Both the position numbers and the translations under genes were made by a program. The notes beneath the pieces are model-generated. The model did not search any database and was not told the DNA's origin. It worked only from the letters and a program-made list of their open reading frames with translations. A DNA stretch of 64,000 nucleotides from Dehalogenimonas etheniformans (GTDB lineage Bacteria; Chloroflexota; Dehalococcoidia; Dehalococcoidales; Dehalococcoidaceae). Location: assembly GCF_014672715.2 (NCBI RefSeq), contig NZ_CP058566.2, forward strand, positions 1,240,001 to 1,304,000, written 5' to 3'. Shown one piece after another: positions 1 to 64,000 of this stretch. Each line of letters begins with the position of its first letter. Position 1 is the stretch's first letter.

Positions 1-2
1 GG

Positions 3-344
3 TCCATGGTGAGCCAGGTCGAAAAAGCCTTGATGAAGTCCGACCTGGGTCTGACTCCTTCCAGCGACGGGCAGGTCATCCGCCTCGTCATTCCTCCCTT
101 GTCGCAGGAACGCAGGCTCGAACTTACCAAAATGGTCCACAAGCGCGTCGAGGAAGATAAAGTGGCCATCCGCAACCTGCGCCGGGATGCCCTCGAGCAG
201 ATCAAGAAGCTTGAAAAGGACAAAGAACTGTCGCAGGACGAAAGCAAGCGCTCCCAGGACCAACTTCAAAAAGTGACCGATGCTTACACCGCCAAGGCGG
301 AAAAATTGGGCAAAGACAAGGAGTTGGAACTCCTTAGCGGGTGA
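3..344 (+). CDS. frr: Ribosome recycling factor, C-terminal part
   Basis: The reading frame is already open at the window edge and runs to a stop at 344, so only about the last 113 residues of a protein of roughly 185 are present. The sequence reads VIRLVIPPLSQERR, then KMVHKRVEEDKVAIRNLRRD, then a long charged helix ending in KDKELELLSG, which is characteristic of the RRF three-helix bundle. The factor splits post-termination ribosomes together with EF-G in the cytoplasm. The internal ATG at base 6 is not the true start. A strong hairpin follows directly. Identification is near certain. Confidence 0.95.
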   Translation, partial: SMVSQVEKALMKSDLGLTPSSDGQVIRLVIPPLSQERRLELTKMVHKRVEEDKVAIRNLRRDALEQIKKLEKDKELSQDESKRSQDQLQKVTDAYTAKAEKLGKDKELELLSG

Positions 345-365
345 TGTGTATCAACATCTAAAGGT

Positions 366-393
366 AAGGGGAGCCGATTGGCTCCCCTTTTTT
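366..393. terminator. Bidirectional terminator between frr and the CDGSH gene
   Basis: An inverted repeat, AGGGGAGCC with a GATT loop and GGCTCCCCT, is followed by a T run on the plus strand. It sits 20 bases after the frr stop. The stop of the convergent CDGSH gene lies inside the T tract, so it probably serves both genes. Confidence 0.8.
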
Positions 394-1105
394 ATTCGCT
401 TGATTTGAACTTTATCTCGAGATGGCTTCCATCGCAAAAAGGTTTATTTTTGGAATGGCCGCAGCGGCATAGGGTCACCCTGTTGCGTTGTTCATATTCA
501 AAACCGTCTGCAGATTCGGTCGGAATGCCGCCTCGCACCCAGATAGGGCCGGAAAATCCTGCGGGCTCGTCCTCGACAAGGCCGATCGACGGCGGCAATT
601 CGGGTTCAATGATATTGCCGTTCTTATCTTTCAAAACGATCCTGCCTGAAGGACACTCTCCTGCTTCTTCGATGGCGATCCTCCGGCATTCCTGGTCGTC
701 TGACCTTTTTACCAGGGACCAGGTATCTCCAGCCCTCTGGCAGAAACGCGCCTCGGCGCATAGAACCGGCACTTCAGATAAAGTCAACCCCGGACCTACG
801 ACCTCGACTGATTGCGCGGAAAAAGTCGCGCGGTTGGCGGTTTCGGTACCGTCGAAATCCGAGCGGAAGTGAGAACCATCGCAGAAAGGCTTATTCTTTG
901 ACTTGCCGCACCGGCACAGGGTGTATGTGTTGGGGACATCGAATACCTTTCCCTCGCGCCATCCGTGGCTATGGCCCTCCGAATCCTGGCATATTATCTG
1001 TTCGGACAGCGGCACCCCACCCGTTACGATATAAGGTCCGTTGCGGGTTATCTTGATTCTATATTCTTTTTCGTCCGATCCTTGTCCGGCAATCACGTTA
1101 TCCAT
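392..1105 (-). CDS. Double CDGSH iron-sulfur domain protein
   Basis: About 237 residues with two CDGSH cluster-binding motifs. One, near residue 70, reads CRCGKSKNKPFCDGSH, and the other, near the C-terminus, reads CRCGHSKNKPFCDGSH. Each supplies the three Cys and one His that hold a redox-active [2Fe-2S] cluster in this family. The middle domain is Cys-containing, and no signal peptide is visible. The open frame extends to 1435, but that extension is translated dispersed repeat. The start chosen is the ATG at 1105 (MDNVIAGQG). A TATAAT box lies 15 bases upstream on the minus strand (1121-1126), so the mRNA leader would be very short. The cellular role of such proteins in anaerobes is not settled. 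Electron transfer or Fe-S handling is plausible. Confidence 0.8.
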   Translation of the reverse strand: MDNVIAGQGSDEKEYRIKITRNGPYIVTGGVPLSEQIICQDSEGHSHGWREGKVFDVPNTYTLCRCGKSKNKPFCDGSHFRSDFDGTETANRATFSAQSVEVVGPGLTLSEVPVLCAEARFCQRAGDTWSLVKRSDDQECRRIAIEEAGECPSGRIVLKDKNGNIIEPELPPSIGLVEDEPAGFSGPIWVRGGIPTESADGFEYEQRNRVTLCRCGHSKNKPFCDGSHLEIKFKSSE

Positions 1106-1150
1106 CCTTTTAAAAAACACATTATAACACGGCTCTGGATCCAGTCTTCG

Positions 1151-1228
1151 GTATTTTGTCGTAAAATATTCCATCAAAAACGACACGAAACGCTTGACAA
1201 CCCTATCGAACCTCTGTGCTATAATAGC
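1151..1228 (+). repeat. Dispersed repeat B, copy 1 (promoter-like)
   Basis: This copy shares a core, ACGACACGAAACGCTTGACA, with the copies near 12355 and 12765, which lie in the opposite orientation. The core ends in a consensus -35 box (TTGACA, 1194-1199). An extended -10 (TGCTATAAT, hexamer 1220-1225) follows after 20 bases. The spacer ACCCTATCGAACC is also shared with copy 3. No gene starts shortly downstream on the plus strand. The downstream 100 bases resemble another dispersed motif ending in GAAGAATCC. Confidence 0.7.
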
Positions 1229-1510
1229 AGTCTCTTCGCCCGCATCAACTTCATTGTCATTCTGACCCTCGAACGAAGCGAAGGGGAAGAATCCCGGTTT
1301 TGCCTGAAATGATGCATTCACTGGGAGATCTGCACCAGGATTCTTCATCCCGATTGAATCGGGATTCAGAGAGACCCGGAGGAGGACTGCAGATGACGCG
1401 GTAGCGGCGAGCGGCCGCTCGCCAGCCCCTATCACTATTGTGAACTGTTAACTGTAAACTTTGAACTCATATTTGAACGAATTGAAAGAATTGAATGAAT
1501 TGACCGAGCC

Positions 1511-1564
1511 AAACGACGCCACGATTGACGCCCCAAAACCCAATCGTAAAATTCGCCGTCGTTT
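1511..1564. repeat. Nested inverted-repeat element, copy 1
   Basis: The outer arms AAACGACG (1511-1518) and CGTCGTTT (1557-1564) enclose inner arms ACGATTG (1521-1527) and CAATCGT (1541-1547). A second copy with the same architecture lies at 1699-1755. Their right halves also align as a direct repeat (CCAATCGTAAAA, then GTCGTTTCC). The element lies in the 780-base stretch between the divergent CDGSH and pdxS genes. The function is unknown. Confidence 0.55.
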
Positions 1565-1593
1565 CCCCAAATCGCATTTTTGGCGCTCAAACA

Positions 1594-1628
1594 ATTCACC
1601 CCCGGCTGCCATCGGGGGTGGTGAATAT
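1594..1628. other. Strong GC-rich hairpin upstream of pdxS
   Basis: ATTCACCCCCG pairs with a matching GGGGGTGGTGAAT arm around a loop of about ten bases, with one bulge. No T run follows on the plus strand and only a weak one on the minus strand, so it is not a clear terminator. Beyond it is an AT-rich stretch with tandem TTGGTATTA units (about 1650-1672). Confidence 0.5.
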
Positions 1629-1698
1629 TGAATATTGGTAGTTATTTGATATTGGTATTATTGGTATTATTTCCTCGGGTTTGTTCATAAATCTCACG

Positions 1699-1755
1699 AA
1701 ACAACTACTCCCCGATTGTACCTCGGTGATCCAATCGTAAAAAGGGTAGTCGTTT
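1699..1755. repeat. Nested inverted-repeat element, copy 2
   Basis: The outer arms AAACAACTAC (1699-1708) and GTAGTCGTTT (1746-1755) pair with one mismatch. The inner arms CGATTG (1713-1718) and CAATCG (1732-1737) match those of copy 1. The outer stem differs in sequence from copy 1 but stays largely paired. It ends 127 bases before the pdxS start. Confidence 0.55.
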
Positions 1756-1882
1756 CCGGAAAATGCATCATTTTCAAGAAAACAAAACAAATCGCCTACC
1801 GTACAAACGTTTCGATTGCTATCCCAGGCACCGAGGTTGTAAAATTAAAGTTCATCGTCTGATAAAGGGGTCTACCGAATCT

Positions 1883-2776
1883 ATGGAACAGGAAGTCATC
1901 GTAGGAACGTTTAAAGTCAAAAGCGGCCTGGCCCAGATGCTCAAGGGTGGAGTGATCATGGACGTCACAACGCCCGACCAAGCTAGGATCGCCGAGGACG
2001 CCGGCGCTTGCGCTGTCATGGCTCTGGAACGCGTACCGTCCGATATCCGCGCCGAAGGTGGGGTAGCCCGCATGGCCGATCCTACGGTCATCAAAGCTAT
2101 AATGAAGGCGGTCACTATTCCGGTCATGGCGAAGTGTCGCATCGGACATTTTGTGGAAGCCAGGGTCCTGGAAGCTATGGGCGTGGACTTCATAGACGAG
2201 TCGGAGGTATTGACCCCGGCTGATGAAGCCTTCCACGTTTGGAAGCAGGACTTTAAAGTGCCATTTGTCTGCGGCTGCCGTGATCTAGGGGAAGCGTTAA
2301 GACGCATTGGTGAAGGTGCCGCCATGATCCGGACCAAGGGTGAGGCTGGGACCGGGAACGTCGTGGAAGCGGTGCGTCACATGCGCGCCGTTCAGGACGG
2401 CATCCGTCGCGTTGTCGCAGCTCCCGTAGAAGAGCTTATGGCTATCGCCAAGGAACTGAACGCCCCGTTCGAACAGGTTCTTGCTTTGCACAACACCGGC
2501 AAATTACCCGTGGTGAACTTTGCCGCTGGCGGTATCGCTACTCCGGCTGACGCTGCGCTCATGATGCAACTCGGCGCAGAAGGCGTGTTTGTCGGTTCCG
2601 GCATCTTCAAGAGTTCCGACCCGGCCCGCCGCGCGCATGCCATCGTCAAAGCTACTACTCACTACCAGGACCCGGTGGTAATCGCCGAAGTCTCGGAAGC
2701 CTTGGGAGAAGCCATGCCCGGCATCGAGATCGGTCAGCTTTCCCCTGATAAACTTCTGGCCAAAAGGGGCTGGTAA
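1883..2776 (+). CDS. pdxS: Pyridoxal 5'-phosphate synthase subunit PdxS
   Basis: 297 residues forming the TIM-barrel synthase of the DXP-independent vitamin B6 pathway. It condenses ribose 5-phosphate, glyceraldehyde 3-phosphate and ammonia into PLP. Visible hallmarks are [19 protein letters not shown] near the N-terminus, the [10 protein letters not shown] segment, [11 protein letters not shown], the second catalytic lysine in RTKGEAGTG, and the phosphate-binding [12 protein letters not shown] segment. The frame is open from 1763, but family alignment and the ATG preceded by AAAGGGG place the start at 1883. The glutaminase partner pdxT is not adjacent and must be elsewhere, or free ammonia is used. 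The gene is monocistronic, with a terminator right after it. Confidence 0.95.
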
Positions 2777-2791
2777 ATTAAATTGTTTTAA

Positions 2792-2832
2792 ACAGGCGAG
2801 GGGGCTTATGATTAGCCCCCTCGCCTGTTTTT
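2792..2832 (+). terminator. Terminator after pdxS
   Basis: A 15-bp stem, ACAGGCGAGGGGGCT paired with AGCCCCCTCGCCTGT, has a 7-base loop and a TTTTT tail. It is a textbook intrinsic terminator. Confidence 0.92.
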
Positions 2833-2835
2833 GGA

Positions 2836-2841
2836 TATAAT
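2836..2841 (+). promoter_or_regulatory. -10 box of the purSL-purQ operon
   Basis: TATAAT lies 9 bases before the TTG start of the purSL gene. The expected transcription start is at or within a few bases of the start codon, so the mRNA would be leaderless or nearly so. The pdxS terminator overlaps the -35 region, where no clear TTGACA is seen. Confidence 0.6.
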
Positions 2842-2850
2842 AAGGCCACC

Positions 2851-5697
2851 TTGATTTACCGCATTGACGTAATGCCCGCCGCCGGAGTTACCGACCGCCG
2901 GGGTGCGGCTCTACTTAAAGACATTACGGACCTGAACCTTACCGGACCGACTTCAGCTCGGGTCATTGAGGTCTATTGGTTTAAAGGCGAAATCGATCGT
3001 CCAGCCATTGAAAAACTTGCCCGTGAAGCTCTGACCGATCCGGTCACTGAGATCTTCCGTGTGAACGAGCCAACTGAACTGACCACATCATTCCGGTCGG
3101 TTCTGGTCGCCCATAATCCCGGAGTCACCGACCCAATTGAAGAAACCATACTTAAAGCCGCCGCGGACCTCGGAATCGCGTTGGAAGCAGCACGCACCGG
3201 TCGTCTGTACATCCTGGGCGGTCGTTTCAACGACGAAACACTTAAGGTCATCACCCACCAACGCCTATTAAACCCCATAGTTCAACATGCCGTAACCCCC
3301 GATTCGATCGTTTTCGGCGAAAATCCGAAATACCATTTCAAGCTGCGTGAAATAGACCTACCCTCCGGTGATGTCGGTTTATGCGATCTCGGCAAAATTT
3401 TCTGCCTTTCTCCCGATGAGATTAGAGCCGTAGCCAAATATTATGACAACCTGGGCCGAAAACCGATTGATGTCGAGTTGGAGACTTTAGCCCAATCCTG
3501 GAGCGAGCACTGCGTTCACAAAACCTTTAAGGCCAAATTCGAGTTCGAAGGGCAGACTATCGACAATCTGCTCAAATCTACCATTGCCCGGGCGACAAAA
3601 CTGCTAGATAAACCCTGGTGTCTCTCCGTTTTCGTGGACAATTCGGGCGTGATCGATTTCGATGGCGAGAACGCGGTCTGCTTCAAGGTTGAGACTCACA
3701 ATCACCCCTCGGCGGTTGAGCCCTACGGCGGAGCGGCCACGGGATTGGGTGGCGTAATCCGCGATGTCCTGGGAACAGGGCTGTCAGCCCGGCCGATATT
3801 CAACACCGACGTTTTCTGCTTCGGTGAGCCCGATATGAAATATTCTGACCTCCCGCCCGGAGCTTTGCATCCAAAGCGCGTTTTCAAAGGAGTCCGGGCT
3901 GGCGTTGCGGACTACGGTAATCGCATCGGCGTCCCTACCATAAACGGCGGCATTCTGTTCGACCCGAGGTACACCGGTAATCCGCTGGTTTATTGCGGCA
4001 CCGCCGGCATCATGCCTGCTTGGGCGGCCAAACCCGGCGAGCAGTCTCCGGGCGATTTGATCGTCCTTATGGGAGGCCGGACCGGCCGCGACGGTATCCA
4101 CGGCGTCACCTTCTCGTCGGAAGCCCTGTCTGATAAATCTACTGAACAATCTTTTTCCTCTGTTCAAATCGGCAATCCCATTGTCGAAAAACGGATGACC
4201 GAGGCGGTCTTGCAGGCCCGTGAAGAAAAACTGTTCGTCCGCATCACTGACGTTGGTGGCGGCGGGCTCTCCTCGGCAGTTGGCGAGATGGGTGAAAACA
4301 CTGGAGCCAGAGTATTTCTTGACAGGGTGCCTCTGAAATATTCCGGGCTTTCCTATTCGGAGATCTGGATCTCCGAATCCCAGGAACGCATGGTCCTCGC
4401 CGTCCCGCCCGAAAATCTGAAACGCTTACTAGAGATATGCCGTGGCGAGGGAGTCGAGGCTACAGCGATCGGCGAGTTCACCGGTGATAAGAAACTGACC
4501 TTGTATTATAAAGATCACCTCGTCTGTGATCTTAGTATGGAGTTCCTCCACGGCGGCCGTCCCCAACTCAAGCTGAAGGCATCTTATAAAACATCCGGCA
4601 ACCCCGAGCCTACTTTTCCCTGCCCGTCGCGTCTTGATGACGATCTATTGAAATTGCTTGGCCGCTGGAATACTTGCTCGAAGGAATGGGTAATACGTCA
4701 ATACGATCATGAGGTACAAGGCGCAAGCGTCCTTAAACCTCTGGTCGGCGCAAAGAGCGATGGGCCGGGTGACGCTTCTATCGTGCGTCCTGTTCTTGGC
4801 TCCAAACGAGGTGTCATCGTCGGATGCGGCATCAATCCGGCCTATTCCGACATCGACGCCTATAAAATGGCATCTTCAGCGATCGATGAAGCAATCCGGA
4901 ACGTGATCGCCGCTGGGGGTTCACTCGATCAACTGGCGTTACTGGATAATTTCTGTTGGGGTTCAGCGACCGAGGAACAGTCTCTCGGCGCTCTTATTAA
5001 AGCGGCGCAGGCCTGTGCCGATCTTTCATTAGCCTACGGGACGCCCTTTATTTCCGGCAAAGATTCTCTTAACAATCAATTCCGCGTGGGCGAAAAAATC
5101 GTATCCATCCCTCACACGCTGTTAATATCCGCATTCGGCATTATGCCCGACGCCGAAAAAGCCGTCACCATGGACCTTAAGAAAGCCGGCGACATCATTT
5201 ATGTTGTTGGTGAGACGAAAACCGAACTAGGCGGTTCGGCCTATTTCGCTTCCAAGGGATTTATCGGCAACAATGCCCCGGGTGTCGACACCGCAACTTC
5301 GAAGTCGCTCTATGACCGGCTGGCTGCGGCTATTGAAAAGGGGCTTGTCCGTTCGTGCCATGACCTCTCGGAAGGAGGCTTCGGTGTAGCTCTAGCGGAG
5401 ATGGCCTTCGCCGGAGGGCTCGGCGCGCGGGTTAACCTTTCAAGAATGCCCCAGGACGGAAGTTTGCACCGGGATGACTACCTTCTGTTTTCCGAATCTA
5501 ACTCACGTTTCATAGTTGAAATCTCGCCGGATCATCAGCGCGATTTCGAGATGATTATGGGCTCAACACGGCTTAACATCATCGGTGAGGTTACAGGAGC
5601 GGAAAACCTGATGATTGAAGGTTTGGGCGGCGGCATAGTTATCGATCAATCCATCGAAACGTCGAAGGAAGCCTGGCAAAGGCCACTCAAATGGTGA
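2851..5697 (+). CDS. purL: Phosphoribosylformylglycinamidine synthase, PurS-PurL fusion
   Basis: 948 residues. The enzyme converts FGAR, ATP and glutamine to FGAM in de novo purine synthesis. The first 170 or so residues look like two PurS-type modules: RIDVMPAAGVTDRRG, then SVLVAHNPGVTDPIEE followed by GRLYILGG. The rest is the PurL synthase with SWSEHCVHKTFKAKF, VETHNHPSAVEPYGGAATG and SGKDSLNNQF. This is longer than the stand-alone small PurL (about 740 residues), which normally needs a separate PurS. The start is a TTG at 2851, and ATG at 2872 is an alternative. The end overlaps purQ by 7 bases, so the two are translationally coupled and together form the PurS/L/Q complex. Confidence 0.93.
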   Translation: MIYRIDVMPAAGVTDRRGAALLKDITDLNLTGPTSARVIEVYWFKGEIDRPAIEKLAREALTDPVTEIFRVNEPTELTTSFRSVLVAHNPGVTDPIEETILKAAADLGIALEAARTGRLYILGGRFNDETLKVITHQRLLNPIVQHAVTPDSIVFGENPKYHFKLREIDLPSGDVGLCDLGKIFCLSPDEIRAVAKYYDNLGRKPIDVELETLAQSWSEHCVHKTFKAKFEFEGQTIDNLLKSTIARATKLLDKPWCLSVFVDNSGVIDFDGENAVCFKVETHNHPSAVEPYGGAATGLGGVIRDVLGTGLSARPIFNTDVFCFGEPDMKYSDLPPGALHPKRVFKGVRAGVADYGNRIGVPTINGGILFDPRYTGNPLVYCGTAGIMPAWAAKPGEQSPGDLIVLMGGRTGRDGIHGVTFSSEALSDKSTEQSFSSVQIGNPIVEKRMTEAVLQAREEKLFVRITDVGGGGLSSAVGEMGENTGARVFLDRVPLKYSGLSYSEIWISESQERMVLAVPPENLKRLLEICRGEGVEATAIGEFTGDKKLTLYYKDHLVCDLSMEFLHGGRPQLKLKASYKTSGNPEPTFPCPSRLDDDLLKLLGRWNTCSKEWVIRQYDHEVQGASVLKPLVGAKSDGPGDASIVRPVLGSKRGVIVGCGINPAYSDIDAYKMASSAIDEAIRNVIAAGGSLDQLALLDNFCWGSATEEQSLGALIKAAQACADLSLAYGTPFISGKDSLNNQFRVGEKIVSIPHTLLISAFGIMPDAEKAVTMDLKKAGDIIYVVGETKTELGGSAYFASKGFIGNNAPGVDTATSKSLYDRLAAAIEKGLVRSCHDLSEGGFGVALAEMAFAGGLGARVNLSRMPQDGSLHRDDYLLFSESNSRFIVEISPDHQRDFEMIMGSTRLNIIGEVTGAENLMIEGLGGGIVIDQSIETSKEAWQRPLKW

Positions 5698-6464
5698 GAA
5701 ACGTCCGTGTCATGGTCCTCCGTGCCCCCGGAACAAATGCCGATCGTGAACTGGCGTTTGCTTTTGAACTTGCCGGAGGCATCGCGAGATTGACTCACAT
5801 CAATGAACTGATATCGGGGTCACAAAAACTCTCGGATTATCAAATTCTTGCCTTGCCTGGAGGATTCTCTTATGGCGACGACCTGGGCGCCGGAAAAGTG
5901 CAGGCCAATGAAATGCGCCTGCGTATTTTCGACGATCTGAAGGTATTTATCGACCGAGGCAGCCTCATTCTCGGAGTCTGTAATGGATTTCAAGCTCTGA
6001 TCAAAACAGGAATACTTCCGGGTCCCCCCGATCCTGCTCTGCCCCATGTTACCTTGACCAACAACGACTCTGGCAAATTCGAGTGCCGATGGATCAAATT
6101 GGTGGCCGAACCTGCATCGGATTGTGTCTGGACAAAAGACATTGAACGATTGGAGGCGCCGGTAGCCCATGGCGAGGGCAAACTCATAGCCGCGCCGGAA
6201 ATGCTGTCCCGCCTCAGACCGGTTTTCTATTACGCCAACAGCAAATGGCAGCCGACCTCGACGTATCCCGCCAATCCTAACGGGTCGATGAACAATATTG
6301 CTGGTCTCACCGATGATACCGGAAGAGTGTTCGCCCTGATGCCTCATCCCGAACGGTTCGTCCATGCTTCTCAACATCCCCAGTGGACTCGCCGGCACAT
6401 TGACGAACCAGGACAAGGCCTTAGACTTTTTGAAAATGGGGTTGCTGCCGCCAAGGGAATTTAA
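5691..6464 (+). CDS. purQ: FGAM synthase glutaminase subunit PurQ
   Basis: 257 residues of a class I glutamine amidotransferase that supplies ammonia to PurL. Visible features are LPGGFSYGDDLGAGK for the oxyanion region, the nucleophile Cys in LGVCNGFQAL, and the His-Glu pair in MPHPERFVH. The start ATG lies within the last codons of the upstream purSL gene, indicating coupled translation. No terminator hairpin was recognised immediately downstream. The next gene has its own ribosome binding site. Confidence 0.95.
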   Translation: MVRNVRVMVLRAPGTNADRELAFAFELAGGIARLTHINELISGSQKLSDYQILALPGGFSYGDDLGAGKVQANEMRLRIFDDLKVFIDRGSLILGVCNGFQALIKTGILPGPPDPALPHVTLTNNDSGKFECRWIKLVAEPASDCVWTKDIERLEAPVAHGEGKLIAAPEMLSRLRPVFYYANSKWQPTSTYPANPNGSMNNIAGLTDDTGRVFALMPHPERFVHASQHPQWTRRHIDEPGQGLRLFENGVAAAKGI

Positions 6465-6561
6465 TTTGCAAAGCCAACGGGAAGCTACCTAGAGTTTTAG
6501 TTTCGAATATCCTGTGATAAAGTATTTATACCCGATACACAAAAAAAGAAAGGATTGATAA

Positions 6562-7005
6562 ATGCCTCGGAAACGCAAGTTACTAATTCAGTTTGTTCTG
6601 GTCGTTACGGTACTGCTGGCATCCCTTAGTTTGATGGCATGTGGAGGCGGTACCCCCTCAACGACCACCTCTCATCCGCCGACCACGTCAAATCCGCCGA
6701 CCACGACTACGGCTCCTCCTACCACCACAACCGTACCTCCAACCACAACTACCGCCCCTCCGACCACGACCTCCAGCCTCGGTGCTCAGGTCTATACCGC
6801 CAGTTGTGCATCATGCCACGGGGCTGACCGCAAAGGTCTCGCATCGGGCGGCATCGTTCTGTATCCCCCGGTTCTTCCAACTTCTCCGGGGGTCGTCACT
6901 CGGACAGAAGCGCAATTAGCCACGTTTACAGCGACCCACCAGACTGGTTCTTCGCTTACCGCGGATCAACGTACGGCAGTTGCATCTTTCCTTAAAACTC
7001 CCTGA
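6562..7005 (+). CDS. Lipoprotein-anchored small c-type cytochrome
   Basis: 147 residues. A basic N-terminus and hydrophobic stretch lead to a lipobox (SLMAC, Cys about 27), so the mature protein should be lipid-anchored outside the membrane. Residues about 31-72 are a Thr/Pro-rich linker of repeated TTT and PP units. A single haem c site, CASCH, follows near residue 83. The expected distal Met ligand of a class I cytochrome is not evident in the C-terminal 60 residues, which contain no Met. A His in ATHQTG is a possible substitute. A Shine-Dalgarno-like AAAGGA precedes the ATG. It probably passes electrons at the cell surface. The partner is unknown. Confidence 0.8.
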   Translation: MPRKRKLLIQFVLVVTVLLASLSLMACGGGTPSTTTSHPPTTSNPPTTTTAPPTTTTVPPTTTTAPPTTTSSLGAQVYTASCASCHGADRKGLASGGIVLYPPVLPTSPGVVTRTEAQLATFTATHQTGSSLTADQRTAVASFLKTP

Positions 7006-7020
7006 TCCTGGTTGCGTTTG

Positions 7021-7054
7021 AAAAGGGGGAGAGCGTTGCTCTCCCCCTTTTGTT
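7021..7054 (+). terminator. Terminator after the cytochrome gene
   Basis: AAAAGGGGGAGAGC and GCTCTCCCCCTTTT form a long stem with a short loop. The T-rich tail follows on the plus strand. Confidence 0.85.
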
Positions 7055-7093
7055 CAACCTTATGACATCTTCAGGCATAGTGCGATATAACAA

Positions 7094-7118
7094 AAAGAGG
7101 GGCTTCCGCCCCTCTTCA
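7094..7118 (-). terminator. Terminator after the IMPDH-like gene
   Basis: On the minus strand GAGGGGC, GGAA and GCCCCTC are followed by TTTTTG. It lies 17 bases beyond the stop of the IMPDH-like gene. Confidence 0.85.
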
Positions 7119-7134
7119 TACGTACTGGATAACC

Positions 7135-8277
7135 TTAAACGCATTTGGAAAGCTGGTAACTCTTGCCTTCTGTAGTGATAGCCGGAGCAATCACCATTTC
7201 AGCGCGCTGCATTTCGCGGATGGTGGCGGCGCCGCAGACGCCCATCACAGTCCTAAGAGCGCCCACGAAGTTCTGGCTCCCGTCTACCACCGAGGTAGGA
7301 CCAAACAGAATTTGCTCGAGTCCAACCGTGGTACCCACCTTAATCCGGGTACCACGCGGCAATGACGGGTGAGGATGGCTCATACCCCAATGATAACCAT
7401 GGCCCGGAGCCTCTTTTGCCTGGGCAATGATGGAACCAAACATGGCAGCGTCGGCACCGGCAGCAATTGCCTTACAGAAATCGCCACCCTTCTTGAAGCC
7501 TCCGTCGGTAATGATCGAAACGTAACGGCCAGTTTCGGCCAGGTAAGTTTCTCGAGCGGCAGCGCAATCCATCGTTGCGGTAATCTGGGGAACACCCAAG
7601 CCGAGAACCTCGCGGGAGGTGCAGGCAGCGCCTGGTCCCACTCCGACGAGGACAGCAGCAACGCCTTGCCTCATCAGTTCGAGGGTCGCCGAATAGCTAA
7701 CGCAATTGCCGACCATAACCGGAACCCGCAGCGAAGAACAAAGCTCGGAAAAGATGAGTCCGCGATAGCTTTTGGAAACGTGGCGGGCAGTGGTGACAGT
7801 TGATGCAACAACAACGATGTCGGCGCCAGCTTCCGCGACCACCGGAGCCAATCTTTTGGCGTTGGCAGGCATCATTGCTACGGCGGCGGTCCCACCGGCG
7901 GCTTTGATAGCTTTGACCCTCTCGGCTACAAGATCGTCTTTAATAGGTTCGGTATAAATTTTCTGCAACAGAGCCGTGACTTCTGTCTGAGGTGTGACCG
8001 CGATTTCTGCCAGCACGGCTTCGGCATCGTGATAACGAGCCTGAATTCCTTCACCGTGAAGAACGGCCAGGCCACCCAGTTGACTCATCTTGATAGCCAT
8101 TTTCACATCGGTGACCGCATCCATCGCGGCTGCAATGATGGGAATTTTGAAATTGACATCGCCGATGGAGAAACCGATGTCGGTCTGCTCCGGATTGATG
8201 GTGACATCGCCGGGGACGATTGCCACTTCGTCGAAACCGTAAGAGCGCCTGAGCTCTTTGAATTGGGGATGGGTCAT
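7135..8277 (-). CDS. guaB: IMP dehydrogenase-like protein (GuaB family, no CBS domains)
   Basis: 380 residues with a (beta/alpha)8 barrel. Visible motifs are [12 protein letters not shown] near the N-terminus, the catalytic loop Cys in [13 protein letters not shown], and [13 protein letters not shown] in the phosphate-binding region. Full-length bacterial IMPDH is about 490 residues with an internal CBS pair. Here the barrel runs through without one, as in the GuaB2/GuaB3-like short forms. The likely reaction is IMP to XMP with NAD, but GMP reductase or another related activity cannot be excluded. The open frame continues to 8331. The start at 8277 is chosen because AAGGAGG precedes it. A good promoter lies just upstream. 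Confidence 0.85.
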
Positions 8278-8301
8278 CAGAGCCTCCTTGTTTGAAGAGT
8301 A

Positions 8302-8331
8302 ACTATAACAAAAAGGCTTCGGATGGGTCAA
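8302..8331 (-). promoter_or_regulatory. Promoter of the IMPDH-like gene
   Basis: On the minus strand TTGACC (8326-8331) and TATAGT (8302-8307) are separated by 18 bases. The -10 box ends 24 bases before the start codon, leaving room for the AAGGAGG site. Confidence 0.7.
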
Positions 8332-8342
8332 GGATTTTGGGG

Positions 8343-11029
8343 TTACCTGACTACGTATTGAACCTCGGAAGACGACGGAGTCGACAATGGAAGTTCGATA
8401 AAGAAAGCGGCGCCCTTGCCCGGTTCACACTCCGCCCAGATCCTGCCGCCATGAGCCTGGACGATCCCGTGGCTGATCGACAACCCGAGTCCCGTACCCT
8501 GCCCGACATCCTTGGTGGTAAAGAATGGATCAAACAGCCTGGGCAAAGTATCGATTGCAATGCCTGGCACGTCATCAACGAAAGTTATTCGGATGGCTGA
8601 GGCTTCCTCAACCAACCGGATGGATATGAGTAGCTTGCCTCTGCCGTGAGCCCTGGACATGAAAAACTCGGCATTGATGACGATGTTCAGAAACACCTGC
8701 TGTAATTGAAAGTAGTCGGCGGTTATAGCTGGCAGGTCCTCCGCAAAATCGGTGACAACTACAATATTATTGATCTTTTGCTCATACGCCCGAAGCGCCA
8801 GGACTTTGTCGATCACCTCGTTCACCGATAACTCCTGGCGGCTCTGGTTGTGCCTGCGGGCAAAGACCAGCAGGTTTTTGACCACATCCACCGCCCTCTG
8901 TGCCTCTGAATGGATTGTCTCTACGTCCTGACGTATCGCCACGGGGATATCTGATGACGGGACCAGCTCCGAAAAACCCAGCACGCCGGTGAGCGGGTTG
9001 TTGATCTCATGGGCGATGCCAGCCGCGAGTTCGCCGACGGATGCCAGCCGGTCGGTAACCATAAGTTTTTCCTGCATGCGCTTGCGTTCGGTTATATCTT
9101 GGGATATGTGGACGCTGGCAACAACTTCTCCCGAAGGGCTGAACATCGGGTATGTCGATACTATGGTGTAAGTTCCCATCTCGGCGTTGTGGATCTCGAC
9201 TTCAGCCGGAACTCCCTTTTTAAGCGTTTGAACATGGGGGCAACCCGATACCGGTTCTGTCGAACCATGAGAAACCTCGTAGCAGGTTTTGCCCACAAGA
9301 TTCTCCGGCGAAGTTTTCAAGGCCTTCGGCGAAAGCCTTGTTAACCCGGACGATCTTAAAATCGCGGTCCTGGATCGAAACGGGCGTTGATATGGCATCG
9401 AAAGTCGCCCGCCATTCCTCGGCCGACCGCACCAGGCGGAGTTCCATTCGCTTGCGCTCCGTAACATCGCGGAAACTCCAGACCCTGCCGACGATCCGCC
9501 TTTCGAGACGCAGCGGCCGGGAATAACGCTCGAATACCCGCCCGTCTTTAAGCAGTAAAACGTCCGAACTCGAAAGCTCCGGTTGGGTCAAGATCTCTTC
9601 AATTCTCTTGACAAAACCGTCGCCGTCGGTGAGTTGCTGGCGGGCAAATTCGATAAGATCCTGATCGTTGCCTTTAGCGAGGATATCCTTGGACATCCCC
9701 CACATCTTCACAAAACGGCTTGAATACCGCTGTACTTTGCCGCCGTGGCCGACCACCAGAATGCCGTCAGCGGTCGATTCCAGCGTAGCTGCCAACTCCG
9801 AAAGCGATTGGCGCAACACCTCCTCGACCCGTTTGGACTCCGAGATATCCAAAGCGGTGAAGACGATGCCTTTCGAGATGTCCAAGGCATCCATGGGAGT
9901 CACCGAAAGCATGATCGGGAAATGGCTGCCGTCCTTGCGCCGGGCGCTGATTTCAACGGTCATTTGCCCGCGGGCTGACAACTGCTCCTGGATTCTGTCG
10001 CCCATAGTCTCATACGCTTCGTCGGTGTCATACAGGATGCGGGTGCTCTGCCCGACCATCTCATCCCGGGTGTAACCGGACAGACGGCACATAGTTTCGT
10101 TTACTTCTCTGATGACCCGGTTGACAGAGACAGCGATGCCGACCGGTGTGGTGCCGAATATAGCGGCCAGCTTGCCTTCCCGCTCCTTCAAGCTTCCTCA
10201 ATCTGTCTTCGGGCAGTGATATCGCGGGAGACGCCGAGAATGTGCGAGGGACGCCCGTCGTCGTAGACGAGGCTGGCGGAGACTCCCGTCCACACCGTCG
10301 TGCCGTCCTTGCGTGGTTGTTCAACATCGATAAGGGGAACCCGACCCTGTTTTTCGCCGGTCATGATCTCGGCGGCGGCCAGTTTCATCCCATCTACAAC
10401 AGCTTGAAGCGAACCCGGGCAGACCGCTCCTTTGTCGATTGCCTCAACACCTCGTCAGGGGTGTAGCCGCGCAACTGATAAACGGAGGGGCTGACATAGG
10501 TAAACCTGCCGTCCAGCGACAAAGTCCAGATGACGTCCGTAGAATTCTCGGTAATCAGGCGGTAGCGGCGTTCACTGTCACGCAGGGCGTTCTCCGCCTT
10601 CTTCTGTTCGGTGACGTCCTTGATGACGCCGAAGACCTTGCCCGAGGCAGCGTCGTATTCGGCGACAGATTGGACGTTGGCAACTGAGCCGTCGGAGGGA
10701 CGGCGGATCTTGAACTCGACGTCATAGGTCTGCCCATGCTCAATGAGATTGGCTAATCCCTCGTCGAGGGCAGGGCGGTACTCTTCCAGGGGAATGCCCT
10801 GGATGGTGGACAGGGACCATGTATCGCCAGTAAGGCCGTAGATGGCTTTGGCGGCATCGGAGGCGGTGACTTTTTGGGATTTGAGATCTATCTCCCAACT
10901 GCCGAAGCCGAGGACGCGGCCGATGCGCTCAAGGCGCAGGATGTTTCCCAGCAGGGTTTTATGAGACCTGTATCCGTTTCCCGTCATCGTTCCCCGTGTA
11001 GTGTCGTTGGATTGCGCGGGCGGACGCAC
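8343..11029 (-). pseudogene. Multi-PAS sensor histidine kinase, broken by three frameshifts
   Basis: Four overlapping open frames (11029-10394, 10388-10188, 10191-9220, 9467-8343) join into one kinase of about 890 residues. It has roughly five PAS domains, a HisKA domain with H-box GELAAGIAHEINNPL, and a HATPase domain. The breaks lie near 10435, at 10189 and near 9325. Each is repaired by one base: for example VNKAFAE continues as ALKTSPENLVGKTCYEV, and RRQIEEA as LKEREGKLAA. No membrane segment is seen, so the sensor would be cytoplasmic. The G1 box reads DDVPGI where DxGxGI is expected. Three independent indels plus a weakened ATP site favour a decaying gene over sequencing error, though a low-quality assembly could also cause it. 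Confidence 0.85.
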
Positions 11030-11114
11030 CGGGTACCGGACAGGCCGATGCGTTAATTAATAATTGTAATGATGCCTAAATACGAGTATTTTGTCAACCT
11101 TATGTCTGGTCAAT

Positions 11115-11900
11115 TCATCGAGTGAAGATCCCGAGATACCAGTCTATTATCTGGTTGCCCCATAGGAAGGTGATGAAGGTGGTCAGGGCGAGGAAGGGGC
11201 CGAAGGCGATCGCTTCCCTTCCTCTCTTAATTTTAGCCGCCACCAGGATAACCGCTACAATCCCGCCCAAAATCCAGGACAACAGCACCGCTGCAATGAT
11301 ATTCGGCCAACCGGTGATCACTCCTGCCAACGCGCCCAGCCAAATATCGCCGATCCCCATAGCTTCCTGTTTATAATAGGCGTTAGCCCCCAGCCTGACC
11401 ATGAAATAAACCGCCGCCCCTACCAGGCCACCGATAAGGGCACTGCCTAGGGAGGAAACCATTGTTAGCTCGCTCGTAAAAAAGCTTGCGACGAAACCTA
11501 TCAGTATGCCACCGATCACGATGGTCGGAAGAACAAGTTGTTGTTCGAAATCTATGACGAAAATGACAAGTAGTAGGCTGAAATACGCCAGGGACAGTAG
11601 CAAGTCCGGCGTAAAGCCAAAATAGAGATAGAGCCCGGCGAAAGCCAGCGCGGTGACCAGTTCTACCCAGAATACCCGCTGGGGGATGGTCTCGCCGCAG
11701 GTGCGGCATCGGCCGCGGAGGGCAAGCCAGGAGATGATGGGGATCATGTCGAGCGGGGTCAGACGCCGGCCGCAGCCGGGGCATCGCGAAGGAGGCGCGA
11801 CCACCGATTGTTCCTGGGGCAGCCTGTCGCAGAGAACGTTCAGGAAGCTGCCGATGACGGCGCCGAAGAGGGCGAAGATGACGGCGTAGGCTATTTCCAT
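11115..11900 (-). CDS. pilD: Prepilin peptidase / N-methyltransferase (PilD, A24 family)
   Basis: 261 residues, very hydrophobic, with about seven or eight membrane segments. The N-terminal cytoplasmic loop carries two CxxC pairs (CPGCGRR and CRTCGE). The aspartates expected at the catalytic centre are in FVIDFEQQ and MGIGDIWLGA, the latter being the GxGD-type motif. The enzyme cleaves the leader of prepilins after the Gly before Phe and N-methylates the new terminus. It should process the three pilins and the PilV/PilW-like proteins of this locus. It lies upstream of the broken kinase in the same orientation and is separated from the pilus genes by a repeat-rich gap. Confidence 0.93.
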   Translation of the reverse strand: MEIAYAVIFALFGAVIGSFLNVLCDRLPQEQSVVAPPSRCPGCGRRLTPLDMIPIISWLALRGRCRTCGETIPQRVFWVELVTALAFAGLYLYFGFTPDLLLSLAYFSLLLVIFVIDFEQQLVLPTIVIGGILIGFVASFFTSELTMVSSLGSALIGGLVGAAVYFMVRLGANAYYKQEAMGIGDIWLGALAGVITGWPNIIAAVLLSWILGGIVAVILVAAKIKRGREAIAFGPFLALTTFITFLWGNQIIDWYLGIFTR

Positions 11901-12077
11901 TTCGGGATATTGTGGCGGGTTGGGGCATGGGTGTCAAACTTTGTTATTTGTTTTAGCCCTTTGATATATATCGAAGGAAACGAATCCATTTTTACGTTCA
12001 GATTTGGGGTTTTAGCGGGTTCTAGTTTGGAACAATTCTTTTTGCATTTAAAACTAAACATGAAAATGAACCTATCC

Positions 12078-12172
12078 CTGCCCCTTCCCTCCGGCTCGGT
12101 CGCTCGCCGCTGGAAGGGGTGGTTTTTTTAAAGAGGTTCCGACTCGCAAGCCCCGCTCGTCGGAACCTCTAT
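12078..12172. other. Two adjacent hairpins in a gene-free stretch
   Basis: The first pairs CCCCTTCC with GGAAGGGG (about 12087-12120). The second pairs AGAGGTTCCGAC with GTCGGAACCTCT around a 15-base loop (about 12132-12172). No U tract suitable for termination follows either one. The span 11901-13042 contains these hairpins and repeats A, B and others, and no gene I can support. Confidence 0.5.
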
Positions 12173-12354
12173 CCGGGATCCCCCGCCTAAAAACATCGTA
12201 AAGCCTAATTCTTTGATGGTATGCATATCCCCGGTCATACTCGTTTAGTCTTCGGTCTGTAACTCGCGAAAACGAATGAAACGAATATTTCGGGTGCAAA
12301 TGAGTCTGGGGGAGCGATAAATAGGTTGTACAGATGTGCTATTATCATTGTGGT

Positions 12355-12420
12355 ATTATAGCACCGGTGTCCTCGAAGGTGTCAAGCGTTTCGTGTCGTT
12401 TTTGGTAGAGTATTTTGTTA
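12355..12420 (-). repeat. Dispersed repeat B, copy 2 (promoter-like)
   Basis: On the minus strand the shared core ends in TTGACA (12380-12385), followed after 19 bases by TATAAT (12355-12360) with the extended TGC upstream. The spacer sequence is diverged from copies 1 and 3. No gene is recognised downstream within 1 kb apart from the prepilin peptidase. Confidence 0.7.
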
Positions 12421-12620
12421 TGTCGTCCAAGTGTGCTAAGAGGTAAAAATCCGAAAGAATATCCCAGCTCAAAACTCCAAATGGGCTTTCAGCGATTTGC
12501 GGGGCATTGAGATTCTTCACGATGCTTCGCTCGTTCAGAATGACAGCATGGGCGAAGGTGCCCCCTCTCCCTACCCTCTCCCCGTGGGGAAGAGGTGTAA
12601 TGGGCGGATCCTCCCCGAGG

Positions 12621-12683
12621 CATCGGTGTACTATTCGAGGACGATTGCCACGCCTTGCCGCCAGGCAAGGCTCGCAAAGACAG
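12621..12683 (+). repeat. Dispersed repeat A, copy 1
   Basis: The pattern is CTATTCG, a short variable part, GACGATTGCCACG, then a small palindrome (GCCTTGCCGCCAGGCAAGGC here), then CTCGCAAAGACA. The palindrome differs between copies but stays self-complementary. Other copies are near 13334, 13483 and 16652. Confidence 0.7.
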
Positions 12684-12764
12684 AGTTTTTTGTGGCATCG
12701 GTGTGGATGGTGGTACTCCCTCTCCTTCATTTCCTCTCCCACGCGGGGGCGAGGAAAGCTAGAT

Positions 12765-12835
12765 ATTATAGCACATGGGTTCGATAGGGTTGTCAAGCGT
12801 TTCGTGTCGTTTTTGGTGCAATATTTTTCAGTGTC
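12765..12835 (-). repeat. Dispersed repeat B, copy 3 (promoter-like)
   Basis: On the minus strand TTGACA (12791-12796), a 20-base spacer and TATAAT (12765-12770) are preceded by the ACGACACGAAACGC core. The spacer is almost the same as in copy 1, which lies 11.5 kb away. Confidence 0.7.
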
Positions 12836-13042
12836 GGCACAGTTATTAGCCCCTAATTGATCGACACACTCGTCCAGGGTTAACCCTATTCGAAATACTT
12901 TAAGTCGCATTGCCGGTTTGCCACTAGGTAACCCGATCTGAAAAATCGGGTACATTTCACCCGAGAATTACGGGTGTTTTCGGATATGTCGAGGAATAAA
13001 AGTCAATTATAGTGTAACTATCAAGTCCCTGAGAGGCCGGGT

Positions 13043-13255
13043 ATGTTGAGAGGGTTGTGTCCAGGGTGCGGCGAACTGGTAAGCGGATGGGCGCTAAGGG
13101 TCCCAAAATACAATAAATGCCCGCAGTGCGGACTTGATTACCTGCTATCCGAGAACGAGCAACCCTTTCAAAAGAACAATCCCAGGATACTCCCCGAGTA
13201 CAAGCCGATCTTCAACAGGTCGCAACCGTTCACCGAACCGCAAACTGTGGAATAA
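13043..13255 (+). CDS. Small zinc-ribbon protein, uncharacterised
   Basis: 70 residues with CPGCGE near residue 6 and CPQCGLDYL near residue 30, a four-cysteine zinc ribbon, followed by a polar tail. A weak GAGAGG lies ahead of the ATG. The gene stands alone between repeat clusters. The CxxCG pairs argue for a real protein, but the rest of the region is repeat-derived and no homologue is recognised. It could be a small nucleic-acid-binding or metal-binding protein. Confidence 0.45.
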   Translation: MLRGLCPGCGELVSGWALRVPKYNKCPQCGLDYLLSENEQPFQKNNPRILPEYKPIFNRSQPFTEPQTVE

Positions 13256-13333
13256 AGGCTTACCTCTCTCGCAAAGACACAATATTAATGGATTGTGGTA
13301 CCCCCGCTCCCTAACGACCTCCAAATCCCAATT

Positions 13334-13398
13334 GCAACGGTGGACTATTCGGGGACGATTGCCACGGATTGCCATTCAAGGCAATCCTCGCAAAGACA
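13334..13398 (+). repeat. Dispersed repeat A, copy 2
   Basis: It has the same layout as copy 1, with CTATTCGGGGACGATTGCC, then a palindrome around GGATTGCCATTCAAGGCAATCC, then CTCGCAAAGACA. A partial tail copy (CTCGCAAAGACACAATATT) lies just upstream near 13268. Confidence 0.7.
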
Positions 13399-13482
13399 TT
13401 TATGGGGGAAAGATTTCCTTACCCTCACCCTAACCCTCTCCCCGTGGGGAGACGAGGAATAAATGACCTCTGGATCTCAATT

Positions 13483-13549
13483 GCATCGGTGTACTATTCG
13501 TTGACGATTGCCACGGACTTGCCAACTGGCAACTCCTCGCAAAGACACA
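13483..13549 (+). repeat. Dispersed repeat A, copy 3
   Basis: CTATTCGTTGACGATTGCC, a palindrome built on ACTTGCCAACTGGCAACT, and CTCGCAAAGACACAATATT. The tail is shared with the partial copy near 13268. The span 13256-13913 holds these repeats, a CCCTCTCCCCGTGGGGA motif also present near 12575, and then the pilin promoter region. Confidence 0.7.
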
Positions 13550-13913
13550 ATATTGATGGATTGTGGGGATGGGCGAGGAAAGTTCTAACTTTAGTTGTAG
13601 CGGTTTTGATGACAACAAAGTGCTCGCGTAACACAACGTTATGTCAGTCACTTTCATCGTAAACGCTATACTTTTCCACCTTCACATCATTTATACTCAC
13701 AACACATCGCTGGAACCACGGGCATGCGATCCGGCGAAAAGGCGCCGAAGAGGTACCGGAGTACCTTAAAAAATCGAAAATCGAAGAAAAACGGTAAACT
13801 AAAATACTATTGATTATATTCAACCCGCCCACATATAATCCTCAGGTACTTAACTGAACGACAATTCAGTGAGTAAATAAAATAAACTAGAACGGAAAGG
13901 TGGTGACAAACAG

Positions 13914-14264
13914 ATGAAGTTCTTACAGAAATTCCGCAAAGGCCGCAAAGGCTTTACCCTGATTGAGCTTTTGGTGGTCATTGCCATCCTGGGCGTCATC
14001 GCCGCCGTCGCCGTACCGAACATCCTCAAGTTCATGGATAGCGGTGCTGAGGAAGCTGCTAGGGCCGAGCAACACAACGTTCAGGTAGCCGTCGCTGCAT
14101 GGATGGTTGATAACACTGGCAGTCCAGCCGATGCAATCACTCCAACCGATAAAGGGCTCTTCGCAGCCTATCTTATCAACAATGTGGAATACAATTGGAC
14201 CATTGATGCGAACGGTGCGGTAACTCCGACCGATAGTACGAATCCGCTTTACGTCGCACCCTAA
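13914..14264 (+). CDS. Type IV pilin-like protein 1
   Basis: 116 residues. A basic leader (MKFLQKFRKGRKG) precedes the prepilin cleavage point, then FTLIELLVVIAILGVIAAVA with the conserved Glu5. The mature protein is about 103 residues, small for a major pilin. After the hydrophobic helix comes a short globular part ending in TPTDSTNPLYVAP. AAAGGTGGTGA precedes the ATG at a suitable distance. A terminator directly after the gene separates it from the next pilin. Being first, strongly signalled and singly terminated, it is the best candidate for the main pilus subunit, but this is inference. Confidence 0.88.
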   Translation: MKFLQKFRKGRKGFTLIELLVVIAILGVIAAVAVPNILKFMDSGAEEAARAEQHNVQVAVAAWMVDNTGSPADAITPTDKGLFAAYLINNVEYNWTIDANGAVTPTDSTNPLYVAP

Positions 14265-14290
14265 TAATCTTGTCAAAGCGTAACCGTAAA

Positions 14291-14322
14291 AAGAACCTCC
14301 CTCACAGGAGGTTCTTTTTTTC
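14291..14322 (+). terminator. Terminator after pilin 1
   Basis: AAGAACCTCC, a 5-base loop and GGAGGTTCTT are followed by TTTTTC. Confidence 0.9.
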
Positions 14323-14417
14323 AAACTAAAGTAATCTTGACTCGCAATATTGAATATAATATTCTCTTGTTCAAGAAACATATCTGAGTATCATTGACCA
14401 TAACAGGGGTAAATCTT

Positions 14418-14741
14418 ATGAAATTAAGAAGGAAAAACGGTTTTACGTTAATCGAACTTTTGGTAGTAATAGCGATACTCGGGACTGTCGCGGCGGTAGC
14501 AGTACCTAATGTATTAAAGTTTATCGGAACAGGAAATGACGCTGCCGCTAAACAGGAATTACTCAACGTGGCGGCGGCAACCGCGGCGGCTCTTGCATCA
14601 GAACCACCTGTCGATCCGACTATAGATGATGCCCAGATTATCGCAGGTGTAGGAGTCGGCAAATTCATGGTTCAGAATACTGAATTCAAATACACAATAG
14701 ATTCGGCTGGAAATATCACGCAGGGCGGAAGAGTCTCCTAA
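14418..14741 (+). CDS. Type IV pilin-like protein 2
   Basis: 107 residues starting MKLRRKNG, with cleavage before FTLIELLVVIAILGTVAAVA. The open frame begins earlier at 14394, but the ATG at 14418 has AGGGG seven bases upstream and gives a normal prepilin leader. The soluble part is short, Ala-rich at first, and ends TQGGRVS. It is related to the first pilin in its helix and in the TIDSAGN segment near the C-terminus. It should be processed by the same prepilin peptidase and act as a pilus or pseudopilus subunit. Confidence 0.85.
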   Translation: MKLRRKNGFTLIELLVVIAILGTVAAVAVPNVLKFIGTGNDAAAKQELLNVAAATAAALASEPPVDPTIDDAQIIAGVGVGKFMVQNTEFKYTIDSAGNITQGGRVS

Positions 14742-14870
14742 ACGAACCATTTTCCGTAGAAACGTGACAACAAACCGCTACAAATTCTCAATAAATACGT
14801 CTTGACCCACTGATTTCTAATTGAGTATCCTAATAATAGCTATCTATGATTCGGATCAGTGAATAATCTG

Positions 14871-15221
14871 ATGAAAAAACATCGCGGTTTTACCTTGATG
14901 GAAGTTCTCGTGGTACTAGCAATATTTGCTGTATTGGCGGGCATTGCAATACCAAACGTCCTGGGCTATATCGGGAAGGCGGATAGAAGCGCAGCGCTGG
15001 AAGAGGAACATAACCTCATCGTGGCCGTCGGTGTGGCGATGAAGCAAGGCGGAGGCGCCATTGTTTCAGATTACACAAGCAGCGGCAAGGTTTATGCAAA
15101 CGCCGGGGCTGCAGATGACGATCCCGCCAAGTACCTTTATAACGACACCGAATTTGAATGGATCATCACTACTGACGGTGTGCTAACTCCCGGAGACGAT
15201 AATCCGTTAAAACCTACCTGA
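14871..15221 (+). CDS. Type IV pilin-like protein 3
   Basis: 116 residues from ATG at 14871 (an in-frame GTG at 14859 is an alternative, and neither has a convincing Shine-Dalgarno site). A leader MKKHRG precedes FTLMEVLVVLAIFAVLAGIA with Glu5. The C-terminal half contains DTEFEWIITTDGVLTPGD, similar in layout to the two preceding pilins, so the three are paralogues in tandem. An intrinsic terminator follows. Confidence 0.83.
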   Translation: MKKHRGFTLMEVLVVLAIFAVLAGIAIPNVLGYIGKADRSAALEEEHNLIVAVGVAMKQGGGAIVSDYTSSGKVYANAGAADDDPAKYLYNDTEFEWIITTDGVLTPGDDNPLKPT

Positions 15222-15238
15222 TGCAATAAGCATTGAAA

Positions 15239-15268
15239 AAAGAGCCCCCTTCGGAGGGCTCTTTTTTA
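15239..15268 (+). terminator. Terminator after pilin 3
   Basis: AAAGAGCCCCC, TTCG and GGAGGGCTCTTT (imperfect at the tip) are followed by a T run. Confidence 0.88.
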
Positions 15269-15276
15269 TTGAAATT

Positions 15277-15455
15277 GTCGCTCCGTTCAAGGATTTGCTT
15301 CGGCAAACTCAGCACAGGCTCAAGCTCACCACGAACGGAGGAAAAAAGCTCAGGGCAGGCTCAGGCTCCCACGAAAGGGTATTGGAGGGGTAACCATCCG
15401 TTCATGGATTTGCTTCGGCTAACTCAGCACAGGCTCAGGCTCACCACGAACGGAG
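15277..15455. repeat. Dispersed repeat C cluster
   Basis: Two good copies (about 15281-15342 and 15398-15455) read CCGTTCA, GGATTTGCTTCGGC, ACTCAGCACAGGCTCA and CACCACGAACGG. A degraded copy lies between them. The ends CCGTTC and GAACGG make each unit an inverted repeat. A shorter relative lies at 63916-63952. Confidence 0.7.
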
Positions 15456-15461
15456 ATTGTA

Positions 15462-16586
15462 TTAAAGGAACGAACTGATCATGCCGCCGCCAGTTGAAGG
15501 CTTTCGCCGTGGCGCCACACCTTTTGTCCGGCCACCCAACAACCGTTCCACCTCAGCCTGGTCGGCGCAATAATCAAACACTGTTTCACGTGAGATCTTC
15601 TGGTTTCTATATAAGTCAACCAAAGAATCATCGAGTGACATCATACCTTCTTCCCGACAGGTGCGGAGCACATTAGGCAACTGGTAGAGCTTTTCTTCCC
15701 GTATCAGGTTCCGCATAGCGGTATTGGCCAGCATGACCTCAACCGCGGCAATCCTGCCTTCATCGCAATACCTCGGCACCAGAGCCTGGCAAAGAACGCC
15801 CACAAGCAGTGACGCAAGGCGGGTATAGGCCAGGTGACGCTCATGGGGCGGGAAGAGGTCGATGATGCGTTCCAGGGCCTGGTGGGTGCTGGGGGCATGG
15901 CTGGTGGAGAGCACCAGGTGACCGGTCTCGGCGATGGTCAGAACCGCCGCCGCGGTCTCCAGGTCACGCATCTCGCCGACCAGGATGACATCCGGGTTCT
16001 GACGCAGGACGTGCTTCAAGGCGTGGGCAAAGGATTTGGTATCGGTACCCAACTGACGCTGGGTGATGGCGCACCTGATCGAGGGATAGACGTACTCAAT
16101 GGGATCTTCGATAGTGATAACGTGCTTGGCCTCGGAGTTATTCAAATGCTGGATCATGGCGGCCAGGGTGGTGGACTTGCCGCTGCCGGTGGGGCCGGTG
16201 ACGACGACCAGACCTCTGGGTTTGGTTACAAGGTCCTTGCAGATCTGGGGCAGTTCCAGTTCATCGATGGTGGGGATGACGGGAGGCAGGAGGCGGATGG
16301 CAAGGCTGATAGCGCCGCGCTGTTGCGCGGCATTGCAGCGGAGGCGGCCGACACCGGGCATGGTGAAGCCGAAATCAAGCTCGAGTTCTCTGTGGAAAAT
16401 GTCGCGGTCGGAGGGCGAGGCGAGCTGGTTAAGGGCTTCCGCGGTGTCCTCAACAGAGAGCCCGGGCAACTTCAGCGGGTCCAGGGCGCCCTTGACGCGG
16501 ACGAGGGGCGGCGAATCCACCACCAGGTGGAGATCGGAACCGCCGCGGTCGCGGGCTTCGGTGATGAGGGAGAAGACGTCAATCAT
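15462..16586 (-). CDS. pilT: Type IV pilus retraction ATPase PilT
   Basis: 374 residues. The N-terminal PAS-like half begins GGSDLHLVVDSPP. The ATPase half carries Walker A GPTGSGKSTT, the Asp box ITIEDPIEYV, Walker B-region DVILVGEMRDLETA, and the His box TGHLVLSTSHAPSTHQALERI, all diagnostic of PilT. It powers pilus disassembly and twitching from the cytoplasmic face. It is the last gene of the minus-strand pilus cluster, 132 bases after the PilM-PilN gene, and a repeat A copy sits in that gap. The C-terminus is Gly/Arg-rich. Confidence 0.93.
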   Translation of the reverse strand: MIDVFSLITEARDRGGSDLHLVVDSPPLVRVKGALDPLKLPGLSVEDTAEALNQLASPSDRDIFHRELELDFGFTMPGVGRLRCNAAQQRGAISLAIRLLPPVIPTIDELELPQICKDLVTKPRGLVVVTGPTGSGKSTTLAAMIQHLNNSEAKHVITIEDPIEYVYPSIRCAITQRQLGTDTKSFAHALKHVLRQNPDVILVGEMRDLETAAAVLTIAETGHLVLSTSHAPSTHQALERIIDLFPPHERHLAYTRLASLLVGVLCQALVPRYCDEGRIAAVEVMLANTAMRNLIREEKLYQLPNVLRTCREEGMMSLDDSLVDLYRNQKISRETVFDYCADQAEVERLLGGRTKGVAPRRKPSTGGGMISSFL

Positions 16587-16651
16587 TTTATGAAGTTCAC
16601 AGTCAACAGTTTACAGTTCACAGGTTGCCCATTCCACCCCATAATTGCTTT

Positions 16652-16711
16652 CGTTGCACTATTCGCGGACGATTGCCACGAACTGCCGCAGAGGCAGTCC
16701 TCGCAATGACA
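16652..16711 (+). repeat. Dispersed repeat A, copy 4
   Basis: ACTATTCGCGGACGATTGCC, a palindrome ACTGCCGCAGAGGCAGT, and CTCGCAATGACA. It lies inside the pilus operon between pilMN and pilT, where it could form a hairpin in the mRNA. Confidence 0.7.
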
Positions 16712-16718
16712 ATATTTA

Positions 16719-18185
16719 TTACACACAGGTCAACGTGAAGTGGTAGATATAGACCATGGTGTCGGTGGTCAGTTCCTTAACGATCGAGGTGACAATAACG
16801 TTCTGGAAACGGTAAGTATCACGCAAGGAAGTAGCATAATTAAAGACAATTTTTTCATCAGGTGTATAGGCGGTGCCGACGATAACTACACTAGCTCCAT
16901 CCCAATTAATCGAGTCCAATCTTACTTCGTCGATATTTCTCTTTTCCAACCAGGCACTGCGGACGTAGCCCGAAGCCATTTCACGCTGGCTCTGTAGAAC
17001 GGTGTAGAACGAGGCATAAGCGGCCGCTTCAGTTTGAACAGGCGCAACAGCGGCATTGGCGGCGTCAATTTGGGGTTTGTAACCGGCTAACTTGGCCTGC
17101 GCCTGAGTAATCTGAAGCTGAACAGCGTCTATCTGCGGCTGTATTGCATCGGCGTCCTTCTTGGCTTTATCCACAATGGTCCAACCGTAAACCAAGGCGC
17201 CGATCAAGAGCAAGCCAACCGCCGGAGCCAGGATATTGAACCAGTTGACGCCACGGGGCAGGTAGATAGCCGGAATGGCGTTCAGGTTAATAACCGAACC
17301 AAACTCGTTAGGCAGATCCCGCTGAGCCATACCCAGGTTAACGACGAACCGGGAGGCATCGAAGCCCTCGGGCGCCGTAAAATCGGTGGTCAGGGCTTCA
17401 ACGGTACGACCGTCGGGACCGCCCAGAGCCGGCCATCCGTTTTTGTCTTCCGCGATCTCACCCGAGACCAGGATAGCCACGTCGGCGCCAAGCGGGTCCT
17501 CGGTGTGGGAGGAATTGTAGAAGGTAACGGTCCGGGAGATCTCTTCAGCCATGGTGCTGAGACGTTCAGTCTCGGTCAGGTTTTCAGAACCAAGTGAGAA
17601 GCTGCGGATGACTTCCGGGACCCGGTCAACCATGACGATGATGTCGATGGTGGCAAGCCAGGTATTGACAACGACGCATCGCGATCGGTTCACGTTACGG
17701 ACCAGCGCCAGCGGGGCAACGTCAAGGACCTTGCTTTTGAGACCGGCTTTGGTCAGGGTGCGCATCAGGGAATCCGTGGCATTCTTGGGATGAGCGGCCA
17801 GGAAAAAGCGCATCTCATGGGCTACGCCCGTCGGCAGTTCCTGCCGCGACACATAGACCTGGTCCAGGGGGACAGGAATAACCCGGGCGGCTTCACTATG
17901 GACAGCATCATCGAGGATATTCTTGGGAACTTCCGGGATGTTGATCAGGCGGAAGATGGAGTTCTGCCCGGAGACGGCGGCCACCACCTGATGCCCGGAA
18001 ACCCCGTTGTCCGATGCTAGTGTCTTGAGGCGTTCGGCTACGGCGTCCTCCTGCATAATAATGCCTTCATTGACCATGCCGGAATCAAGGGGGGCGGTAG
18101 CCCATTTCTCAACCTGCTTGCCGGCGGTGACCAGGAGTTCAATTTCATTGTCTTCGATGTAGACGGTGGTAAGCGTTTTTGCCAT
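16719..18185 (-). CDS. pilM: PilM-PilN fusion, type IV pilus alignment complex
   Basis: 488 residues. The first 310 or so are PilM-like, an actin-fold protein with an N-terminal beta hairpin, AAVSGQNSIFRLINIPEVP, and a long ASKHA-type body. A single membrane segment (about residues 320-342, ILAPAVGLLLIGALVYGW) and a coiled coil of Gln/Ala repeats follow, then a small ferredoxin-like domain, matching PilN. In most bacteria PilM is cytoplasmic and separate, binding the PilN N-terminus. Here the two are one chain, so the PilM part is tethered at the inner face of the membrane. The next gene upstream (PilO-like) ends 4 bases before this start. Confidence 0.82.
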   Translation of the reverse strand: MAKTLTTVYIEDNEIELLVTAGKQVEKWATAPLDSGMVNEGIIMQEDAVAERLKTLASDNGVSGHQVVAAVSGQNSIFRLINIPEVPKNILDDAVHSEAARVIPVPLDQVYVSRQELPTGVAHEMRFFLAAHPKNATDSLMRTLTKAGLKSKVLDVAPLALVRNVNRSRCVVVNTWLATIDIIVMVDRVPEVIRSFSLGSENLTETERLSTMAEEISRTVTFYNSSHTEDPLGADVAILVSGEIAEDKNGWPALGGPDGRTVEALTTDFTAPEGFDASRFVVNLGMAQRDLPNEFGSVINLNAIPAIYLPRGVNWFNILAPAVGLLLIGALVYGWTIVDKAKKDADAIQPQIDAVQLQITQAQAKLAGYKPQIDAANAAVAPVQTEAAAYASFYTVLQSQREMASGYVRSAWLEKRNIDEVRLDSINWDGASVVIVGTAYTPDEKIVFNYATSLRDTYRFQNVIVTSIVKELTTDTMVYIYHFTLTCV

Positions 18186-18189
18186 CAGT

Positions 18190-18786
18190 TTATCCTTCCA
18201 ACGCCATCAGGCTGATTGTGATAGTGGCATCCGGGGGCGGCACGGCGCTAAGTTCAGTATCAAATTCGGTATAGAATTTTATGTTCACAGAATCTATGGT
18301 GGCTGTGAGATAGGCACTGCCGGTTTCAAGATTACCGACGAAGTCGTTGATCCGTTCAATGGGACCGGAGACCACAATGACCATGGTGGTTTTTTGGTAC
18401 TTGATCTTGTCGATAGTCTTTGATTCCGGCTCACTGGCGTGAAACTCCGTCAGGTTCAGCGTGTTGTTGGCCGCCAGGATGAACAATTTTTCGCCATAAT
18501 CAATAGATTGAATAGCCGCGATGGGAGGCGGGGTGGGGAACTTAGCCTTGTACGCTTGAAGGTTAGCTTGAGCGGCAATAACCTTAGCCTGAGCAGCCGC
18601 TAGATCAGCCTGTGCTTTCGTGACGTTAGCCTGGATCGGCGGAAGTAGCGCCGAGGTACTATCCAGGTTGGCATTAAGGGTGTCCTGCCTGTCAAGTTCC
18701 TTTTGCCACATGGTATAGAGGAGCACTCCCCCAATGGCTATAAGCCCAAGGAATAGGACAGAGATGAATGCCTTGCTAATTTTCAT
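18190..18786 (-). CDS. pilO: PilO-like pilus assembly protein
   Basis: 198 residues. One N-terminal membrane segment (about 8-26) is followed by an Ala/Gln-rich coiled coil (about 40-85, repeated AQA units). A C-terminal ferredoxin-like domain carries VIVVSGPIERINDFVGNLE. This domain order and the position next to the PilM-PilN gene fit PilO, the membrane partner of PilN. Sequence similarity to characterised PilO is weak by eye, so the name rests mainly on architecture and context. Confidence 0.72.
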   Translation of the reverse strand: MKISKAFISVLFLGLIAIGGVLLYTMWQKELDRQDTLNANLDSTSALLPPIQANVTKAQADLAAAQAKVIAAQANLQAYKAKFPTPPPIAAIQSIDYGEKLFILAANNTLNLTEFHASEPESKTIDKIKYQKTTMVIVVSGPIERINDFVGNLETGSAYLTATIDSVNIKFYTEFDTELSAVPPPDATITISLMALEG

Positions 18787-18879
18787 TTAACTCCTTTATT
18801 CGTAATGGCATTGTTAAGTTCATCAACCGCTTTCAGATAACAAATGCCTTATTTTTTAAGATATTCAGATCCTGCTTTT

Positions 18880-20076
18880 CTAATGGCTAATAGTCCAAGT
18901 ACGCACAGAAGAAAGGGTCAACTCGGGCAAGTCCATGATATCCCGGTAAGCCGGATCATAAGTTATCGAAAAGTTCTTGTCGGCCGCAAGGTCCATCGGT
19001 ACATCGATGCCCTGTCCGCTCACGACGCTACCCTGTACAGTCGCATCCTTTTTAAAGGAGATGTTGCCATTGGGGGCATATATGAAAGCTTCCATGGGAA
19101 CACCAACTTCTCCGGCTTCTTTCCTGAAGTCTATCGATCCGTTAATGGAAAATATGATGCTTTCACTTTTACCGAAATTCACTACTTTTTCAAAGCCGAT
19201 ATTACCAACCGCAACAAAGTTGGCATTACCTTCAAAAACGGTATCTTTACCAATGTCGATGGATCCGGTCACATAAATAGTGGCAGGTAGATCATCGGCG
19301 GTCCTGGGAAGCCCATCAGGACCGGGCAGGCCAAAATACACACTAGTCAAATTCATACTAGTTGAAAAATCCCCGTTTATGAACATTGAACCATAATAAC
19401 CTGATGCGGTGATCTTTAGACTGCCGGGGTATACGGTCCCAGCACGAGCCAACGCTTCATAATGCGCAGCGAAAATTACATTTTGCAATGCCGACGGGAA
19501 GATCAAACCAGTCTGATATTCATAAGTTGGGCCAACATGCGTCAACGCGCCCTGGGAATCGAAATTTCCCATACAATACACGGGACCGTTGATATAGGTG
19601 TCCTTTTTCAACGTAATATCACTGCTGGATACTAGCGCACCATCCCAAAGATACAGTCCACCACCAGCAATGTAGGAAACAACCCGAGCCCCGGAACTGG
19701 CGAGAGCCTCAACACGATACATGGACTCCTGGGTTTTGCTGATAGTCACAGCAACGCTGTTCCCGTTCATATCGGTTACTGTCATGTTCGTTGCCGGACT
19801 ATCGAGATGCTGGGGGATATAGTCATAAAGATCAAGCCCGTAATCAGCGGTAAAGGTCAATGGATCCTGGTTGATATACCACAGCGCCTTTTCAACGCCA
19901 CTGTCGGCGGCAAAATAATCTTCAACGGCGATCTCAGTATGCTTGCCGACATTAAGGCTGGTCACAACTAGACCGAGCAAAGGACCCAGGATAAGTCCCC
20001 CCAGGGCAAGCATAACGAGAGCCAGAATCATCGCCATTCCTGCTTGCCGTTTAAACAACTTATTATAGGTTTTCAT
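18880..20076 (-). CDS. PilX-like pilus-locus protein with a repetitive beta-rich body
   Basis: 398 residues. The N-terminus QAGMAMILALVMLALGGLILGP is a hydrophobic helix preceded by basic residues, as in PilX/DUF4900-type pilus-associated proteins, but without the FTLIE prepilin box. The body has repeated short turns such as SGSIDIGKDTVFEGNANFVAVGNIGFEKVVNFGK, suggestive of a beta-helix resembling bactofilin or polymer-forming folds. It lies between the PilW-like and PilO-like genes. The likely role is a minor tip or assembly component exposed outside the cell. The exact function is not known. Confidence 0.65.
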   Translation of the reverse strand: MKTYNKLFKRQAGMAMILALVMLALGGLILGPLLGLVVTSLNVGKHTEIAVEDYFAADSGVEKALWYINQDPLTFTADYGLDLYDYIPQHLDSPATNMTVTDMNGNSVAVTISKTQESMYRVEALASSGARVVSYIAGGGLYLWDGALVSSSDITLKKDTYINGPVYCMGNFDSQGALTHVGPTYEYQTGLIFPSALQNVIFAAHYEALARAGTVYPGSLKITASGYYGSMFINGDFSTSMNLTSVYFGLPGPDGLPRTADDLPATIYVTGSIDIGKDTVFEGNANFVAVGNIGFEKVVNFGKSESIIFSINGSIDFRKEAGEVGVPMEAFIYAPNGNISFKKDATVQGSVVSGQGIDVPMDLAADKNFSITYDPAYRDIMDLPELTLSSVRTWTISH

Positions 20077-20091
20077 TGCTCTACCTCCCCG

Positions 20092-20667
20092 CTATACATT
20101 ATCGGGTCTCGGCTCAATCTTGTAATATCGAGTCTCCGTGGCGGCTGTATTTCCGGATCCGTATCTGACCGTTATCTTCAATTCGTAAGTAGTAACGCTT
20201 CCCACTGTCGTTGCCTTGAACCAGGTACTGTTGTAATTGGGATCAGAGCTGTTGGTAGAAAAGAGAACACCGGTAGCTACGGTGATCTGCGGTGAAAGAA
20301 CCCCGTTCACTGAACTCTGCCTGAGGAGGTTGCCATTGCTGATGGTATACGTGACTATTGTCACTTTTTCATTGAGTAAATCGATATTGTTAAAGTCTTC
20401 AGTGAACTTCAGAGGGGTGAATCCGTTCGGTGTGGTCATAACGATTTTGATGTTTGCCTGCAACGCATCCTTACTTATATATTGCCCGGCACTTTGCACC
20501 TGGCGAATGGCCATTGCCTGATTCTGACTTTTTTGGTTTACTTTCATTATTTGCATCGTTGTCATACTGAGCGCAGCCATCAGAAACCCCAATATAGCCA
20601 TCCCCACCAGGAGTTCAACCAGGGTGAATCCCCTGGTGCGCCGCAACTTAAAACAGCTTAAAAACAT
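20092..20667 (-). CDS. PilW-like minor prepilin
   Basis: 191 residues from ATG at 20667. The leader ends RRTRG, then FTLVELLVGMAILGFLMAAL with Glu5, and the globular part has about 150 residues. The long open frame reaches 20712, but the ATG at 20667 overlaps the stop of the upstream prepilin gene by one base (TGATG), which indicates coupled translation. Minor pilins of this size prime pilus assembly together with PilV- and PilX-like partners, which flank it here. Confidence 0.8.
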   Translation of the reverse strand: MFLSCFKLRRTRGFTLVELLVGMAILGFLMAALSMTTMQIMKVNQKSQNQAMAIRQVQSAGQYISKDALQANIKIVMTTPNGFTPLKFTEDFNNIDLLNEKVTIVTYTISNGNLLRQSSVNGVLSPQITVATGVLFSTNSSDPNYNSTWFKATTVGSVTTYELKITVRYGSGNTAATETRYYKIEPRPDNV

Positions 20668-21161
20668 CAACGGTTCACCTTGTAACCCTGGACGCTCACG
20701 CTTGCATCCCACAGGTTAGGGTTATTGGCAATTTTGTTGAACTCCACCAGGATGGTGATCCTCTGGATCCCATTATCCGTATCGTAGATGTCGGGATTGG
20801 ATAATTCTTTGATGAAGGGGGCCGCGTTAATCGCATCCCACGGCACAACGGTGATAGTTATCCGATAATCCCCGGTGACTGTGACTTTGGCGTAATTATC
20901 CACAGGCCTCAACGGGTCACCTACATCGACCGCCCTTGAAAAATCCAGGTAGGGCGCCTTTTTAATACTTTCCCATTGAGTCCGAGCCAGGCTTTCAGCA
21001 GTGGATTCAGCGTCGTCAAGCATGTTGGCCTTCAAGGCATACTGGAGCGAGAGTAAAAAGCCAATACCCACTACCGTAAGGATGAATAGGGCAATCAATA
21101 CTTCAATGAAGCTGAAGCCTCTATTCCCTTTCATTATTCTGGATCTCGCAAGTCTTCCCAT
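20667..21161 (-). CDS. PilV-like minor prepilin
   Basis: 164 residues if started at 21161. A start at 21134 (MKGNRG, then FSFIEVLIALFILTVVGIGF with Glu5) would give the usual short leader. AGGA precedes the upstream ATG and GAGA the inner one, so the choice is open. The C-terminal domain has a conserved-looking ITILVEF strand. It overlaps the PilW-like gene by one base and starts 11 bases after the PilC stop. Confidence 0.8.
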   Translation of the reverse strand: MGRLARSRIMKGNRGFSFIEVLIALFILTVVGIGFLLSLQYALKANMLDDAESTAESLARTQWESIKKAPYLDFSRAVDVGDPLRPVDNYAKVTVTGDYRITITVVPWDAINAAPFIKELSNPDIYDTDNGIQRITILVEFNKIANNPNLWDASVSVQGYKVNR

Positions 21162-21171
21162 TGTTCAAATC

Positions 21172-22386
21172 CTACTCAGTGCCGAGTTGTCCGTACATCG
21201 AGTACATAGATCCGACCAAGGCAACAGCGATAAAGGCTACAACGAGACCGATCACCACTGTCATAGCAGGTTGAATTAATTCCACCGCTGATTTTATTCT
21301 ATCATCAGCTTCCATATCATAAGTATGCGCAACGGTAGCCAGCGTATCATCAAGCTTACCCGTTTCCTCACCGACACCGACCATCTGTACCATCATCGGC
21401 AGGAAGACCTTGCGGCGTTTCATTGGACCGGAAAGACCTTCACCCCGAATTAGTTCCTGTTGGACCTGGCCTATGGCTTCACTGATGATCTTATTCGATG
21501 TGGCGTTCTGCGCCTGGGCCATGATCTCCGGAAGAGGAAGGCCAGCGCGGAAAAGGAGTGAGATAGTCTGGCAGGCGCGGGAAAGTTCTGAGAGTTGAAT
21601 GATCCGACCGATTACCGGCGTCTTCAACAAGCCTTTATCCACGTTATAGCGACCGATGGGAGTTCTGGCCCACATTATCAATCCGATAACGATGGCGATC
21701 AGAGCCCCGAGGATATAGATACCAAATTTCGAGGAAAAATCGGTTACGCTTATCAATATCTTGGTAGCTGCGGGCAGGTTAACGCCCAGGTTTTTGTACA
21801 AATCGGTAAAGGTTGGCATGACAAAAAGCATCAGGATGGCGACAACGACCACCGCAACAACCGCCACAACCACCGGATAGGTCATGGCGCTCTTCAGCTT
21901 CTTACGAGTCTCGTTCATCCTCGACAAAAAATCGGCCATGTTGCGGAGGACGGTCTCCATGTTGCCGCCCTGCTCACCGGCGGAAAGGACGCGGTGGAAC
22001 AAGGGAGAGAACACCTTGGGGTGCTTGCTCATAGCGGCTGACAGAGACGAACCGCCGCGGATGTCATTGGCAACGGCGCCGAGGGTTTTTTTGAAGGTGG
22101 GATTGGTGGTCTGCTCCTGGAGAAGTTCCAGCGAGGTCACGATATCCGTGCCGGACTCAAGGAGGAGGGCCAACTGGCGGGAGAAAAGAATGATCTCCTG
22201 CAGTTTCACCTTCTTGGCGAACAAGCTGGAGGTAGAAACCGAAAACAAGCTAGATTGTGTCTTCAGCGACAGGACCTGGTAGCCGTTGTGGACCAAAAGC
22301 TTGGTAGCGGAGTCACGGTCCATGGCCGCGATCTTGCCCTGCACTAACTTGCGATCCTGGGTATAAGCTACATAGGCGTAATTCAT
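21172..22386 (-). CDS. pilC: Type IV pilus inner-membrane platform protein PilC
   Basis: 404 residues of the GspF/PilC family. The N-terminus YAYVAYTQDRKLVQGKI is followed by two repeated GspF domains with ILFSRQLALLLESGTDI and ACQTISLLFRAGLPLPEIM, and three membrane segments (about 170-195, 222-243 and 375-395). It links the motor ATPases to the growing pilus. It follows PilB with a 196-base gap that contains AT-rich low-complexity sequence and no gene. Confidence 0.93.
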   Translation of the reverse strand: MNYAYVAYTQDRKLVQGKIAAMDRDSATKLLVHNGYQVLSLKTQSSLFSVSTSSLFAKKVKLQEIILFSRQLALLLESGTDIVTSLELLQEQTTNPTFKKTLGAVANDIRGGSSLSAAMSKHPKVFSPLFHRVLSAGEQGGNMETVLRNMADFLSRMNETRKKLKSAMTYPVVVAVVAVVVVAILMLFVMPTFTDLYKNLGVNLPAATKILISVTDFSSKFGIYILGALIAIVIGLIMWARTPIGRYNVDKGLLKTPVIGRIIQLSELSRACQTISLLFRAGLPLPEIMAQAQNATSNKIISEAIGQVQQELIRGEGLSGPMKRRKVFLPMMVQMVGVGEETGKLDDTLATVAHTYDMEADDRIKSAVELIQPAMTVVIGLVVAFIAVALVGSMYSMYGQLGTE

Positions 22387-22582
22387 ATTAAATCCTAAAT
22401 CCGAATTTCGAAATCCGAAACAATCTCCAAATCCTAATTTTCAAATTCCAAAACTTTTAATCGAGATCCTTCGCTACGTTCAGGAAGCCAAAGGGCGCGT
22501 GCTACGTATGAACCCGATGACTTCCAATTACTTAATTATACCCCGTTGTACAATCCTCTCAATCGTGACGCGAATTGTTATT

Positions 22583-24928
22583 TCAAAAACTTTCTTCTGG
22601 TGAATAGGCATTCTTTAGTACTTCCGAAGGGGTTGTAATACCATCTCGTACTTTCAGCATGCCGTCTTTCATCATGGTGACCATGCCTTCACGGATGGAC
22701 TGGGCGCGCATATCGACGGCGCCGGCCCCGTCAAGCATCATCCGTTTCAGCGTCTCAGAGAAGTACATGATCTCATAGACGCCGACGCGGCCGAGGTAGC
22801 CGGTGTAGGCGCAGGACTTGCAGCCGGTGCCGTAGTTGAACTTGGTACGCTTTTCCCCCATCTCCCGCTCATAGGCAACCTGCTCGATGACCGGGGCTTC
22901 AACCTGGTGGCCGCAGTAGGGGCAGACGCGGCGGACCATGCGCTGGGCAACGACGCCGATGACGGCCGAGGAGATGAGGAAGGTCTCGACGCCCAGATCC
23001 ACCATGCGGAAGAGGACGCCGACGGTATCGTTGGCATGGATGGAGGACAGCATCAGGTGGCCGGTCAGGGCGGCCTGGACGCCGATATTGGCGGTTTCAG
23101 CATCGCGGATTTCGCCGACCATGATTACGTCCGGGTCAAGGCGGAGGATGGAGCGCAGGCCCGAGGCGAAGGTGATACCGGCCTGGACGTTGACCTGGAT
23201 CTGGTTGATGTCCTTGAAGCGGTATTCCGCCGGGTCCTCGATGGTGATGACGTTCCGGGTCTTGGTATCGATGGTGGCCAGCGAGGCGTAAAGGGTGGTG
23301 GTCTTGCCGGCGCCGGTGGGGCCGGAGATCAGGATCATGCCGTAGGGCACACGCAGCATGCTTTCATACTTGGTCATGGAGTCCTTGTTGAAGCCGAGCT
23401 GGGGGAGCTGCATCAGGCCGCGGGACTTGTCCAGGAGGCGCATGACCGACATTTCGCCGTGGACGGTGGGGGCGGTGGCGACGCGGATATCGATGTTGCG
23501 GCCACCGGCGGTGATCGAGAACTGGCCGTCCTGGGCGTGGTGGTGATCGGCGATGTTCAATGACGCCAGGATCTTGATGCGTGAAATGATTGCCCGCTGC
23601 ACCGAGATGGGCAGACTCATCATTTCCTGCAAGGAACCGTCAATGCGGAAGCGGACGCGGAGTCTCTCTTCATCGGGCTCCAGGTGGATGTCCGAGGAGC
23701 GGGCCTTGACCGCTTCTTCGATAATGAGGTTGAGGGCCTGGGCGAGGGGGGCGTCGACGGCGGCGTCCACGGCCAGTTTTTCATCTGAAATATCGGCGGA
23801 CATCGACATGCGGGAGAGGAATTTATCGACCTCGCCGTAACCCTTGTAGTTGAAGTCAATGGCTTCACGGAGTTCACGCTCATCCGCGGGCAGGGCCTTG
23901 ATGCGGCGCTTGGAGTAGGCGGTCAGGGCTTCCAGCGCCAGGATGTCCGAGGGGTTGGCCATAGCCACTTCCAGGGTGTTGCCGGTGAGGCGCACCGGGA
24001 TGGCGTTGTAGCGGCGGGCCATGATCTCCGGGATGATCTTTAAAGCTTCCGGGGTGGGAAGCTGGCGGAGTTCCCGGCCCAGCTTGCCGCCCTCGGCGGG
24101 CTTGATCTCCATCTGGGGGGGCGGGGCGGTCACCGGGACGGTTTTCAATGGAGTGATTTTCTCAGGAGCCTTGGGGGTGAAGGTGATGACGCGGATCTTC
24201 TGGCTCTCGGCGAATTTCTCGGCTTCATCGGAGAGGTGGGAGGCGGTGGCGATGAACTTGGAGCCGACCCGGGCGTCATAGGCCTTGGTATCGAACAGGG
24301 CGATCTCTTCCAGGTTCAGCACCGGGGCGTGGTTGATGATGTCTATGCCAAGGCAGTGCTCCTGGGCGCCGTTGCCTATCGAGCAGGCGATCAGGTCAAA
24401 GGTATGCTCAATGCCACTCTTACCGGTCAGGCGGGCGTTTTCTTCCACCTTATAGCCGGTCTTCTTGAGCGAATCAACAAGTTCAGCCTTGTCGACGAAC
24501 TTCAGGGGGCGGTCCAGGTTGGGGGTTTCGGGGGCAGGCGACTTCTCCGCCTGGCTGAAGAGGACCTGCAGGGAGGCTTCGTCAAAAAGCTGGACGTTCT
24601 GGCTGTCAGCGAATTCCTGGGCCTGCTTGGCGAGGTCGGTGGACAGGATCACCGCCCGTTCCGAGATGCCGGAATCATAGGTCTTGTTGGCGAAAGCGAA
24701 GATGGAGGCCTCAGCCGCCGACTGGTCTGCCAGGCCGGTCAGAACCCCGAAGGCGATAGTGCGCCGGGCAAAGCCGTCGTCGCGCCGGGCCAGGACATCG
24801 AAATTGTGCTCCAGCCCGGAACGGCCTTTGAGCTTGGCCTGCTCCGTGACCTCATAGCCCTGGCTGGTGAGGTAGGCTGCCAGGCGGGCGCCGATGGACT
24901 TCTTTTCGGCAACCTTGGTCGGTGTCAT
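22583..24928 (-). CDS. pilB: Type IV pilus assembly ATPase PilB with two N-terminal nuclease-fold-like domains
   Basis: 781 residues, against about 570 for ordinary PilB. Residues about 5-125 and 150-260 are a duplicated unit with GYEVTEQAKLKGRSGLEHNF and GYKVEENARLTGKSGIEHTF followed by an Asp-containing strand. This resembles Mrr/PD-(D/E)XK-type folds. An MshEN-like domain (about 295-370) and the motor follow, with Walker A GPTGAGKTT, ITIEDPAEYR, DVIMVGEIRDAETA, GHLMLSSIHANDT and a tetracysteine zinc site (CPYCG, CKSCAYTGY). It drives pilus extension. It is preceded by the two regulatory genes of the cluster. The extra domains are unlikely to be active nucleases, since no clear ExK is seen. 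Confidence 0.88.
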   Translation of the reverse strand: MTPTKVAEKKSIGARLAAYLTSQGYEVTEQAKLKGRSGLEHNFDVLARRDDGFARRTIAFGVLTGLADQSAAEASIFAFANKTYDSGISERAVILSTDLAKQAQEFADSQNVQLFDEASLQVLFSQAEKSPAPETPNLDRPLKFVDKAELVDSLKKTGYKVEENARLTGKSGIEHTFDLIACSIGNGAQEHCLGIDIINHAPVLNLEEIALFDTKAYDARVGSKFIATASHLSDEAEKFAESQKIRVITFTPKAPEKITPLKTVPVTAPPPQMEIKPAEGGKLGRELRQLPTPEALKIIPEIMARRYNAIPVRLTGNTLEVAMANPSDILALEALTAYSKRRIKALPADERELREAIDFNYKGYGEVDKFLSRMSMSADISDEKLAVDAAVDAPLAQALNLIIEEAVKARSSDIHLEPDEERLRVRFRIDGSLQEMMSLPISVQRAIISRIKILASLNIADHHHAQDGQFSITAGGRNIDIRVATAPTVHGEMSVMRLLDKSRGLMQLPQLGFNKDSMTKYESMLRVPYGMILISGPTGAGKTTTLYASLATIDTKTRNVITIEDPAEYRFKDINQIQVNVQAGITFASGLRSILRLDPDVIMVGEIRDAETANIGVQAALTGHLMLSSIHANDTVGVLFRMVDLGVETFLISSAVIGVVAQRMVRRVCPYCGHQVEAPVIEQVAYEREMGEKRTKFNYGTGCKSCAYTGYLGRVGVYEIMYFSETLKRMMLDGAGAVDMRAQSIREGMVTMMKDGMLKVRDGITTPSEVLKNAYSPEESF

Positions 24929-25001
24929 AGGAGCCTGACCTCACGTTTATCAGAAGTGTATTGTGTATTATAAATCATATGAATACTAACTATCTAATAT
25001 T

Positions 25002-25694
25002 TTAGCTTGCCCTGGCCGGTTGCTCGGTTTCCCGTCCCAGCGGGATGTAACCGCGGCGGATGGCCAGCACGGCGGCGTGGGCGCGGTCATTGGCGTTGAG
25101 TTTGCGCAGGATAGCCGAAATGTGGTTCTTGATCGTCTGCTCCGAGATTTTCAGGGCGATAGCGATCTGCTTGTTGGTGTGGCCGTCGGTGACGTGGATC
25201 AAAATCTGGCGCTCGCGGGAGGTGAGGGGGGCGACGACGTCCAGGCCGGCGTCCAACTCGCTCAGTTCCTGGAAATTCTTCAGTACCCGCTGGGCGATGA
25301 CCGGGCGGGTCAGCAATTCGTTGATGGGGTATTCGCCGCGGGAGGCGCGGTCAATGGTCTCCAGGAGTTCGCCGGCGGTGCTGCTTTTCTTGAGGCAGGC
25401 CACGGCGGCGGTGCGGATGACGTCGAAGAGTTCGGTGTCATTGGGGTCAGGCGACAGAATGATGACGCGGATGTTGGGGTAATAGCGCACGATCTTGCGG
25501 CCCAGCTCCAGGCCGTTGGAGGCGGTCAGGTCCGAGCCCAGGAGGACGATGTCGGGGAGGGAGGCTTCAACCTTGGCGAGGGGGTCTTCGTTGGGATCGC
25601 ATTCGACCACTTCCAGGTTTTCCCGGCTGGACAGGGCTTGGGCGACGCCGGAACGGAAAAAGGGCTGTTAATCGCAAACCATAATCCTGGTCAT
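25002..25694 (-). pseudogene. NarL/LuxR-type response regulator interrupted by an in-frame TAA
   Basis: From ATG at 25694 the frame reads MTRIMVCD, then TAA (25668-25670), then QPFFRSGVAQALSSREN and on to a stop at 25002. That is a full receiver-HTH protein of about 230 residues with one nonsense codon at position 9. The rest is intact, including the C-terminal HTH (LTSRERQILIHVTDGHTNKQIA). The receiver reads DIVLLGSDLTASNG, so the usual phospho-acceptor Asp position is Gly. A shortened protein of 202 residues could start at a GTG (25610), but it would lack the first strand and helix. The gene begins 4 bases after the BldC-like gene, and pilB follows. Confidence 0.8.
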
Positions 25695-25697
25695 GTT

Positions 25698-25940
25698 TTA
25701 TGCCATCTCCTTGCTGTCTTCGGCCATGTCATCGGAGCCGTTGTGATTCTGGTGCACCGCCAGGAACTCGTCGATGTCCTCACGCCGGAAGCGCCTATCA
25801 CCGCGCGGTCCCAACTGGTAAGCCTTGAGGGTGCCCTGGTTGCTCCAGCGGCGGACGGTGTTGATGTGGACGTTAAGTATCGCCGCCACTTCGCTCGTGG
25901 TGAGCATCGGAGTTACGGGCGACCCACTTTTTTGCGCCAT
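25698..25940 (-). CDS. BldC/MerR-type small HTH DNA-binding protein
   Basis: 80 residues. LTTSEVAAILNVHINTVRRWSNQGTL is a winged-helix HTH of the MerR/excisionase kind, and the wing reads GPRGDRRFRREDIDEFL. The tail is acidic. Such single-domain proteins (BldC-like) bind direct repeats cooperatively. It is the first gene of the pilus cluster. Two direct repeats lie 42-94 bases upstream of its start. It may regulate its own operon or the divergent aldolase gene, which is inference from position. Confidence 0.85.
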   Translation of the reverse strand: MAQKSGSPVTPMLTTSEVAAILNVHINTVRRWSNQGTLKAYQLGPRGDRRFRREDIDEFLAVHQNHNGSDDMAEDSKEMA

Positions 25941-25981
25941 GTTGATTTACCTTTCTCAACCTAACCATAAGTAACTAGACA

Positions 25982-26034
25982 GTACTATATCTCATTGAAA
26001 GTACCTCCACAAGATGACTTTGGTACTATTTCTC
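25982..26034. promoter_or_regulatory. Direct-repeat operator candidate for the HTH gene
   Basis: GTACTATATCTC (25982-25993) and GTACTATTTCTC (26023-26034) differ at one base, and their starts are 41 bases apart, close to four helical turns. A related GTACC lies between them (25999-26005). The pair sits between the divergent HTH and aldolase genes. Confidence 0.5.
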
Positions 26035-26078
26035 GAAATATTTTTGCGTCATTTGAAGCCGAGTAGCATAATTACTTT

Positions 26079-27065
26079 ATGAACGATAGTTTAGGCATCG
26101 GGAAAATCCGCGGCTTGCAGCAGATAGCCGGAAAGTCCGGGGTCTTTAATGTGGCGGCGATCGACCACCGTGGTTCTCTGGAACGCGGACTGTGCTCTGT
26201 CGATGGACCTGAATGCTACGCCGAGCTAGTCGAATTCAAGATGGAACTGTGCCGGGCTCTGGCGCCGGTGGCCAGCGCTGTCCTGCTGGATCCGGTCTAC
26301 GGCGCCGCCCAGGCAATCGCCGGTTCCGTCCTGCCGAAAGGCACCGGGCTGCTGGTCAGCGTCGAAGCTACCGGTTATGAAGGCGATAGCACTGCCCGCG
26401 TCACCAGAGTACTGGATGGGTGGGGGGTGGAGAAGATCAAGCGCATGGGAGCTTCGGCGGTTAAGATGCTGGTCTATTTCCGGCCGGACTCCGGGGAACT
26501 GGCGGAAGAGCAACTGGCAACCGTGGAGAAAATCGCTCTCGAGTGCGTCAGGTTTGACATCCCCTTCCTCGTAGAGCCGGTGGCGTACCCGCTGGAGGGA
26601 GAGACAACAGCGGATTTCAATTCGAAAAAAACAGCCCTGGTGGTCGAAACGGCCAGAGTTATGACCGTTTTGCCTATCGACGTTCTCAAGGCTGAATTTC
26701 CGGCGAATGTAGTGGCTGAGGATGGGGAAACCCTTATGGATGCCTGCCGCCAGTTGGATGAAGCGTCCGCCAAGCCCTGGGTCATCCTCTCAGGAGGGGC
26801 GGAATATGAAATCTTCCGCAAAGAGGTTGAAATAGCGTGCGGGGCGGGGGCTTCTGGATTTTTAGCGGGACGAGCGATTTGGCAAGAAGCGGTTTCGATG
26901 CAGAAAATTTCGGAACGAACCCAATTCCTGGCTACGGTCGCCGCCAGGCGGCTCAAAGAGATCAGTTTGATTGCGGAAAGTCGCGGACGCCCCTGGTATC
27001 AAAAATTGGGATTGAGCCCCTCCAACCTGGCAGCGGTGGACGAGGGGTGGCACTACCGTTATTAG
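26079..27065 (+). CDS. Class I aldolase of the LacD / DeoC-like family
   Basis: 328 residues forming a TIM-barrel. Visible pieces are FNVAAIDHRGSLERGL near the N-terminus, LLDPVYGAAQAI, a Lys in GASAVKMLVYFRP, LVEPVAYPLEGE, DVLKAEFPAN with a second Lys suited to Schiff-base formation, and LSGGAEYEIFRKEVEIACGA. The family includes tagatose 1,6-bisphosphate and sulfofructose-phosphate aldolases. The true substrate here cannot be read from sequence. A CATAAT box (26067-26072) lies 6 bases before the ATG, so the mRNA is probably leaderless. The 3' end overlaps the convergent neighbour by four bases. Confidence 0.8.
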   Translation: MNDSLGIGKIRGLQQIAGKSGVFNVAAIDHRGSLERGLCSVDGPECYAELVEFKMELCRALAPVASAVLLDPVYGAAQAIAGSVLPKGTGLLVSVEATGYEGDSTARVTRVLDGWGVEKIKRMGASAVKMLVYFRPDSGELAEEQLATVEKIALECVRFDIPFLVEPVAYPLEGETTADFNSKKTALVVETARVMTVLPIDVLKAEFPANVVAEDGETLMDACRQLDEASAKPWVILSGGAEYEIFRKEVEIACGAGASGFLAGRAIWQEAVSMQKISERTQFLATVAARRLKEISLIAESRGRPWYQKLGLSPSNLAAVDEGWHYRY

Positions 27066-27781
27066 GCAGCCTGTCCGGTGATCAGAATTTGTTCACCCTG
27101 GCGGGTGACCTTAGCCACTCCGGGCATCGTCGATAGCTGTTCCACCAGCGGCAAAGTCTCAACCAATCTGATATGTAATTTGATACCTGAAGCTGCGCCG
27201 GAAGTGGCCAGGATCTTGATCTCCGGGAATTTTCGCAGGGCATTCTGAAACGCTATCGCACCACCGGTCACGAATTGACTCAATTGTAAGACATATTCCC
27301 CAGGGACGAATTCCTCGACGGCTTCCTCCGATGGTGCCTCAGGGGTGATCATGGTGTCTTCCTGAATGATTGCGTCTTTTAATTGACCGGGAGCTTCGGC
27401 ATCTGCTACCGCCGCAAGTTGATTTTCGTCCAGGAGTGATCTATCCGCCTGACTTGGAACAACAGGTTCAAGCTCAGGTTCTAAAATGTTGGGAGGTTGG
27501 GTATGGGCGGGTCCTGAGAACCCTGCCTCAACCGTCGTGTTGGATGGGGGTTCGGGGTAATGCTCCCGTTCCAATTGGCTGATCAGATATTCGGCTTCCT
27601 GGCGGGCCAGGATTTCCACCTCTGCCAGGATCTTAGCTTCTTCTTCAGCGATCCGACCAACGAGTTCTGCTTCTTTGGCCGTCGAGGACGAATATAGCGC
27701 CTCCGTCTTTTCGACGGGGCTTCCCCGCTGGTTATCGATCTCATCGGAAAAAGAGGTTTTGATGTCCCTGTCGTTCAACAC
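27062..27781 (-). CDS. Uncharacterised protein with coiled coil and C-terminal alpha/beta domain
   Basis: 239 residues, not recognised. Residues about 30-75 are a charged Glu/Ala-rich helix (AEEEAKILAEVEILARQEAE), likely a coiled coil. About 75-150 are acidic, Pro-rich and disordered-looking. The last 80 or so form a small domain with a FQNALRKFPEIKILATSG helix-strand and LPLVEQLSTMPGVAKV, reminiscent of a ferredoxin-like fold. No signal peptide or membrane segment is seen. It lies upstream of nothing in its own direction. Confidence 0.6.
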   Translation of the reverse strand: MLNDRDIKTSFSDEIDNQRGSPVEKTEALYSSSTAKEAELVGRIAEEEAKILAEVEILARQEAEYLISQLEREHYPEPPSNTTVEAGFSGPAHTQPPNILEPELEPVVPSQADRSLLDENQLAAVADAEAPGQLKDAIIQEDTMITPEAPSEEAVEEFVPGEYVLQLSQFVTGGAIAFQNALRKFPEIKILATSGAASGIKLHIRLVETLPLVEQLSTMPGVAKVTRQGEQILITGQAA

Positions 27782-27917
27782 AAATACCTCCGGCAGAGAC
27801 CAGCCCGTAGCTTTGGGCTAATCGCACAGTCATCTGGAAGTATAGGATGACAGGGAAAAAGTGTCAATCACCCAAACCTGCTATATTATGGCTGGCAACC
27901 GGCTTTTCCGATAATTT

Positions 27918-28850
27918 TTATGGGCTCAGAATGAGGGCTTCGTAGCCGTTGGTGATAGCAGCCAGCGCCCGGTTTAGGGCCGATTGGACCGCCGGGGAAA
28001 GGGTGTTGTTGTATGCCCTGGCCAACAAATTAATCTGGTCATTGGCATGGCTTACGAGGCCAGCGTCAACCGCCGAACCGCCCTCCTGCAGAGTGATCGT
28101 GGTCCCAAATACTGGAGCACCGACTTCAGGAAGGTTGCCGGGTGGAGGCGTACTTCCGCCGATCGACGAGTTGGTAGTGTCCGGCGGTTTGGTTCCGGGA
28201 GAAGTTGTATCGGTAACGGTATTGCCCGTCGTTCTCGGGAAATTCGATGAAGCCTTGGCAGCGGCATAATCATTGGCGGAAAGCCCGATGGCAGACGCAG
28301 CCGCCGAAAGGTTGATTTCGATGCGGCTGGTCAATTCGGCAATCCCCTGAGAATTACCTTTACCGGCCAGGTAGACGATCTCACCGACTCTCCGGTCATT
28401 CAAGGAAGCATACAGTTCTACCTTAGCTTCCGATGAAAAGGTCAAGCCGACAAGCGCCTGTTCCAGGTCGAGCTTCAAAGGATACAGGATCTGGCCGGGC
28501 ATCGCCGACGAAGCGGCGTAAGCAACACTGCCTCCCGCCATAGTCAGGCCTAATACGAATGTAACAACGGCATTTGCCCAACCGATTCGCCAAAAAGGCC
28601 GGGGCCGAACGGTGCGGCTGGACAGTTCCGCCATACGCTGGTTTAAAGCGACCCGAATGCGCATTCTGGCGCCAACGGGGGGGATTATACTCGCCGCTTT
28701 TGAAATATCCATCGATGTCCAGAGGAGTCCTTCCAGTTCAGCCGCGTATTCCGGATAGCGTTCGAGACAATCTTCCACCGTGGTTTGCCCGTTAAGAACT
28801 TCGTCCAGGCAACTATTAAATATCTGATCTATGTTGTTCATCTTATCCAT
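27918..28850 (-). CDS. DUF5667-like membrane protein paired with the ECF sigma factor
   Basis: 310 residues. The N-terminal 100 residues are cytoplasmic (DEVLNGQTTVEDCLERYPEYAAELEGLL, a short helical motif common in sigma-partner proteins). They are followed by one membrane segment (about 110-132) and an extracytoplasmic part beginning LYPLKLDLEQALVGLTFSSEAKVELYASL. A Pro/Thr/Gly-rich linker occupies about 210-250. The gene overlaps the sigma gene by 8 bases. The topology and coupling suggest an anti-sigma or co-regulator. No zinc-binding anti-sigma motif (HxxxCxxC) is present, so the mechanism would differ from ordinary ZAS proteins. Confidence 0.7.
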   Translation of the reverse strand: MDKMNNIDQIFNSCLDEVLNGQTTVEDCLERYPEYAAELEGLLWTSMDISKAASIIPPVGARMRIRVALNQRMAELSSRTVRPRPFWRIGWANAVVTFVLGLTMAGGSVAYAASSAMPGQILYPLKLDLEQALVGLTFSSEAKVELYASLNDRRVGEIVYLAGKGNSQGIAELTSRIEINLSAAASAIGLSANDYAAAKASSNFPRTTGNTVTDTTSPGTKPPDTTNSSIGGSTPPPGNLPEVGAPVFGTTITLQEGGSAVDAGLVSHANDQINLLARAYNNTLSPAVQSALNRALAAITNGYEALILSP

Positions 28851-29385
28851 TGGGATTCACCATGATGCGCCTGAGAGCCGCCACCGCACTGTGCTGCAAA
28901 GCTTTTATCGCCCCCTCGGTCTTATCCATCACCTTTGCCACCTGCGCAATAGGCATATCCGCCCCAAAACGTAGAGCGATGACTTCCTGCTGCAACTTTG
29001 TCAATTTCTTGGCCGCTTCAATGAGCTCCTTGGTTTCTAGTTTTAGCTCAGTTTCTTCAACAAGATCACCATCAGCCGGGATCGGCAGGGATTCATCGAG
29101 TTCAAGAGTCGGCCGGCGCGACCTTTTCCTGAGGGTATCCACCACCTGGTTGTGGGCGATCCGATAGAGCCAGGCGCTGAACGGGACCTCCCGCATTTTG
29201 TACGAGCAGATCGATTCCAGAGCGTTGACAAACACCTGCTGCGTCAAATCTTCCGCCTCGGTACGGTTGCCGATCTTGATCGCCACATAGCGATAAATCT
29301 TCTCGAAATAGGCCTCATATATGCGGCCGAAAGCCTCCGCGTCGCGGGACTGCGCCCGCGTTATGAGACTTTGCTCATCCTGCAC
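28843..29385 (-). CDS. ECF-type RNA polymerase sigma factor
   Basis: 180 residues with sigma region 2 (FGRIYEAYFEKIYRYVAIKI, then GNRTEAEDLTQQVFVNALE) and region 4 (LTKLQQEVIALRFGADMPIA and VMDKTEGAIKALQHSAVAAL). It lacks regions 1 and 3, as expected for this class. It would direct RNA polymerase to a small regulon, probably in response to an envelope signal passed by the overlapping membrane partner. AAGGTG lies before the ATG at 29385. Confidence 0.88.
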   Translation of the reverse strand: MQDEQSLITRAQSRDAEAFGRIYEAYFEKIYRYVAIKIGNRTEAEDLTQQVFVNALESICSYKMREVPFSAWLYRIAHNQVVDTLRKRSRRPTLELDESLPIPADGDLVEETELKLETKELIEAAKKLTKLQQEVIALRFGADMPIAQVAKVMDKTEGAIKALQHSAVAALRRIMVNPNG

Positions 29386-29532
29386 CTTGAAAAAACCCCC
29401 TCGTCGGCATGCGTGCTGCTGAAAGTTTCTACCGACACCGTCCGGTTTTTAGTCGGTGCAACAATTATAACGAAAAGGATTGGCTCGAGGATAGCACCCG
29501 TTTGCTGCCAAACGTGCGCTCGTTAGAAACGG

Positions 29533-29558
29533 TAAAGCCCGGCGCAGGCCGGGCTTTT
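29533..29558. terminator. Hairpin terminator next to the DUF362 gene
   Basis: AAAGCCCGGC, GCA and GCCGGGCTTTT form a tight stem with T-rich ends in both directions. It lies 20 bases beyond the DUF362 stop on the minus strand. Confidence 0.75.
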
Positions 29559-29577
29559 AAGAAAGGCAACCTGAGAA

Positions 29578-30306
29578 TTAAACCTCTATCTCCTGGCGTC
29601 CCAGTTTGATGTTCTCCAGATAGTCAGCCTTGATGCCCAGGGATTCAGAAATCTCTGTATCCACATCGAGGGGTCTGCCTATGAATATCTTTCCCACTTC
29701 TTCCGCTGTGCCATGCATGGGGTCATCTCCGACGATGAATTTCTGCTTCGCCTCGATAATGCTCATATCGAAGGGGAGGGTAAAATAAAGGTCCGCCAGC
29801 ACCTTGTCCAATCCAAGCGCATACAGGTTCTTCCAACCATCTTTGTTGCCGCCGTATTTGGCGACCGGTAATAGCGACATGAGATTTGACATGGTAAGTT
29901 CGCCCTGACCTTTGTTCACCTTTAGGGGAGATACCGAGATTAAATAGTCCGAAGACAGGATGATGTTAGGCACCCAGAAGGTCGGGATGATGAACGGCTT
30001 GGGCAAAGGGTTGTCCACCTCGACCCAGGTGGAATCCTTAACGTCGAGGGTCAAAACTCGAGGGAAATCATACCCGAGTGACTGATAGATGGGACGGATG
30101 GGTTCCCCGTTCGGAGTACCGTCCAGCAGGATGATATCCGCATCGGAAATCCACCGGATTCCCTTGATGATACGCGCGATGATATCTTTACTGGTGGTTA
30201 CCGGATAACCGGCTGCGAAATGGGCCGAGGGTTTGATCAGTACCCGCCTCGCCCTTGAGATGGCTTCGGGGGCTTTGAACACAAACTGCGACGCGTTATA
30301 TATCAA
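29578..30306 (-). CDS. DUF362 domain protein
   Basis: 242 residues. VLIKPSAHFAAGYPVTTSKDI matches the phosphate-loop-like start of DUF362 proteins, and LDGTPNGEPIRPIYQSLGYDF, then SVSPLKVNKGQGELTMSNLMSLLPV, continue the pattern. Many DUF362 proteins carry an extra ferredoxin domain. This one has no Cys cluster and is short. The function is unknown in the family. It is monocistronic and divergent from iorA across a 334-base gap. Confidence 0.7.
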   Translation of the reverse strand: MIYNASQFVFKAPEAISRARRVLIKPSAHFAAGYPVTTSKDIIARIIKGIRWISDADIILLDGTPNGEPIRPIYQSLGYDFPRVLTLDVKDSTWVEVDNPLPKPFIIPTFWVPNIILSSDYLISVSPLKVNKGQGELTMSNLMSLLPVAKYGGNKDGWKNLYALGLDKVLADLYFTLPFDMSIIEAKQKFIVGDDPMHGTAEEVGKIFIGRPLDVDTEISESLGIKADYLENIKLGRQEIEV

Positions 30307-30640
30307 TTCGAAAAACCCTTCTCAGGAATGTTTAGGTAATTACGACTAAGTTCGGCACACAAAATAAAAACTTGAGACGCATGCGTGGTGGAAGGTCGGT
30401 TTGCATCGGGTCCCAAGAGTATAATCTTACCAACCGAGACTAAGGGCGAAAGGCCAAGAAATCCCGGCATAGTTCACGCGTTATAACGGGCTAGAACTAA
30501 CCCCTCCTATACATTCATTTTAACATTCTAGTCAATAGGGTTTTGAGGCGAGTTCCCCTTTTTTCCCTGATCGTCCGGCGTATGGTTTGACTTTGAGCGA
30601 GCCTTAACTTATCCTGAATCACCATCGTCAAGGAGCCGCT
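30307..30640. other. Divergent intergenic region, DUF362 gene / iorA
   Basis: 334 bases with no open frame I can support. An AGTATAAT (about 30417-30424) could be a -10 box on the plus strand. TTGACT lies near 30587. I compared the segment 30360-30470 by eye with cobalamin, T-box and SRP RNA cores and saw no match. AAGGAG sits ten bases before the TTG start of iorA. Confidence 0.4.
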
Positions 30641-32443
30641 TTGGAACGTCAATTACTGTCAGGAAACGAGGCCATAGCCCTCGGCGCCGCTCACGCCGGA
30701 CTGAAGCTTGCAGCCGCTTATCCCGGTACACCATCAACTGAAATTATGGAAGCAATCTCGAGGCTTCCAGAGATCTACAGCGAGTGGTCTTCAAACGAAG
30801 CGGTCGCCGTCGAAGTAGCCACAGGAGCAAGTTACACCGGAGTCAGGGCAATGGCCTGCATGAAACACGTCGGCCTAAATGTGGCTGCTGACGCCTTCAT
30901 GGCTGCCGCCACTACCGGTGTTCGGGGCGGTCTGGTCATCGTATCCGCCGATGACCCTGGCGTCCACTCTTCTCAAAACGAACAGGATTCCCGAAATTAT
31001 GCCCGGCTCGGCAAAGTGCCCTGCCTGGAACCGTCTGATTCACAAGAAGCCTACGACTTTGCCCGCGCAGCGTTTGAACTTAGCGAAGAATTCGATACGC
31101 CGGTACTTCTGCGGCCGACAACCCGCGTCTGCCATTCCAAGAGCATCATCGTCCCAAGAGAACCGATTGCTCCCCAACATAATCCAGAGTTTCACCACGA
31201 ATTCGCCAAATGGGTGATGCTGCCCGGTTCAGCTAGGGCGCGGTGGATAAAAGTCATAGAACGGTTGGAAAAATTGTCACATTTCGGCGAAACTTCCGAA
31301 CTGAACAAGGTCGTCCGTGGAACGACTGACCTTGGCATCATCGCCAACGGCATTTCCTACCAGTACGCGCGCGATGTATTCCCCGATGCCTCGTTTTTGA
31401 AGTTGGGGATGTCCTACCCTCTACCCAAAAACCTGGTTCGGGACTTTTCAAGGCAGGTCAAGAGACTGCTGGTGATCGAGGAACTCGACAGCTTCATCGA
31501 AACCGAACTCAAGGCACTGGGTATCGCCGCAGACGGTAAAGAATTTTTCCCGAGAACCGGGGAGTTCTCCCCGGATGTCATCCGTGACTCGGCGTCCAAA
31601 GCTGGCATCCCTATCGAAAGACTTTGCAGGAATTCACCGATCGAAGGTCTTGCCAAAAGACCGCCTTTGTTGTGCCCCGGTTGTCCGCATTCAGGAGTAT
31701 TCTTTACCCTCTCCAGCATGGGACACCGGTCAACCTTGCCCGGCAAGGAGCCGCGGCCTCCAAAGCTAACCATCTGCGGAGACATAGGCTGTTACACGCT
31801 TGGAGCTTACCCTCCTCTAGGAGTCATCGACACTTGCGGCTGTATGGGAGCCGGCATTTCCCAGGCAGCCGGAATGGCTCAGGCCGGGGCGATTGAAAAA
31901 CCCCTGGCGGTGATTGGTGATTCCACATTCATGCATTCCGGCATCAACAGCCTGATAAACGCGGTTTACAATCAAGCCAGGATCTGCGTCATCATTTTGG
32001 ACAACGGCACCACCGCCATGACCGGCCACCAGGGGCACCCGGGAAGCGGGGTCTCCGTGACAGGCCAGCCGGGGAATCGTATCGTAATCGAAGACCTGGT
32101 ACGAGGAGCCGGTGTAAAAAGCGTCGTCGTGGCCAATGCCTTCGATTTGAAAACCATCCGGTCTGAGTTGAGACGTGCGATATCTTCGGACCAACTTGAG
32201 GTCTTGATCATCAGGGGCGAATGTCCCACCCTGACCCGAAAAAAAGCTCAACCACTCAGACTTTCAATAGAAAAATGTGACGACTGCGGTGCCTGTCTGT
32301 TGATCGGCTGCTCGGCGATTGTGAAAAACGAAAATGGCCCAATCACGATAGATCCCGCGGTTTGCCTGGGGGATAACTGCACCTTGTGCAAGCAGATCTG
32401 CCCGAGAGGCACAATCACAGCGACAGCAGAGGTGTCAGAGTGA
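30641..32443 (+). CDS. iorA: Indolepyruvate:ferredoxin oxidoreductase alpha subunit
   Basis: 600 residues. The enzyme oxidises aryl 2-oxoacids to acyl-CoA, reducing ferredoxin, with thiamine diphosphate. The N-terminal pyrimidine-binding half starts LLSGNEAIALGAAHAG and AAYPGTPSTEI. The C-terminal half has CPGCPHSGVF, GDIGCYTLG, and the ThDP motif GDSTFMHSGINSLINAVYN. Two ferredoxin motifs end the chain (CDDCGACLLIGC and CTLCKQICP). The start is TTG with AAGGAG at good spacing. The stop overlaps iorB by GTGA. IorAB works in amino-acid catabolism in archaea and in some anaerobes. Here it may also act in reverse for aromatic amino-acid synthesis. Confidence 0.93.
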   Translation: MERQLLSGNEAIALGAAHAGLKLAAAYPGTPSTEIMEAISRLPEIYSEWSSNEAVAVEVATGASYTGVRAMACMKHVGLNVAADAFMAAATTGVRGGLVIVSADDPGVHSSQNEQDSRNYARLGKVPCLEPSDSQEAYDFARAAFELSEEFDTPVLLRPTTRVCHSKSIIVPREPIAPQHNPEFHHEFAKWVMLPGSARARWIKVIERLEKLSHFGETSELNKVVRGTTDLGIIANGISYQYARDVFPDASFLKLGMSYPLPKNLVRDFSRQVKRLLVIEELDSFIETELKALGIAADGKEFFPRTGEFSPDVIRDSASKAGIPIERLCRNSPIEGLAKRPPLLCPGCPHSGVFFTLSSMGHRSTLPGKEPRPPKLTICGDIGCYTLGAYPPLGVIDTCGCMGAGISQAAGMAQAGAIEKPLAVIGDSTFMHSGINSLINAVYNQARICVIILDNGTTAMTGHQGHPGSGVSVTGQPGNRIVIEDLVRGAGVKSVVVANAFDLKTIRSELRRAISSDQLEVLIIRGECPTLTRKKAQPLRLSIEKCDDCGACLLIGCSAIVKNENGPITIDPAVCLGDNCTLCKQICPRGTITATAEVSE

Positions 32444-33036
32444 CCGGCAAGAACATCTTGATCGTTGGTGTGGGCGGCCAGGGCGTGGTGCTGGCTTCCA
32501 ATCTGCTGGCTGAAGCCGCACTCAAGGCCGGATTCGATGTCAAAAAGACCGACACGCTCGGCATGGCGCAGCGCGGCGGCAGCGTCGTTTCTCACTTACG
32601 TTGCGCCAATTCGGTGGCTTCACCCCTGATCCCCGTCGGAGAGGCTGACCTGCTGATCGCCTTTGAGAAGCTCGAGGCGGCACGCTGGGCTCATTTCTTG
32701 AAACCGGGAGGTTTGGCAATCGTTAACGACCTGGCTTTGCCGCCACTATCGGTGACCCTGGGCAGTGAGTCCTACCCCTCGGACCAAGAATTGCTGAGCA
32801 TGTTGTCCGGTTTTTCGGTGAACATCAAATTGATCGCGGGATCGACCATCGCTGCAAAACTGGGCAACCCAAAGATGGTTAACACCGTCCTGCTGGGATA
32901 CGCTTCAACGTACGTCGACATTGAAGCTGGTATTGTTAGGTCTACTATTGAGGCAGGTCTTCCGGATAAGTTAAGGAAGATAAACCTGGCAGCTTTTGAA
33001 AAAGGCCGGTCCCTGGCAGAACCTCAACACCAATAA
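32440..33036 (+). CDS. iorB: Indolepyruvate:ferredoxin oxidoreductase beta subunit
   Basis: 198 residues from the GTG at 32440, which overlaps the iorA stop. The longer open frame from 32386 is not used because homologues begin TGKNILIVGVGGQGVVLAS. KTDTLGMAQRGGSVVSHLR is the conserved gamma-domain segment, and EADLLIAFEKLEAARW follows. This subunit completes the CoA- and 2-oxoacid-binding site of the IorAB complex. Its 3' end is convergent with the CBS protein gene, 10 bases apart. Confidence 0.92.
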   Translation: MTGKNILIVGVGGQGVVLASNLLAEAALKAGFDVKKTDTLGMAQRGGSVVSHLRCANSVASPLIPVGEADLLIAFEKLEAARWAHFLKPGGLAIVNDLALPPLSVTLGSESYPSDQELLSMLSGFSVNIKLIAGSTIAAKLGNPKMVNTVLLGYASTYVDIEAGIVRSTIEAGLPDKLRKINLAAFEKGRSLAEPQHQ

Positions 33037-33046
33037 GAACCTTCGC

Positions 33047-33544
33047 TTAAGCTTTAGTCTCACACACCGGCCCGGTCGCTTTATTGTCGCCCAACATTTT
33101 TGAAAGCAGTTGCGGCAATTTTATCTCACCTAAAAACATCCCGTTATTGTCGACAACGGGAAGCTCTATCGCTTGCTCGAGGACCATGATGCGCAAGGCT
33201 TCAGCCAGGGTCGCATCCGGTTTAACCTCTGGTGCAGCGGAAAGAATATCGCCGATGGTCTGGGACTGACACAGTTTTACAACCTCAAAAGCGTGAAGCG
33301 AATCTGCTGTTCGAATACTCGAACGGTTTACAATTTCCATCCCCAGTTTCAGTTTTACCCAATTGAGAATGTAATGCAGTTTTACCGCGCCTTTGTATTT
33401 GTTGTGTTTATCAACGATGAACAAGGTATGTAGTTCCGGTTGGGAAAGGAATTCATTTATTGCCTTTTCAACAGGCTCATCCTCGGTGGCAAACAGGGCT
33501 TTTGTACCGGGAATCATTATCTCCCGGACTCGAGTCTCGGTCAT
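33047..33544 (-). CDS. Protein with two CBS domains
   Basis: 165 residues. The N-terminal MTETRVREIMIPGTKALFATEDE starts the first CBS motif, and the second is QTIGDILSAAPEVKPDATLAE followed by LPVVDNNGMFLGEI. CBS pairs bind adenosyl ligands and serve as regulatory sensors. No catalytic or membrane domain is attached. It lies 19 bases after the ferredoxin gene, so the two are probably co-transcribed. What it controls cannot be told from context. Confidence 0.85.
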   Translation of the reverse strand: MTETRVREIMIPGTKALFATEDEPVEKAINEFLSQPELHTLFIVDKHNKYKGAVKLHYILNWVKLKLGMEIVNRSSIRTADSLHAFEVVKLCQSQTIGDILSAAPEVKPDATLAEALRIMVLEQAIELPVVDNNGMFLGEIKLPQLLSKMLGDNKATGPVCETKA

Positions 33545-33563
33545 TGACTATCCTCTCTTTAAT

Positions 33564-33773
33564 TCAGGGGTACAGGCGATTACCATTATCATCAAAAATG
33601 GCGATGGCATCAACCGGACAGGAGCGGGCGGCGGCTAATAATTTCTCATCGTCAACAGACTTGGGGTCCAGGAGTATCGCTTTGCCGAAGGAATCCAGGT
33701 CGAAAACGGTCGGCGCTTCCTCTAGGCAGTCCGCTGCGCCGATACATTTATCGCGGTCGATCTCTACTCTCAT
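33564..33773 (-). CDS. Small ferredoxin, probably [3Fe-4S] type
   Basis: 69 residues from ATG at 33773 (MRVEIDRDKC). The open frame begins at 33812, but that start would add a non-homologous leader. The cluster motif CIGAADC and the distant CPVDAI supply only three cysteines. The position of the second cysteine of a 4Fe motif is Ala, and no Asp occupies it, which favours a [3Fe-4S] cluster. Small acidic ferredoxins of this type carry single electrons in the cytoplasm. It may accept electrons from IorAB next door, which is inference. Confidence 0.82.
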   Translation of the reverse strand: MRVEIDRDKCIGAADCLEEAPTVFDLDSFGKAILLDPKSVDDEKLLAAARSCPVDAIAIFDDNGNRLYP

Positions 33774-33862
33774 GAGGTACATTCCTCTCCATACGTATTG
33801 TAACACAGGCATCCTCGGAAACGATTAAATTTCAACGCCCCAAAGTCCTGATTGGGAGCGGT

Positions 33863-33890
33863 TTGAACCGACACATTCACGCTATATAAT
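33863..33890 (+). promoter_or_regulatory. Promoter of the superoxide dismutase operon
   Basis: TTGAAC (33863-33868) and TATAAT (33885-33890) are separated by 16 bases, and the start codon lies 60 bases further on, with AGAGAGGATG as ribosome binding site. Confidence 0.65.
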
Positions 33891-33940
33891 GTACCTGAAG
33901 GTTTGAGAGCAGCGCCCAGTACTCGCTAAAAAAAGAGAGG

Positions 33941-34525
33941 ATGAAAAACATGTATACCGCGATGGATTTCACCAAACTGCAGGGCATGATGGGGTTTTCT
34001 GACCTGCTACTTAATAATCATTTCACTCTGTATCAGGGTTACATCAAAAACACCAACAAGCTCATCGAAACGATCGATGCACTCTCCAAATCAGGCAAAT
34101 CGGATACTCCGGAATACGCCGAACTTCAGCGGCATTTCGGATTTGAATGGAACGGCATGAGGCTGCACGAACTGTATTTCGGCAACCTGGGCGGAAGCGG
34201 CATGCCGATAACGAGCGGAAAACTCGAAAAGAAACTGATAGAGGCCTGCGGCAGCTACGAAGCCTGGGAAAAGGATTTCCGCGCGACTGCTTCCATGAGG
34301 GGCGTCGGCTGGGCAGTGCTGTATCAGGACTCAATGACCGGCATGGTATTCAACAGCTGGATCAACCTCCATGAATCCGGCCATTTGGCAGGATGCAATC
34401 CCATTCTGGTGATGGACGTTTGGGAGCACGCCTTTATGCTCGATTACGGGTTGAAACGCGCCGACTACATTGACGCTTTTTTCAAGAATGTCGACTGGAC
34501 AGCCTGCGAAAAACGCCTGAAGTAA
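33941..34525 (+). CDS. sod: Iron/manganese superoxide dismutase
   Basis: 194 residues. Metal ligands fit His in LLNNHF, His in RLHELYF, and Asp and His in VMDVWEHAF, with the surrounding GGSGMPIT and GVGWAVLYQD segments. The enzyme dismutates superoxide in the cytoplasm. No signal peptide is seen. Fe and Mn forms cannot be separated by eye. It has its own promoter and is followed 30 bases later by a ferritin-like gene, making a small oxygen-defence operon in an otherwise strictly anaerobic gene set. Confidence 0.93.
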   Translation: MKNMYTAMDFTKLQGMMGFSDLLLNNHFTLYQGYIKNTNKLIETIDALSKSGKSDTPEYAELQRHFGFEWNGMRLHELYFGNLGGSGMPITSGKLEKKLIEACGSYEAWEKDFRATASMRGVGWAVLYQDSMTGMVFNSWINLHESGHLAGCNPILVMDVWEHAFMLDYGLKRADYIDAFFKNVDWTACEKRLK

Positions 34526-34555
34526 TTATTACTCAGTGAATAGAGGAGAGAAAAT

Positions 34556-35032
34556 ATGTCTATCGCCTTCTCCCCGGCCGAACTCTACAATATCGCCATC
34601 GCGGTCGAACGCAGAGGGGCTGCTTTCTACGACACTCTGGCAAGGTCTTCTCAGAACGACCTAGTCAGACAATCTTTTCTGGCTCTGGCGGCCATGGAGC
34701 ACCAGCATATCCAGACCTTTCAAAAGATGCTGGCGTCAGCCCCTAAAACTTTCGGGGAAGGTTTTGAGGATGAGGAATATGGGGCATACTTCAAGGCGCT
34801 GGTCGATTCCTCCGTATTCAACGACGACCTGGCTACCAGCGAACTCGTGACCAAGGTGGACAGCGATAAAGAAGCCGTCGAAATCGGGATCGGGGCGGAA
34901 AAAGACTCGATACTATTTTACGAACAGATTCAGGATATTGCCGGCGGCGATGCGGCTGAAAGCATCGGCAAGATCATCAGCGAAGAAAAAGAACATCTGC
35001 GTAAGCTGGCGGAAATCAAAACCAAATTATAA
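34556..35032 (+). CDS. Ferritin-like di-iron protein (rubrerythrin-type, no rubredoxin domain)
   Basis: 158 residues of a four-helix bundle. ERRGAAFYDTLARSS and AAMEHQHIQTFQKM give the first Glu and the ExxH pair, and GAEKDSILFYEQI and ISEEKEHLRKLAEI the second. The C-terminal rubredoxin domain of true rubrerythrin is missing, as in the erythrin or sulerythrin forms. It probably reduces hydrogen peroxide or stores iron next to SOD. GAGGAGA precedes the ATG. Confidence 0.85.
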   Translation: MSIAFSPAELYNIAIAVERRGAAFYDTLARSSQNDLVRQSFLALAAMEHQHIQTFQKMLASAPKTFGEGFEDEEYGAYFKALVDSSVFNDDLATSELVTKVDSDKEAVEIGIGAEKDSILFYEQIQDIAGGDAAESIGKIISEEKEHLRKLAEIKTKL

Positions 35033-35133
35033 TAACCAAGGTACAATAACCATATCAAATCTCAAGAAACGACACATCTGGAATTTGAATTTTGGGATTT
35101 GAAATTTGCTGGGATTTGTCTCTTGGTTATTGG

Positions 35134-36144
35134 TTATTTCTTGACCACATCCCAGAAACTCTGCAGGCCGCCGAAGTCCATCAATCCGCTCATGGCGCGG
35201 TTGCGGGTGCCGATCCCGGCTTCCGCCGCGGCTGCTACCGGATTCAAACCGCCGCTCAACACCAGCCCCACCTTGTTCAACCCGACAGGTACTTCGCAGA
35301 TCGGCTTGCCGCTTTCGCCCATAGCCACCAGGCCGCGGATGCCGGCCTTCTCTAGTTTCGCTATCAAGTCCCTGACCAATGGCAGGCTCATCGCCGGAAT
35401 TTCACGAAAATTGGCTAGAATTTTACCGGCCCCACGGCGCGCAGTTTCGCCGACGGCGGTCATCCGACTGGCGATGAAAATCTCCGAAGGGTCTAACGAT
35501 GAACCGGAATAGTGGATAAGGTCAGTGAATCGCCACGGCCGGTTTTGCCGGAACTGCAGCGTGCCGCCGAAACGGGAATCCATGGGCACGCCGGACCTGA
35601 GGAGGGTGCCGTTGATCACTATTGAGCAGACGGTGGCAAAACCCACGTAATCCTGCGGCACGAGCAATCCGCCGAGAGATCCGCCGGCTTCAGCTATTGC
35701 CACTCTTTCGGCAACGCAAATTCCTGCCTTGAAAACCGGGGTCATCGCCTTCAATGCTTCTTTGAACTGGTCAGCCTGGAAAAATGAGATGTTCACCGGA
35801 ATCAGCCCGGACTGCCTGTCGACGTCGAAAGTGCTCTGATAAGCCAGCAACTCGATCTTATCGGAAACAAAGCCTACTTTATCAGTCACCAGGGCATTGG
35901 ATAATTCGTCAAGACCCGCCGTGGTAACACTCCGCCCGCTGCGCCGGGACACCTTGCTGGTCAGCCCCTGCTCGTCCAAAAGCCCGAGATGATAACGCAC
36001 GGCACGTTCCGAGAGTTCGATGCCGTATTCGTCACGAAGGCGGCGGGCGATAACCTGGCTCCCCAGCGAACCCGTTGAACTCCCAAGGACCCTGAGGATC
36101 GCCAGTTTTTCTCTTTCAACTTCGCGGCTGTCGATTTTCGCCAT
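35134..36144 (-). CDS. nrpR: NrpR-type transcriptional regulator
   Basis: 336 residues. The N-terminal winged helix (about 10-75) contains GSQVIARRLRDEYGIELSERAVRYHL. One NrpR regulatory domain (DUF128) follows, with SGLIPVNISFF and PMDSRFGGTLQFRQNRPWRF. The family is best known as the 2-oxoglutarate-sensing repressor of nitrogen genes in methanogens. Many archaeal forms have two regulatory domains. Here one is seen. No nitrogen gene is nearby. An inverted repeat covers its own transcription start, which suggests autoregulation. Confidence 0.85.
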   Translation of the reverse strand: MAKIDSREVEREKLAILRVLGSSTGSLGSQVIARRLRDEYGIELSERAVRYHLGLLDEQGLTSKVSRRSGRSVTTAGLDELSNALVTDKVGFVSDKIELLAYQSTFDVDRQSGLIPVNISFFQADQFKEALKAMTPVFKAGICVAERVAIAEAGGSLGGLLVPQDYVGFATVCSIVINGTLLRSGVPMDSRFGGTLQFRQNRPWRFTDLIHYSGSSLDPSEIFIASRMTAVGETARRGAGKILANFREIPAMSLPLVRDLIAKLEKAGIRGLVAMGESGKPICEVPVGLNKVGLVLSGGLNPVAAAAEAGIGTRNRAMSGLMDFGGLQSFWDVVKK

Positions 36145-36161
36145 ATAACCTCAAACATTAC

Positions 36162-36185
36162 GGCAATTTATTCCATTTATTTGCC
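36162..36185. promoter_or_regulatory. Candidate NrpR operator over its own promoter
   Basis: GGCAA (36162-36166) and TTGCC (36181-36185) flank a 14-base centre, directly downstream of a TATAAT on the minus strand (36186-36191). It is not the GGAA-N6-TTCC of methanogens. The role is inferred from position only. Confidence 0.4.
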
Positions 36186-36244
36186 ATTATATCACGGATT
36201 CAATCAGCTTGTTCAATCTGCCGCCATCGGATAACACTTTTTGA

Positions 36245-36250
36245 TATAAT
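36245..36250 (+). promoter_or_regulatory. -10 box just before mtaB
   Basis: TATAAT lies 6 bases before the GTG start of mtaB. A transcript would start at or near the start codon, with no room for a ribosome binding site. Confidence 0.55.
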
Positions 36251-36256
36251 ACAGTA

Positions 36257-37456
36257 GTGACTAATGTATTTATCGAGACCCTCGGCTGCAAGCTAAACCA
36301 GTCCGAATCGGAAACGATGGGGCGTGATTTATCGGCTGCTGGTTACCGTATTGTCCATTCCATCGATGAAGCCGACATTTTTCTGCTGAATACCTGCACC
36401 GTAACCGGCGTGGCCGACCGCAAGGCGAGGCAGGCTGCCCGTGCCTCTCTCAAAACCAACCCCCGAATAAAAGTCGTTATTACGGGTTGCTACGCCGAAC
36501 GGGACAGCGGAGAACTCAGCAAATTACCCGGAATCGCGACTGTCCTGGGCAACGCAGCTAAAAGCAACATCGCCAGTGAGCTTGAAAGTATCGGATTTAT
36601 CCATTCCAAAGAACCTTTTAAAAGCGAAGCCGGCAGGACGCGCTCGATGATCAAAATCCAGGACGGCTGCGATCACCGGTGCGCCTATTGCATCGTACCC
36701 TTGGTCAGACCCCACAAAAGCTGCGTTCATGCTGAAATCATCATCGAACAAATCAAAAAACGGCAGGCTGAGGGTTTCCGCGAGGTGATACTCACGGGGA
36801 CGGAAATAGGAGAATACGCTAAAGACGGCCTGAACCTGGCAGGTTTACTGAAACGGATTCTTGCCAAGACCGGTATCGAACGCGTACGCATTTCTTCACT
36901 ACAACCGCAGGAGATCAACCAGGAACTTGTTAATCTCTGGAAAAACAAACGCTTGTGCCGCCATTTCCACCTGTCGCTGCAGAGCGGCTCCGATACGGTC
37001 CTCCGTCACATGCAACGGCGTTATAACAAGGCAAGCTACAGGTCAGCGGTTAAACTCATAAGGGACGCCGTACCGGAAGCGGCAATCACCACCGACATTA
37101 TCGCCGGATTCCCAGGCGAGACCGACGCCGAGTTTGAAAAGAGCTTCAGGTTTATCGAGGAAATTGGATTTTCGCGCTTGCACGTTTTCCCTTACTCACC
37201 CCGCCCCGGAACCCTGGCCGCCTCAATGCCGGGACAGGTCGAGTCCAGTACGATAAAAACCCGCGTAGATCGTCTACTCAAACTGGGGCGGCAAGGCGAA
37301 CTGGATTTCAAGCGGAGATTCAAAGGCAAAACCCTCGAAATCTTGATAGAAGCCAGGGAAGACGCCCGGTGGGTGGGCTACACCGACAACTATATCAGGG
37401 CGACCATCGATAGCACCGAAGACTTGGAAAACCGTATCGTCGAAGCGAAACTTTAA
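36257..37456 (+). CDS. mtaB: tRNA t6A37 methylthiotransferase MtaB
   Basis: 399 residues. The UPF0004 domain starts VFIETLGCKLNQSESE with LLNTCTVTGVADRKAR and GCYAERD supplying the three Cys of the auxiliary cluster. The radical SAM core has CDHRCAYCIVP (CxxxCxxC), and a TRAM-like tail closes the chain. It adds a methylthio group to threonylcarbamoyl-adenosine 37 of ANN-decoding tRNAs. The CNQ/KLNQ-type N-terminus marks MtaB rather than MiaB. The start is GTG with a -10 box 6 bases ahead. Confidence 0.9.
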   Translation: MTNVFIETLGCKLNQSESETMGRDLSAAGYRIVHSIDEADIFLLNTCTVTGVADRKARQAARASLKTNPRIKVVITGCYAERDSGELSKLPGIATVLGNAAKSNIASELESIGFIHSKEPFKSEAGRTRSMIKIQDGCDHRCAYCIVPLVRPHKSCVHAEIIIEQIKKRQAEGFREVILTGTEIGEYAKDGLNLAGLLKRILAKTGIERVRISSLQPQEINQELVNLWKNKRLCRHFHLSLQSGSDTVLRHMQRRYNKASYRSAVKLIRDAVPEAAITTDIIAGFPGETDAEFEKSFRFIEEIGFSRLHVFPYSPRPGTLAASMPGQVESSTIKTRVDRLLKLGRQGELDFKRRFKGKTLEILIEAREDARWVGYTDNYIRATIDSTEDLENRIVEAKL

Positions 37457-37470
37457 GTCCGGATAATAAC

Positions 37471-37497
37471 TGAGGCGCCTCTTGCGAGGCGCCTCAG
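37471..37497. terminator. Bidirectional terminator, mtaB / zinc-ribbon gene
   Basis: TGAGGCGCCTC, TTGC and GAGGCGCCTCA lie between two convergent genes. A T-rich stretch follows on the plus strand. Confidence 0.85.
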
Positions 37498-37519
37498 ATT
37501 CTTTTGCTTTTAGTTCAAA

Positions 37520-37840
37520 CTACCGGGTCGGCGGTTTGATCTTGCGGAAGCAATCGCTGCAGTAGACGGGCTTGTCGCCACGGGGCTGGAACGGAACCTG
37601 GGTGTTCTGACCACAGGCTGCGCACACGGCCGGGTACATCTGAGCCCTCTGACCGCCGCCGAAACTGCCGCCACCCATTCCGGTGCTGCCACCACGCTCG
37701 GCTTTGCGAGCGGCGCGGCAGGACGGGCAGCGCTTTGGTTCATTGGTATAACCCTTGGAACGGAAAAACTCCTGATCCTCAGCGCTGAAGGTGAAGGTAG
37801 TGCCGCAATCGGTGCACTGGATCTGCTTGTCCTGAGCCAT
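37520..37840 (-). CDS. Zinc-ribbon protein, CxxC-CxxC type
   Basis: 106 residues. Three CxxC pairs are seen: CTDCGTTF, CPSCRAARK and CAACGQ, with CSDC near the end, and a Gly-rich linker in the middle (GGSTGMGGGSFGGGQRA). This pattern belongs to a widespread zinc-ribbon family often annotated as a putative cold-shock or zinc-binding protein. AGAGGAGG lies ten bases upstream. The role is unknown. Its strong ribosome binding site suggests good expression. Confidence 0.8.
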   Translation of the reverse strand: MAQDKQIQCTDCGTTFTFSAEDQEFFRSKGYTNEPKRCPSCRAARKAERGGSTGMGGGSFGGGQRAQMYPAVCAACGQNTQVPFQPRGDKPVYCSDCFRKIKPPTR

Positions 37841-38025
37841 TTGTATGACCTCCTCTCTTAAAACTCGTTGTGAGAGTTGCGGTCATCTATACGTAGGCTC
37901 GAGGCGCGGTAATAATGACACGAACTGAACAACTATTCTTCAATATATCGCAATACACAGCGGTTGTCAATAGGCCAATCCTGAAAAGAGGAAAATAACG
38001 GGAGAAGTGTTCGGCGATTTAGGAT

Positions 38026-38481
38026 CTAAAGCTCGAGTTGGAAAACCTTGATGGAATCGAGCTTCCTGCCGCCCATCCGGTAGTAGAAGTCGTGAGCCGG
38101 GGTATTCCAATCGAGGGCAGTCCATTCCATGGCGCCGCAGCCGCGGTTTCTGGCCAGTTCTATCATCGCCTGGAATAAAGCCTTGCCGGCGCCTGAACCC
38201 CTGAATTCCGGCAAAACGAAAAGGTCCTCGATGTACAGCTTGGGCTTGGCTCTGAAGGTGCCATAGGTCTCGAAAACCACGGCGCAGCCAATGGCGTTCC
38301 CGCCCAACTCGGCAATATAAGCCTCGAAGCGCGGAGTGGCCGAAACCAACTCAGCGGAAAGCCTTTCCCGGCCGGCGGCGTCCGGAGGGGTAAGTTTTTC
38401 ATATTCGGCCAAAGCCACCAGCAGGTCGATGACGATCGCCGTGTCTTCGACGCCGGCGCGGCGGACTGAGATTTTAGACAT
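38026..38481 (-). CDS. GNAT-family N-acetyltransferase
   Basis: 151 residues from ATG at 38481 (MSKISVRRAGVEDTA). The open frame to 38592 would run over the peroxiredoxin gene end and is not used. YIEDLFVLPEFRGSGAGKAL is the acetyl-CoA-binding loop, and WTALDWNTPAHDFYYRMGG follows. It resembles diamine/spermidine-type acetyltransferases. The substrate is not determined. Confidence 0.82.
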   Translation of the reverse strand: MSKISVRRAGVEDTAIVIDLLVALAEYEKLTPPDAAGRERLSAELVSATPRFEAYIAELGGNAIGCAVVFETYGTFRAKPKLYIEDLFVLPEFRGSGAGKALFQAMIELARNRGCGAMEWTALDWNTPAHDFYYRMGGRKLDSIKVFQLEL

Positions 38482-38518
38482 GGGGCCAATCTTAAAGCAA
38501 CGGCGCCCGGTGATACAA

Positions 38519-38977
38519 CTATTTACCCCGCGCCACTGCCGCCAGGACTTCATCCATGTCCGGAGCGTGGTCGATTTTGTATTCTTTGGCAAATATTACC
38601 TTGCCCTGTTCGTTCAAGACCACGTTAGCGCGCTGGGCAAAGCCCTCCGCCTCGATGAACAAGCCGTACCTGCGGGAAACCTCGCCGTGGGGCCAAAAGT
38701 CGGATAACAATCTGGTATTTTTGATTCCCAGGGATTTTGCCCAGGTGTTCTTGGTCGGGACGGTATCGATGCTGATACCGAATGCCACCGCGTTCATCTC
38801 GGCGAGCTTTTGAAAATTTCTCTCGAGCGAGAGCATCTGCTCCTGGCACACGTTGGTCCAGGCTAGCGGATGAAATGACAACACCACTTTCTTGCCTCTG
38901 AAATTCGAGAGAGTGACCGGTTTGCCATCCTGGTCCTTCAGTGTAAAATCCGGGGCCGTGGCGCCGATGGCGATCAT
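38519..38977 (-). CDS. Peroxiredoxin, single-cysteine (AhpE/Bcp-like)
   Basis: 152 residues of a thioredoxin-fold peroxidase. The peroxidatic Cys sits in HPLAWTNVCQEQM, where the usual PxxxTxxC pattern is recognisable. There is no second Cys, so it should need an external thiol for turnover (1-Cys mechanism). It reduces hydrogen peroxide or organic peroxides in the cytoplasm. A GNAT gene begins 38 bases after it, and the two may share a transcript. Confidence 0.88.
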   Translation of the reverse strand: MIAIGATAPDFTLKDQDGKPVTLSNFRGKKVVLSFHPLAWTNVCQEQMLSLERNFQKLAEMNAVAFGISIDTVPTKNTWAKSLGIKNTRLLSDFWPHGEVSRRYGLFIEAEGFAQRANVVLNEQGKVIFAKEYKIDHAPDMDEVLAAVARGK

Positions 38978-39057
38978 CGCAATATCCTTTCGAAGTTGAA
39001 TTGCCTTTCAGGGATATTGTAAATGCTGCCTGTATGAGCGCAAAACCGCCGGGCGCT

Positions 39058-41001
39058 CTAGGTTAAGGTCGATGAAACCTTGTCGCCGTGGAATTGCGTC
39101 TCATAGAGCCGGGCGTAGAGTCCGCCCCGGGCGAGCAACTGTTGATGGTTCCCGCGTTCGATGATCTGCCCGCGGTCCATTACCAGGATAATATCGGCGG
39201 CGAGAATGGTCGAGAGACGATGAGCAATGACGATACTGGTGCGTCCGGCCATCACCCGTTTCAGCGCTTCCTGGATCAGCGCCTCGGATTCGGAGTCCAG
39301 GGAACTGGTGGCTTCGTCGAGGACGAGGATGCGGGGATTTTTGAGGATGACCCGCGCCAGGGCAATGCGCTGCTTTTCACCGCCGGACAGCCGATAGCCC
39401 CTCTCACCAACCACGGTATCGTATCCTTTGGGCAGCCCCATAATGAAATCGTGGATATTGGCCGCCCGGGCTGCCGCCTGGACCTGGGCGGGGGTGGCGT
39501 CCGGATCGGCGTATAACATGTTGACGCGGATGGTGTCATGGAAAAGGAAGGTCTCCTGGGTGACCATGCCGATCTGGTTGGCCAGGGAATCAAGAGTGAC
39601 GTCCCGCAGATCGTGGCCATCGATGAGGATCTGGCCGCTTGTCGGATCGTAAAGCCTGGGGATCAAATAGGTCAGCGTCGTTTTACCAGCTCCGCTTGGT
39701 CCAACCAGGGCTACCAATTGTCCCGGTTCGGCGCGGAAAGAAACATGGTCAAGCACTTGCTCCCGGGCTTGAGACACGGGGACTTTTTCGGTTTCCCCGT
39801 TGGCGGGCGCGGTCTGAGCGCCCCCTGATAAAACAGCCACCACATCCTGCATCTGGCCAAACCTTTTTACATCTTTCAGCAGACTCTTCTCGGTTTTGGG
39901 ATACTGGAAACTGACGTCTTCGAACTCGAGTACACCCTTCGTCTCCTCAAGTTTCAGGGCGCCGGGTTTTTCGCCGATCTCGTGTGGCAGGTCTATAACC
40001 TCGAAGACCCTCTCGAAACTGACCATCGAAGTAGCAAAATCCACTGGGGCATTTGTCAAGTTTTGCAGCGCGGAATACAGACTGCCGAGGTAGGCTGCCA
40101 TGGCGACTATGGTACCGATACTCAAGGTACCCATAATCACCAGGTAGCCGCCGAGGCCGTAGACCAGGGCAACGCCGATAGCACTGATTAAGCCGATGCT
40201 GGCGAAGAATAGCATGCCGGTGACAGCGCGCCTGACGCCGGCGTCACGCACCGCCGCTGCCCTTTGTTTGAATCTCTCGTCTTCCGTCGAAGCGCGACCG
40301 AACAATTTCACCAGGAGCGCGCCGGATATGTTGAGGAGTTCGTGCATCACGGCGTTCATTTTGGCGTTCAGGTCCAGCTGCTCCCGGGCGATAGCCTGCA
40401 ACCGGCGTCCAAGGTTCCGGGCGGCCACCAGGAATAAAGGCAGGATAACGATTGAAAGAAGAGTCAGTCGCCATTCCAGGCTGAACATCACCACCAGCAA
40501 TGCGACCGTCTGGATAAAACTGGAAACAATGCCGACCATGGTATTGCTGATGGCGTTCTGCGCGCCGACAACATCGTTATTGAGGCGGCTCATCAGTTCG
40601 CCGACTTTGGTGTTGGTGAAGAAGTTCAGCGCCATCCGCTGCAGGTGAGAGAATAGCGCCACCCGGAGGTCATAGACGACGCCCTCACCCACTCCCGCGT
40701 TGATCCGCCTCAAAAGAACGTTCAAAGCGCTGGTAGCGATCGGCAAAGCAACCAGGGCTGCGACAAGCCACCATAACTGGGGTAGATTGCGATCAACCAG
40801 AGTATGATCGATCAATTGGCGCAGAATGAGCGGCATGAGCAAAGACAGTCCGGCAACCACAACCGTGATAGCGAACATCAACACGATCAGCCTGGTATAA
40901 GGGCGGGCGTAGCCCAGTACGCGTTTCAATAAGCCGAGGGTGACTCTGGGCTTCTCATCGGGGGCGCTCAATGAGTAAGGAAAACCATGAACCATGGACA
41001 T
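39058..41001 (-). CDS. ABC exporter, fused permease-ATPase, with an insertion in the ATPase
   Basis: 647 residues. Six membrane segments in the first 320 residues form a type IV exporter half-transporter, which should dimerise. The ATPase has VGPSGAGKTTL (Walker A), YRLSGGEKQRIALARV (signature) and ILVLDEATSSLD (Walker B). Between the first strand (FEDVSFQYP) and its normal continuation (VLDHVSFRAEPGQ) about 50 extra residues appear, Lys- and Gln-rich and predicted disordered. The substrate is unknown: lipid, peptide or drug. It is not in an operon with the cassette at 42.7 kb. Confidence 0.88.
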   Translation of the reverse strand: MSMVHGFPYSLSAPDEKPRVTLGLLKRVLGYARPYTRLIVLMFAITVVVAGLSLLMPLILRQLIDHTLVDRNLPQLWWLVAALVALPIATSALNVLLRRINAGVGEGVVYDLRVALFSHLQRMALNFFTNTKVGELMSRLNNDVVGAQNAISNTMVGIVSSFIQTVALLVVMFSLEWRLTLLSIVILPLFLVAARNLGRRLQAIAREQLDLNAKMNAVMHELLNISGALLVKLFGRASTEDERFKQRAAAVRDAGVRRAVTGMLFFASIGLISAIGVALVYGLGGYLVIMGTLSIGTIVAMAAYLGSLYSALQNLTNAPVDFATSMVSFERVFEVIDLPHEIGEKPGALKLEETKGVLEFEDVSFQYPKTEKSLLKDVKRFGQMQDVVAVLSGGAQTAPANGETEKVPVSQAREQVLDHVSFRAEPGQLVALVGPSGAGKTTLTYLIPRLYDPTSGQILIDGHDLRDVTLDSLANQIGMVTQETFLFHDTIRVNMLYADPDATPAQVQAAARAANIHDFIMGLPKGYDTVVGERGYRLSGGEKQRIALARVILKNPRILVLDEATSSLDSESEALIQEALKRVMAGRTSIVIAHRLSTILAADIILVMDRGQIIERGNHQQLLARGGLYARLYETQFHGDKVSSTLT

Positions 41002-41048
41002 AATGTATTATGTTAACACAAATGCCAGAAGCTTGCTCAGAAATAAGA

Positions 41049-41480
41049 TCAAATATCTAGGATGACGTGAGCCCGCCAGCCTTTTTCGGTCTGTTCGAGA
41101 GTAAAGTTGTGGAAAGTCACCGCTTTGACGTCGGCGCGCTGACGGTGACGTTTTGGGTCGATGAACTCCCCCTTCCCGGTGGCCGAAAGCCGCCAAAGGG
41201 TCCCCATGCGGTTGAGTACGATGCCATCCAGGTGCAGCAACAACTGCTCAGCGTCTTTGAAGAATACTATTTTTTGGAGAAGGTCAAAAAGAAGAAGGTC
41301 AAGCGCGTTGTTGTTGAGTTTGATGTTCCTGTTCTCGATCTCGAGTACGGCTTCCGGATTGTCCACCATAACGTTGAGGACGGCTTCAACAGCCGCACGG
41401 AAGCATTCTTCGAGCGTGTCACCGCTGGCCTCGAAAGCAATGTCCGCCGTAGCTTCTTCAGGGATAAATCTGTAAGACAT
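41049..41480 (-). CDS. Archease
   Basis: 143 residues. It begins YRFIPEEATADIAFEASGDT with the N-terminal Asp, and the chain ends HVILDI with the C-terminal Asp expected for the metal site. Archease activates the RNA ligase RtcB by assisting guanylylation. Its partner gene, two positions upstream, is a ruin, so the protein is either orphaned or helps another RtcB elsewhere in the genome. It is separated from the acetyltransferase gene by 9 bases. Confidence 0.9.
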   Translation of the reverse strand: MSYRFIPEEATADIAFEASGDTLEECFRAAVEAVLNVMVDNPEAVLEIENRNIKLNNNALDLLLFDLLQKIVFFKDAEQLLLHLDGIVLNRMGTLWRLSATGKGEFIDPKRHRQRADVKAVTFHNFTLEQTEKGWRAHVILDI

Positions 41481-41489
41481 GACGTCAAA

Positions 41490-41939
41490 TCAAATATTTA
41501 TGTCGAAGTTGCGGGTCTCTTCGCCTTTCCCTAGCGATTTGTACAATTCGATGGCCGGCTCATCACCTTTATCCGCCTGAACGAAAATAATGTAGGCGCT
41601 GATTTCCTTAGCCGTCAACTTCAAATTGTTGATCAATGCCGTGGCTATCCCCTGCCTGCGATACTCGGCGGACACAGCCAGGTCGTATAAGTATACCTCT
41701 TTGCGCTCCTGCTCGAATTTCTCAAGGACATAAGCAGCGAGCCCTCCCACGACCTCCCCCTCATCTAGGGCAACTATGACGATGAAATCGGGCTTGTCGA
41801 GTATCCGCCTTAGATAGTCGTCGCCCGGAACGTTCCCCTGATACGTAGTAGGCTCTTCAAAAGCTTCGCCGAAAACCCTGAGCAGAGCTTTGAGATCAGA
41901 CACATCGTTTGACGTCAATCGTTTATAGCTGTAAGGCAA
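41490..41939 (-). CDS. AAC(3)-I-like N-acetyltransferase
   Basis: 149 residues of the GNAT fold. GGLAAYVLEKFEQERKEVYL, then DLAVSAEYRRQGIATALI and YIIFVQADKGDEPAIELYKSLG follow the aminoglycoside 3-N-acetyltransferase I family closely, including the acetyl-CoA loop RRQGIAT. Resistance is not implied: chromosomal members often have unknown substrates. It lies between archease and the rtcB remnant, in the same orientation. Confidence 0.8.
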   Translation of the reverse strand: MPYSYKRLTSNDVSDLKALLRVFGEAFEEPTTYQGNVPGDDYLRRILDKPDFIVIVALDEGEVVGGLAAYVLEKFEQERKEVYLYDLAVSAEYRRQGIATALINNLKLTAKEISAYIIFVQADKGDEPAIELYKSLGKGEETRNFDINI

Positions 41940-41943
41940 AGCC

Positions 41944-42582
41944 TCATCCTTTGATGTTCCCCACTGGGGTGAAACGAGCTACTTTCCGTGACAACCCGGC
42001 AAGTTCGGTGGCTTCCACAACGGCGTCGATATCTTTGTAAGCCTCGCCGGCCTCTTCGGCCAAACCCGACCACGATGCCGTTCGGACGTAGATACCGTGT
42101 TTTTTCATTTCATCAGCTAGTTCCCGGCCGTGCCACTGTTTTCGGGCGGCGGTGCGGCTCATCGTCCGGCCGCTGCCGTGGGCGGTGGAGTAAAACGAAG
42201 CCGCCCCCTCTTTCACCCTATTCAAGGCGCACTTCATCGCCGCAAAAAGTCTTGCCCCTCCGGCGATTTGAAGGGCGCCGATGCCAGTTCGCGGTCAACG
42301 ACCTTGATCCCGTACTTTGGCTCCATAACATCCAGAAAATTGCGCAGGTAGTCTGTGGCTACCTGGTGCCCGAAGCTGCGGCTGCCGCAATGGAACATGA
42401 TGACCACCTGTTCCGGGCAGTGTCGCCACGTTGGAGATCTGATCAAAGACTGCCACATCCATCTTTTCGATGAGCGCCCTGGTGGCAAAAATCCTTGCCG
42501 GCACCAGCATACCCTCTTTGTGGGAGATTGGCAGGTCCCAAATGACATTCGAGACTTTGGTCAAAGCGGAAATGGTAACCAT
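41944..42582 (-). pseudogene. rtcB: rtcB remnant with two internal deletions
   Basis: About 210 codons survive of a ligase of roughly 480. In order: the N-terminus (VIWDLPISHKEGMLVPARIF, then FDQISNVATLPG), a middle piece (IMFHCGSRSFGHQVATDYL, then VVDRELASAPFKSPEGQDFL), and the C-terminus (SFYSTAHGSGRTMSRTAARK, then VARFTPVGNIKG). The segments that normally lie between, including the MPDIHxGYG and KGATRAF regions and the guanylylated-His neighbourhood with most metal ligands, are gone. Frame also shifts between pieces (near 42410 and 42237). It cannot be a working RNA ligase. Archease downstream remains intact. Confidence 0.9.
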
Positions 42583-42704
42583 ATTCTCAGTCTAAGACGG
42601 AGACAGAGCTCGCGCAATTGGTATTTATACGTAATTTATCGAAAATTGATCGAAATACTTCGGCATCATGGTCCTCAAACTAATATCCAACGTTTCCCAT
42701 GTCC

Positions 42705-42710
42705 TATAAT
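42705..42710 (+). promoter_or_regulatory. -10 box of the ABC-2 exporter operon
   Basis: TATAAT lies 8 bases before the ATG of the ATPase gene. The resulting mRNA would be leaderless. No clear TTGACA is seen at 16-18 bases upstream. Confidence 0.5.
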
Positions 42711-42718
42711 CTATCCAT

Positions 42719-43711
42719 ATGGAAACATCGCTACCCAAACCTACCATCCAGGTCAATGAACTCCGCAAAGTCTATGTCGTCAGCCAGCAGGAAGGCGAGT
42801 CTTCCTCGGGTCTATCAGGAATCCTCCGTCGCAAAAAGACCGAGGTTGCCGCCGTCGACGGCATCTCTTTCAGTGTGTCCTCAGGAGAGATCGTCGGCTT
42901 CCTGGGACCTAACGGCGCCGGCAAGACCACCACACTTAAAATGCTCTCCGGGCTGTTGTTTCCTACCTCCGGCACGGTCTCTGTTTTGGGCAAGATCCCG
43001 TGGCGCCGGGAATCCGAGTACCTTCGGCAGATAACGTTGATCATGGGCCAGCGAAACCAACTCGTCTGGGACATACCCGCCATCAGGAGTTTTGAGCTGA
43101 ACCGAGCCATTTACCAGATACCACAGGCCGATTACGGCAGCCTGGTAAGGGAACTGACCGACCTGCTCGACCTTGGCCCGCTCCTGAACAAGCCGGTGCG
43201 CAATCTTTCTCTCGGCGAGCGGATGAAGTGCGAGTTCGCCGCAGCGCTGCTGCACCGGCCGCGAGTGGTCTTTCTTGATGAACCGACGATCGGCCTCGAT
43301 GTTACCATGCAGCACCGGCTGCGCGATTTCGTCGCCGAATACAACCGCCGGTATGGGGCGACCGTGCTCCTAACCAGCCACTACATGGCCGATGTCGAAG
43401 CGTTGTGCAAGCGGGTTCTGGTCATCCATCACGGAAAATTGCTTTTCGACGGGGACCTCGTCGCCCTGGTACAAAAATTCACTTCGTACAAAACAATCGT
43501 CATCCAGACCGCCGGATGCGGCGCGGATCTTTCAGCTTACGGCGATGTGACCTCTTGCGAAAGCGGCCGCTATACCCTGCGGGTACCCAAAGCCCAGACC
43601 GCTGTGGTAACGGCGCGGCTTTTGGCCGAACTGCAGGTGATCGACCTTTTGGTGGAAGACCCTCCCATCGAGGAAGTCATCGAGAGGGTATTCGCCCAGG
43701 AGATTGCGTGA
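42719..43711 (+). CDS. ABC-2 type exporter, ATP-binding subunit
   Basis: 330 residues. Walker A GPNGAGKTTT, Q-loop region MGQRNQLVWDIP, signature LSLGERMKCEFAAAL and Walker B VVFLDEPTIGLD are all present, with a C-terminal regulatory tail. The ordering with two permease genes downstream (GTGA and ATGA overlaps) fits the three-gene exporter type of COG4586/4587/3694. Substrates of such exporters include viologens and natural products. It begins the plus-strand cassette that continues with two radical SAM enzymes. Confidence 0.9.
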   Translation: METSLPKPTIQVNELRKVYVVSQQEGESSSGLSGILRRKKTEVAAVDGISFSVSSGEIVGFLGPNGAGKTTTLKMLSGLLFPTSGTVSVLGKIPWRRESEYLRQITLIMGQRNQLVWDIPAIRSFELNRAIYQIPQADYGSLVRELTDLLDLGPLLNKPVRNLSLGERMKCEFAAALLHRPRVVFLDEPTIGLDVTMQHRLRDFVAEYNRRYGATVLLTSHYMADVEALCKRVLVIHHGKLLFDGDLVALVQKFTSYKTIVIQTAGCGADLSAYGDVTSCESGRYTLRVPKAQTAVVTARLLAELQVIDLLVEDPPIEEVIERVFAQEIA

Positions 43712-44511
43712 AGTATTACTTGGAACTTTACCGGCAGCAGTTCCGGGTGACGTTCGCCTCCATGTTCCAGTACCGGGCGGCGCTCCTTATCTGGATGATC
43801 TGGCAGGTCAGCGAACCCCTGGTGCTGCTGATCGTCTGGTCGGTGGTGGCCAATGCCTCCGGCGGCAATGTCGGCGGCTACTCGGCGAGCGGTTTTGCTG
43901 CTTACTACGTGATGTTCATGATCGTCAATCAGTTAACCTATACCTGGATCATGTACGAATTCGAATATCGCATCCGCGAAGGAGGCTTATCAGCCCGTCT
44001 GTTAAAGCCGGTCCACCCCATCCATTCGGATATCGCCGATAATATCTCGTCGAAGCTCATTACTTTCCCGGTCATCCTGGTTATCGCGACCGGCCTGGCT
44101 TTAGCGTTCCATGCCTCGTTTTCATTTACTCCGCTGATGCTCCTTTTAAGCGTGCCGGCGATATTTTTCGCTTTTCTCCTCCGCTTTCTCCTGGAGTGGA
44201 CGCTGTCATTAGCTGCTTTCTGGACTACCCGGGTGGGAGCGGTGAACCAGACCTACTTCATGTTCATCCTGCTCTTCTCCGGTCAACTGGCGCCGCTGAC
44301 CCTCATGCCGTCGGCGATACAGTTCGTCGGGCAAATCCTGCCGTTCTACTGGATGATCGGCTTTCCAGTGCGGTTGCTTTTAGGGCAGTTGTCGACGGGT
44401 GAAGTGTTAGCCGGGATCGGCGTCCAGATCATCTGGGTAGCGCTGGCTCTCGGGCTCGTACGCATTGTCTGGCGTTCCGGGATCAAGATCTATTCGGCGG
44501 TCGGGGCATGA
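43708..44511 (+). CDS. ABC-2 permease 1 (COG4587-like)
   Basis: 267 residues from the GTG at 43708, which overlaps the ATPase stop. Six membrane segments are predicted by eye. SARLLKPVHPIHSDIADNIS is the typical cytoplasmic loop of this family. It should pair with the following permease to form the channel. The much longer open frame starting at 43405 overlaps the ATPase gene and is rejected. Confidence 0.85.
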   Translation: MKYYLELYRQQFRVTFASMFQYRAALLIWMIWQVSEPLVLLIVWSVVANASGGNVGGYSASGFAAYYVMFMIVNQLTYTWIMYEFEYRIREGGLSARLLKPVHPIHSDIADNISSKLITFPVILVIATGLALAFHASFSFTPLMLLLSVPAIFFAFLLRFLLEWTLSLAAFWTTRVGAVNQTYFMFILLFSGQLAPLTLMPSAIQFVGQILPFYWMIGFPVRLLLGQLSTGEVLAGIGVQIIWVALALGLVRIVWRSGIKIYSAVGA

Positions 44512-45293
44512 GATACCTGCGACTGGCTGCCGCATTTTTCCGCATAGCCCTCCTAGGGGAACTGGCCTACCGCGCCAATTTCTGGTGGCGGTTGTTCCAG
44601 TCCATTCTGAACCTCGGTGTCGCCCTGTCAGGTGTTTGGGTCATCTTCTCCTACACCGATAGCCTTGGCGGGTGGAAGCCGGAGGAAGTCGTTGCCCTGG
44701 TCGGCGTCTATCTCCTGGTCGGGGGCATCATGGGGCTTGTCATCCAGCCGGGGATGGAGGAACTCATCGAATCGGTGCGAACCGGGGAGTTGGATTTCAT
44801 CCTGACCAAACCTGAAGACGGCCAGTTGCTAGTCAGTATCCGGCGTTACGATATTTGGGAGATTATCGACTTCTTCCTGGGCGCGGGAGTGCTCGTTGTT
44901 GCTCTGACTCGTCTCGGCAGCCAGATCGGTTTAATTCAAGCCACGGAATTCATCCTGCTACTGCTATGCGGGGGCATCATCGTCTATTGTTTCTGGCTGA
45001 TGTTGTCTTCGCTCTCATTTTGGCTGGTGCGCGTGGAGAACATCCTGGTGATCTTCCAGAGCCTGTATGAAGCCGGCCGTTGGCCGATAAGCCTCTACCC
45101 CGGCTGGCTGCGATACGGGCTGACCTTCATCATCCCGGTGGCTTTTGCCGTGACCGTTCCCGCCGAAGCCCTTACAGGAAGGCTGAACTGGCCGACCGTT
45201 GCCGGAGCAGCAACTCTAGCAGTCGGTTTATTTATCCTTTCGAGGATCATCTGGAAGGCGGGTATGAGAAGATACTCAGGCGCTTCGGCTTAA
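44508..45293 (+). CDS. ABC-2 permease 2 (COG3694-like)
   Basis: 261 residues, six membrane segments. SVRTGELDFILTKPEDGQLL is the loop motif of this permease type. The ATG overlaps the stop of permease 1 (ATGA). The gene ends 43 bases before the first radical SAM enzyme, and that short gap contains an extended -10 box. The ABC genes and the radical SAM genes may therefore be one operon with an internal promoter. Confidence 0.85.
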   Translation: MRYLRLAAAFFRIALLGELAYRANFWWRLFQSILNLGVALSGVWVIFSYTDSLGGWKPEEVVALVGVYLLVGGIMGLVIQPGMEELIESVRTGELDFILTKPEDGQLLVSIRRYDIWEIIDFFLGAGVLVVALTRLGSQIGLIQATEFILLLLCGGIIVYCFWLMLSSLSFWLVRVENILVIFQSLYEAGRWPISLYPGWLRYGLTFIIPVAFAVTVPAEALTGRLNWPTVAGAATLAVGLFILSRIIWKAGMRRYSGASA

Positions 45294-45312
45294 CCTATGT
45301 TACTGTCGAAAA

Positions 45313-45321
45313 TGCTATAAT
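45313..45321 (+). promoter_or_regulatory. Extended -10 box before the radical SAM pair
   Basis: TGCTATAAT (extended -10, hexamer 45316-45321) lies 15 bases before the ATG at 45337. It has the same TGCTATAAT form as dispersed repeat B. The mRNA leader would be about 9 bases. Confidence 0.5.
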
Positions 45322-45336
45322 GTTACGTTCGAATTT

Positions 45337-47472
45337 ATGAAAGTCCTGCTGATTTTCCCACCGCAATTTACACCTTTTCGTCCGCACCTGGGTTTACCCT
45401 CGATCACCGCTTATTTGAGATCACATCAAATTGAGGTCACGCAACGTGATCTCAACGTAGAAACTTACGACCTGATTCTGTCGAAGGAATATCTTCTAAG
45501 CCTGAAGGCGATTCTGGCAGAGCGGTTCAAGGCGCTGGACTCCAGGGCACAACTATCGCCCTCATCCCAGAAATATTATAACGACCTTTTCATCGCCACC
45601 GCATCGCTGGCACACGTGGCGGCGAAGGTCGAGGGCGCGAAGGAAATACTGCGTAGTAAAGGCGCGGATTTTTATGATCCGGGGGTGCTTTTCAAGGCCA
45701 GGCAAATCCTTGAACAGGCTTTAGCAATTGTTTCGATTGCCCATTTGCCCACTACTATCGGTTTCGAATCGCTAGAGATCCCTTCGTTTGATAATACTTT
45801 TGAGGGAATACAATTCTCCACCAACGATAATGAACATAATCCCTTTTTGGGAATTTTTGTTGACCGGATCGTATCGGAGTTAATTAAAAGCAAACCAGAT
45901 GTGATCGGAATTTCCGTAACGAGCCGCAGTCAGCTCATTTCCTCATTCACGCTTTCACGATTGTTGAAAAAGGCTCTGCCAAAAACTCATATCGTGTTCG
46001 GCGGAAACATCGTTACCCTGCTGGCTGATTCTTTTAAGAAAAATGAAAGATTGTTTGAGGAATTCCTCGACAGCGCGGTCCTCTATGAAGGTGAAAAACC
46101 GATGCTCGCTCTGGTGGAGCATATCCGGGACCGACTTCCTCTGAATGATGTTCCTAATCTTATTTACCGCGATGAAACGGGAGTAAAGACTACCGGGAGG
46201 TGCCTCCCGGAGCCCATCGACTCCCTGCCCACCCCGGATTTCGATGGCCTTCCTTTGAAACTTTATCTCAGTCCTGAGCCGGTCCTGCCGCTTTTAGCAT
46301 CGCGAGGTTGCTACTGGACCAAATGTGCCTTCTGTTCCCAAAACTTCGGTTTTGGCGAATGCTATCACAAAAGGAATACTCACCTCGTGGTCGAGGACAT
46401 CAGAAAACTATCCGCAAAATACAACACCAGCCAATTTGCCTTCGTTGATGAGGCAATTTCACCCAGTCAAATAGAACTGCTTGCAGACGAGATCATCAAT
46501 ACCGGCTTGAACATCCGTTGTTCAACCAACATCAGGATGGAGAAGCAGTTGAGTTCCCATCTCTGTCAAAGAATCGCAACCTCTGGTTTCAAGATGCTTT
46601 ACCTGGGGCTTGAATCCGGGTCTGACAGGATTCTCCAACTAATGAACAAGGGAATTACCACCGATACGGCACAGACCGTGTGCCGGAATGTGCATGGTGC
46701 CGGCATCTGGAACCACTTGTACGTAATGTTCGGGTTTCCCGGCGAAACAATGCAAGAAGCTCAAGACACTATCAGTTTCTTACTAGATCATAAAAGCACC
46801 ATCAGTTCATTTCACACCGACAATTTCAGCCTCGAACGAGGCATGATAATCGAACGTGAACCGGAACGGTTCGGGGTGACCGTAGAAAAAGACCGCATAA
46901 ATGACTTCTCCATTGCCTACAGCTACAGCCTCAACCGGGGGATTTCATACGTACAAGCTCGGCAATTATCCGACAACACTATGGACGAAGTCGGCACGCA
47001 GTTCGATGGAAACAAGGTGTTGGAACTAATTACTCATTATTACCTACCGCTCTATCTGTCTCATTATGAAGCGAGCGACCCATCATTAATGAACATCAAG
47101 CTCGCGGACAATGCGCCAATTAGACCAGCCAAAGCCCTTAGGCCTGGTTCGATTCCAATCGTAAACACAAGCACCATGATCTGGAGGACGAATTTCGATC
47201 TTATTAACATCAGGCGCCGATTAGGAACAGGGCAGGACACCGAGGTTCTTCCCGAACCAAGCACCATGATGTTTGATTCAGAATCCAAATTAATGGGATC
47301 GATACCGGAACAGGCCATTGAAATCCTGGAATTGTGTAACGGCCGGAGAACGGTGAGAGAGATTGCGTCAATATTAGGGAAGACTTACGATGCTCCGGTT
47401 AATGAGATAGAAAAGGGCGTTTTGATTCTGTTGAATTCATTGGTAAAGAGCGGGTTTATTAAGTTTAAATGA
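45337..47472 (+). CDS. B12-binding radical SAM enzyme with C-terminal PqqD/RRE-like domain, 1
   Basis: 711 residues. An N-terminal cobalamin-binding-type domain (MKVLLIFPPQFTPFRPHLGL, and VIGISVTSRSQLISSF) is followed by a radical SAM core with SRGCYWTKCAFCSQ. Its cluster spacing is CX4CX2C rather than the common CX3CX2C. LGLESGSDRILQLMNKGITT and GFPGETMQEA are further core motifs. The last 75 residues (PEQAIEILELCNGRRTVREI, then GVLILLNSLVKSGFIKF) look like a PqqD-fold or RiPP-recognition element. The enzyme probably methylates or otherwise modifies an unactivated carbon. The substrate is unknown, and a precursor peptide is not visible nearby. The ATGA overlap couples it to its paralogue. 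Confidence 0.82.
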   Translation: MKVLLIFPPQFTPFRPHLGLPSITAYLRSHQIEVTQRDLNVETYDLILSKEYLLSLKAILAERFKALDSRAQLSPSSQKYYNDLFIATASLAHVAAKVEGAKEILRSKGADFYDPGVLFKARQILEQALAIVSIAHLPTTIGFESLEIPSFDNTFEGIQFSTNDNEHNPFLGIFVDRIVSELIKSKPDVIGISVTSRSQLISSFTLSRLLKKALPKTHIVFGGNIVTLLADSFKKNERLFEEFLDSAVLYEGEKPMLALVEHIRDRLPLNDVPNLIYRDETGVKTTGRCLPEPIDSLPTPDFDGLPLKLYLSPEPVLPLLASRGCYWTKCAFCSQNFGFGECYHKRNTHLVVEDIRKLSAKYNTSQFAFVDEAISPSQIELLADEIINTGLNIRCSTNIRMEKQLSSHLCQRIATSGFKMLYLGLESGSDRILQLMNKGITTDTAQTVCRNVHGAGIWNHLYVMFGFPGETMQEAQDTISFLLDHKSTISSFHTDNFSLERGMIIEREPERFGVTVEKDRINDFSIAYSYSLNRGISYVQARQLSDNTMDEVGTQFDGNKVLELITHYYLPLYLSHYEASDPSLMNIKLADNAPIRPAKALRPGSIPIVNTSTMIWRTNFDLINIRRRLGTGQDTEVLPEPSTMMFDSESKLMGSIPEQAIEILELCNGRRTVREIASILGKTYDAPVNEIEKGVLILLNSLVKSGFIKFK

Positions 47473-49634
47473 AGGTGTTGCTAGTTTTTCCGCCCCAGTT
47501 CACCCCGTTTCGGCCTTACGTGGCTGGACCTTCGCTGGTGGCCTACCTCCGCGGCAAGGGGATCGATGCCATCCAGAAAGATGTCAACCTCGAAGTATAC
47601 GAGACCTTTCTATCCGAATCTTATATCAAGGGAATAAAACCGGGTATTGACGCCCGGTTTGCGGCTTTGGAGACAAAAGACCGCCTGAATCCCGGTGATG
47701 AACAGAAACGATACAACAACCTGTTTGTCGCCAGGTCGATCGCCGCCAACATAGCCGAAAATATCCAAACTGCGAAAAAGGTTTTCCACTCCCCCGAGAC
47801 GTTCTTTGATCCGGATGAGCTCGCCAGAGCCCGTGAAACTATCAATCTGGCTTTTTCGGTTATCTCAACCGCCCACCTTCCAACCAGTTTCAGCTTTGCC
47901 CCATTCGAAATGCCGTCTTTCACCGGTTCGTTCGATTCGTTGGAGAAAGTGACCACGGATCGGAGCGAAAATCCGTTCATCGAATATTACGATAGCCACT
48001 TGATGCCCTTCATCGAAGAGCAAAAACCCGATGTCATCGGAATCACCATCGCCTCGCACAGCCAGCTTGTTCCCGCCCTTACACTTTCCCGGATGTTGAA
48101 AACCAGGGCTAACAAGGCACATATCACGGTCGGGGGACATGTATCAACGGTCCTATCTGAGGTGATTTCCCGGCACACTGAGCTGTTCCGGGACTTTTTC
48201 GATAGCGTCATCCTTAACGAAGGCGAACTACCCCTGCTGCGCCTGGTTGAGTGTTTATCTAAAGGCGAATCACTCCAGACAGTGCCGAATTTGATGTACC
48301 TTAGTGATGGCGCTGTGCAAATCACAGAAATGCTCCCGCCGGTTGATATCAACGATTTACCTACACCCTGTTTCGACGGTTTGGATCTGGATAGCTATTT
48401 CGGTCCGGAACCGGTTGTGCCCCTATTATCTTCGAGAGGATGCTACTGGAACAAATGCGCCTTCTGCGGACACGGGCTGGGCTGGGGAGGCGCTTATCAA
48501 CTCCGGGATACCCAAAAGGTTATCGATGACGTCCAGACCTTATCCCACAAGCATGGAGCCCGCCATTTCGCCTTTTGCGACGAGGGCATATCGCCCCATT
48601 CGATTAGAAATCTTTCAGATAAGATCATCGAACGAGGATTAGATATCAGATGTTCAACCAACATCCGGTTGGAAAAACAATTTACCCAGGAACTCTGTCA
48701 AAAGATCGCTCGAGCCGGTTTCCGGATGTTGTCGCTGGGTCTTGAATCAAGCTGCGACCGCGTCCTGAATCTGATGTCCAAGGGGACGACCGAAGCCGTT
48801 GCGACTGAAGTATGCCGGAATGTCTACGATGCCGGGATCTGGAACCACGTCTATTTTATGCTCGGCTTCCCGGGAGAAACGTACAACGAAGCCAAGCAGA
48901 CCATCGATTTTCTAGCCGGTGGGAGGGGCTTCATTCGTTCATTTTATGTCGAAAATTTCGGGCTGGGTAAAGGTTCTATTATCTATAAACATCCCGAGGA
49001 TTTTGGCATTACCGTAACGAACGATGGACCTGAGAACGAATTCCTTCTGGTTTCCGATTACACAGTGTCATCTGGGCTGACATATGATCAAGCCAGGGAA
49101 CTGGCCCAGTACTGCATGACCACGGTGGCCGATTCCTACGACTCAACAAGGCTCCTGGATAGCATCGGCTATCGTTACGATAAAGATTTTGCCCTGCCGC
49201 TTTACCTCTGCCGTTTTGAGGAGAGCGACCCGTTGCTTAAGTCGCTGACGGCTAAACTTAACGCTCCTCACGCTGCTGCAACTGCCGTTAGGCTGAATCG
49301 GAGATCAACTCCCAGTTTGCGAAATGGCGTCGTATTTGACAATACAAATTTCAACCTTGCCGAGGTGCGACAGAACCTGGCGGCGGACACAAAGCTGCCC
49401 GTGTACCCGGTACGAACACAGGTGCTGGTTGACACCCATTCGGGGAATCTTGCGGCTTTGCCGGAAGCCGGAATGGAACTAGTCCGGTTATGCGATGGCA
49501 GGAGCACCCTGAAGCAAATTGTTCAAACCTTAGCCGAAAAATACCAGGCCAGATTCGAGAGCATTGAACAGGACTGCATCACCTTCCTTGAGGCCATAGC
49601 GCAACAGGGATTCGTAGAAATTCCTGTTCGTTGA
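47469..49634 (+). CDS. B12-binding radical SAM enzyme with C-terminal PqqD/RRE-like domain, 2
   Basis: 721 residues, a paralogue of the preceding protein over its whole length. The N-terminus MKVLLVFPPQFTPFRPYVAG, the cluster motif SRGCYWNKCAFCGH (CX4CX2C), MLGFPGETYNEAKQ, and the tail MELVRLCDGRSTLKQIVQTL with ITFLEAIAQQGFVEI all correspond. Its start codon overlaps the first gene's stop. Two linked paralogues suggest sequential or heterodimeric action on the same substrate. The gene ends at a terminator shared with the convergent rdhA. Alternative substrates include lipids or small molecules, as in other B12-radical SAM families. Confidence 0.82.
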   Translation: MKVLLVFPPQFTPFRPYVAGPSLVAYLRGKGIDAIQKDVNLEVYETFLSESYIKGIKPGIDARFAALETKDRLNPGDEQKRYNNLFVARSIAANIAENIQTAKKVFHSPETFFDPDELARARETINLAFSVISTAHLPTSFSFAPFEMPSFTGSFDSLEKVTTDRSENPFIEYYDSHLMPFIEEQKPDVIGITIASHSQLVPALTLSRMLKTRANKAHITVGGHVSTVLSEVISRHTELFRDFFDSVILNEGELPLLRLVECLSKGESLQTVPNLMYLSDGAVQITEMLPPVDINDLPTPCFDGLDLDSYFGPEPVVPLLSSRGCYWNKCAFCGHGLGWGGAYQLRDTQKVIDDVQTLSHKHGARHFAFCDEGISPHSIRNLSDKIIERGLDIRCSTNIRLEKQFTQELCQKIARAGFRMLSLGLESSCDRVLNLMSKGTTEAVATEVCRNVYDAGIWNHVYFMLGFPGETYNEAKQTIDFLAGGRGFIRSFYVENFGLGKGSIIYKHPEDFGITVTNDGPENEFLLVSDYTVSSGLTYDQARELAQYCMTTVADSYDSTRLLDSIGYRYDKDFALPLYLCRFEESDPLLKSLTAKLNAPHAAATAVRLNRRSTPSLRNGVVFDNTNFNLAEVRQNLAADTKLPVYPVRTQVLVDTHSGNLAALPEAGMELVRLCDGRSTLKQIVQTLAEKYQARFESIEQDCITFLEAIAQQGFVEIPVR

Positions 49635-49640
49635 TGAAGA

Positions 49641-49673
49641 AAAAGAGAGAGCCCCTTCCTAGGCTCTCTCTTT
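49641..49673. terminator. Bidirectional terminator, radical SAM pair / rdhA
   Basis: AAAGAGAGAGCC and GGCTCTCTCTTT form a 12-bp stem with an 8-base loop, 6 bases after the plus-strand stop and 20 bases beyond the minus-strand stop. Confidence 0.88.
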
Positions 49674-49693
49674 CAACAGTGTTTCGAGTTGGA

Positions 49694-51142
49694 TTATTGT
49701 GCGTGTAGCTCACGTGAGCGACCATCTTCGCCATGAGGAGGCGTTTCGGTCTTCCACCAATCCACGCCCTTCGGATTGAAGGTTCCGGTAGGCGGTCCGA
49801 CACCAGCGCTGAATTGCTGCAGGCCATAGCCCATAACTTGATCCATATCCTTGAAGAAGGTGTTGAACACTGGCGTTGTGCCAAGAGTCGCCTTGACAGC
49901 CAGGTGAACAGCTGCTGTCTCCAGATGGGAGAAGACGCAGTTGCCCATACAGATGTTACAACCCCAGACCATGTCCTGATAAGTCTTACAAGTGGCCATG
50001 TTGTTCCAGAACACCTTTTTACCAGGAATTGAATAGATGATATTAGGATCCGTGAGGCTCCTAACATTAAGCGTCGCCGGCGGGTCCCAGGTAGGCTCAT
50101 GTTCGGTGCTATTCGAGCTGCTGGGGCATACCTTAGAGCAATTGGCACAGGTCCAGCAGAACTTCCAGATACCGGCATCGATCGGGTGAGTAGGAGCGAG
50201 AGGCAAGTCGGTCGACAACAGGTTTTGAGTCTGCGTCATGCCATAGGTCGGGCTGATGCTCTGACCTCCAATTCGCCCCTGTTCGCTTTCGCCGCCAAGT
50301 GCCATAAACGGGGGCATGGGACCGATTGAACCGTTAACCCCTTGGTAGCCAATAGCCACCAAGAATCTTTGGCCTGAACTGCGAACTTGGCCATTTCCCC
50401 GATTACCCTGCTCATGAATACCACGAATTAGAGGGCTCGGCGCTGCATAATACGCAGTCAGCATTTCTGGATACATGATAGGAATATGGGTTAATCCGCC
50501 GCTGGGCATAACATTCTTGCTGGCGGCGTTGATATACGCCGTCTGGGTGTCTTCTATGATCACGCCATTGGAGTATGCCAGCTTGTTCGTATTGGCGGTC
50601 TGAGGCACATAGCCGATCTGGTAGGCTCCGAAAGTCCGAAGAGCTGTCCTCAACATGCGAGCGTTCTCTTCGGGAGTGCCTGTATACTTAGGTACTCCCA
50701 AGGATGCAGGGGTATCGGCCGGGATCTGAGTACCCGTCAAAACCCAGGGATTAAGAGCCCCGATAGGCAAACCGACGTTGTTCCTGAAGGCAAAATCTTT
50801 TAGAGTATAACCCGGTTGGTTTTCCGTGATCCATTTCTTTTTGGCGGCTTTTTGATCGATAAGCGCTTGCGCCCAATTGGGATCATATAAGGCGTTGTTG
50901 GATTGGGTGCTCTTGGTAGAATCAAAGCGCTTGACCAGGGTCCAGTCAATCTCGACGGTAGGATTCTCCAAATCCCGTTCTTTTATCCACCAGGGTTTTT
51001 TCGGATTAGCCATATCTCCGCTGGCGGTCATTTCGTCTAGATCATGAAAAACCGGGGCGGTTAGAGCGGCAGCGCCAACGCCAGCCAAACCCAGGGTCTT
51101 CATGAACGACCGGCGGCTCATCGTACTGTGAAAAACTGACAT
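49694..51142 (-). CDS. rdhA: Reductive dehalogenase catalytic subunit, 1
   Basis: 482 residues. A Tat signal (MSRRSFMKTLGLAGVGAAAL) directs folded export. Two Fe-S cluster motifs lie in the C-terminal third: CWTCANCSKVCPS and C-x9-CNICMGNCVF. No membrane anchor is fused. The family uses a corrinoid cofactor to remove halogens from organohalides as terminal respiratory step. The substrate cannot be told. No rdhB follows, and the flanking genes are another rdhA and a convergent gene. AAAGGAG precedes the ATG, and the shared leader motif lies 37 bases upstream. It is the last gene of the minus-strand run. Confidence 0.93.
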   Translation of the reverse strand: MSVFHSTMSRRSFMKTLGLAGVGAAALTAPVFHDLDEMTASGDMANPKKPWWIKERDLENPTVEIDWTLVKRFDSTKSTQSNNALYDPNWAQALIDQKAAKKKWITENQPGYTLKDFAFRNNVGLPIGALNPWVLTGTQIPADTPASLGVPKYTGTPEENARMLRTALRTFGAYQIGYVPQTANTNKLAYSNGVIIEDTQTAYINAASKNVMPSGGLTHIPIMYPEMLTAYYAAPSPLIRGIHEQGNRGNGQVRSSGQRFLVAIGYQGVNGSIGPMPPFMALGGESEQGRIGGQSISPTYGMTQTQNLLSTDLPLAPTHPIDAGIWKFCWTCANCSKVCPSSSNSTEHEPTWDPPATLNVRSLTDPNIIYSIPGKKVFWNNMATCKTYQDMVWGCNICMGNCVFSHLETAAVHLAVKATLGTTPVFNTFFKDMDQVMGYGLQQFSAGVGPPTGTFNPKGVDWWKTETPPHGEDGRSRELHAQ

Positions 51143-51179
51143 AAATTTCTCCTTTCCTAATCGCGACTTTTGGGTCTAT

Positions 51180-51206
51180 TTCCCAACGTTATACGGTCTT
51201 TCCCGG
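51180..51206 (-). promoter_or_regulatory. rdhA leader motif, copy 1
   Basis: On the minus strand CCGGGAAAGACCG, ten variable bases, and GGGAA. Copies of the same motif lie at similar distance ahead of the other two rdhA genes. Confidence 0.6.
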
Positions 51207-51279
51207 ATGCCAATATTCAAAGTAAGCTCCTTACGTTTAACACTCCAAGGGTTGGAAAAGCGCGTTAGATCTTAATATT

Positions 51280-51325
51280 CCAAAAAAGCCACGGGGGTTC
51301 CTTGGGAGGAACCCCCGTTTTGCCT
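51280..51325 (-). terminator. Terminator after rdhA 2
   Basis: GGGGGTTCCTCC and GGAACCCCC form a strong stem (51299-51319), with a T-rich tail on the minus strand. It lies 36 bases past the rdhA 2 stop and 140 bases upstream of rdhA 1, so rdhA 1 probably has its own promoter or depends on read-through. Confidence 0.75.
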
Positions 51326-51360
51326 TTACTTCGACATAGTCTCTTGTCGTACGGTTGGAT

Positions 51361-52812
51361 TTACTGGGCGTGTGCTTGAGTGGCGCGTCCGTCCCAACCA
51401 AAGGGTGGAGTCTCAATCATCCACCACTCCGCCGCGGCAGGATTGAATGTACCATTGAGGGGCGGGCTGATACCGGGGCCAAACTGTTGTAGACCGTATC
51501 CCATGACCCGGTCCATGTCCTTAAAGAAGGTATTAAAGGTCGGAGTCGAACCCAGGGTAGCCTTGACCATGATGTGCACGGCGGCTGTCTCAAGGTGAGA
51601 GAATACGCAGTTGGCCATACAAACGTTACAACCGCCACCGCACAAATCGCAGTGAGTTTTGCAGGTGGACATGTTGTTGAAGAAAACCTTTTTCCCGGGA
51701 ACCGAGAATTGCGCATCTGGATTGGAAAAACTCTGAGCGAAGGTCGGGACTTCCCAGCTCGGTATTTTATCTGTATTAATCGATTCACTCGGACAAACTA
51801 TGGCACAATTGCCGCAGGTATGGCAGAATTTCCAGATACCAGCGTCGATCGGATGTGTCGGATCAATCGGCAAATCAGTCGAGAGCCCGTTGTGTGTCTG
51901 GGTCATACCGTATGTCGGGCTGATAGATTGTCCACCGATGCGTCCCATTTCGCTGCCGCCACCTAGAGGGAAGAAAGCCGGACCGCATCCGATGGATCCG
52001 CTTAAACCCTGGTAGCCAAGAGTGGCTAAGAAACGTTGCCCTGAACTGACCACTACGCCAAGTATTTGATTGCCTTTGCTGTGGGTACCGCGGTTGGTGG
52101 CTGATGGATTCCCTCTGTAACCGGTCAACATTTCCGGAGCCATGAGAGGGATGTAAGTTATGCCGGCTTGGGTCGGAATGACGTTACCCTTCTTGGCGTC
52201 GCTGTAGCCGATTTTGGTGTCTTCCAGTGTGTAACCATTGCTGTAGACGAGTTTCTGAGCATTGGCGGTTAAGGGCACATAGGCCATGCCGAACGCACCG
52301 AAGGTTCTGAGAGCCGTGCGCAACATGCGGGAGTTGTATTCGGGCGTGCCTTCATATTTGGGCACTCCCTGCGCCTCCGGGGATTTAAAAGAGCTGGCAG
52401 CGGGTACCCAGGGGTTCGTGGAGCCTGGCGGGTTACCAATGATATCCCTGAACGCGTAATCTTCGATGCTGAAACCGGGTTTCCGGTCGGTCATCCAAGA
52501 TTTTTTCAGCTCAGCCTCTTTCTTAACGACGTTGCTCCAGTCTTTGTCATAAAGGGCGTTGTTGGACTGGGAGCTGTAGGTGGAGTTATAACGTTTGATC
52601 AACGTCCAGTCGATTTCAACCGTGGGCTTTTCGAAATCGAGTTCCTTGATCCACCAGGGCTTCTTGGGGTTTGCCATGTCTCCGGTTCCGCTGGCAACCA
52701 TCTCGTCCAGATCATGGAAGACAGGCGTGGTAAGAGCAGCAGCCCCGGCGCCGACTAGACCCAGCCCCTTCATGAAATCCCGGCGAGAAACTGTTGAATG
52801 AAATTTCGCCAT
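51361..52812 (-). CDS. rdhA: Reductive dehalogenase catalytic subunit, 2
   Basis: 483 residues from ATG at 52812 (MAKFHSTVSRRDFMKGLGL). The open frame to 52839 adds an implausible charged leader, and AAAGGA precedes 52812. Tat signal SRRDFMKGLGLVGAGAAAL. Cluster motifs CHTCGNCAIVCPS and a second one ending CNVCMANCVF, preceded by two extra cysteines (CKTHCDLC), which the neighbouring copies lack. The body is closely similar to rdhA 1 (for example MANPKKPWWIKE, ALRTFGAF and TYGMTQTHN). No rdhB. Confidence 0.93.
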   Translation of the reverse strand: MAKFHSTVSRRDFMKGLGLVGAGAAALTTPVFHDLDEMVASGTGDMANPKKPWWIKELDFEKPTVEIDWTLIKRYNSTYSSQSNNALYDKDWSNVVKKEAELKKSWMTDRKPGFSIEDYAFRDIIGNPPGSTNPWVPAASSFKSPEAQGVPKYEGTPEYNSRMLRTALRTFGAFGMAYVPLTANAQKLVYSNGYTLEDTKIGYSDAKKGNVIPTQAGITYIPLMAPEMLTGYRGNPSATNRGTHSKGNQILGVVVSSGQRFLATLGYQGLSGSIGCGPAFFPLGGGSEMGRIGGQSISPTYGMTQTHNGLSTDLPIDPTHPIDAGIWKFCHTCGNCAIVCPSESINTDKIPSWEVPTFAQSFSNPDAQFSVPGKKVFFNNMSTCKTHCDLCGGGCNVCMANCVFSHLETAAVHIMVKATLGSTPTFNTFFKDMDRVMGYGLQQFGPGISPPLNGTFNPAAAEWWMIETPPFGWDGRATQAHAQ

Positions 52813-52851
52813 TTTGTTTTCCTTTCTTCTACGTTCCATTTGGTTGTTCAG

Positions 52852-52876
52852 TTCCCAGTGCTCCGGTCTTTCCCGG
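52852..52876 (-). promoter_or_regulatory. rdhA leader motif, copy 2
   Basis: On the minus strand CCGGGAAAGACCG, seven bases, and CTGGGAA-type end, 39 bases ahead of the rdhA 2 start codon. The first 13 bases match copy 1 exactly. Confidence 0.6.
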
Positions 52877-52948
52877 CGGTCAAGGATTCATAATTTCTCC
52901 TTTAAAGGCATCAAGTTCTTCAAGATTCAATAATCGTTGCCTTCAGGT

Positions 52949-54376
52949 TCATTGTGCGTCTGGTGCGAAAAACCGTTTTTCTGCCCCATTGGGCGCAAGT
53001 TCCCATGTCCACCACTCAACCGCGGTCTCATTAAACGTTCCGGTCGGTGGGCCAATTCCAGCCTTGAATTGCTGGTTACCATACCCAAAAGCCTTATCCA
53101 TCGTAGCGAAAAAGCCATCGAACAAGGGTGTATTGGCAATTATCGTCTTCACCGTATTGTGAATCATCGAGCTATCCATCTTGGAGAAAACGCAGCTGGC
53201 AATACAGGTGTTACACCGTGATATGGAAATGCTATAACTTCTGCACGTGGAAGCATTGAACCAGAACGCCTTTTTGCCAGGATTTGAGAATTGGGCGGTA
53301 TTGCCTGGAAGCTTGCTAAAGACATAATCCGGCAGGTCCCAAGTTGGCTCAGGGTCTGTAGGAATAGAAGAACTTGGGCAAACATCTGCACAATTCGCAC
53401 ATTTGCAACAAAATTTTGCGATGCCGGCGTCTATGGGGTGGGTCGGCGCTAAAGGAAGGTTAGTTACCAAGGTATCCGTACCGACACCGATACCGTAGCT
53501 GGCACTGATCAGACCGCCGCCGGTACGAGCAATCTCGCCTCCTCCAGCCAGGGTGCTGAAGGCTGGAGCGGGTCCGATTCCGCCATTCAAGCCGTCATAA
53601 CCCAACGCAGCTAGAAAACGGGAACCGGTGCTACTAGCCTGTCCCTTCAACCTGTTTTGCAGGTTATTTCCAGCATGTCCCAGGACACTCGGGGTGACCA
53701 TAAGAGATGTGATAGGTGTTACAGACGTAACCGGGATAACAGTCATACCGGAGTTGGGAATAACACTTCCCTTCTTGGGATCTGAATAACCGGTCGGAGT
53801 GTCTTCAAACGTAAACCCGTTACTAAATACCAGGTTCTTGGTGTTTGAAGTCAGCGGGACATACCCAACTAAGGCGGCACCTGCAAACCTGAGAGCCGAT
53901 CTCACGATCCGGGCGTTGTCTTCAGGCGTACCACTATACTTCGGTACGCCTAGCTTTTCCGGTGTTGTGGCAGATGGCACCCAGGGAGCAGATGACCCGG
54001 TCGGCAATCCGATTGTATCGTTCAACGCATTATCTTTAAGGGTGCAACCGGGACTATCATCAAGCATCCATTTTTTCCGGCTCTCTATTGCTTGGGTAAC
54101 CACATTTGGATAATTGGTATCATAGAACTGGTTACTTGAGTTGGCGGAGTTTTTTGAGTTAAATCGCTTGATCTGGGTCCAATCCAACTCCATGGTCGGA
54201 TTTTCCAGCTCCCTCTCCTTTACAAACCACGGCTTTTTGGGATTACCCATATCAGCCGCGGCCATGTCATCCAGATCGTGGAAGACGGGTGTGGTTAAGG
54301 CTGCTGCACCCGCCCCAACCATTCCCAGGGCTTTCATGAAATCCCTTCTACTTACTGTTGAGTGAAACTTGGACAT
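52949..54376 (-). CDS. rdhA: Reductive dehalogenase catalytic subunit, 3
   Basis: 475 residues. Tat signal SRRDFMKALGMVGAGAAAL. Cluster motifs CCKCANCADVCPS and CRSYSISISRCNTCIASCVF. It is more diverged from copies 1 and 2 (about the same length, with several small replacements such as TSNTKNLVFSNG). It is the first rdhA in the minus-strand run, 94 bases after a B12-binding radical SAM gene. No rdhB is present. The three tandem paralogues could act on different organohalides. Confidence 0.93.
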   Translation of the reverse strand: MSKFHSTVSRRDFMKALGMVGAGAAALTTPVFHDLDDMAAADMGNPKKPWFVKERELENPTMELDWTQIKRFNSKNSANSSNQFYDTNYPNVVTQAIESRKKWMLDDSPGCTLKDNALNDTIGLPTGSSAPWVPSATTPEKLGVPKYSGTPEDNARIVRSALRFAGAALVGYVPLTSNTKNLVFSNGFTFEDTPTGYSDPKKGSVIPNSGMTVIPVTSVTPITSLMVTPSVLGHAGNNLQNRLKGQASSTGSRFLAALGYDGLNGGIGPAPAFSTLAGGGEIARTGGGLISASYGIGVGTDTLVTNLPLAPTHPIDAGIAKFCCKCANCADVCPSSSIPTDPEPTWDLPDYVFSKLPGNTAQFSNPGKKAFWFNASTCRSYSISISRCNTCIASCVFSKMDSSMIHNTVKTIIANTPLFDGFFATMDKAFGYGNQQFKAGIGPPTGTFNETAVEWWTWELAPNGAEKRFFAPDAQ

Positions 54377-54411
54377 CCCCTTTTTCCCCTTTAAATTATT
54401 ATCTTGGCTTG

Positions 54412-54428
54412 TTCCCAGTCTTTTCCGG
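54412..54428 (-). promoter_or_regulatory. rdhA leader motif, copy 3
   Basis: On the minus strand CCGGAAAAGACTGGGAA, a shorter version lacking the variable middle, 35 bases ahead of the rdhA 3 start. Confidence 0.55.
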
Positions 54429-54470
54429 TGTCAGTTGATCATTCGCCTGACCTCAAGTTCCCGCATTTTG

Positions 54471-55931
54471 TTAAGCCGGTTTCGGTGCCAGTTTGGTATG
54501 GGCTTCTTTAAGACTGGCGGCAAAACCTGCCAGGTGACGCTTAGACTTGACGACATAGATCTGGTTCTTGATGAGACTCCACAGCTCCCTGAAGAACTTC
54601 TTTGGATTGGTGACGATGATCTTGAAATAAGCCGGATCATGTTTCAGGGTAAAGCGGAAGCGGTTGACCGCATAAGTATTGAGGTAGTGGGTGAGCGCGT
54701 TATTGATAAGCTCATCCGGCACCTCGCTCAAATTGATCTTGTTGGAGTACTGCATCATGTACTCCGGCCATTCCCCCAGCTTCTGCGGAGGAGTGATCAA
54801 CTTGTGATCGACGCAGTAATCAAAGAGCTTAGTGCCCGGCAGAGGCCGGAAGCGGTTATATAGGTAATAGGGTCTATCGAGCCGCTCCAGCAGGCGATGG
54901 GTGGCCATGAAGTCCTCGGTCGTCTCGGTCGGGAAACCATGCATGATATAGAGCGAGGCGCGGATCTTGTACTTCACCAACAGCCAGAATGTCTTGACCA
55001 TTTGGTCCACGGTGATGCCCTTCTGGACGAAATCCAGCATCCGCTGGGAGCCGGTTTCAAAGCCCAAAGTCACCGAGACGCAGCCAGACTTGGCCATCAT
55101 TACCGCGTCTTCCTCCGACAGGTCGGCCCGGCAGTCGCAACTCCAGGTGAGCTTGATCTTCTTTTCCTTTAAGAGGCGGCAGAAGTCCCGCAGGCGCTTT
55201 CGGTTGAATGTAAAATTGTCATCATTAAATCGAATGTGCTTGGCGCCGTAGGTCTGTTGCAGGTGTTCGATCTGGGACACCAACCGCTCGGCGGAAAGAT
55301 AGCCGAGTGAGCCCTTATTGAAGGAATCGTTGTAACAGAAAGCGCAGTGGAAAGCGCAGCCCCGGCTGGTGTTGAGGTCGAGTTCTCGATATTTGGCGGC
55401 ATCCACCAGGTGCCAGGCTGGGTCAGGCAGTTCGTCCATGTTCTTGGTGAGAAACCGGGGTTCGTTCTTGACGACCTTACCACCTAACTTGAAGGCCAGT
55501 CCCTTGATCTCTTCGATTTTTGGGGTTCCGGTTTGCAGATGGTCAGCCAGTTCGGCCATGGTGTATTCCCCGGCGCCGATGACGGCATAATCGACATAGT
55601 CTTCAGCCAGGGTTTGTTCGGTAAGCACGCTCGGGCTGACGTTTCCCCAGACTATCCTGGCATTCGGCAGCAGGTTCCTGAATTCCTTGGACATATGGAT
55701 GGCGCCTTCCATATTGGGACCGACGATGACCGAAAAGCCGATAAGGTCCGGTTTGAATGCCGCCAGTTCTTCCGTGGTCCGGTCGTCCATGAAGCCGTCG
55801 TAGACCATTACCTCATGCCCGTGTTTCTCAAGCATGGCGCCGATGAATAGGAGCCCGTTCGGAAGATTGGAAGAGTTTGCAAAAGCGCGTTTGAAGGCGG
55901 GGGTGGTGGCGGCGACGAGAAGTACTTTCAT
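54471..55931 (-). CDS. B12-binding radical SAM enzyme upstream of the rdhA genes
   Basis: 486 residues. The N-terminal Rossmann-type half starts MKVLLVAATTPAFKRAFANS and has LIGFSVIVGPNMEGAIHM. It lacks the DxHxxG signature, so cobalamin would bind without a His lower ligand. The radical SAM core has SRGCAFHCAFCYN (CX3CX2C), GFETGSQRMLDFVQKGITV and MHGFPTETTEDF. The C-terminus is basic and helical. Related enzymes methylate sp2 or sp3 carbons in lipids, antibiotics and hopanoids. Its place 94 bases ahead of rdhA 3, in the same direction, suggests a shared operon. The link to dehalogenation is untested inference. Confidence 0.85.
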   Translation of the reverse strand: MKVLLVAATTPAFKRAFANSSNLPNGLLFIGAMLEKHGHEVMVYDGFMDDRTTEELAAFKPDLIGFSVIVGPNMEGAIHMSKEFRNLLPNARIVWGNVSPSVLTEQTLAEDYVDYAVIGAGEYTMAELADHLQTGTPKIEEIKGLAFKLGGKVVKNEPRFLTKNMDELPDPAWHLVDAAKYRELDLNTSRGCAFHCAFCYNDSFNKGSLGYLSAERLVSQIEHLQQTYGAKHIRFNDDNFTFNRKRLRDFCRLLKEKKIKLTWSCDCRADLSEEDAVMMAKSGCVSVTLGFETGSQRMLDFVQKGITVDQMVKTFWLLVKYKIRASLYIMHGFPTETTEDFMATHRLLERLDRPYYLYNRFRPLPGTKLFDYCVDHKLITPPQKLGEWPEYMMQYSNKINLSEVPDELINNALTHYLNTYAVNRFRFTLKHDPAYFKIIVTNPKKFFRELWSLIKNQIYVVKSKRHLAGFAASLKEAHTKLAPKPA

Positions 55932-55958
55932 ATATTCTCCAAATTCTTTCCAGTGGAG

Positions 55959-56774
55959 CTAGGCGGCAACCATTTCCCTGGTCTCTATGGCGGGCTGTAA
56001 CTCAGGGGCATCTAACTCGGCTTCGGTGGGGAAGATGCTCTTAACGTTGTATTCCAGTAGCTCAGTGCCCTTAAAGCAGTGAACATTGGTCAAGTGCTTG
56101 GAAGCGGCTGCCACGGCTTCTTCAATCTCTTCAGCCGTCGGTTTGCGCCATGGGTTGTGCCCAACCCGGGAGTATGCATCGATCTGGTATCGCATGTTTT
56201 TATCGATTCCGGCGATAAACTTAGCGATTTTTCCGATCTCCGGCGCATCGATGTATCCGGGGATGACGACTGACTCGGCCATCATCGGTACACCGCTTCG
56301 GTAGATACTTTCAAAGTTATGTAAGATTGCCCTGTTGGACTCGCCGGTATAATCGATGTGGAGTTTTTCATCTAATGCCTTCAGTCCGACAACCACCCTG
56401 TCAATATCGGTCAGGTTAGGCATGTGAAAGGCATTGGTCAGGAGGTAATTGGTCGTGCCCAGCTCGCGATGGAGGGTTTTGGCGATAATCGGCATAGCTG
56501 GGTCGAGGGAGGCTTCTTGCCCTTCAAGGAGCACCGATTTTACATTCAGGCCGATAAGAGTCTTGACGGCGGTATCCAGATCCATAAAACGCGTCGGCGG
56601 GGCCGTTACGCCTTTCGGATCAAGCATATGAATCTTAGCGTTGCGATCCAGCATCGCGTCATAGACCATCTTCTTGCAAATGCAGCCTTTGCACCGGATA
56701 TTGCAGCCCCAGAAATGGATGTAGGCTTGCTTGGTGGATTCGGCAAAGGCGATGTTATATATATTGGTCTGCAT
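55959..56774 (-). CDS. Small radical SAM enzyme (activase-like)
   Basis: 271 residues from ATG at 56774 (an in-frame GTG precedes it). The cluster motif CNIRCKGC (CX3CX2C) comes early, as in glycyl-radical activating enzymes, with SVLLEGQEASLDPAMP for the usual GGE region and VIPGYIDAPEIGKIAKFI further on. A C-terminal helical tail of about 40 residues is extra. No glycyl-radical enzyme is nearby. AACGAGG lies ahead of the start. It is the first gene of the minus-strand run to rdhA and ends 27 bases before the B12-radical SAM gene. Confidence 0.8.
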   Translation of the reverse strand: MQTNIYNIAFAESTKQAYIHFWGCNIRCKGCICKKMVYDAMLDRNAKIHMLDPKGVTAPPTRFMDLDTAVKTLIGLNVKSVLLEGQEASLDPAMPIIAKTLHRELGTTNYLLTNAFHMPNLTDIDRVVVGLKALDEKLHIDYTGESNRAILHNFESIYRSGVPMMAESVVIPGYIDAPEIGKIAKFIAGIDKNMRYQIDAYSRVGHNPWRKPTAEEIEEAVAAASKHLTNVHCFKGTELLEYNVKSIFPTEAELDAPELQPAIETREMVAA

Positions 56775-56816
56775 CACAACCTCGTTATTTCGAAAGGGGA
56801 AGAAGGTCTTTGTATT

Positions 56817-56829
56817 CAGTTAGTAACTG
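56817..56829. promoter_or_regulatory. Perfect 13-base palindrome upstream of the radical SAM-rdhA run
   Basis: CAGTTAGTAACTG has six-base perfect arms around one base and lies 43 bases before the start of the small radical SAM gene. It is a plausible operator. Confidence 0.45.
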
Positions 56830-57254
56830 TAACCCGAATTTAGCTCTTCCATTTACTTTCTTAATGTTAACGCGACCATTATATTCCTTGGAAGAGTCTA
56901 CCGAAGTGATTTAAGTTACAGGAGGAGTCTAGTATTTAGTTTAGAAGAACTCCGTTGGGGATGGTCAATCATTTAATATTATTATTAAGATTGTTTAACT
57001 TGAATAAGAGTATCATGGGATTCCATACTTGTCAATGGGTTAGACATTAAAGGTGATTTAACTCTACGATTAATTATCATAATATTAAGAAAAAATTCAG
57101 TATAAATGCTTAGACGACATTGTACCGTTGGACATGGTATTAGTACCGCTAACGATAATCTTAATATTTTATGAAACTGGGCCAGGGAGCTTTTATCCTT
57201 GTCCAATTTTAGAAATCACTTCGATGAGCAACCCGTTTCTGGTACATTGAATGT
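56830..57254. other. AT-rich divergent intergenic region
   Basis: No gene is supported. Three copies of a TTAATATT-type motif are present: near 56974 and at 57081-57090 (AATATTAAGA), and inverted at 57159-57168 (TCTTAATATT). Two GTACCG repeats lie at 57122-57127 and 57143-57148. A TACATT (57243-57248) lies 6 bases before the GTG of the MFS gene. The strong AT bias contrasts with the flanking genes and suits a regulatory or curved-DNA region. Confidence 0.45.
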
Positions 57255-58823
57255 GTGACTTTGAACGGTGCGCCGAACCCAATTTCCAAAAGTCCCGGCG
57301 TCCTCGGGCAATACAAGCTCGACGAGCCCGCGGGTCGCTGGTTATTAGCGACCACGATAGTCTCCAGCGGGCTGGCATTCCTGGTTTCCACAGCGGTTGG
57401 CATTGCCCTTCCGTCGATCCAATCGTACTTTAACGCCCCTCTTTCGGGTCTTCAGTGGATTAGCGTGGCGTATCTTCTGCCGTTTTCGGCGCTTCTCCTT
57501 ATCGGCGGGGCACTGGGCGATCATTACGGCAGGCGAAGGATCTTCTTTATCGGCTTGGCGCTGTTCGTTCTCGGTTCTGTCACCTCTGCGTTTGCTGTCA
57601 ACGTTGCGATGCTGGCAACTTTTCAAGCAGTGGCGGGAATCGGCTCCGCCTTACTTGTCCCACAGAACCTCGCTTTCATCAACACTAGTTTTGCAGCCGG
57701 TGAACGGGGCCGGGCGATTGGCTGGTGGGCTGGGCTATCGGGAGCTATAGGGGTCGCCGCTCCCTGGATCGGCGGCATCATCACCCAGTATTTTTCCTGG
57801 CGCGGCGTCTTTCTACTGGTTCTTCCATTCGGCGTGTTGCTCGTCTTCATGGCCCGGCGGTTTATCCGTGAGAACGCGCCAGTCCGAAGTCAGCGGCCTA
57901 ATTGGATTCTTGGTGCACCCCTGTTGCTCGGTTTCGGCTCTATTATCTTCGCCCTAATCCGGTTGCCCGAATATTCGATCGGATTACTCGAATCAGGGGT
58001 TTTTGTAATCGGAGTGGCTCTCATCCTAATGTTCTTCGTCCTCGACCGCCGGCAAAAAAAACCGATGCTACCGAGAAAACTCTTCCGCTCGCCTCTGGTG
58101 GCGGGAGCCAACGGTGCGACCCTCCTGCTGTATTTCGCGCTGAACGGCATAATCTATTTCACCGTCCTCAATCTCCAGCAGGTCCAGGGCATGAGCCCAT
58201 CGATCGGCGGATTGGCGATCCTGCCCTCCACTCTCCTGATCACCTTTTTATCCGGTCCTTTCGGCAGCCTTGCCGACAAGCTCGGTCCCCGGATCCAGAT
58301 GATTTTCGGCCCTATCATGGTTGCCGGAGGTATATTTCTTTTAGCTTTTTCGGGGGTAGGCAACAGCTACTCCATCGCTTTTTTGCCTGGTCTGATTACT
58401 ATCGGCTTCGGGATGGCGGTGGTCATCGCTCCACTCACCAAGTCAGCATTGTCGGTGGACGAGTCACTGTCCGGCGTGGCTTCGGGATTCAACAACGCCG
58501 TGGCACGGATCGCCACACTTTTCTCCGTGGCACTGCTGGGGCTGATGATGTCGGTGCTGTTTTCGGCATCGCTGGCGGGAAATCTCGAAAAAACAGACCT
58601 GAGTCCCGCTCAACGCCAGGAGATCATGGATCAATCGTCGAAATTGGGCGGCATCAGTGTGCCCGATAGCTTCGATGGTGGGTCCCGGTTTGCTGCTCAG
58701 AACGCGGTAAGAGAATCATTTGCTTCAGCATTTAAATGGACGATGGTGGCCAATGCCGCGCTAGCTGCCGGAGCGGCAGTGGTATCACTGGCAGCCATTC
58801 GGAACCCGCGAAAAGGCGGATAA
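57255..58823 (+). CDS. MFS multidrug exporter, EmrB/QacA (DHA2) family
   Basis: 522 residues with about 14 membrane segments. STAVGIALPSIQSYFNAPLS near the N-terminus and GALGDHYGRRRIFFIGLALF in the first cytoplasmic loop match DHA2 family motifs, and a longer loop occurs after segment 6. The start is GTG. It expels hydrophobic compounds using the proton gradient. It is divergent from the radical SAM-rdhA run, so a shared regulator is possible, but none is encoded here. Confidence 0.9.
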   Translation: MTLNGAPNPISKSPGVLGQYKLDEPAGRWLLATTIVSSGLAFLVSTAVGIALPSIQSYFNAPLSGLQWISVAYLLPFSALLLIGGALGDHYGRRRIFFIGLALFVLGSVTSAFAVNVAMLATFQAVAGIGSALLVPQNLAFINTSFAAGERGRAIGWWAGLSGAIGVAAPWIGGIITQYFSWRGVFLLVLPFGVLLVFMARRFIRENAPVRSQRPNWILGAPLLLGFGSIIFALIRLPEYSIGLLESGVFVIGVALILMFFVLDRRQKKPMLPRKLFRSPLVAGANGATLLLYFALNGIIYFTVLNLQQVQGMSPSIGGLAILPSTLLITFLSGPFGSLADKLGPRIQMIFGPIMVAGGIFLLAFSGVGNSYSIAFLPGLITIGFGMAVVIAPLTKSALSVDESLSGVASGFNNAVARIATLFSVALLGLMMSVLFSASLAGNLEKTDLSPAQRQEIMDQSSKLGGISVPDSFDGGSRFAAQNAVRESFASAFKWTMVANAALAAGAAVVSLAAIRNPRKGG

Positions 58824-58852
58824 AAAAGAGCTTCCTGATCAGGGAAGCTCTT
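58820..58852 (-). terminator. Terminator after the surface-protein gene
   Basis: On the minus strand AAGAGCTTCCC, TGATC and GGGAAGCTCTT-type arms are followed by TTTTTTATCC. It may also stop plus-strand transcripts of the MFS gene, though the T tail is poor there. Confidence 0.78.
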
Positions 58853-58900
58853 GGCCGGATTTGCCGCGCCGGGCCTTGGAGTCTAGTGCATCGTGCCCAG

Positions 58901-61570
58901 CTAAATAACCCGTTGTTTGCGTCTTCTCCAAAACATCACAAAGCCGCCGAGCACGATCCCGGTTCCCAGAACTGCGAAGATGGAATTAACTACCCCCTGC
59001 CGGGGTTTTTCAAGAATGTCTGCGTTCAACGCCGGAGGAATGCAAACGTAATTGTTCGCGTCCAGCCCGGTTAAAGATAATCCGGAAATGACGACTGATT
59101 TGCCAACACCCACTTCGCTGTTATCAAAACTTCCTGCCACTTCAAACGTTACCAGGCTTGCTGCATCTGAACCAACCAACCCCGAAAGAGTGGCGGTGCT
59201 GACATCTACTTTGCAATCCGTCGTGCCATCGAACGTTTTATTCTGCGCCGCCACCCCTATCACAGTTACAGGCTTCGGCAGTATCCAGCCTTCCGCAGAA
59301 AAGAATGAATAATCGTAATTTTTACCGTCATTGCCATCCAGTATGACTCCGCTGGGAATCAGTTGCTTCCCTGTACCTGCGTTCTTGTTGTCGAAATTCT
59401 GGTTGAATTTATACTCGCTATCGCCAAAGCCCAGATCGGTCAGAACCAGGGGATTACCTGTGGATGAGGTGGTCCCGTCATACGTCTTGGAATCTGACAC
59501 CGCGGCCACAGACACAGGCTTTTTGATGATCTCTCCGGTTGAGACGCTGATAAAGGTACAGGCGTAATTTGCCCCGCCGTTACCGTCAACAACCGCACCG
59601 AACGGCGTCAGTGTCTTAGCCGCGCCCGCGTTCCGGTTATCGTATGATTGTTTGAACGACCAGATATCTCCCACCGAAACCGGTTGAGACGTTTTCGGAG
59701 TCGCAGATGAAGTATTGGTGCCGTCGTAGACTTTAGAATCCGGGACAGCAAAGATGCTGATAGGAAGCTTGTCCACGACGCCGGTGGTATCATTCCGGTA
59801 GGTGTAGGAATAATTCTCACCATCGTTGCCATCGTCGACTCTGCCGGACGCGAATATGGTCTTATTGGTACCTGCATTCTTGTCAGCAAATTGCTGGGTG
59901 AAAGAATCAGAGTCGCCTTGCGCCAGACCTGGGAAAACTGAAGGCGCGGCGCTTGAAAACCCCGTACCATCGTACATTTTTCTGTCGGGGCTGGCAATAA
60001 TCGTGATCGCCAGTTTATCGATCTGGCCTGAAGTCACGGATAAAAAGGTGTAAGAATAATTTGCGCCATTATTCCCGTCCGCGATCACACCGGCAGGTGT
60101 CAACTTTTTGCAGGTGCCAACATTCCGGTTGTCGAAAGTCTGAGAGAAAGCCGGCGTATCACCCTCCATCGCGGGTGCGGAAAGCGTCGGTATCCCGGAT
60201 GAAAGAACTCTTCCGTCATAAGTCTTGAAATCAGCCACTGCGGAAATCGTGACCGGCAATTTTTGAATTTCACCGGTAGCCGCGCTTATGAAAGTCGCGT
60301 CATAGTTGTTGCCGTTGTTGCCATCATTGACGGCTCCGGCGGGGATTAATGTCTTGCCTGTGCCGGCATTCCGATCATCGAAAATCTGGCGGAACGAATG
60401 GGTTGTATCCCCAGTCGCCAGCCCGATCGACAGGGAGGGAATTTTCGATGATGACACGGTGCCGTCATACGTCTTCGTGTCGGTGAGCGAGCTGACGGTG
60501 ATCGGCAGTTTCGTAATCCCACCGGTGGCGTCGATGAAGGTGTATGCATAGTTGCGGCCGCCATTTCCGTCATTGACAATGCCGGAAGGAGTCAGTGATT
60601 TGACGGCACCCGCGTTCCGGTTATCGAAAGTCTGGATAAAAGAATCATTCATGTCACCAGCAGCCAGCGGGATTGATAAAGACGGGGTCGCGTTCGACAA
60701 GGTGGTGCCATCATAGGTTTTAGTATCGGGCACGGCGGTTACGATGATTGGCAGTGGAGCGATATCGGCGGTAATGATCGGGTTGATGTAATAGCCGGAG
60801 GCATCATCGCCACCCAGGCTCAAACCAGAAACCGTTATCGGCTTCCCCGTTCCAATGTTACGATCGTTGAAGGTACCCGATGGGTTTGACATCAACAGGC
60901 TGACATCGTCGCCAGGTTCAACACCGATCAGACCGGGACTATCAATTTGGAGTCCTGCTCCAGTGGTGCCGTCGTACATCTTATTATCACTGGAAATTCC
61001 AGTAACGGTTAGTTCCTTGATCACATTGAATGTGTCAATTGTAAGATCACCGTACAAAAGTCGGGTTGAGTCGAAGTTGGTGCCCTGAATAATGAAACCC
61101 CATTGGTAACCATTGTTTACGTGAATGGTTAAAACACCGCTGCCCCCGGCATCGCCATAGGTGTTGGCCGAATATAAAGTCCCTTGAACACGACCACCCG
61201 GACTATCGGCAAAGACAAAGAGACGCGCTTGAGCTGCATACCAGGAATGCATGCAATGGTAATTCCAATTGAAGCTAACATTGGCACTTGCCGACACAGT
61301 ATTGGTGACGTTCCAGGTTTGTCAGCTGAAAGGAGCGCTACGCAGAAGATACGTAAACGTGAGACCTTCAGTGCCGCCAGTTGAAGAGTCGATGGTTTTC
61401 GTTCCCGGGCCGGATGACTGCCAGTGTTCGGGTTCGTAGGAACTGGGCAGTTCAGCGGCAGAGATTGGTGTAAGTGTAAGAATGAACAAGCCTGCAGCCG
61501 CGATACCTCCAGCCCCGAGGAGGCGTTTCAAGGTGATAAATGACCGGCCGAATTTAGACAGAAGTTTCAT
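58901..61570 (-). pseudogene. YDG-repeat cell-surface protein with an in-frame TGA
   Basis: From ATG at 61570 the frame encodes a signal segment (KRLLGAGGIAAAGLFILTLTP, shown in part) and about 80 residues to a TGA at 61322-61324. In the same frame it continues as QTWNVTNTVSASANVSFNW for another 800 residues. Eight YDG-type motifs (YDGTT, YDGTV, YDGRV, YDGTG, YDGTN, FDGTT) recur about every 75-80 residues, the MBG/YDG-like fold. The end has a membrane helix (VVNSIFAVLGTGIVLGGFVM) and RRRKQR, a surface anchor. No LPxTG is seen. TGA falls where Trp would suit. Either a nonsense mutation or a readthrough stop explains it. The N-terminal fragment alone would be useless. Confidence 0.78.
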
Positions 61571-61662
61571 AGTTGCGCATTGTAACACCTCTGCCTACTG
61601 AATCGCCAAACGCAGCAGAGAATGGGATAAACACAATGAATTAGATATAATTCTGAAGGTAA

Positions 61663-61738
61663 TGGCGCGCCTGAAGGGATTCGAACCCTTGGCCCTCGGT
61701 TTCGAAGACCGATGCTCTATCCACTGAGCTACAGGCGC
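61663..61738 (-). tRNA. tRNA-Arg(TCG)
   Basis: The minus strand folds as a standard cloverleaf: acceptor GCGCCTG with CAGGCGC, D-loop AGCTCAGTGGATAGAGC, anticodon loop CTTCGAA (anticodon TCG) on stem TCGGT/ACCGA, T arm GGGTTCGAATCCC. The 3' CCA is encoded. Confidence 0.95.
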
Positions 61739-61757
61739 ATGGCACCAAGGGAGAAGT

Positions 61758-61834
61758 TGGGGTGGGTAGTGGGAGTCGAACCCACGGTCTTCAGGGCCAC
61801 AACCTGACGCCTTAACCACTCGGCTATACCCACC
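61758..61834 (-). tRNA. tRNA-His(GTG)
   Basis: The minus strand gives acceptor GTGGGTA/TACCCAC plus the extra G at position -1 opposite C73, the mark of tRNA-His. Anticodon loop TTGTGGC (anticodon GTG) sits on stem TCAGG/CCTGA. The CCA end is encoded. It lies 19 bases from tRNA-Arg, in the same direction, so they may be co-transcribed. Confidence 0.95.
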
Positions 61835-61918
61835 GCGCAAAGTGTAATTATAACCATTTTAACGTCCCCATTTCAATCGAAGCGTTCGGGGGAGGTGAGG
61901 AGGCATCCCCTAACGTGA

Positions 61919-61924
61919 TATAAT
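61919..61924 (+). promoter_or_regulatory. -10 box of prfA
   Basis: TATAAT lies 8 bases before the ATG of prfA. A leaderless or near-leaderless mRNA is predicted. It is divergent from the two tRNA genes. Confidence 0.6.
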
Positions 61925-61932
61925 TCAAGATT

Positions 61933-63003
61933 ATGTTAGAACAACTCGAAAAAATCGAACGGCGTTTCAACGAGATCGAACAGGCTATCGCGTCGCCCGA
62001 GATCGCCGCCGATATCCCCCAGCTCACCCACCTCTCGAAGGAACGCGCCGGACTGGAAGAAATAGTCGGCCTGTACCGTAAATACCAGCGGACCGAGAAG
62101 GCGTACGAAGATACTCAGCACCTCCTGGAAACCGAAAAAGATGAGGAAATGCTGGAACTGGCACGGGAGGAGCACAAAAGCCTAAAGGAGCAGAGAGAAG
62201 CGCTGTACGAGGAGCTCAAGATCGCCCTTCTGCCAAAAGACCCGAACGCCGAGCGCAATATCATCATGGAGATCCGGGCGGGCACCGGCGGAGACGAAGC
62301 TAAATTATTTGCCGCCGATCTGTTCCATATGTACACCCGATACGCTGAATCCAAGGGCTGGAAGGTTGATGTCATCGACCTGACCGAGTCCTCTGCCGGA
62401 GTTTTCAAGGAAGTTATTTTCGAGGTTGACGGCGAGGACGTTTACTCCCGCCTCAAGTTCGAGAGCGGCGTGCATCGCGTACAGCGTGTGCCGACGACTG
62501 AAGCCGCCGGTCGCATCCATACTTCCACTGCGACCGTGGCCGTATTGCCTGTTGCCGAGGAAGTGGACATTTCCATCAACCCTGATGAGATACGGACTGA
62601 CATCTTCCATTCCGGTGGCGCCGGCGGTCAAAACGTAAACAAAGTTGCCACTGCGGTACGCCTGACCCACCTCCCCACCGGGCTTGTGGTCATCTGCCAG
62701 GACGAGCGTTCCCAGCTCAGAAACCGCCAGAAGGCAATGGACGTGCTGCGGGCGCGACTGCTTGCCATCGAGCAGGAAAAGAAAGACGCCGAGATGATCG
62801 ATACCCGACGGTCGCAGGTTGGAACTGCCGAACGTTCGGAGAAGATCCGGACTTATAACTTCCCCCAGGACCGCCTCACCGACCACCGGATCGGCCTGTC
62901 GGAGCATAACCTTCCCAAGATCATGGACGGCGACCTCGATGACATCATCGATGCCCTGGCTACCGACGAACAAGCGCGCCTCCTTCAATCCGCCGGTATC
63001 TAA
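61933..63003 (+). CDS. prfA: Peptide chain release factor 1
   Basis: 356 residues. The GGQ motif is in [20 protein letters not shown], and the stop-recognition domain carries [20 protein letters not shown]. The factor releases peptides at UAA and UAG. No frameshift site as found in RF2 (prfB) is present. It is followed after 86 bases by prmC, which methylates the Gln of the GGQ, a conserved pairing. The leader has a -10 box close to the ATG. Confidence 0.95.
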
Positions 63004-63089
63004 AACCGGCAGTCGTTGCGAACGCCGACAATTCGGGGCGAAGCAATCTCAATGTCAGCCCCGAACCTGTTGTTTTTTTTGAGGTGATA

Positions 63090-63911
63090 ATGCCGACCAT
63101 CGGAAGTGCTCTGGATAGGGCTTCCGCCCGCTTGAATGGTCACTCGGCCCGATCCGACACCGAAGTCTTGCTTCGCCATGTTACCGGCTTGTCCCGGACA
63201 GAATTACTTCTCAAACTCGACCGTGAACTGGATCAGGAATCGTCAACAACCTATTATCAGCTCATCGACCGCTTTGAAGCCGGAGAGCCCCTGCAATACT
63301 TGACCGGTCATATGGAGTTTTACGGATTAGATTTTTATGTCAACCGATCGGTTCTCATCCCCCGCCCCGAAACTGAGATCATGGTCGAAAAAGCCATAGA
63401 GATCGGTAAAAGATATCCCACCCCCATTATCGCCGACGTCGGCTCCGGTTCCGGCGCCGTCGCCGTCACCCTGGCCAAGCACTTGCCACAATCCAGGGTA
63501 ATCGCCCTTGATGTCTCGACTGCCGCCCTTGAAATCGCCCGGCGTAATGCCGCGCGTCCCGAGTGCACCAATATCGAGTTCATCAAGAGCGACCTCCTCG
63601 GAGCTGTCCCCGATAGGCACTTCGATATCATCTGCGCCAACTTGCCCTACGTCCCATCCGCGGAATCACAAAGCAACCGCTTCGAGCCTCAGCTTGCTCT
63701 GGACGGTGGACCGGACGGGCTGAATGCCATCCACCGCCTGATCCGGCAAATGTCATCCAGGGAAGATAAACCTGAGTGGCTTTTGCTGGAGTTCGGTACC
63801 GGCCAGGCCCCGGCGGTCAAATCCATCCTCGATAAGACCTTTCCCGGAAGCCAAACTGAGATCCTCCGCGATTTCATCCCTCTTGATCGCATCTCGGTGA
63901 CCAAACTGTAG
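63090..63911 (+). CDS. prmC: Release factor glutamine methyltransferase PrmC
   Basis: 273 residues from ATG at 63090, with GAGG six bases ahead. An upstream GTG at 63084 is also in frame. The N-terminal helical domain contains ARLNGHSARSDTEVLLRHVTG, and the SAM-binding half has ADVGSGSGAVAVTLAKHLP. The substrate-binding motif reads ANLPYVP where NPPY is usual, so the first Pro is Leu. It methylates the GGQ glutamine of RF1 and RF2. Alternatively it could be a related N5-glutamine methyltransferase, but position after prfA settles it. Confidence 0.93.
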   Translation: MPTIGSALDRASARLNGHSARSDTEVLLRHVTGLSRTELLLKLDRELDQESSTTYYQLIDRFEAGEPLQYLTGHMEFYGLDFYVNRSVLIPRPETEIMVEKAIEIGKRYPTPIIADVGSGSGAVAVTLAKHLPQSRVIALDVSTAALEIARRNAARPECTNIEFIKSDLLGAVPDRHFDIICANLPYVPSAESQSNRFEPQLALDGGPDGLNAIHRLIRQMSSREDKPEWLLLEFGTGQAPAVKSILDKTFPGSQTEILRDFIPLDRISVTKL

Positions 63912-64000
63912 AAATCCGTTCGTGGTGAGCTTGTCGAACCATGAACGGAATCCCCAATGATTTGACCCCCACTCTGTTCTGATGCTAAATTAGGCCCGCC
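63912..64000. repeat. Repeat C relative and intergenic tail
   Basis: CCGTTCGTGGTGAGC, TTGTCGAAC and CATGAACGG (63917-63949) form an imperfect inverted repeat related to the cluster at 15277-15455. No gene is seen before the window end. Confidence 0.6.

Follow-up and report, generated by a model that had tools for sequence, protein, structure and literature searches.

Why do two radical SAM genes stand directly ahead of three rdhA genes in Dehalogenimonas etheniformans, a bacterium that makes its living by removing halogen atoms from chemicals? The question is raised by a run of genes located in a 64,000-nucleotide stretch of contig NZ_CP058566.2, hereafter the window. Dehalogenimonas genomes contain dozens of rdhA and very few rdhB genes (PMC13390414, PMC4918011), and the functionally characterised rdhA genes all have rdhB downstream (PMC13390414). 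If the radical SAM pair marks a definable subset of rdhA genes, that subset gains a testable biochemical partner. No paper tying radical SAM genes to rdhA loci was found in the open-access literature searched.

Organization of the Gene Run

The genes encoding RS1, RS2, RdhA1, RdhA2 and RdhA3 follow one another on a single strand, separated by gaps of 27, 94, 109 and 218 bp (Table 1), the third of which widens to 136 bp when RdhA2 is started at MAKFHS. A first-pass annotation of the sequence had described this same-strand order of a radical SAM pair and three rdhA genes, with their gaps, and the order and gaps found at 49694–56777 agree with it, as do the Pfam and NCBIfam profile scores with the family identities it had assigned. 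Its statement that rdhB, MarR and two-component genes are absent also holds, both inside the run and adjoining it. The hairpin found in the 218-bp gap folds as RNA with −28.2 kcal/mol (z −4.0), and rdhA3 may for this reason be transcribed separately or attenuated.

Table 1. Features of the gene run and of its plus-strand flank (positions in the window).
Feature	Position	Strand	Remarks
RS1, radical SAM protein, 272 aa	55959..56777	-	PF04055
RS2, B12-binding + radical SAM protein, 486 aa	54471..55931	-	PF02310+PF04055
RdhA1, RdhA homologue	52949..54376	-	TIGR02486
RdhA2, RdhA homologue	51361..52839	-	TIGR02486; alternative start 52812 (MAKFHS) possible
RdhA3, RdhA homologue	49694..51142	-	TIGR02486
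Terminator-like hairpin, rdhA2/rdhA3 gap	51291..51318	-	G+C-rich 12-bp stem, then GGCUUUUUU on the coding strand
RS4, B12-binding radical SAM protein, 721 aa	47469..49634	+	C-terminal PqqD-like domain
RS3, RS4 paralogue, 711 aa	45337..47472	+	Overlaps RS4 by 4 bp
ABC-2 type permease	44508..45293	+	PF06182; directly upstream of RS3

The Three RdhA Homologues

With TIGR02486 scores of 219.9, 199.7 and 205.9 bits for a cut-off of 160.35, RdhA1, RdhA2 and RdhA3 all possess a Tat signal and, towards the C-terminus, two cysteine motifs for Fe-S clusters. The Tat RR and all eight Fe-S cysteines are invariant within their clade, and the fold predicted for RdhA1 is that of PceA. RdhA3, which shares 64% identity with RdhA2, is probably a duplicate related to the latter.

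With respect to the active site, the catalytic Tyr, Tyr246 of PceA, mutation of whose counterpart in NpRdhA inactivates that enzyme (PMC5500849), is replaced by Asn in the three proteins, and a Tyr occurs at this position in 88 of the 128 RdhAs compared. The position of PceA Arg305 is occupied by Gly in RdhA1 and by Thr in both RdhA2 and RdhA3; loss of the Arg alone is a weak criterion, since Gly is also common there in RdhAs that keep the Tyr. Owing to the loss of both residues, it seems doubtful that RdhA1–3 carry out standard dehalogenation. In organohalide-respiring Dehalococcoidia, rdhAB operons such as cerAB, dcpAB and tdrAB have in common with the run a Tat signal, two Fe-S motifs, the TIGR02486 match and the PceA fold. 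In contrast to these operons, the run is devoid of rdhB, two-component and MarR genes, carries a radical SAM pair ahead, and encodes proteins that have lost the Tyr and the Arg.

A class-wide search retrieved the clade of the window's RdhAs in four genomes, and all eight members of this Asn-type clade adjoin RS1-RS2. Beyond it, a scan of the collection gave relatives of 29–35% only; the seventh match of that scan was confined to the signal region. Loss of the Tyr was associated with a radical SAM gene within 1 kb in the pooled genomes (18/30 versus 22/98, p = 2e-4) but not significantly in the D. etheniformans genome alone (p = 0.26), and was on that account not taken to indicate radical SAM linkage.

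The Radical SAM Proteins RS1 and RS2

The CX3CX2C motif of RS1 consists of C25, C29 and C32. Its structure model aligns with the PFL activating enzyme (Z 22.3 over 214 residues, rmsd 2.7), a match that is not specific, since NifB is also matched (Z 18.1); the fold is similar in both cases but the sequence identity amounts to just 17–23%. An ordinary glycyl-radical activase was discarded as an identity for RS1, the best activase equivalog score reaching 43.5 for a cut-off of 430.

In RS2, the PF02310 and PF04055 domains both score above cut-off, and the CX3CX2C motif corresponds to C192-C196-C199. The best curated match is BchE (TIGR02026, 153.7 bits, under the cut-off of 481.35), the anaerobic Mg-protoporphyrin monomethyl ester cyclase, which displays the same B12-binding and radical SAM architecture. 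As the Dehalogenimonas host is no phototroph, RS2 is unlikely to act on the substrate of BchE.

The RS3/RS4 Flank and a Possible RiPP-like Pathway

On the opposite strand, the RS3/RS4 pair (45337–49634) converges with rdhA3 and ends about 60 bp from it. In the related genomes G003 and G006, orthologues of RS4 occur downstream of the rdhA genes and share their strand; both genomes contain orthologous clusters ordered RS1-RS2-RdhA-RdhA-lipoprotein-RS34 (loci L045 and L057). RS3 and RS4 belong to the conserved cluster, a point overlooked in the first-pass annotation, as were the loss of the RdhA Tyr and Arg and the corrinoid surroundings of other RS1 and RS2 copies.

These additional genes bear upon a first alternative explanation, namely a small-molecule or RiPP-like pathway in which RS1, RS2 and RS3/RS4, at times with another radical SAM protein, would make a product exported by ABC-2 permeases, the RdhAs serving as pathway reductases rather than respiratory dehalogenases. 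The PqqD domain of RS3/RS4 and their similarity to RiPP C-methyltransferases fit such a pathway, as do their orthologues in the same cluster at G003, G006 and L031, the further radical SAM gene c23 present at L031, L044, L051, L063 and L069, and the RdhAs devoid of catalytic Tyr and Arg; the permease located ahead of RS3 is a possible export partner. However, the scores of RS3/RS4 against TIGR03975, the family of RiPP maturation radical SAM C-methyltransferases, fall under the cut-off (124.5 and 114.4 versus 281.85). At the six junctions examined, no short ORF was conserved that could serve as a precursor, which makes a precursor peptide right beside RS3/RS4 less likely. Moreover, the ORF of 130–138 aa in the G003/G006 cluster resembles a lipoprotein, and in Dehalococcoides-like genomes RS34 homologues also neighbour rdhA genes that encode the Tyr. 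The pathway is considered unlikely, although less so than the other alternatives.

Recurrence of the RS1-RS2 Pair

In the D. etheniformans genome, nine of the 14 RS2 copies have an rdhA gene no more than 3 kb away against 1.7 expected from circular shifts (p = 0.0016), and seven of the 14 RS1 copies against 1.6 expected (p = 0.0046); most rdhA genes of this genome have no RS1 or RS2 neighbour. Among eight Dehalogenimonas-like genomes, there are 16 cases in which RS2 follows RS1 at a spacing between −4 and +27 bp. An rdhA gene occurs in 16/20 same-strand RS1+RS2 runs, in one of them as a remnant only, these counts pooling related genomes whose gene runs are not independent. At L031, RS1-RS2x3 is kept and rdhA is reduced to a C-terminal remnant. 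The run of the window belongs to a gene module that recurs in Dehalogenimonas. Separation of the radical SAM genes from rdhA in close relatives had been named in the first-pass annotation as an observation that would tell against its proposal: the linkage to rdhA is conserved, but both families also occur apart from it.

According to a second, still less likely alternative, rdh-rich regions carry the radical SAM genes along as passengers through repeated duplication and transfer of rdhA-bearing segments, and no function is shared. The rdhA genes are numerous and often duplicated, RS1 and RS2 paralogues are numerous too, and some RS2 genes are isolated, all of which would suit passengers. Conversely, the order and near-zero spacing of RS1-RS2 are repeated at many separate loci, adjacency to rdhA exceeds the circular-shift expectation, and RS1, RS2 and RdhA evolve under strong purifying selection (dN/dS 0.05–0.16 where dS is measurable), RS2 keeping 80–82% identity with its orthologues in G003 and G006.

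Corrinoid Neighbourhoods

Located apart from rdhA, the copies of RS1 and RS2 are mostly found beside corrinoid uptake and salvage genes. Genes for CbiZ, CbiB, CobO, Btu or tetrapyrrole-methylase proteins are present in 20 of the 28 RS1 runs without RS2, and RS2 adjoins a CbiZ gene (PF01955) in 8/8 genus members. In three genomes without RdhA above the family cut-off, RS1 resides in or beside btuFCD, either between btuF and btuC (G094 and G190) or ahead of a cobalamin riboswitch followed by btuFCD-cbiZ-cbiB (G031). The cobamide uptake/salvage locus of the Dehalococcoidia, btuFCD-cbiZ-cbiB-cobD, corresponds to HX448_06240-06295 (PMC13390414), and an RS1 relative is the first or an inner gene of this locus in many genomes. 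The run of the window differs from it by the lack of any salvage enzyme and riboswitch: corrinoid salvage genes occur in 0/20 RS1+RS2 runs, and a search for cobalamin riboswitches that covered the window and seven other D. etheniformans loci gave none. A riboswitch upstream of the run was accordingly discarded, that of G031 being located downstream of RS1.

Since RS1 without RS2 mostly occurs in corrinoid operons and RS2 stands by cbiZ, these neighbourhoods favour the corrinoid, rather than the RdhA protein, as the theme common to both families. The first-pass annotation had proposed from gene position that the radical SAM enzymes mature RdhA, its corrinoid or a related molecule. This proposal is partly supported: linkage to rdhA is conserved, and of the listed options the corrinoid is favoured over RdhA itself.

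Mmp10, a B12 radical SAM enzyme, C-methylates methyl-coenzyme M reductase and, with the McrA glutamine C-methyltransferases, serves as a template for such protein maturation; RS2 differs from this type by a TIGR04014 score of 86 bits, far under the cut-off of 360. Post-translational modification of the RdhAs by RS1/RS2, e.g., by C-methylation of active-site residues, could supply a modified residue in place of the missing Tyr. It agrees with the tight linkage to rdhA, the constant association with the Asn-type clade and an abundance of paralogues fitting substrate-specific maturases, but is the least likely of the three rivals. No modification of RdhA is known for this system, RS1 and RS2 stand beside corrinoid genes (RS1 even in genomes without RdhA above the cut-off), L031 keeps the radical SAM genes with a mere rdhA remnant, and most rdhA genes of the D. 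etheniformans genome have no such neighbour.

Corrinoid Tailoring as the Preferred Reading

Tailoring of a corrinoid for a divergent RdhA subfamily is tentatively retained as the best reading, at somewhat less than an even chance. The sequences directly establish how the genes are ordered, that this order recurs, which corrinoid genes lie nearby elsewhere and which residues were lost; we infer every biochemical step of the scheme from such data. RS1, RS2 and at least rdhA1-rdhA2 would be co-transcribed, as suggested by the single strand, by gaps of 27, 94 and about 110–136 bp, and by an identical order with similarly short gaps in two relatives; the hairpin may cut off rdhA3. RS1 and RS2 would form one translationally tight unit, most likely tailoring a salvaged corrinoid or a remodelling intermediate. 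Judging from its motif and fold, RS1 would generate a 5'-deoxyadenosyl radical by means of the CX3CX2C cluster, and its chemistry is presumably that of its relatives in corrinoid salvage operons, given the invariant residues common to salvage-linked and rdhA-linked copies in the alignment. The module would deliver the tailored corrinoid to the co-encoded RdhA-like proteins, which their motifs predict to be exported by the Tat pathway and to contain two Fe-S clusters together with, putatively, a corrinoid; devoid of the Tyr and Arg, they would probably not perform standard dehalogenation.

Besides the corrinoid neighbourhoods, the tight RS1-RS2 spacing, the frequency of rdhA in RS1+RS2 runs and the BchE match of RS2 count in favour of tailoring. 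Several observations run against it: the RS1+RS2 runs are devoid of salvage genes, the loci searched for cobalamin riboswitches gave none, 14 RS1 and 14 RS2 paralogues in one genome are hardly needed for a single cofactor, the Dehalococcoides-like genomes G008–G010 possess RS1 yet no RS2 at E ≤ 1e-30, and RS1 outside the family follows RdhA about as closely as CbiZ. All of these arguments proceed by association. A bolder form of the tailoring reading, in which RS1+RS2 perform an unrecognised step yielding a modified cobamide for exported Tyr/Arg-less RdhA-like proteins engaged in another corrinoid-dependent reduction, is improbable, more so than any of the three rivals. If true, part of the puzzling rdhB-less rdhA stock of Dehalogenimonas would have a different job.

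More generally, an RS1-type enzyme in class-wide salvage operons would represent a missing cofactor-conditioning step of corrinoid-auxotrophic dechlorinators, a step relevant to bioremediation. A search of the phylum for RS1 outside the class gave only partial or distant matches. Outside the family, the presence of RS1 tracks that of CbiZ (3/4 versus 6/46 genomes, p = 0.016) and, about equally well, that of RdhA (p = 0.015).

Linkage of the radical SAM genes to rdhA

The linkage of RS1, a 272-aa radical SAM protein, and RS2, a 486-aa B12-binding radical SAM protein, to rdhA genes is real and recurrent, and no earlier description of a radical SAM-rdhA linkage was found in the openly accessible literature. 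In the window, the placement of RS1, RS2 and rdhA1-rdhA3 on the minus strand proposed in the first-pass annotation was borne out, with gaps of 27, 94, 109 (136 with a later start) and 218 bp, and the five family assignments were upheld by Pfam and NCBIfam. A terminator-like hairpin occurs within the rdhA2-rdhA3 gap, so that the five genes may not form one single unit. The single contig of 2,068,322 bases containing the window harbours 51 RdhA ORFs, and 52 rdhA homologues have been reported for D. etheniformans GP (PMC13390414). Both radical SAM families count 14 copies in this genome. No more than 3 kb separates an rdhA from 9 of the RS2 genes (1.7 expected from circular shifts, p 0.0016) and from 7 of the RS1 genes (1.6 expected, p 0.0046).

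Across the genus, RS1 is directly followed by RS2 in 16 cases (gaps of -4 to +27 bp). The cluster RS1-RS2-RdhA-RdhA-lipoprotein-RS34, RS34 being homologues of RS3 and RS4, also occurs in two relatives (G003, locus L045; G006, locus L057), with 80-82% identity to the window for RS2 and 77-79% for RdhA1. Divergence is low at nonsynonymous sites and at or near saturation at synonymous ones, so the cluster genes are under purifying selection. At locus L031, all that accompanies an RS1-RS2-RS2-RS2 cluster is the 3' remnant of an rdhA, encoding its C-terminal end (45 residues at 73% identity), indicating that the radical SAM genes outlasted that rdhA.

RS3 and RS4, located outside the run recognized in the first-pass annotation, combine a B12 radical SAM architecture with a PqqD-like domain and belong to the conserved cluster: in both G003 and G006, RS4 orthologues come after the rdhA genes, and RS3/RS4 homologues lie no more than about 1 kb from rdhA genes at other loci and in Dehalococcoides-like genomes. 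The active-site Tyr is present in both rdhA products checked near such PqqD-fused genes; between the PqqD-fused gene and rdhA of G009 lies a MarR-like gene.

Coordinates of the features discussed (G, genome of the comparison set; L, gene neighbourhood)
Feature	Location	Strand
RS3 and RS4	window:45337-49634	+
798-aa repeat ORF	window:58901-61297	-
PqqD-fused B12 radical SAM genes, at most about 1 kb from rdhA	G009:C1:1278672-1280780; G008:C1:28129-30240; G000:C1:1819334-1821448	
Divergent RS2 paralogue	L044:3913-5301 (G003); G007:C1:1649949-1651337	
PF02867 reductase-like genes	G000:C1:241711-243522, 355276-357096, 1183516-1185300, 341923-343719; L083:11401-13158	
Diphthami_syn_2 (PF01902)	L034:3684-4412; L038:12664-13455; L083:6772-7527	
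RS1-paralogue operons	L083:7524-11397; L037:5204-9076	
Fur/znuABC-like loci	L168:4826-10475; L089:6271-12066	

Corrinoid gene neighbourhoods

Almost every RS1 and RS2 copy was examined in its gene neighbourhood, in eight members of the genus, three Dehalococcoides-like genomes and several more distantly related members of the class; the neighbour genes were labelled by clustering and Pfam. With runs defined by a common strand and gaps of at most 500 bp, and ORFs called by a simple custom rule, 48 runs contain RS1. The 20 runs with RS2 comprise RdhA in 16 (one a mere remnant) and a corrinoid gene in none, whereas the 28 runs without RS2 comprise CbiZ, CbiB, CobO, BtuF, BtuC or a tetrapyrrole methylase in 20 and RdhA in 9 (Fisher p 2e-7 for corrinoid genes and 0.0014 for RdhA, uncorrected for shared ancestry). 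Two members of the class, G094 and G190, have RS1 inside a btu locus, between btuF and btuC, and G031 has it upstream of a cobalamin riboswitch and btuFCD-cbiZ-cbiB; none of these three genomes has an RdhA above the family cut-off. In addition, a CbiZ gene adjoins RS2 in all eight genus members. Each family thus meets corrinoid salvage independently of the other and of RdhA.

Among the targets for maturation by RS1 and RS2 initially suggested, namely RdhA, its corrinoid or a related molecule, the corrinoid is favoured by this proximity to salvage genes, extending for RS1 to genomes without an RdhA above the family cut-off, and forms the best common denominator of the RS1/RS2 contexts, RdhA maturation being a weaker candidate. 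The biochemical steps of all readings are proposals.

RdhA homologues of the run

A further candidate is a specialised pathway in which RdhA would not act as a dehalogenase. The Tat signal and the full set of eight Fe-S cysteines are retained in RdhA1-RdhA3, and the PceA fold is predicted for RdhA1. When 128 RdhAs were aligned with PceA as the anchor, all three proved to possess Asn at the position of Tyr246, and Gly (RdhA1) or Thr (RdhA2, RdhA3) at that of Arg305. Tyr246 is described as highly conserved, and mutation of its NpRdhA equivalent yields an inactive enzyme (PMC5500849). The Asn-type clade comprises 8 proteins from 4 genomes, all beside RS1 and RS2; Tyr246 is, however, absent from 18 of the 49 RdhAs compared in the window's genome, and its absence is also common without radical SAM neighbours.

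RS1 and RS2 proteins

RS1 possesses the CX3CX2C motif, and its confident structure model (pLDDT 92.6) most resembles, among solved structures, the PFL activating enzyme (Z 22) and NifB (Z 18). Among the genomes sampled, the family is nearly confined to Dehalococcoidia. Its invariant residues are common to btu-linked and rdhA-linked copies, which suggests one chemistry in both. RS2 combines B12-binding and radical SAM domains; the tetrapyrrole enzyme BchE is its closest curated family, although RS2 scores well under the BchE cut-off. In the G003 copy of a divergent RS2 paralogue, cysteines of the CX3CX2C motif are lost (RGGLYACTFF), and this copy is probably no working radical SAM enzyme.

Other recurrent neighbours

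Ribonucleotide reductase-like proteins (PF02867), about 10 in the window's genome, frequently occur beside RS1, rdhA and corrinoid genes. The usual motif of class II reductases is N-P-C-G-E, whereas these linked copies read S/T-G-C-G-E or D-P-C-G-G and may therefore not be ordinary reductases. Small Diphthami_syn_2 PP-loop proteins repeatedly adjoin RS1, RS2 and reductase-like genes. Some operons contain 3-4 RS1 paralogues, in tandem or interleaved with tetrapyrrole methylase and CbiZ, that of L083 coming after rdhA-rdhB. In two genomes, RS1 and a reductase-like gene come after genes for a Fur-family regulator and for a metal transporter of the znuABC-like type, a context that hints at a metal link. 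A probable surface repeat protein is encoded in the window by a 798-aa ORF, which contains about 8 imperfect copies of a KTYDGTTxSSxxPSL-type repeat and a hydrophobic segment at the C-terminus.
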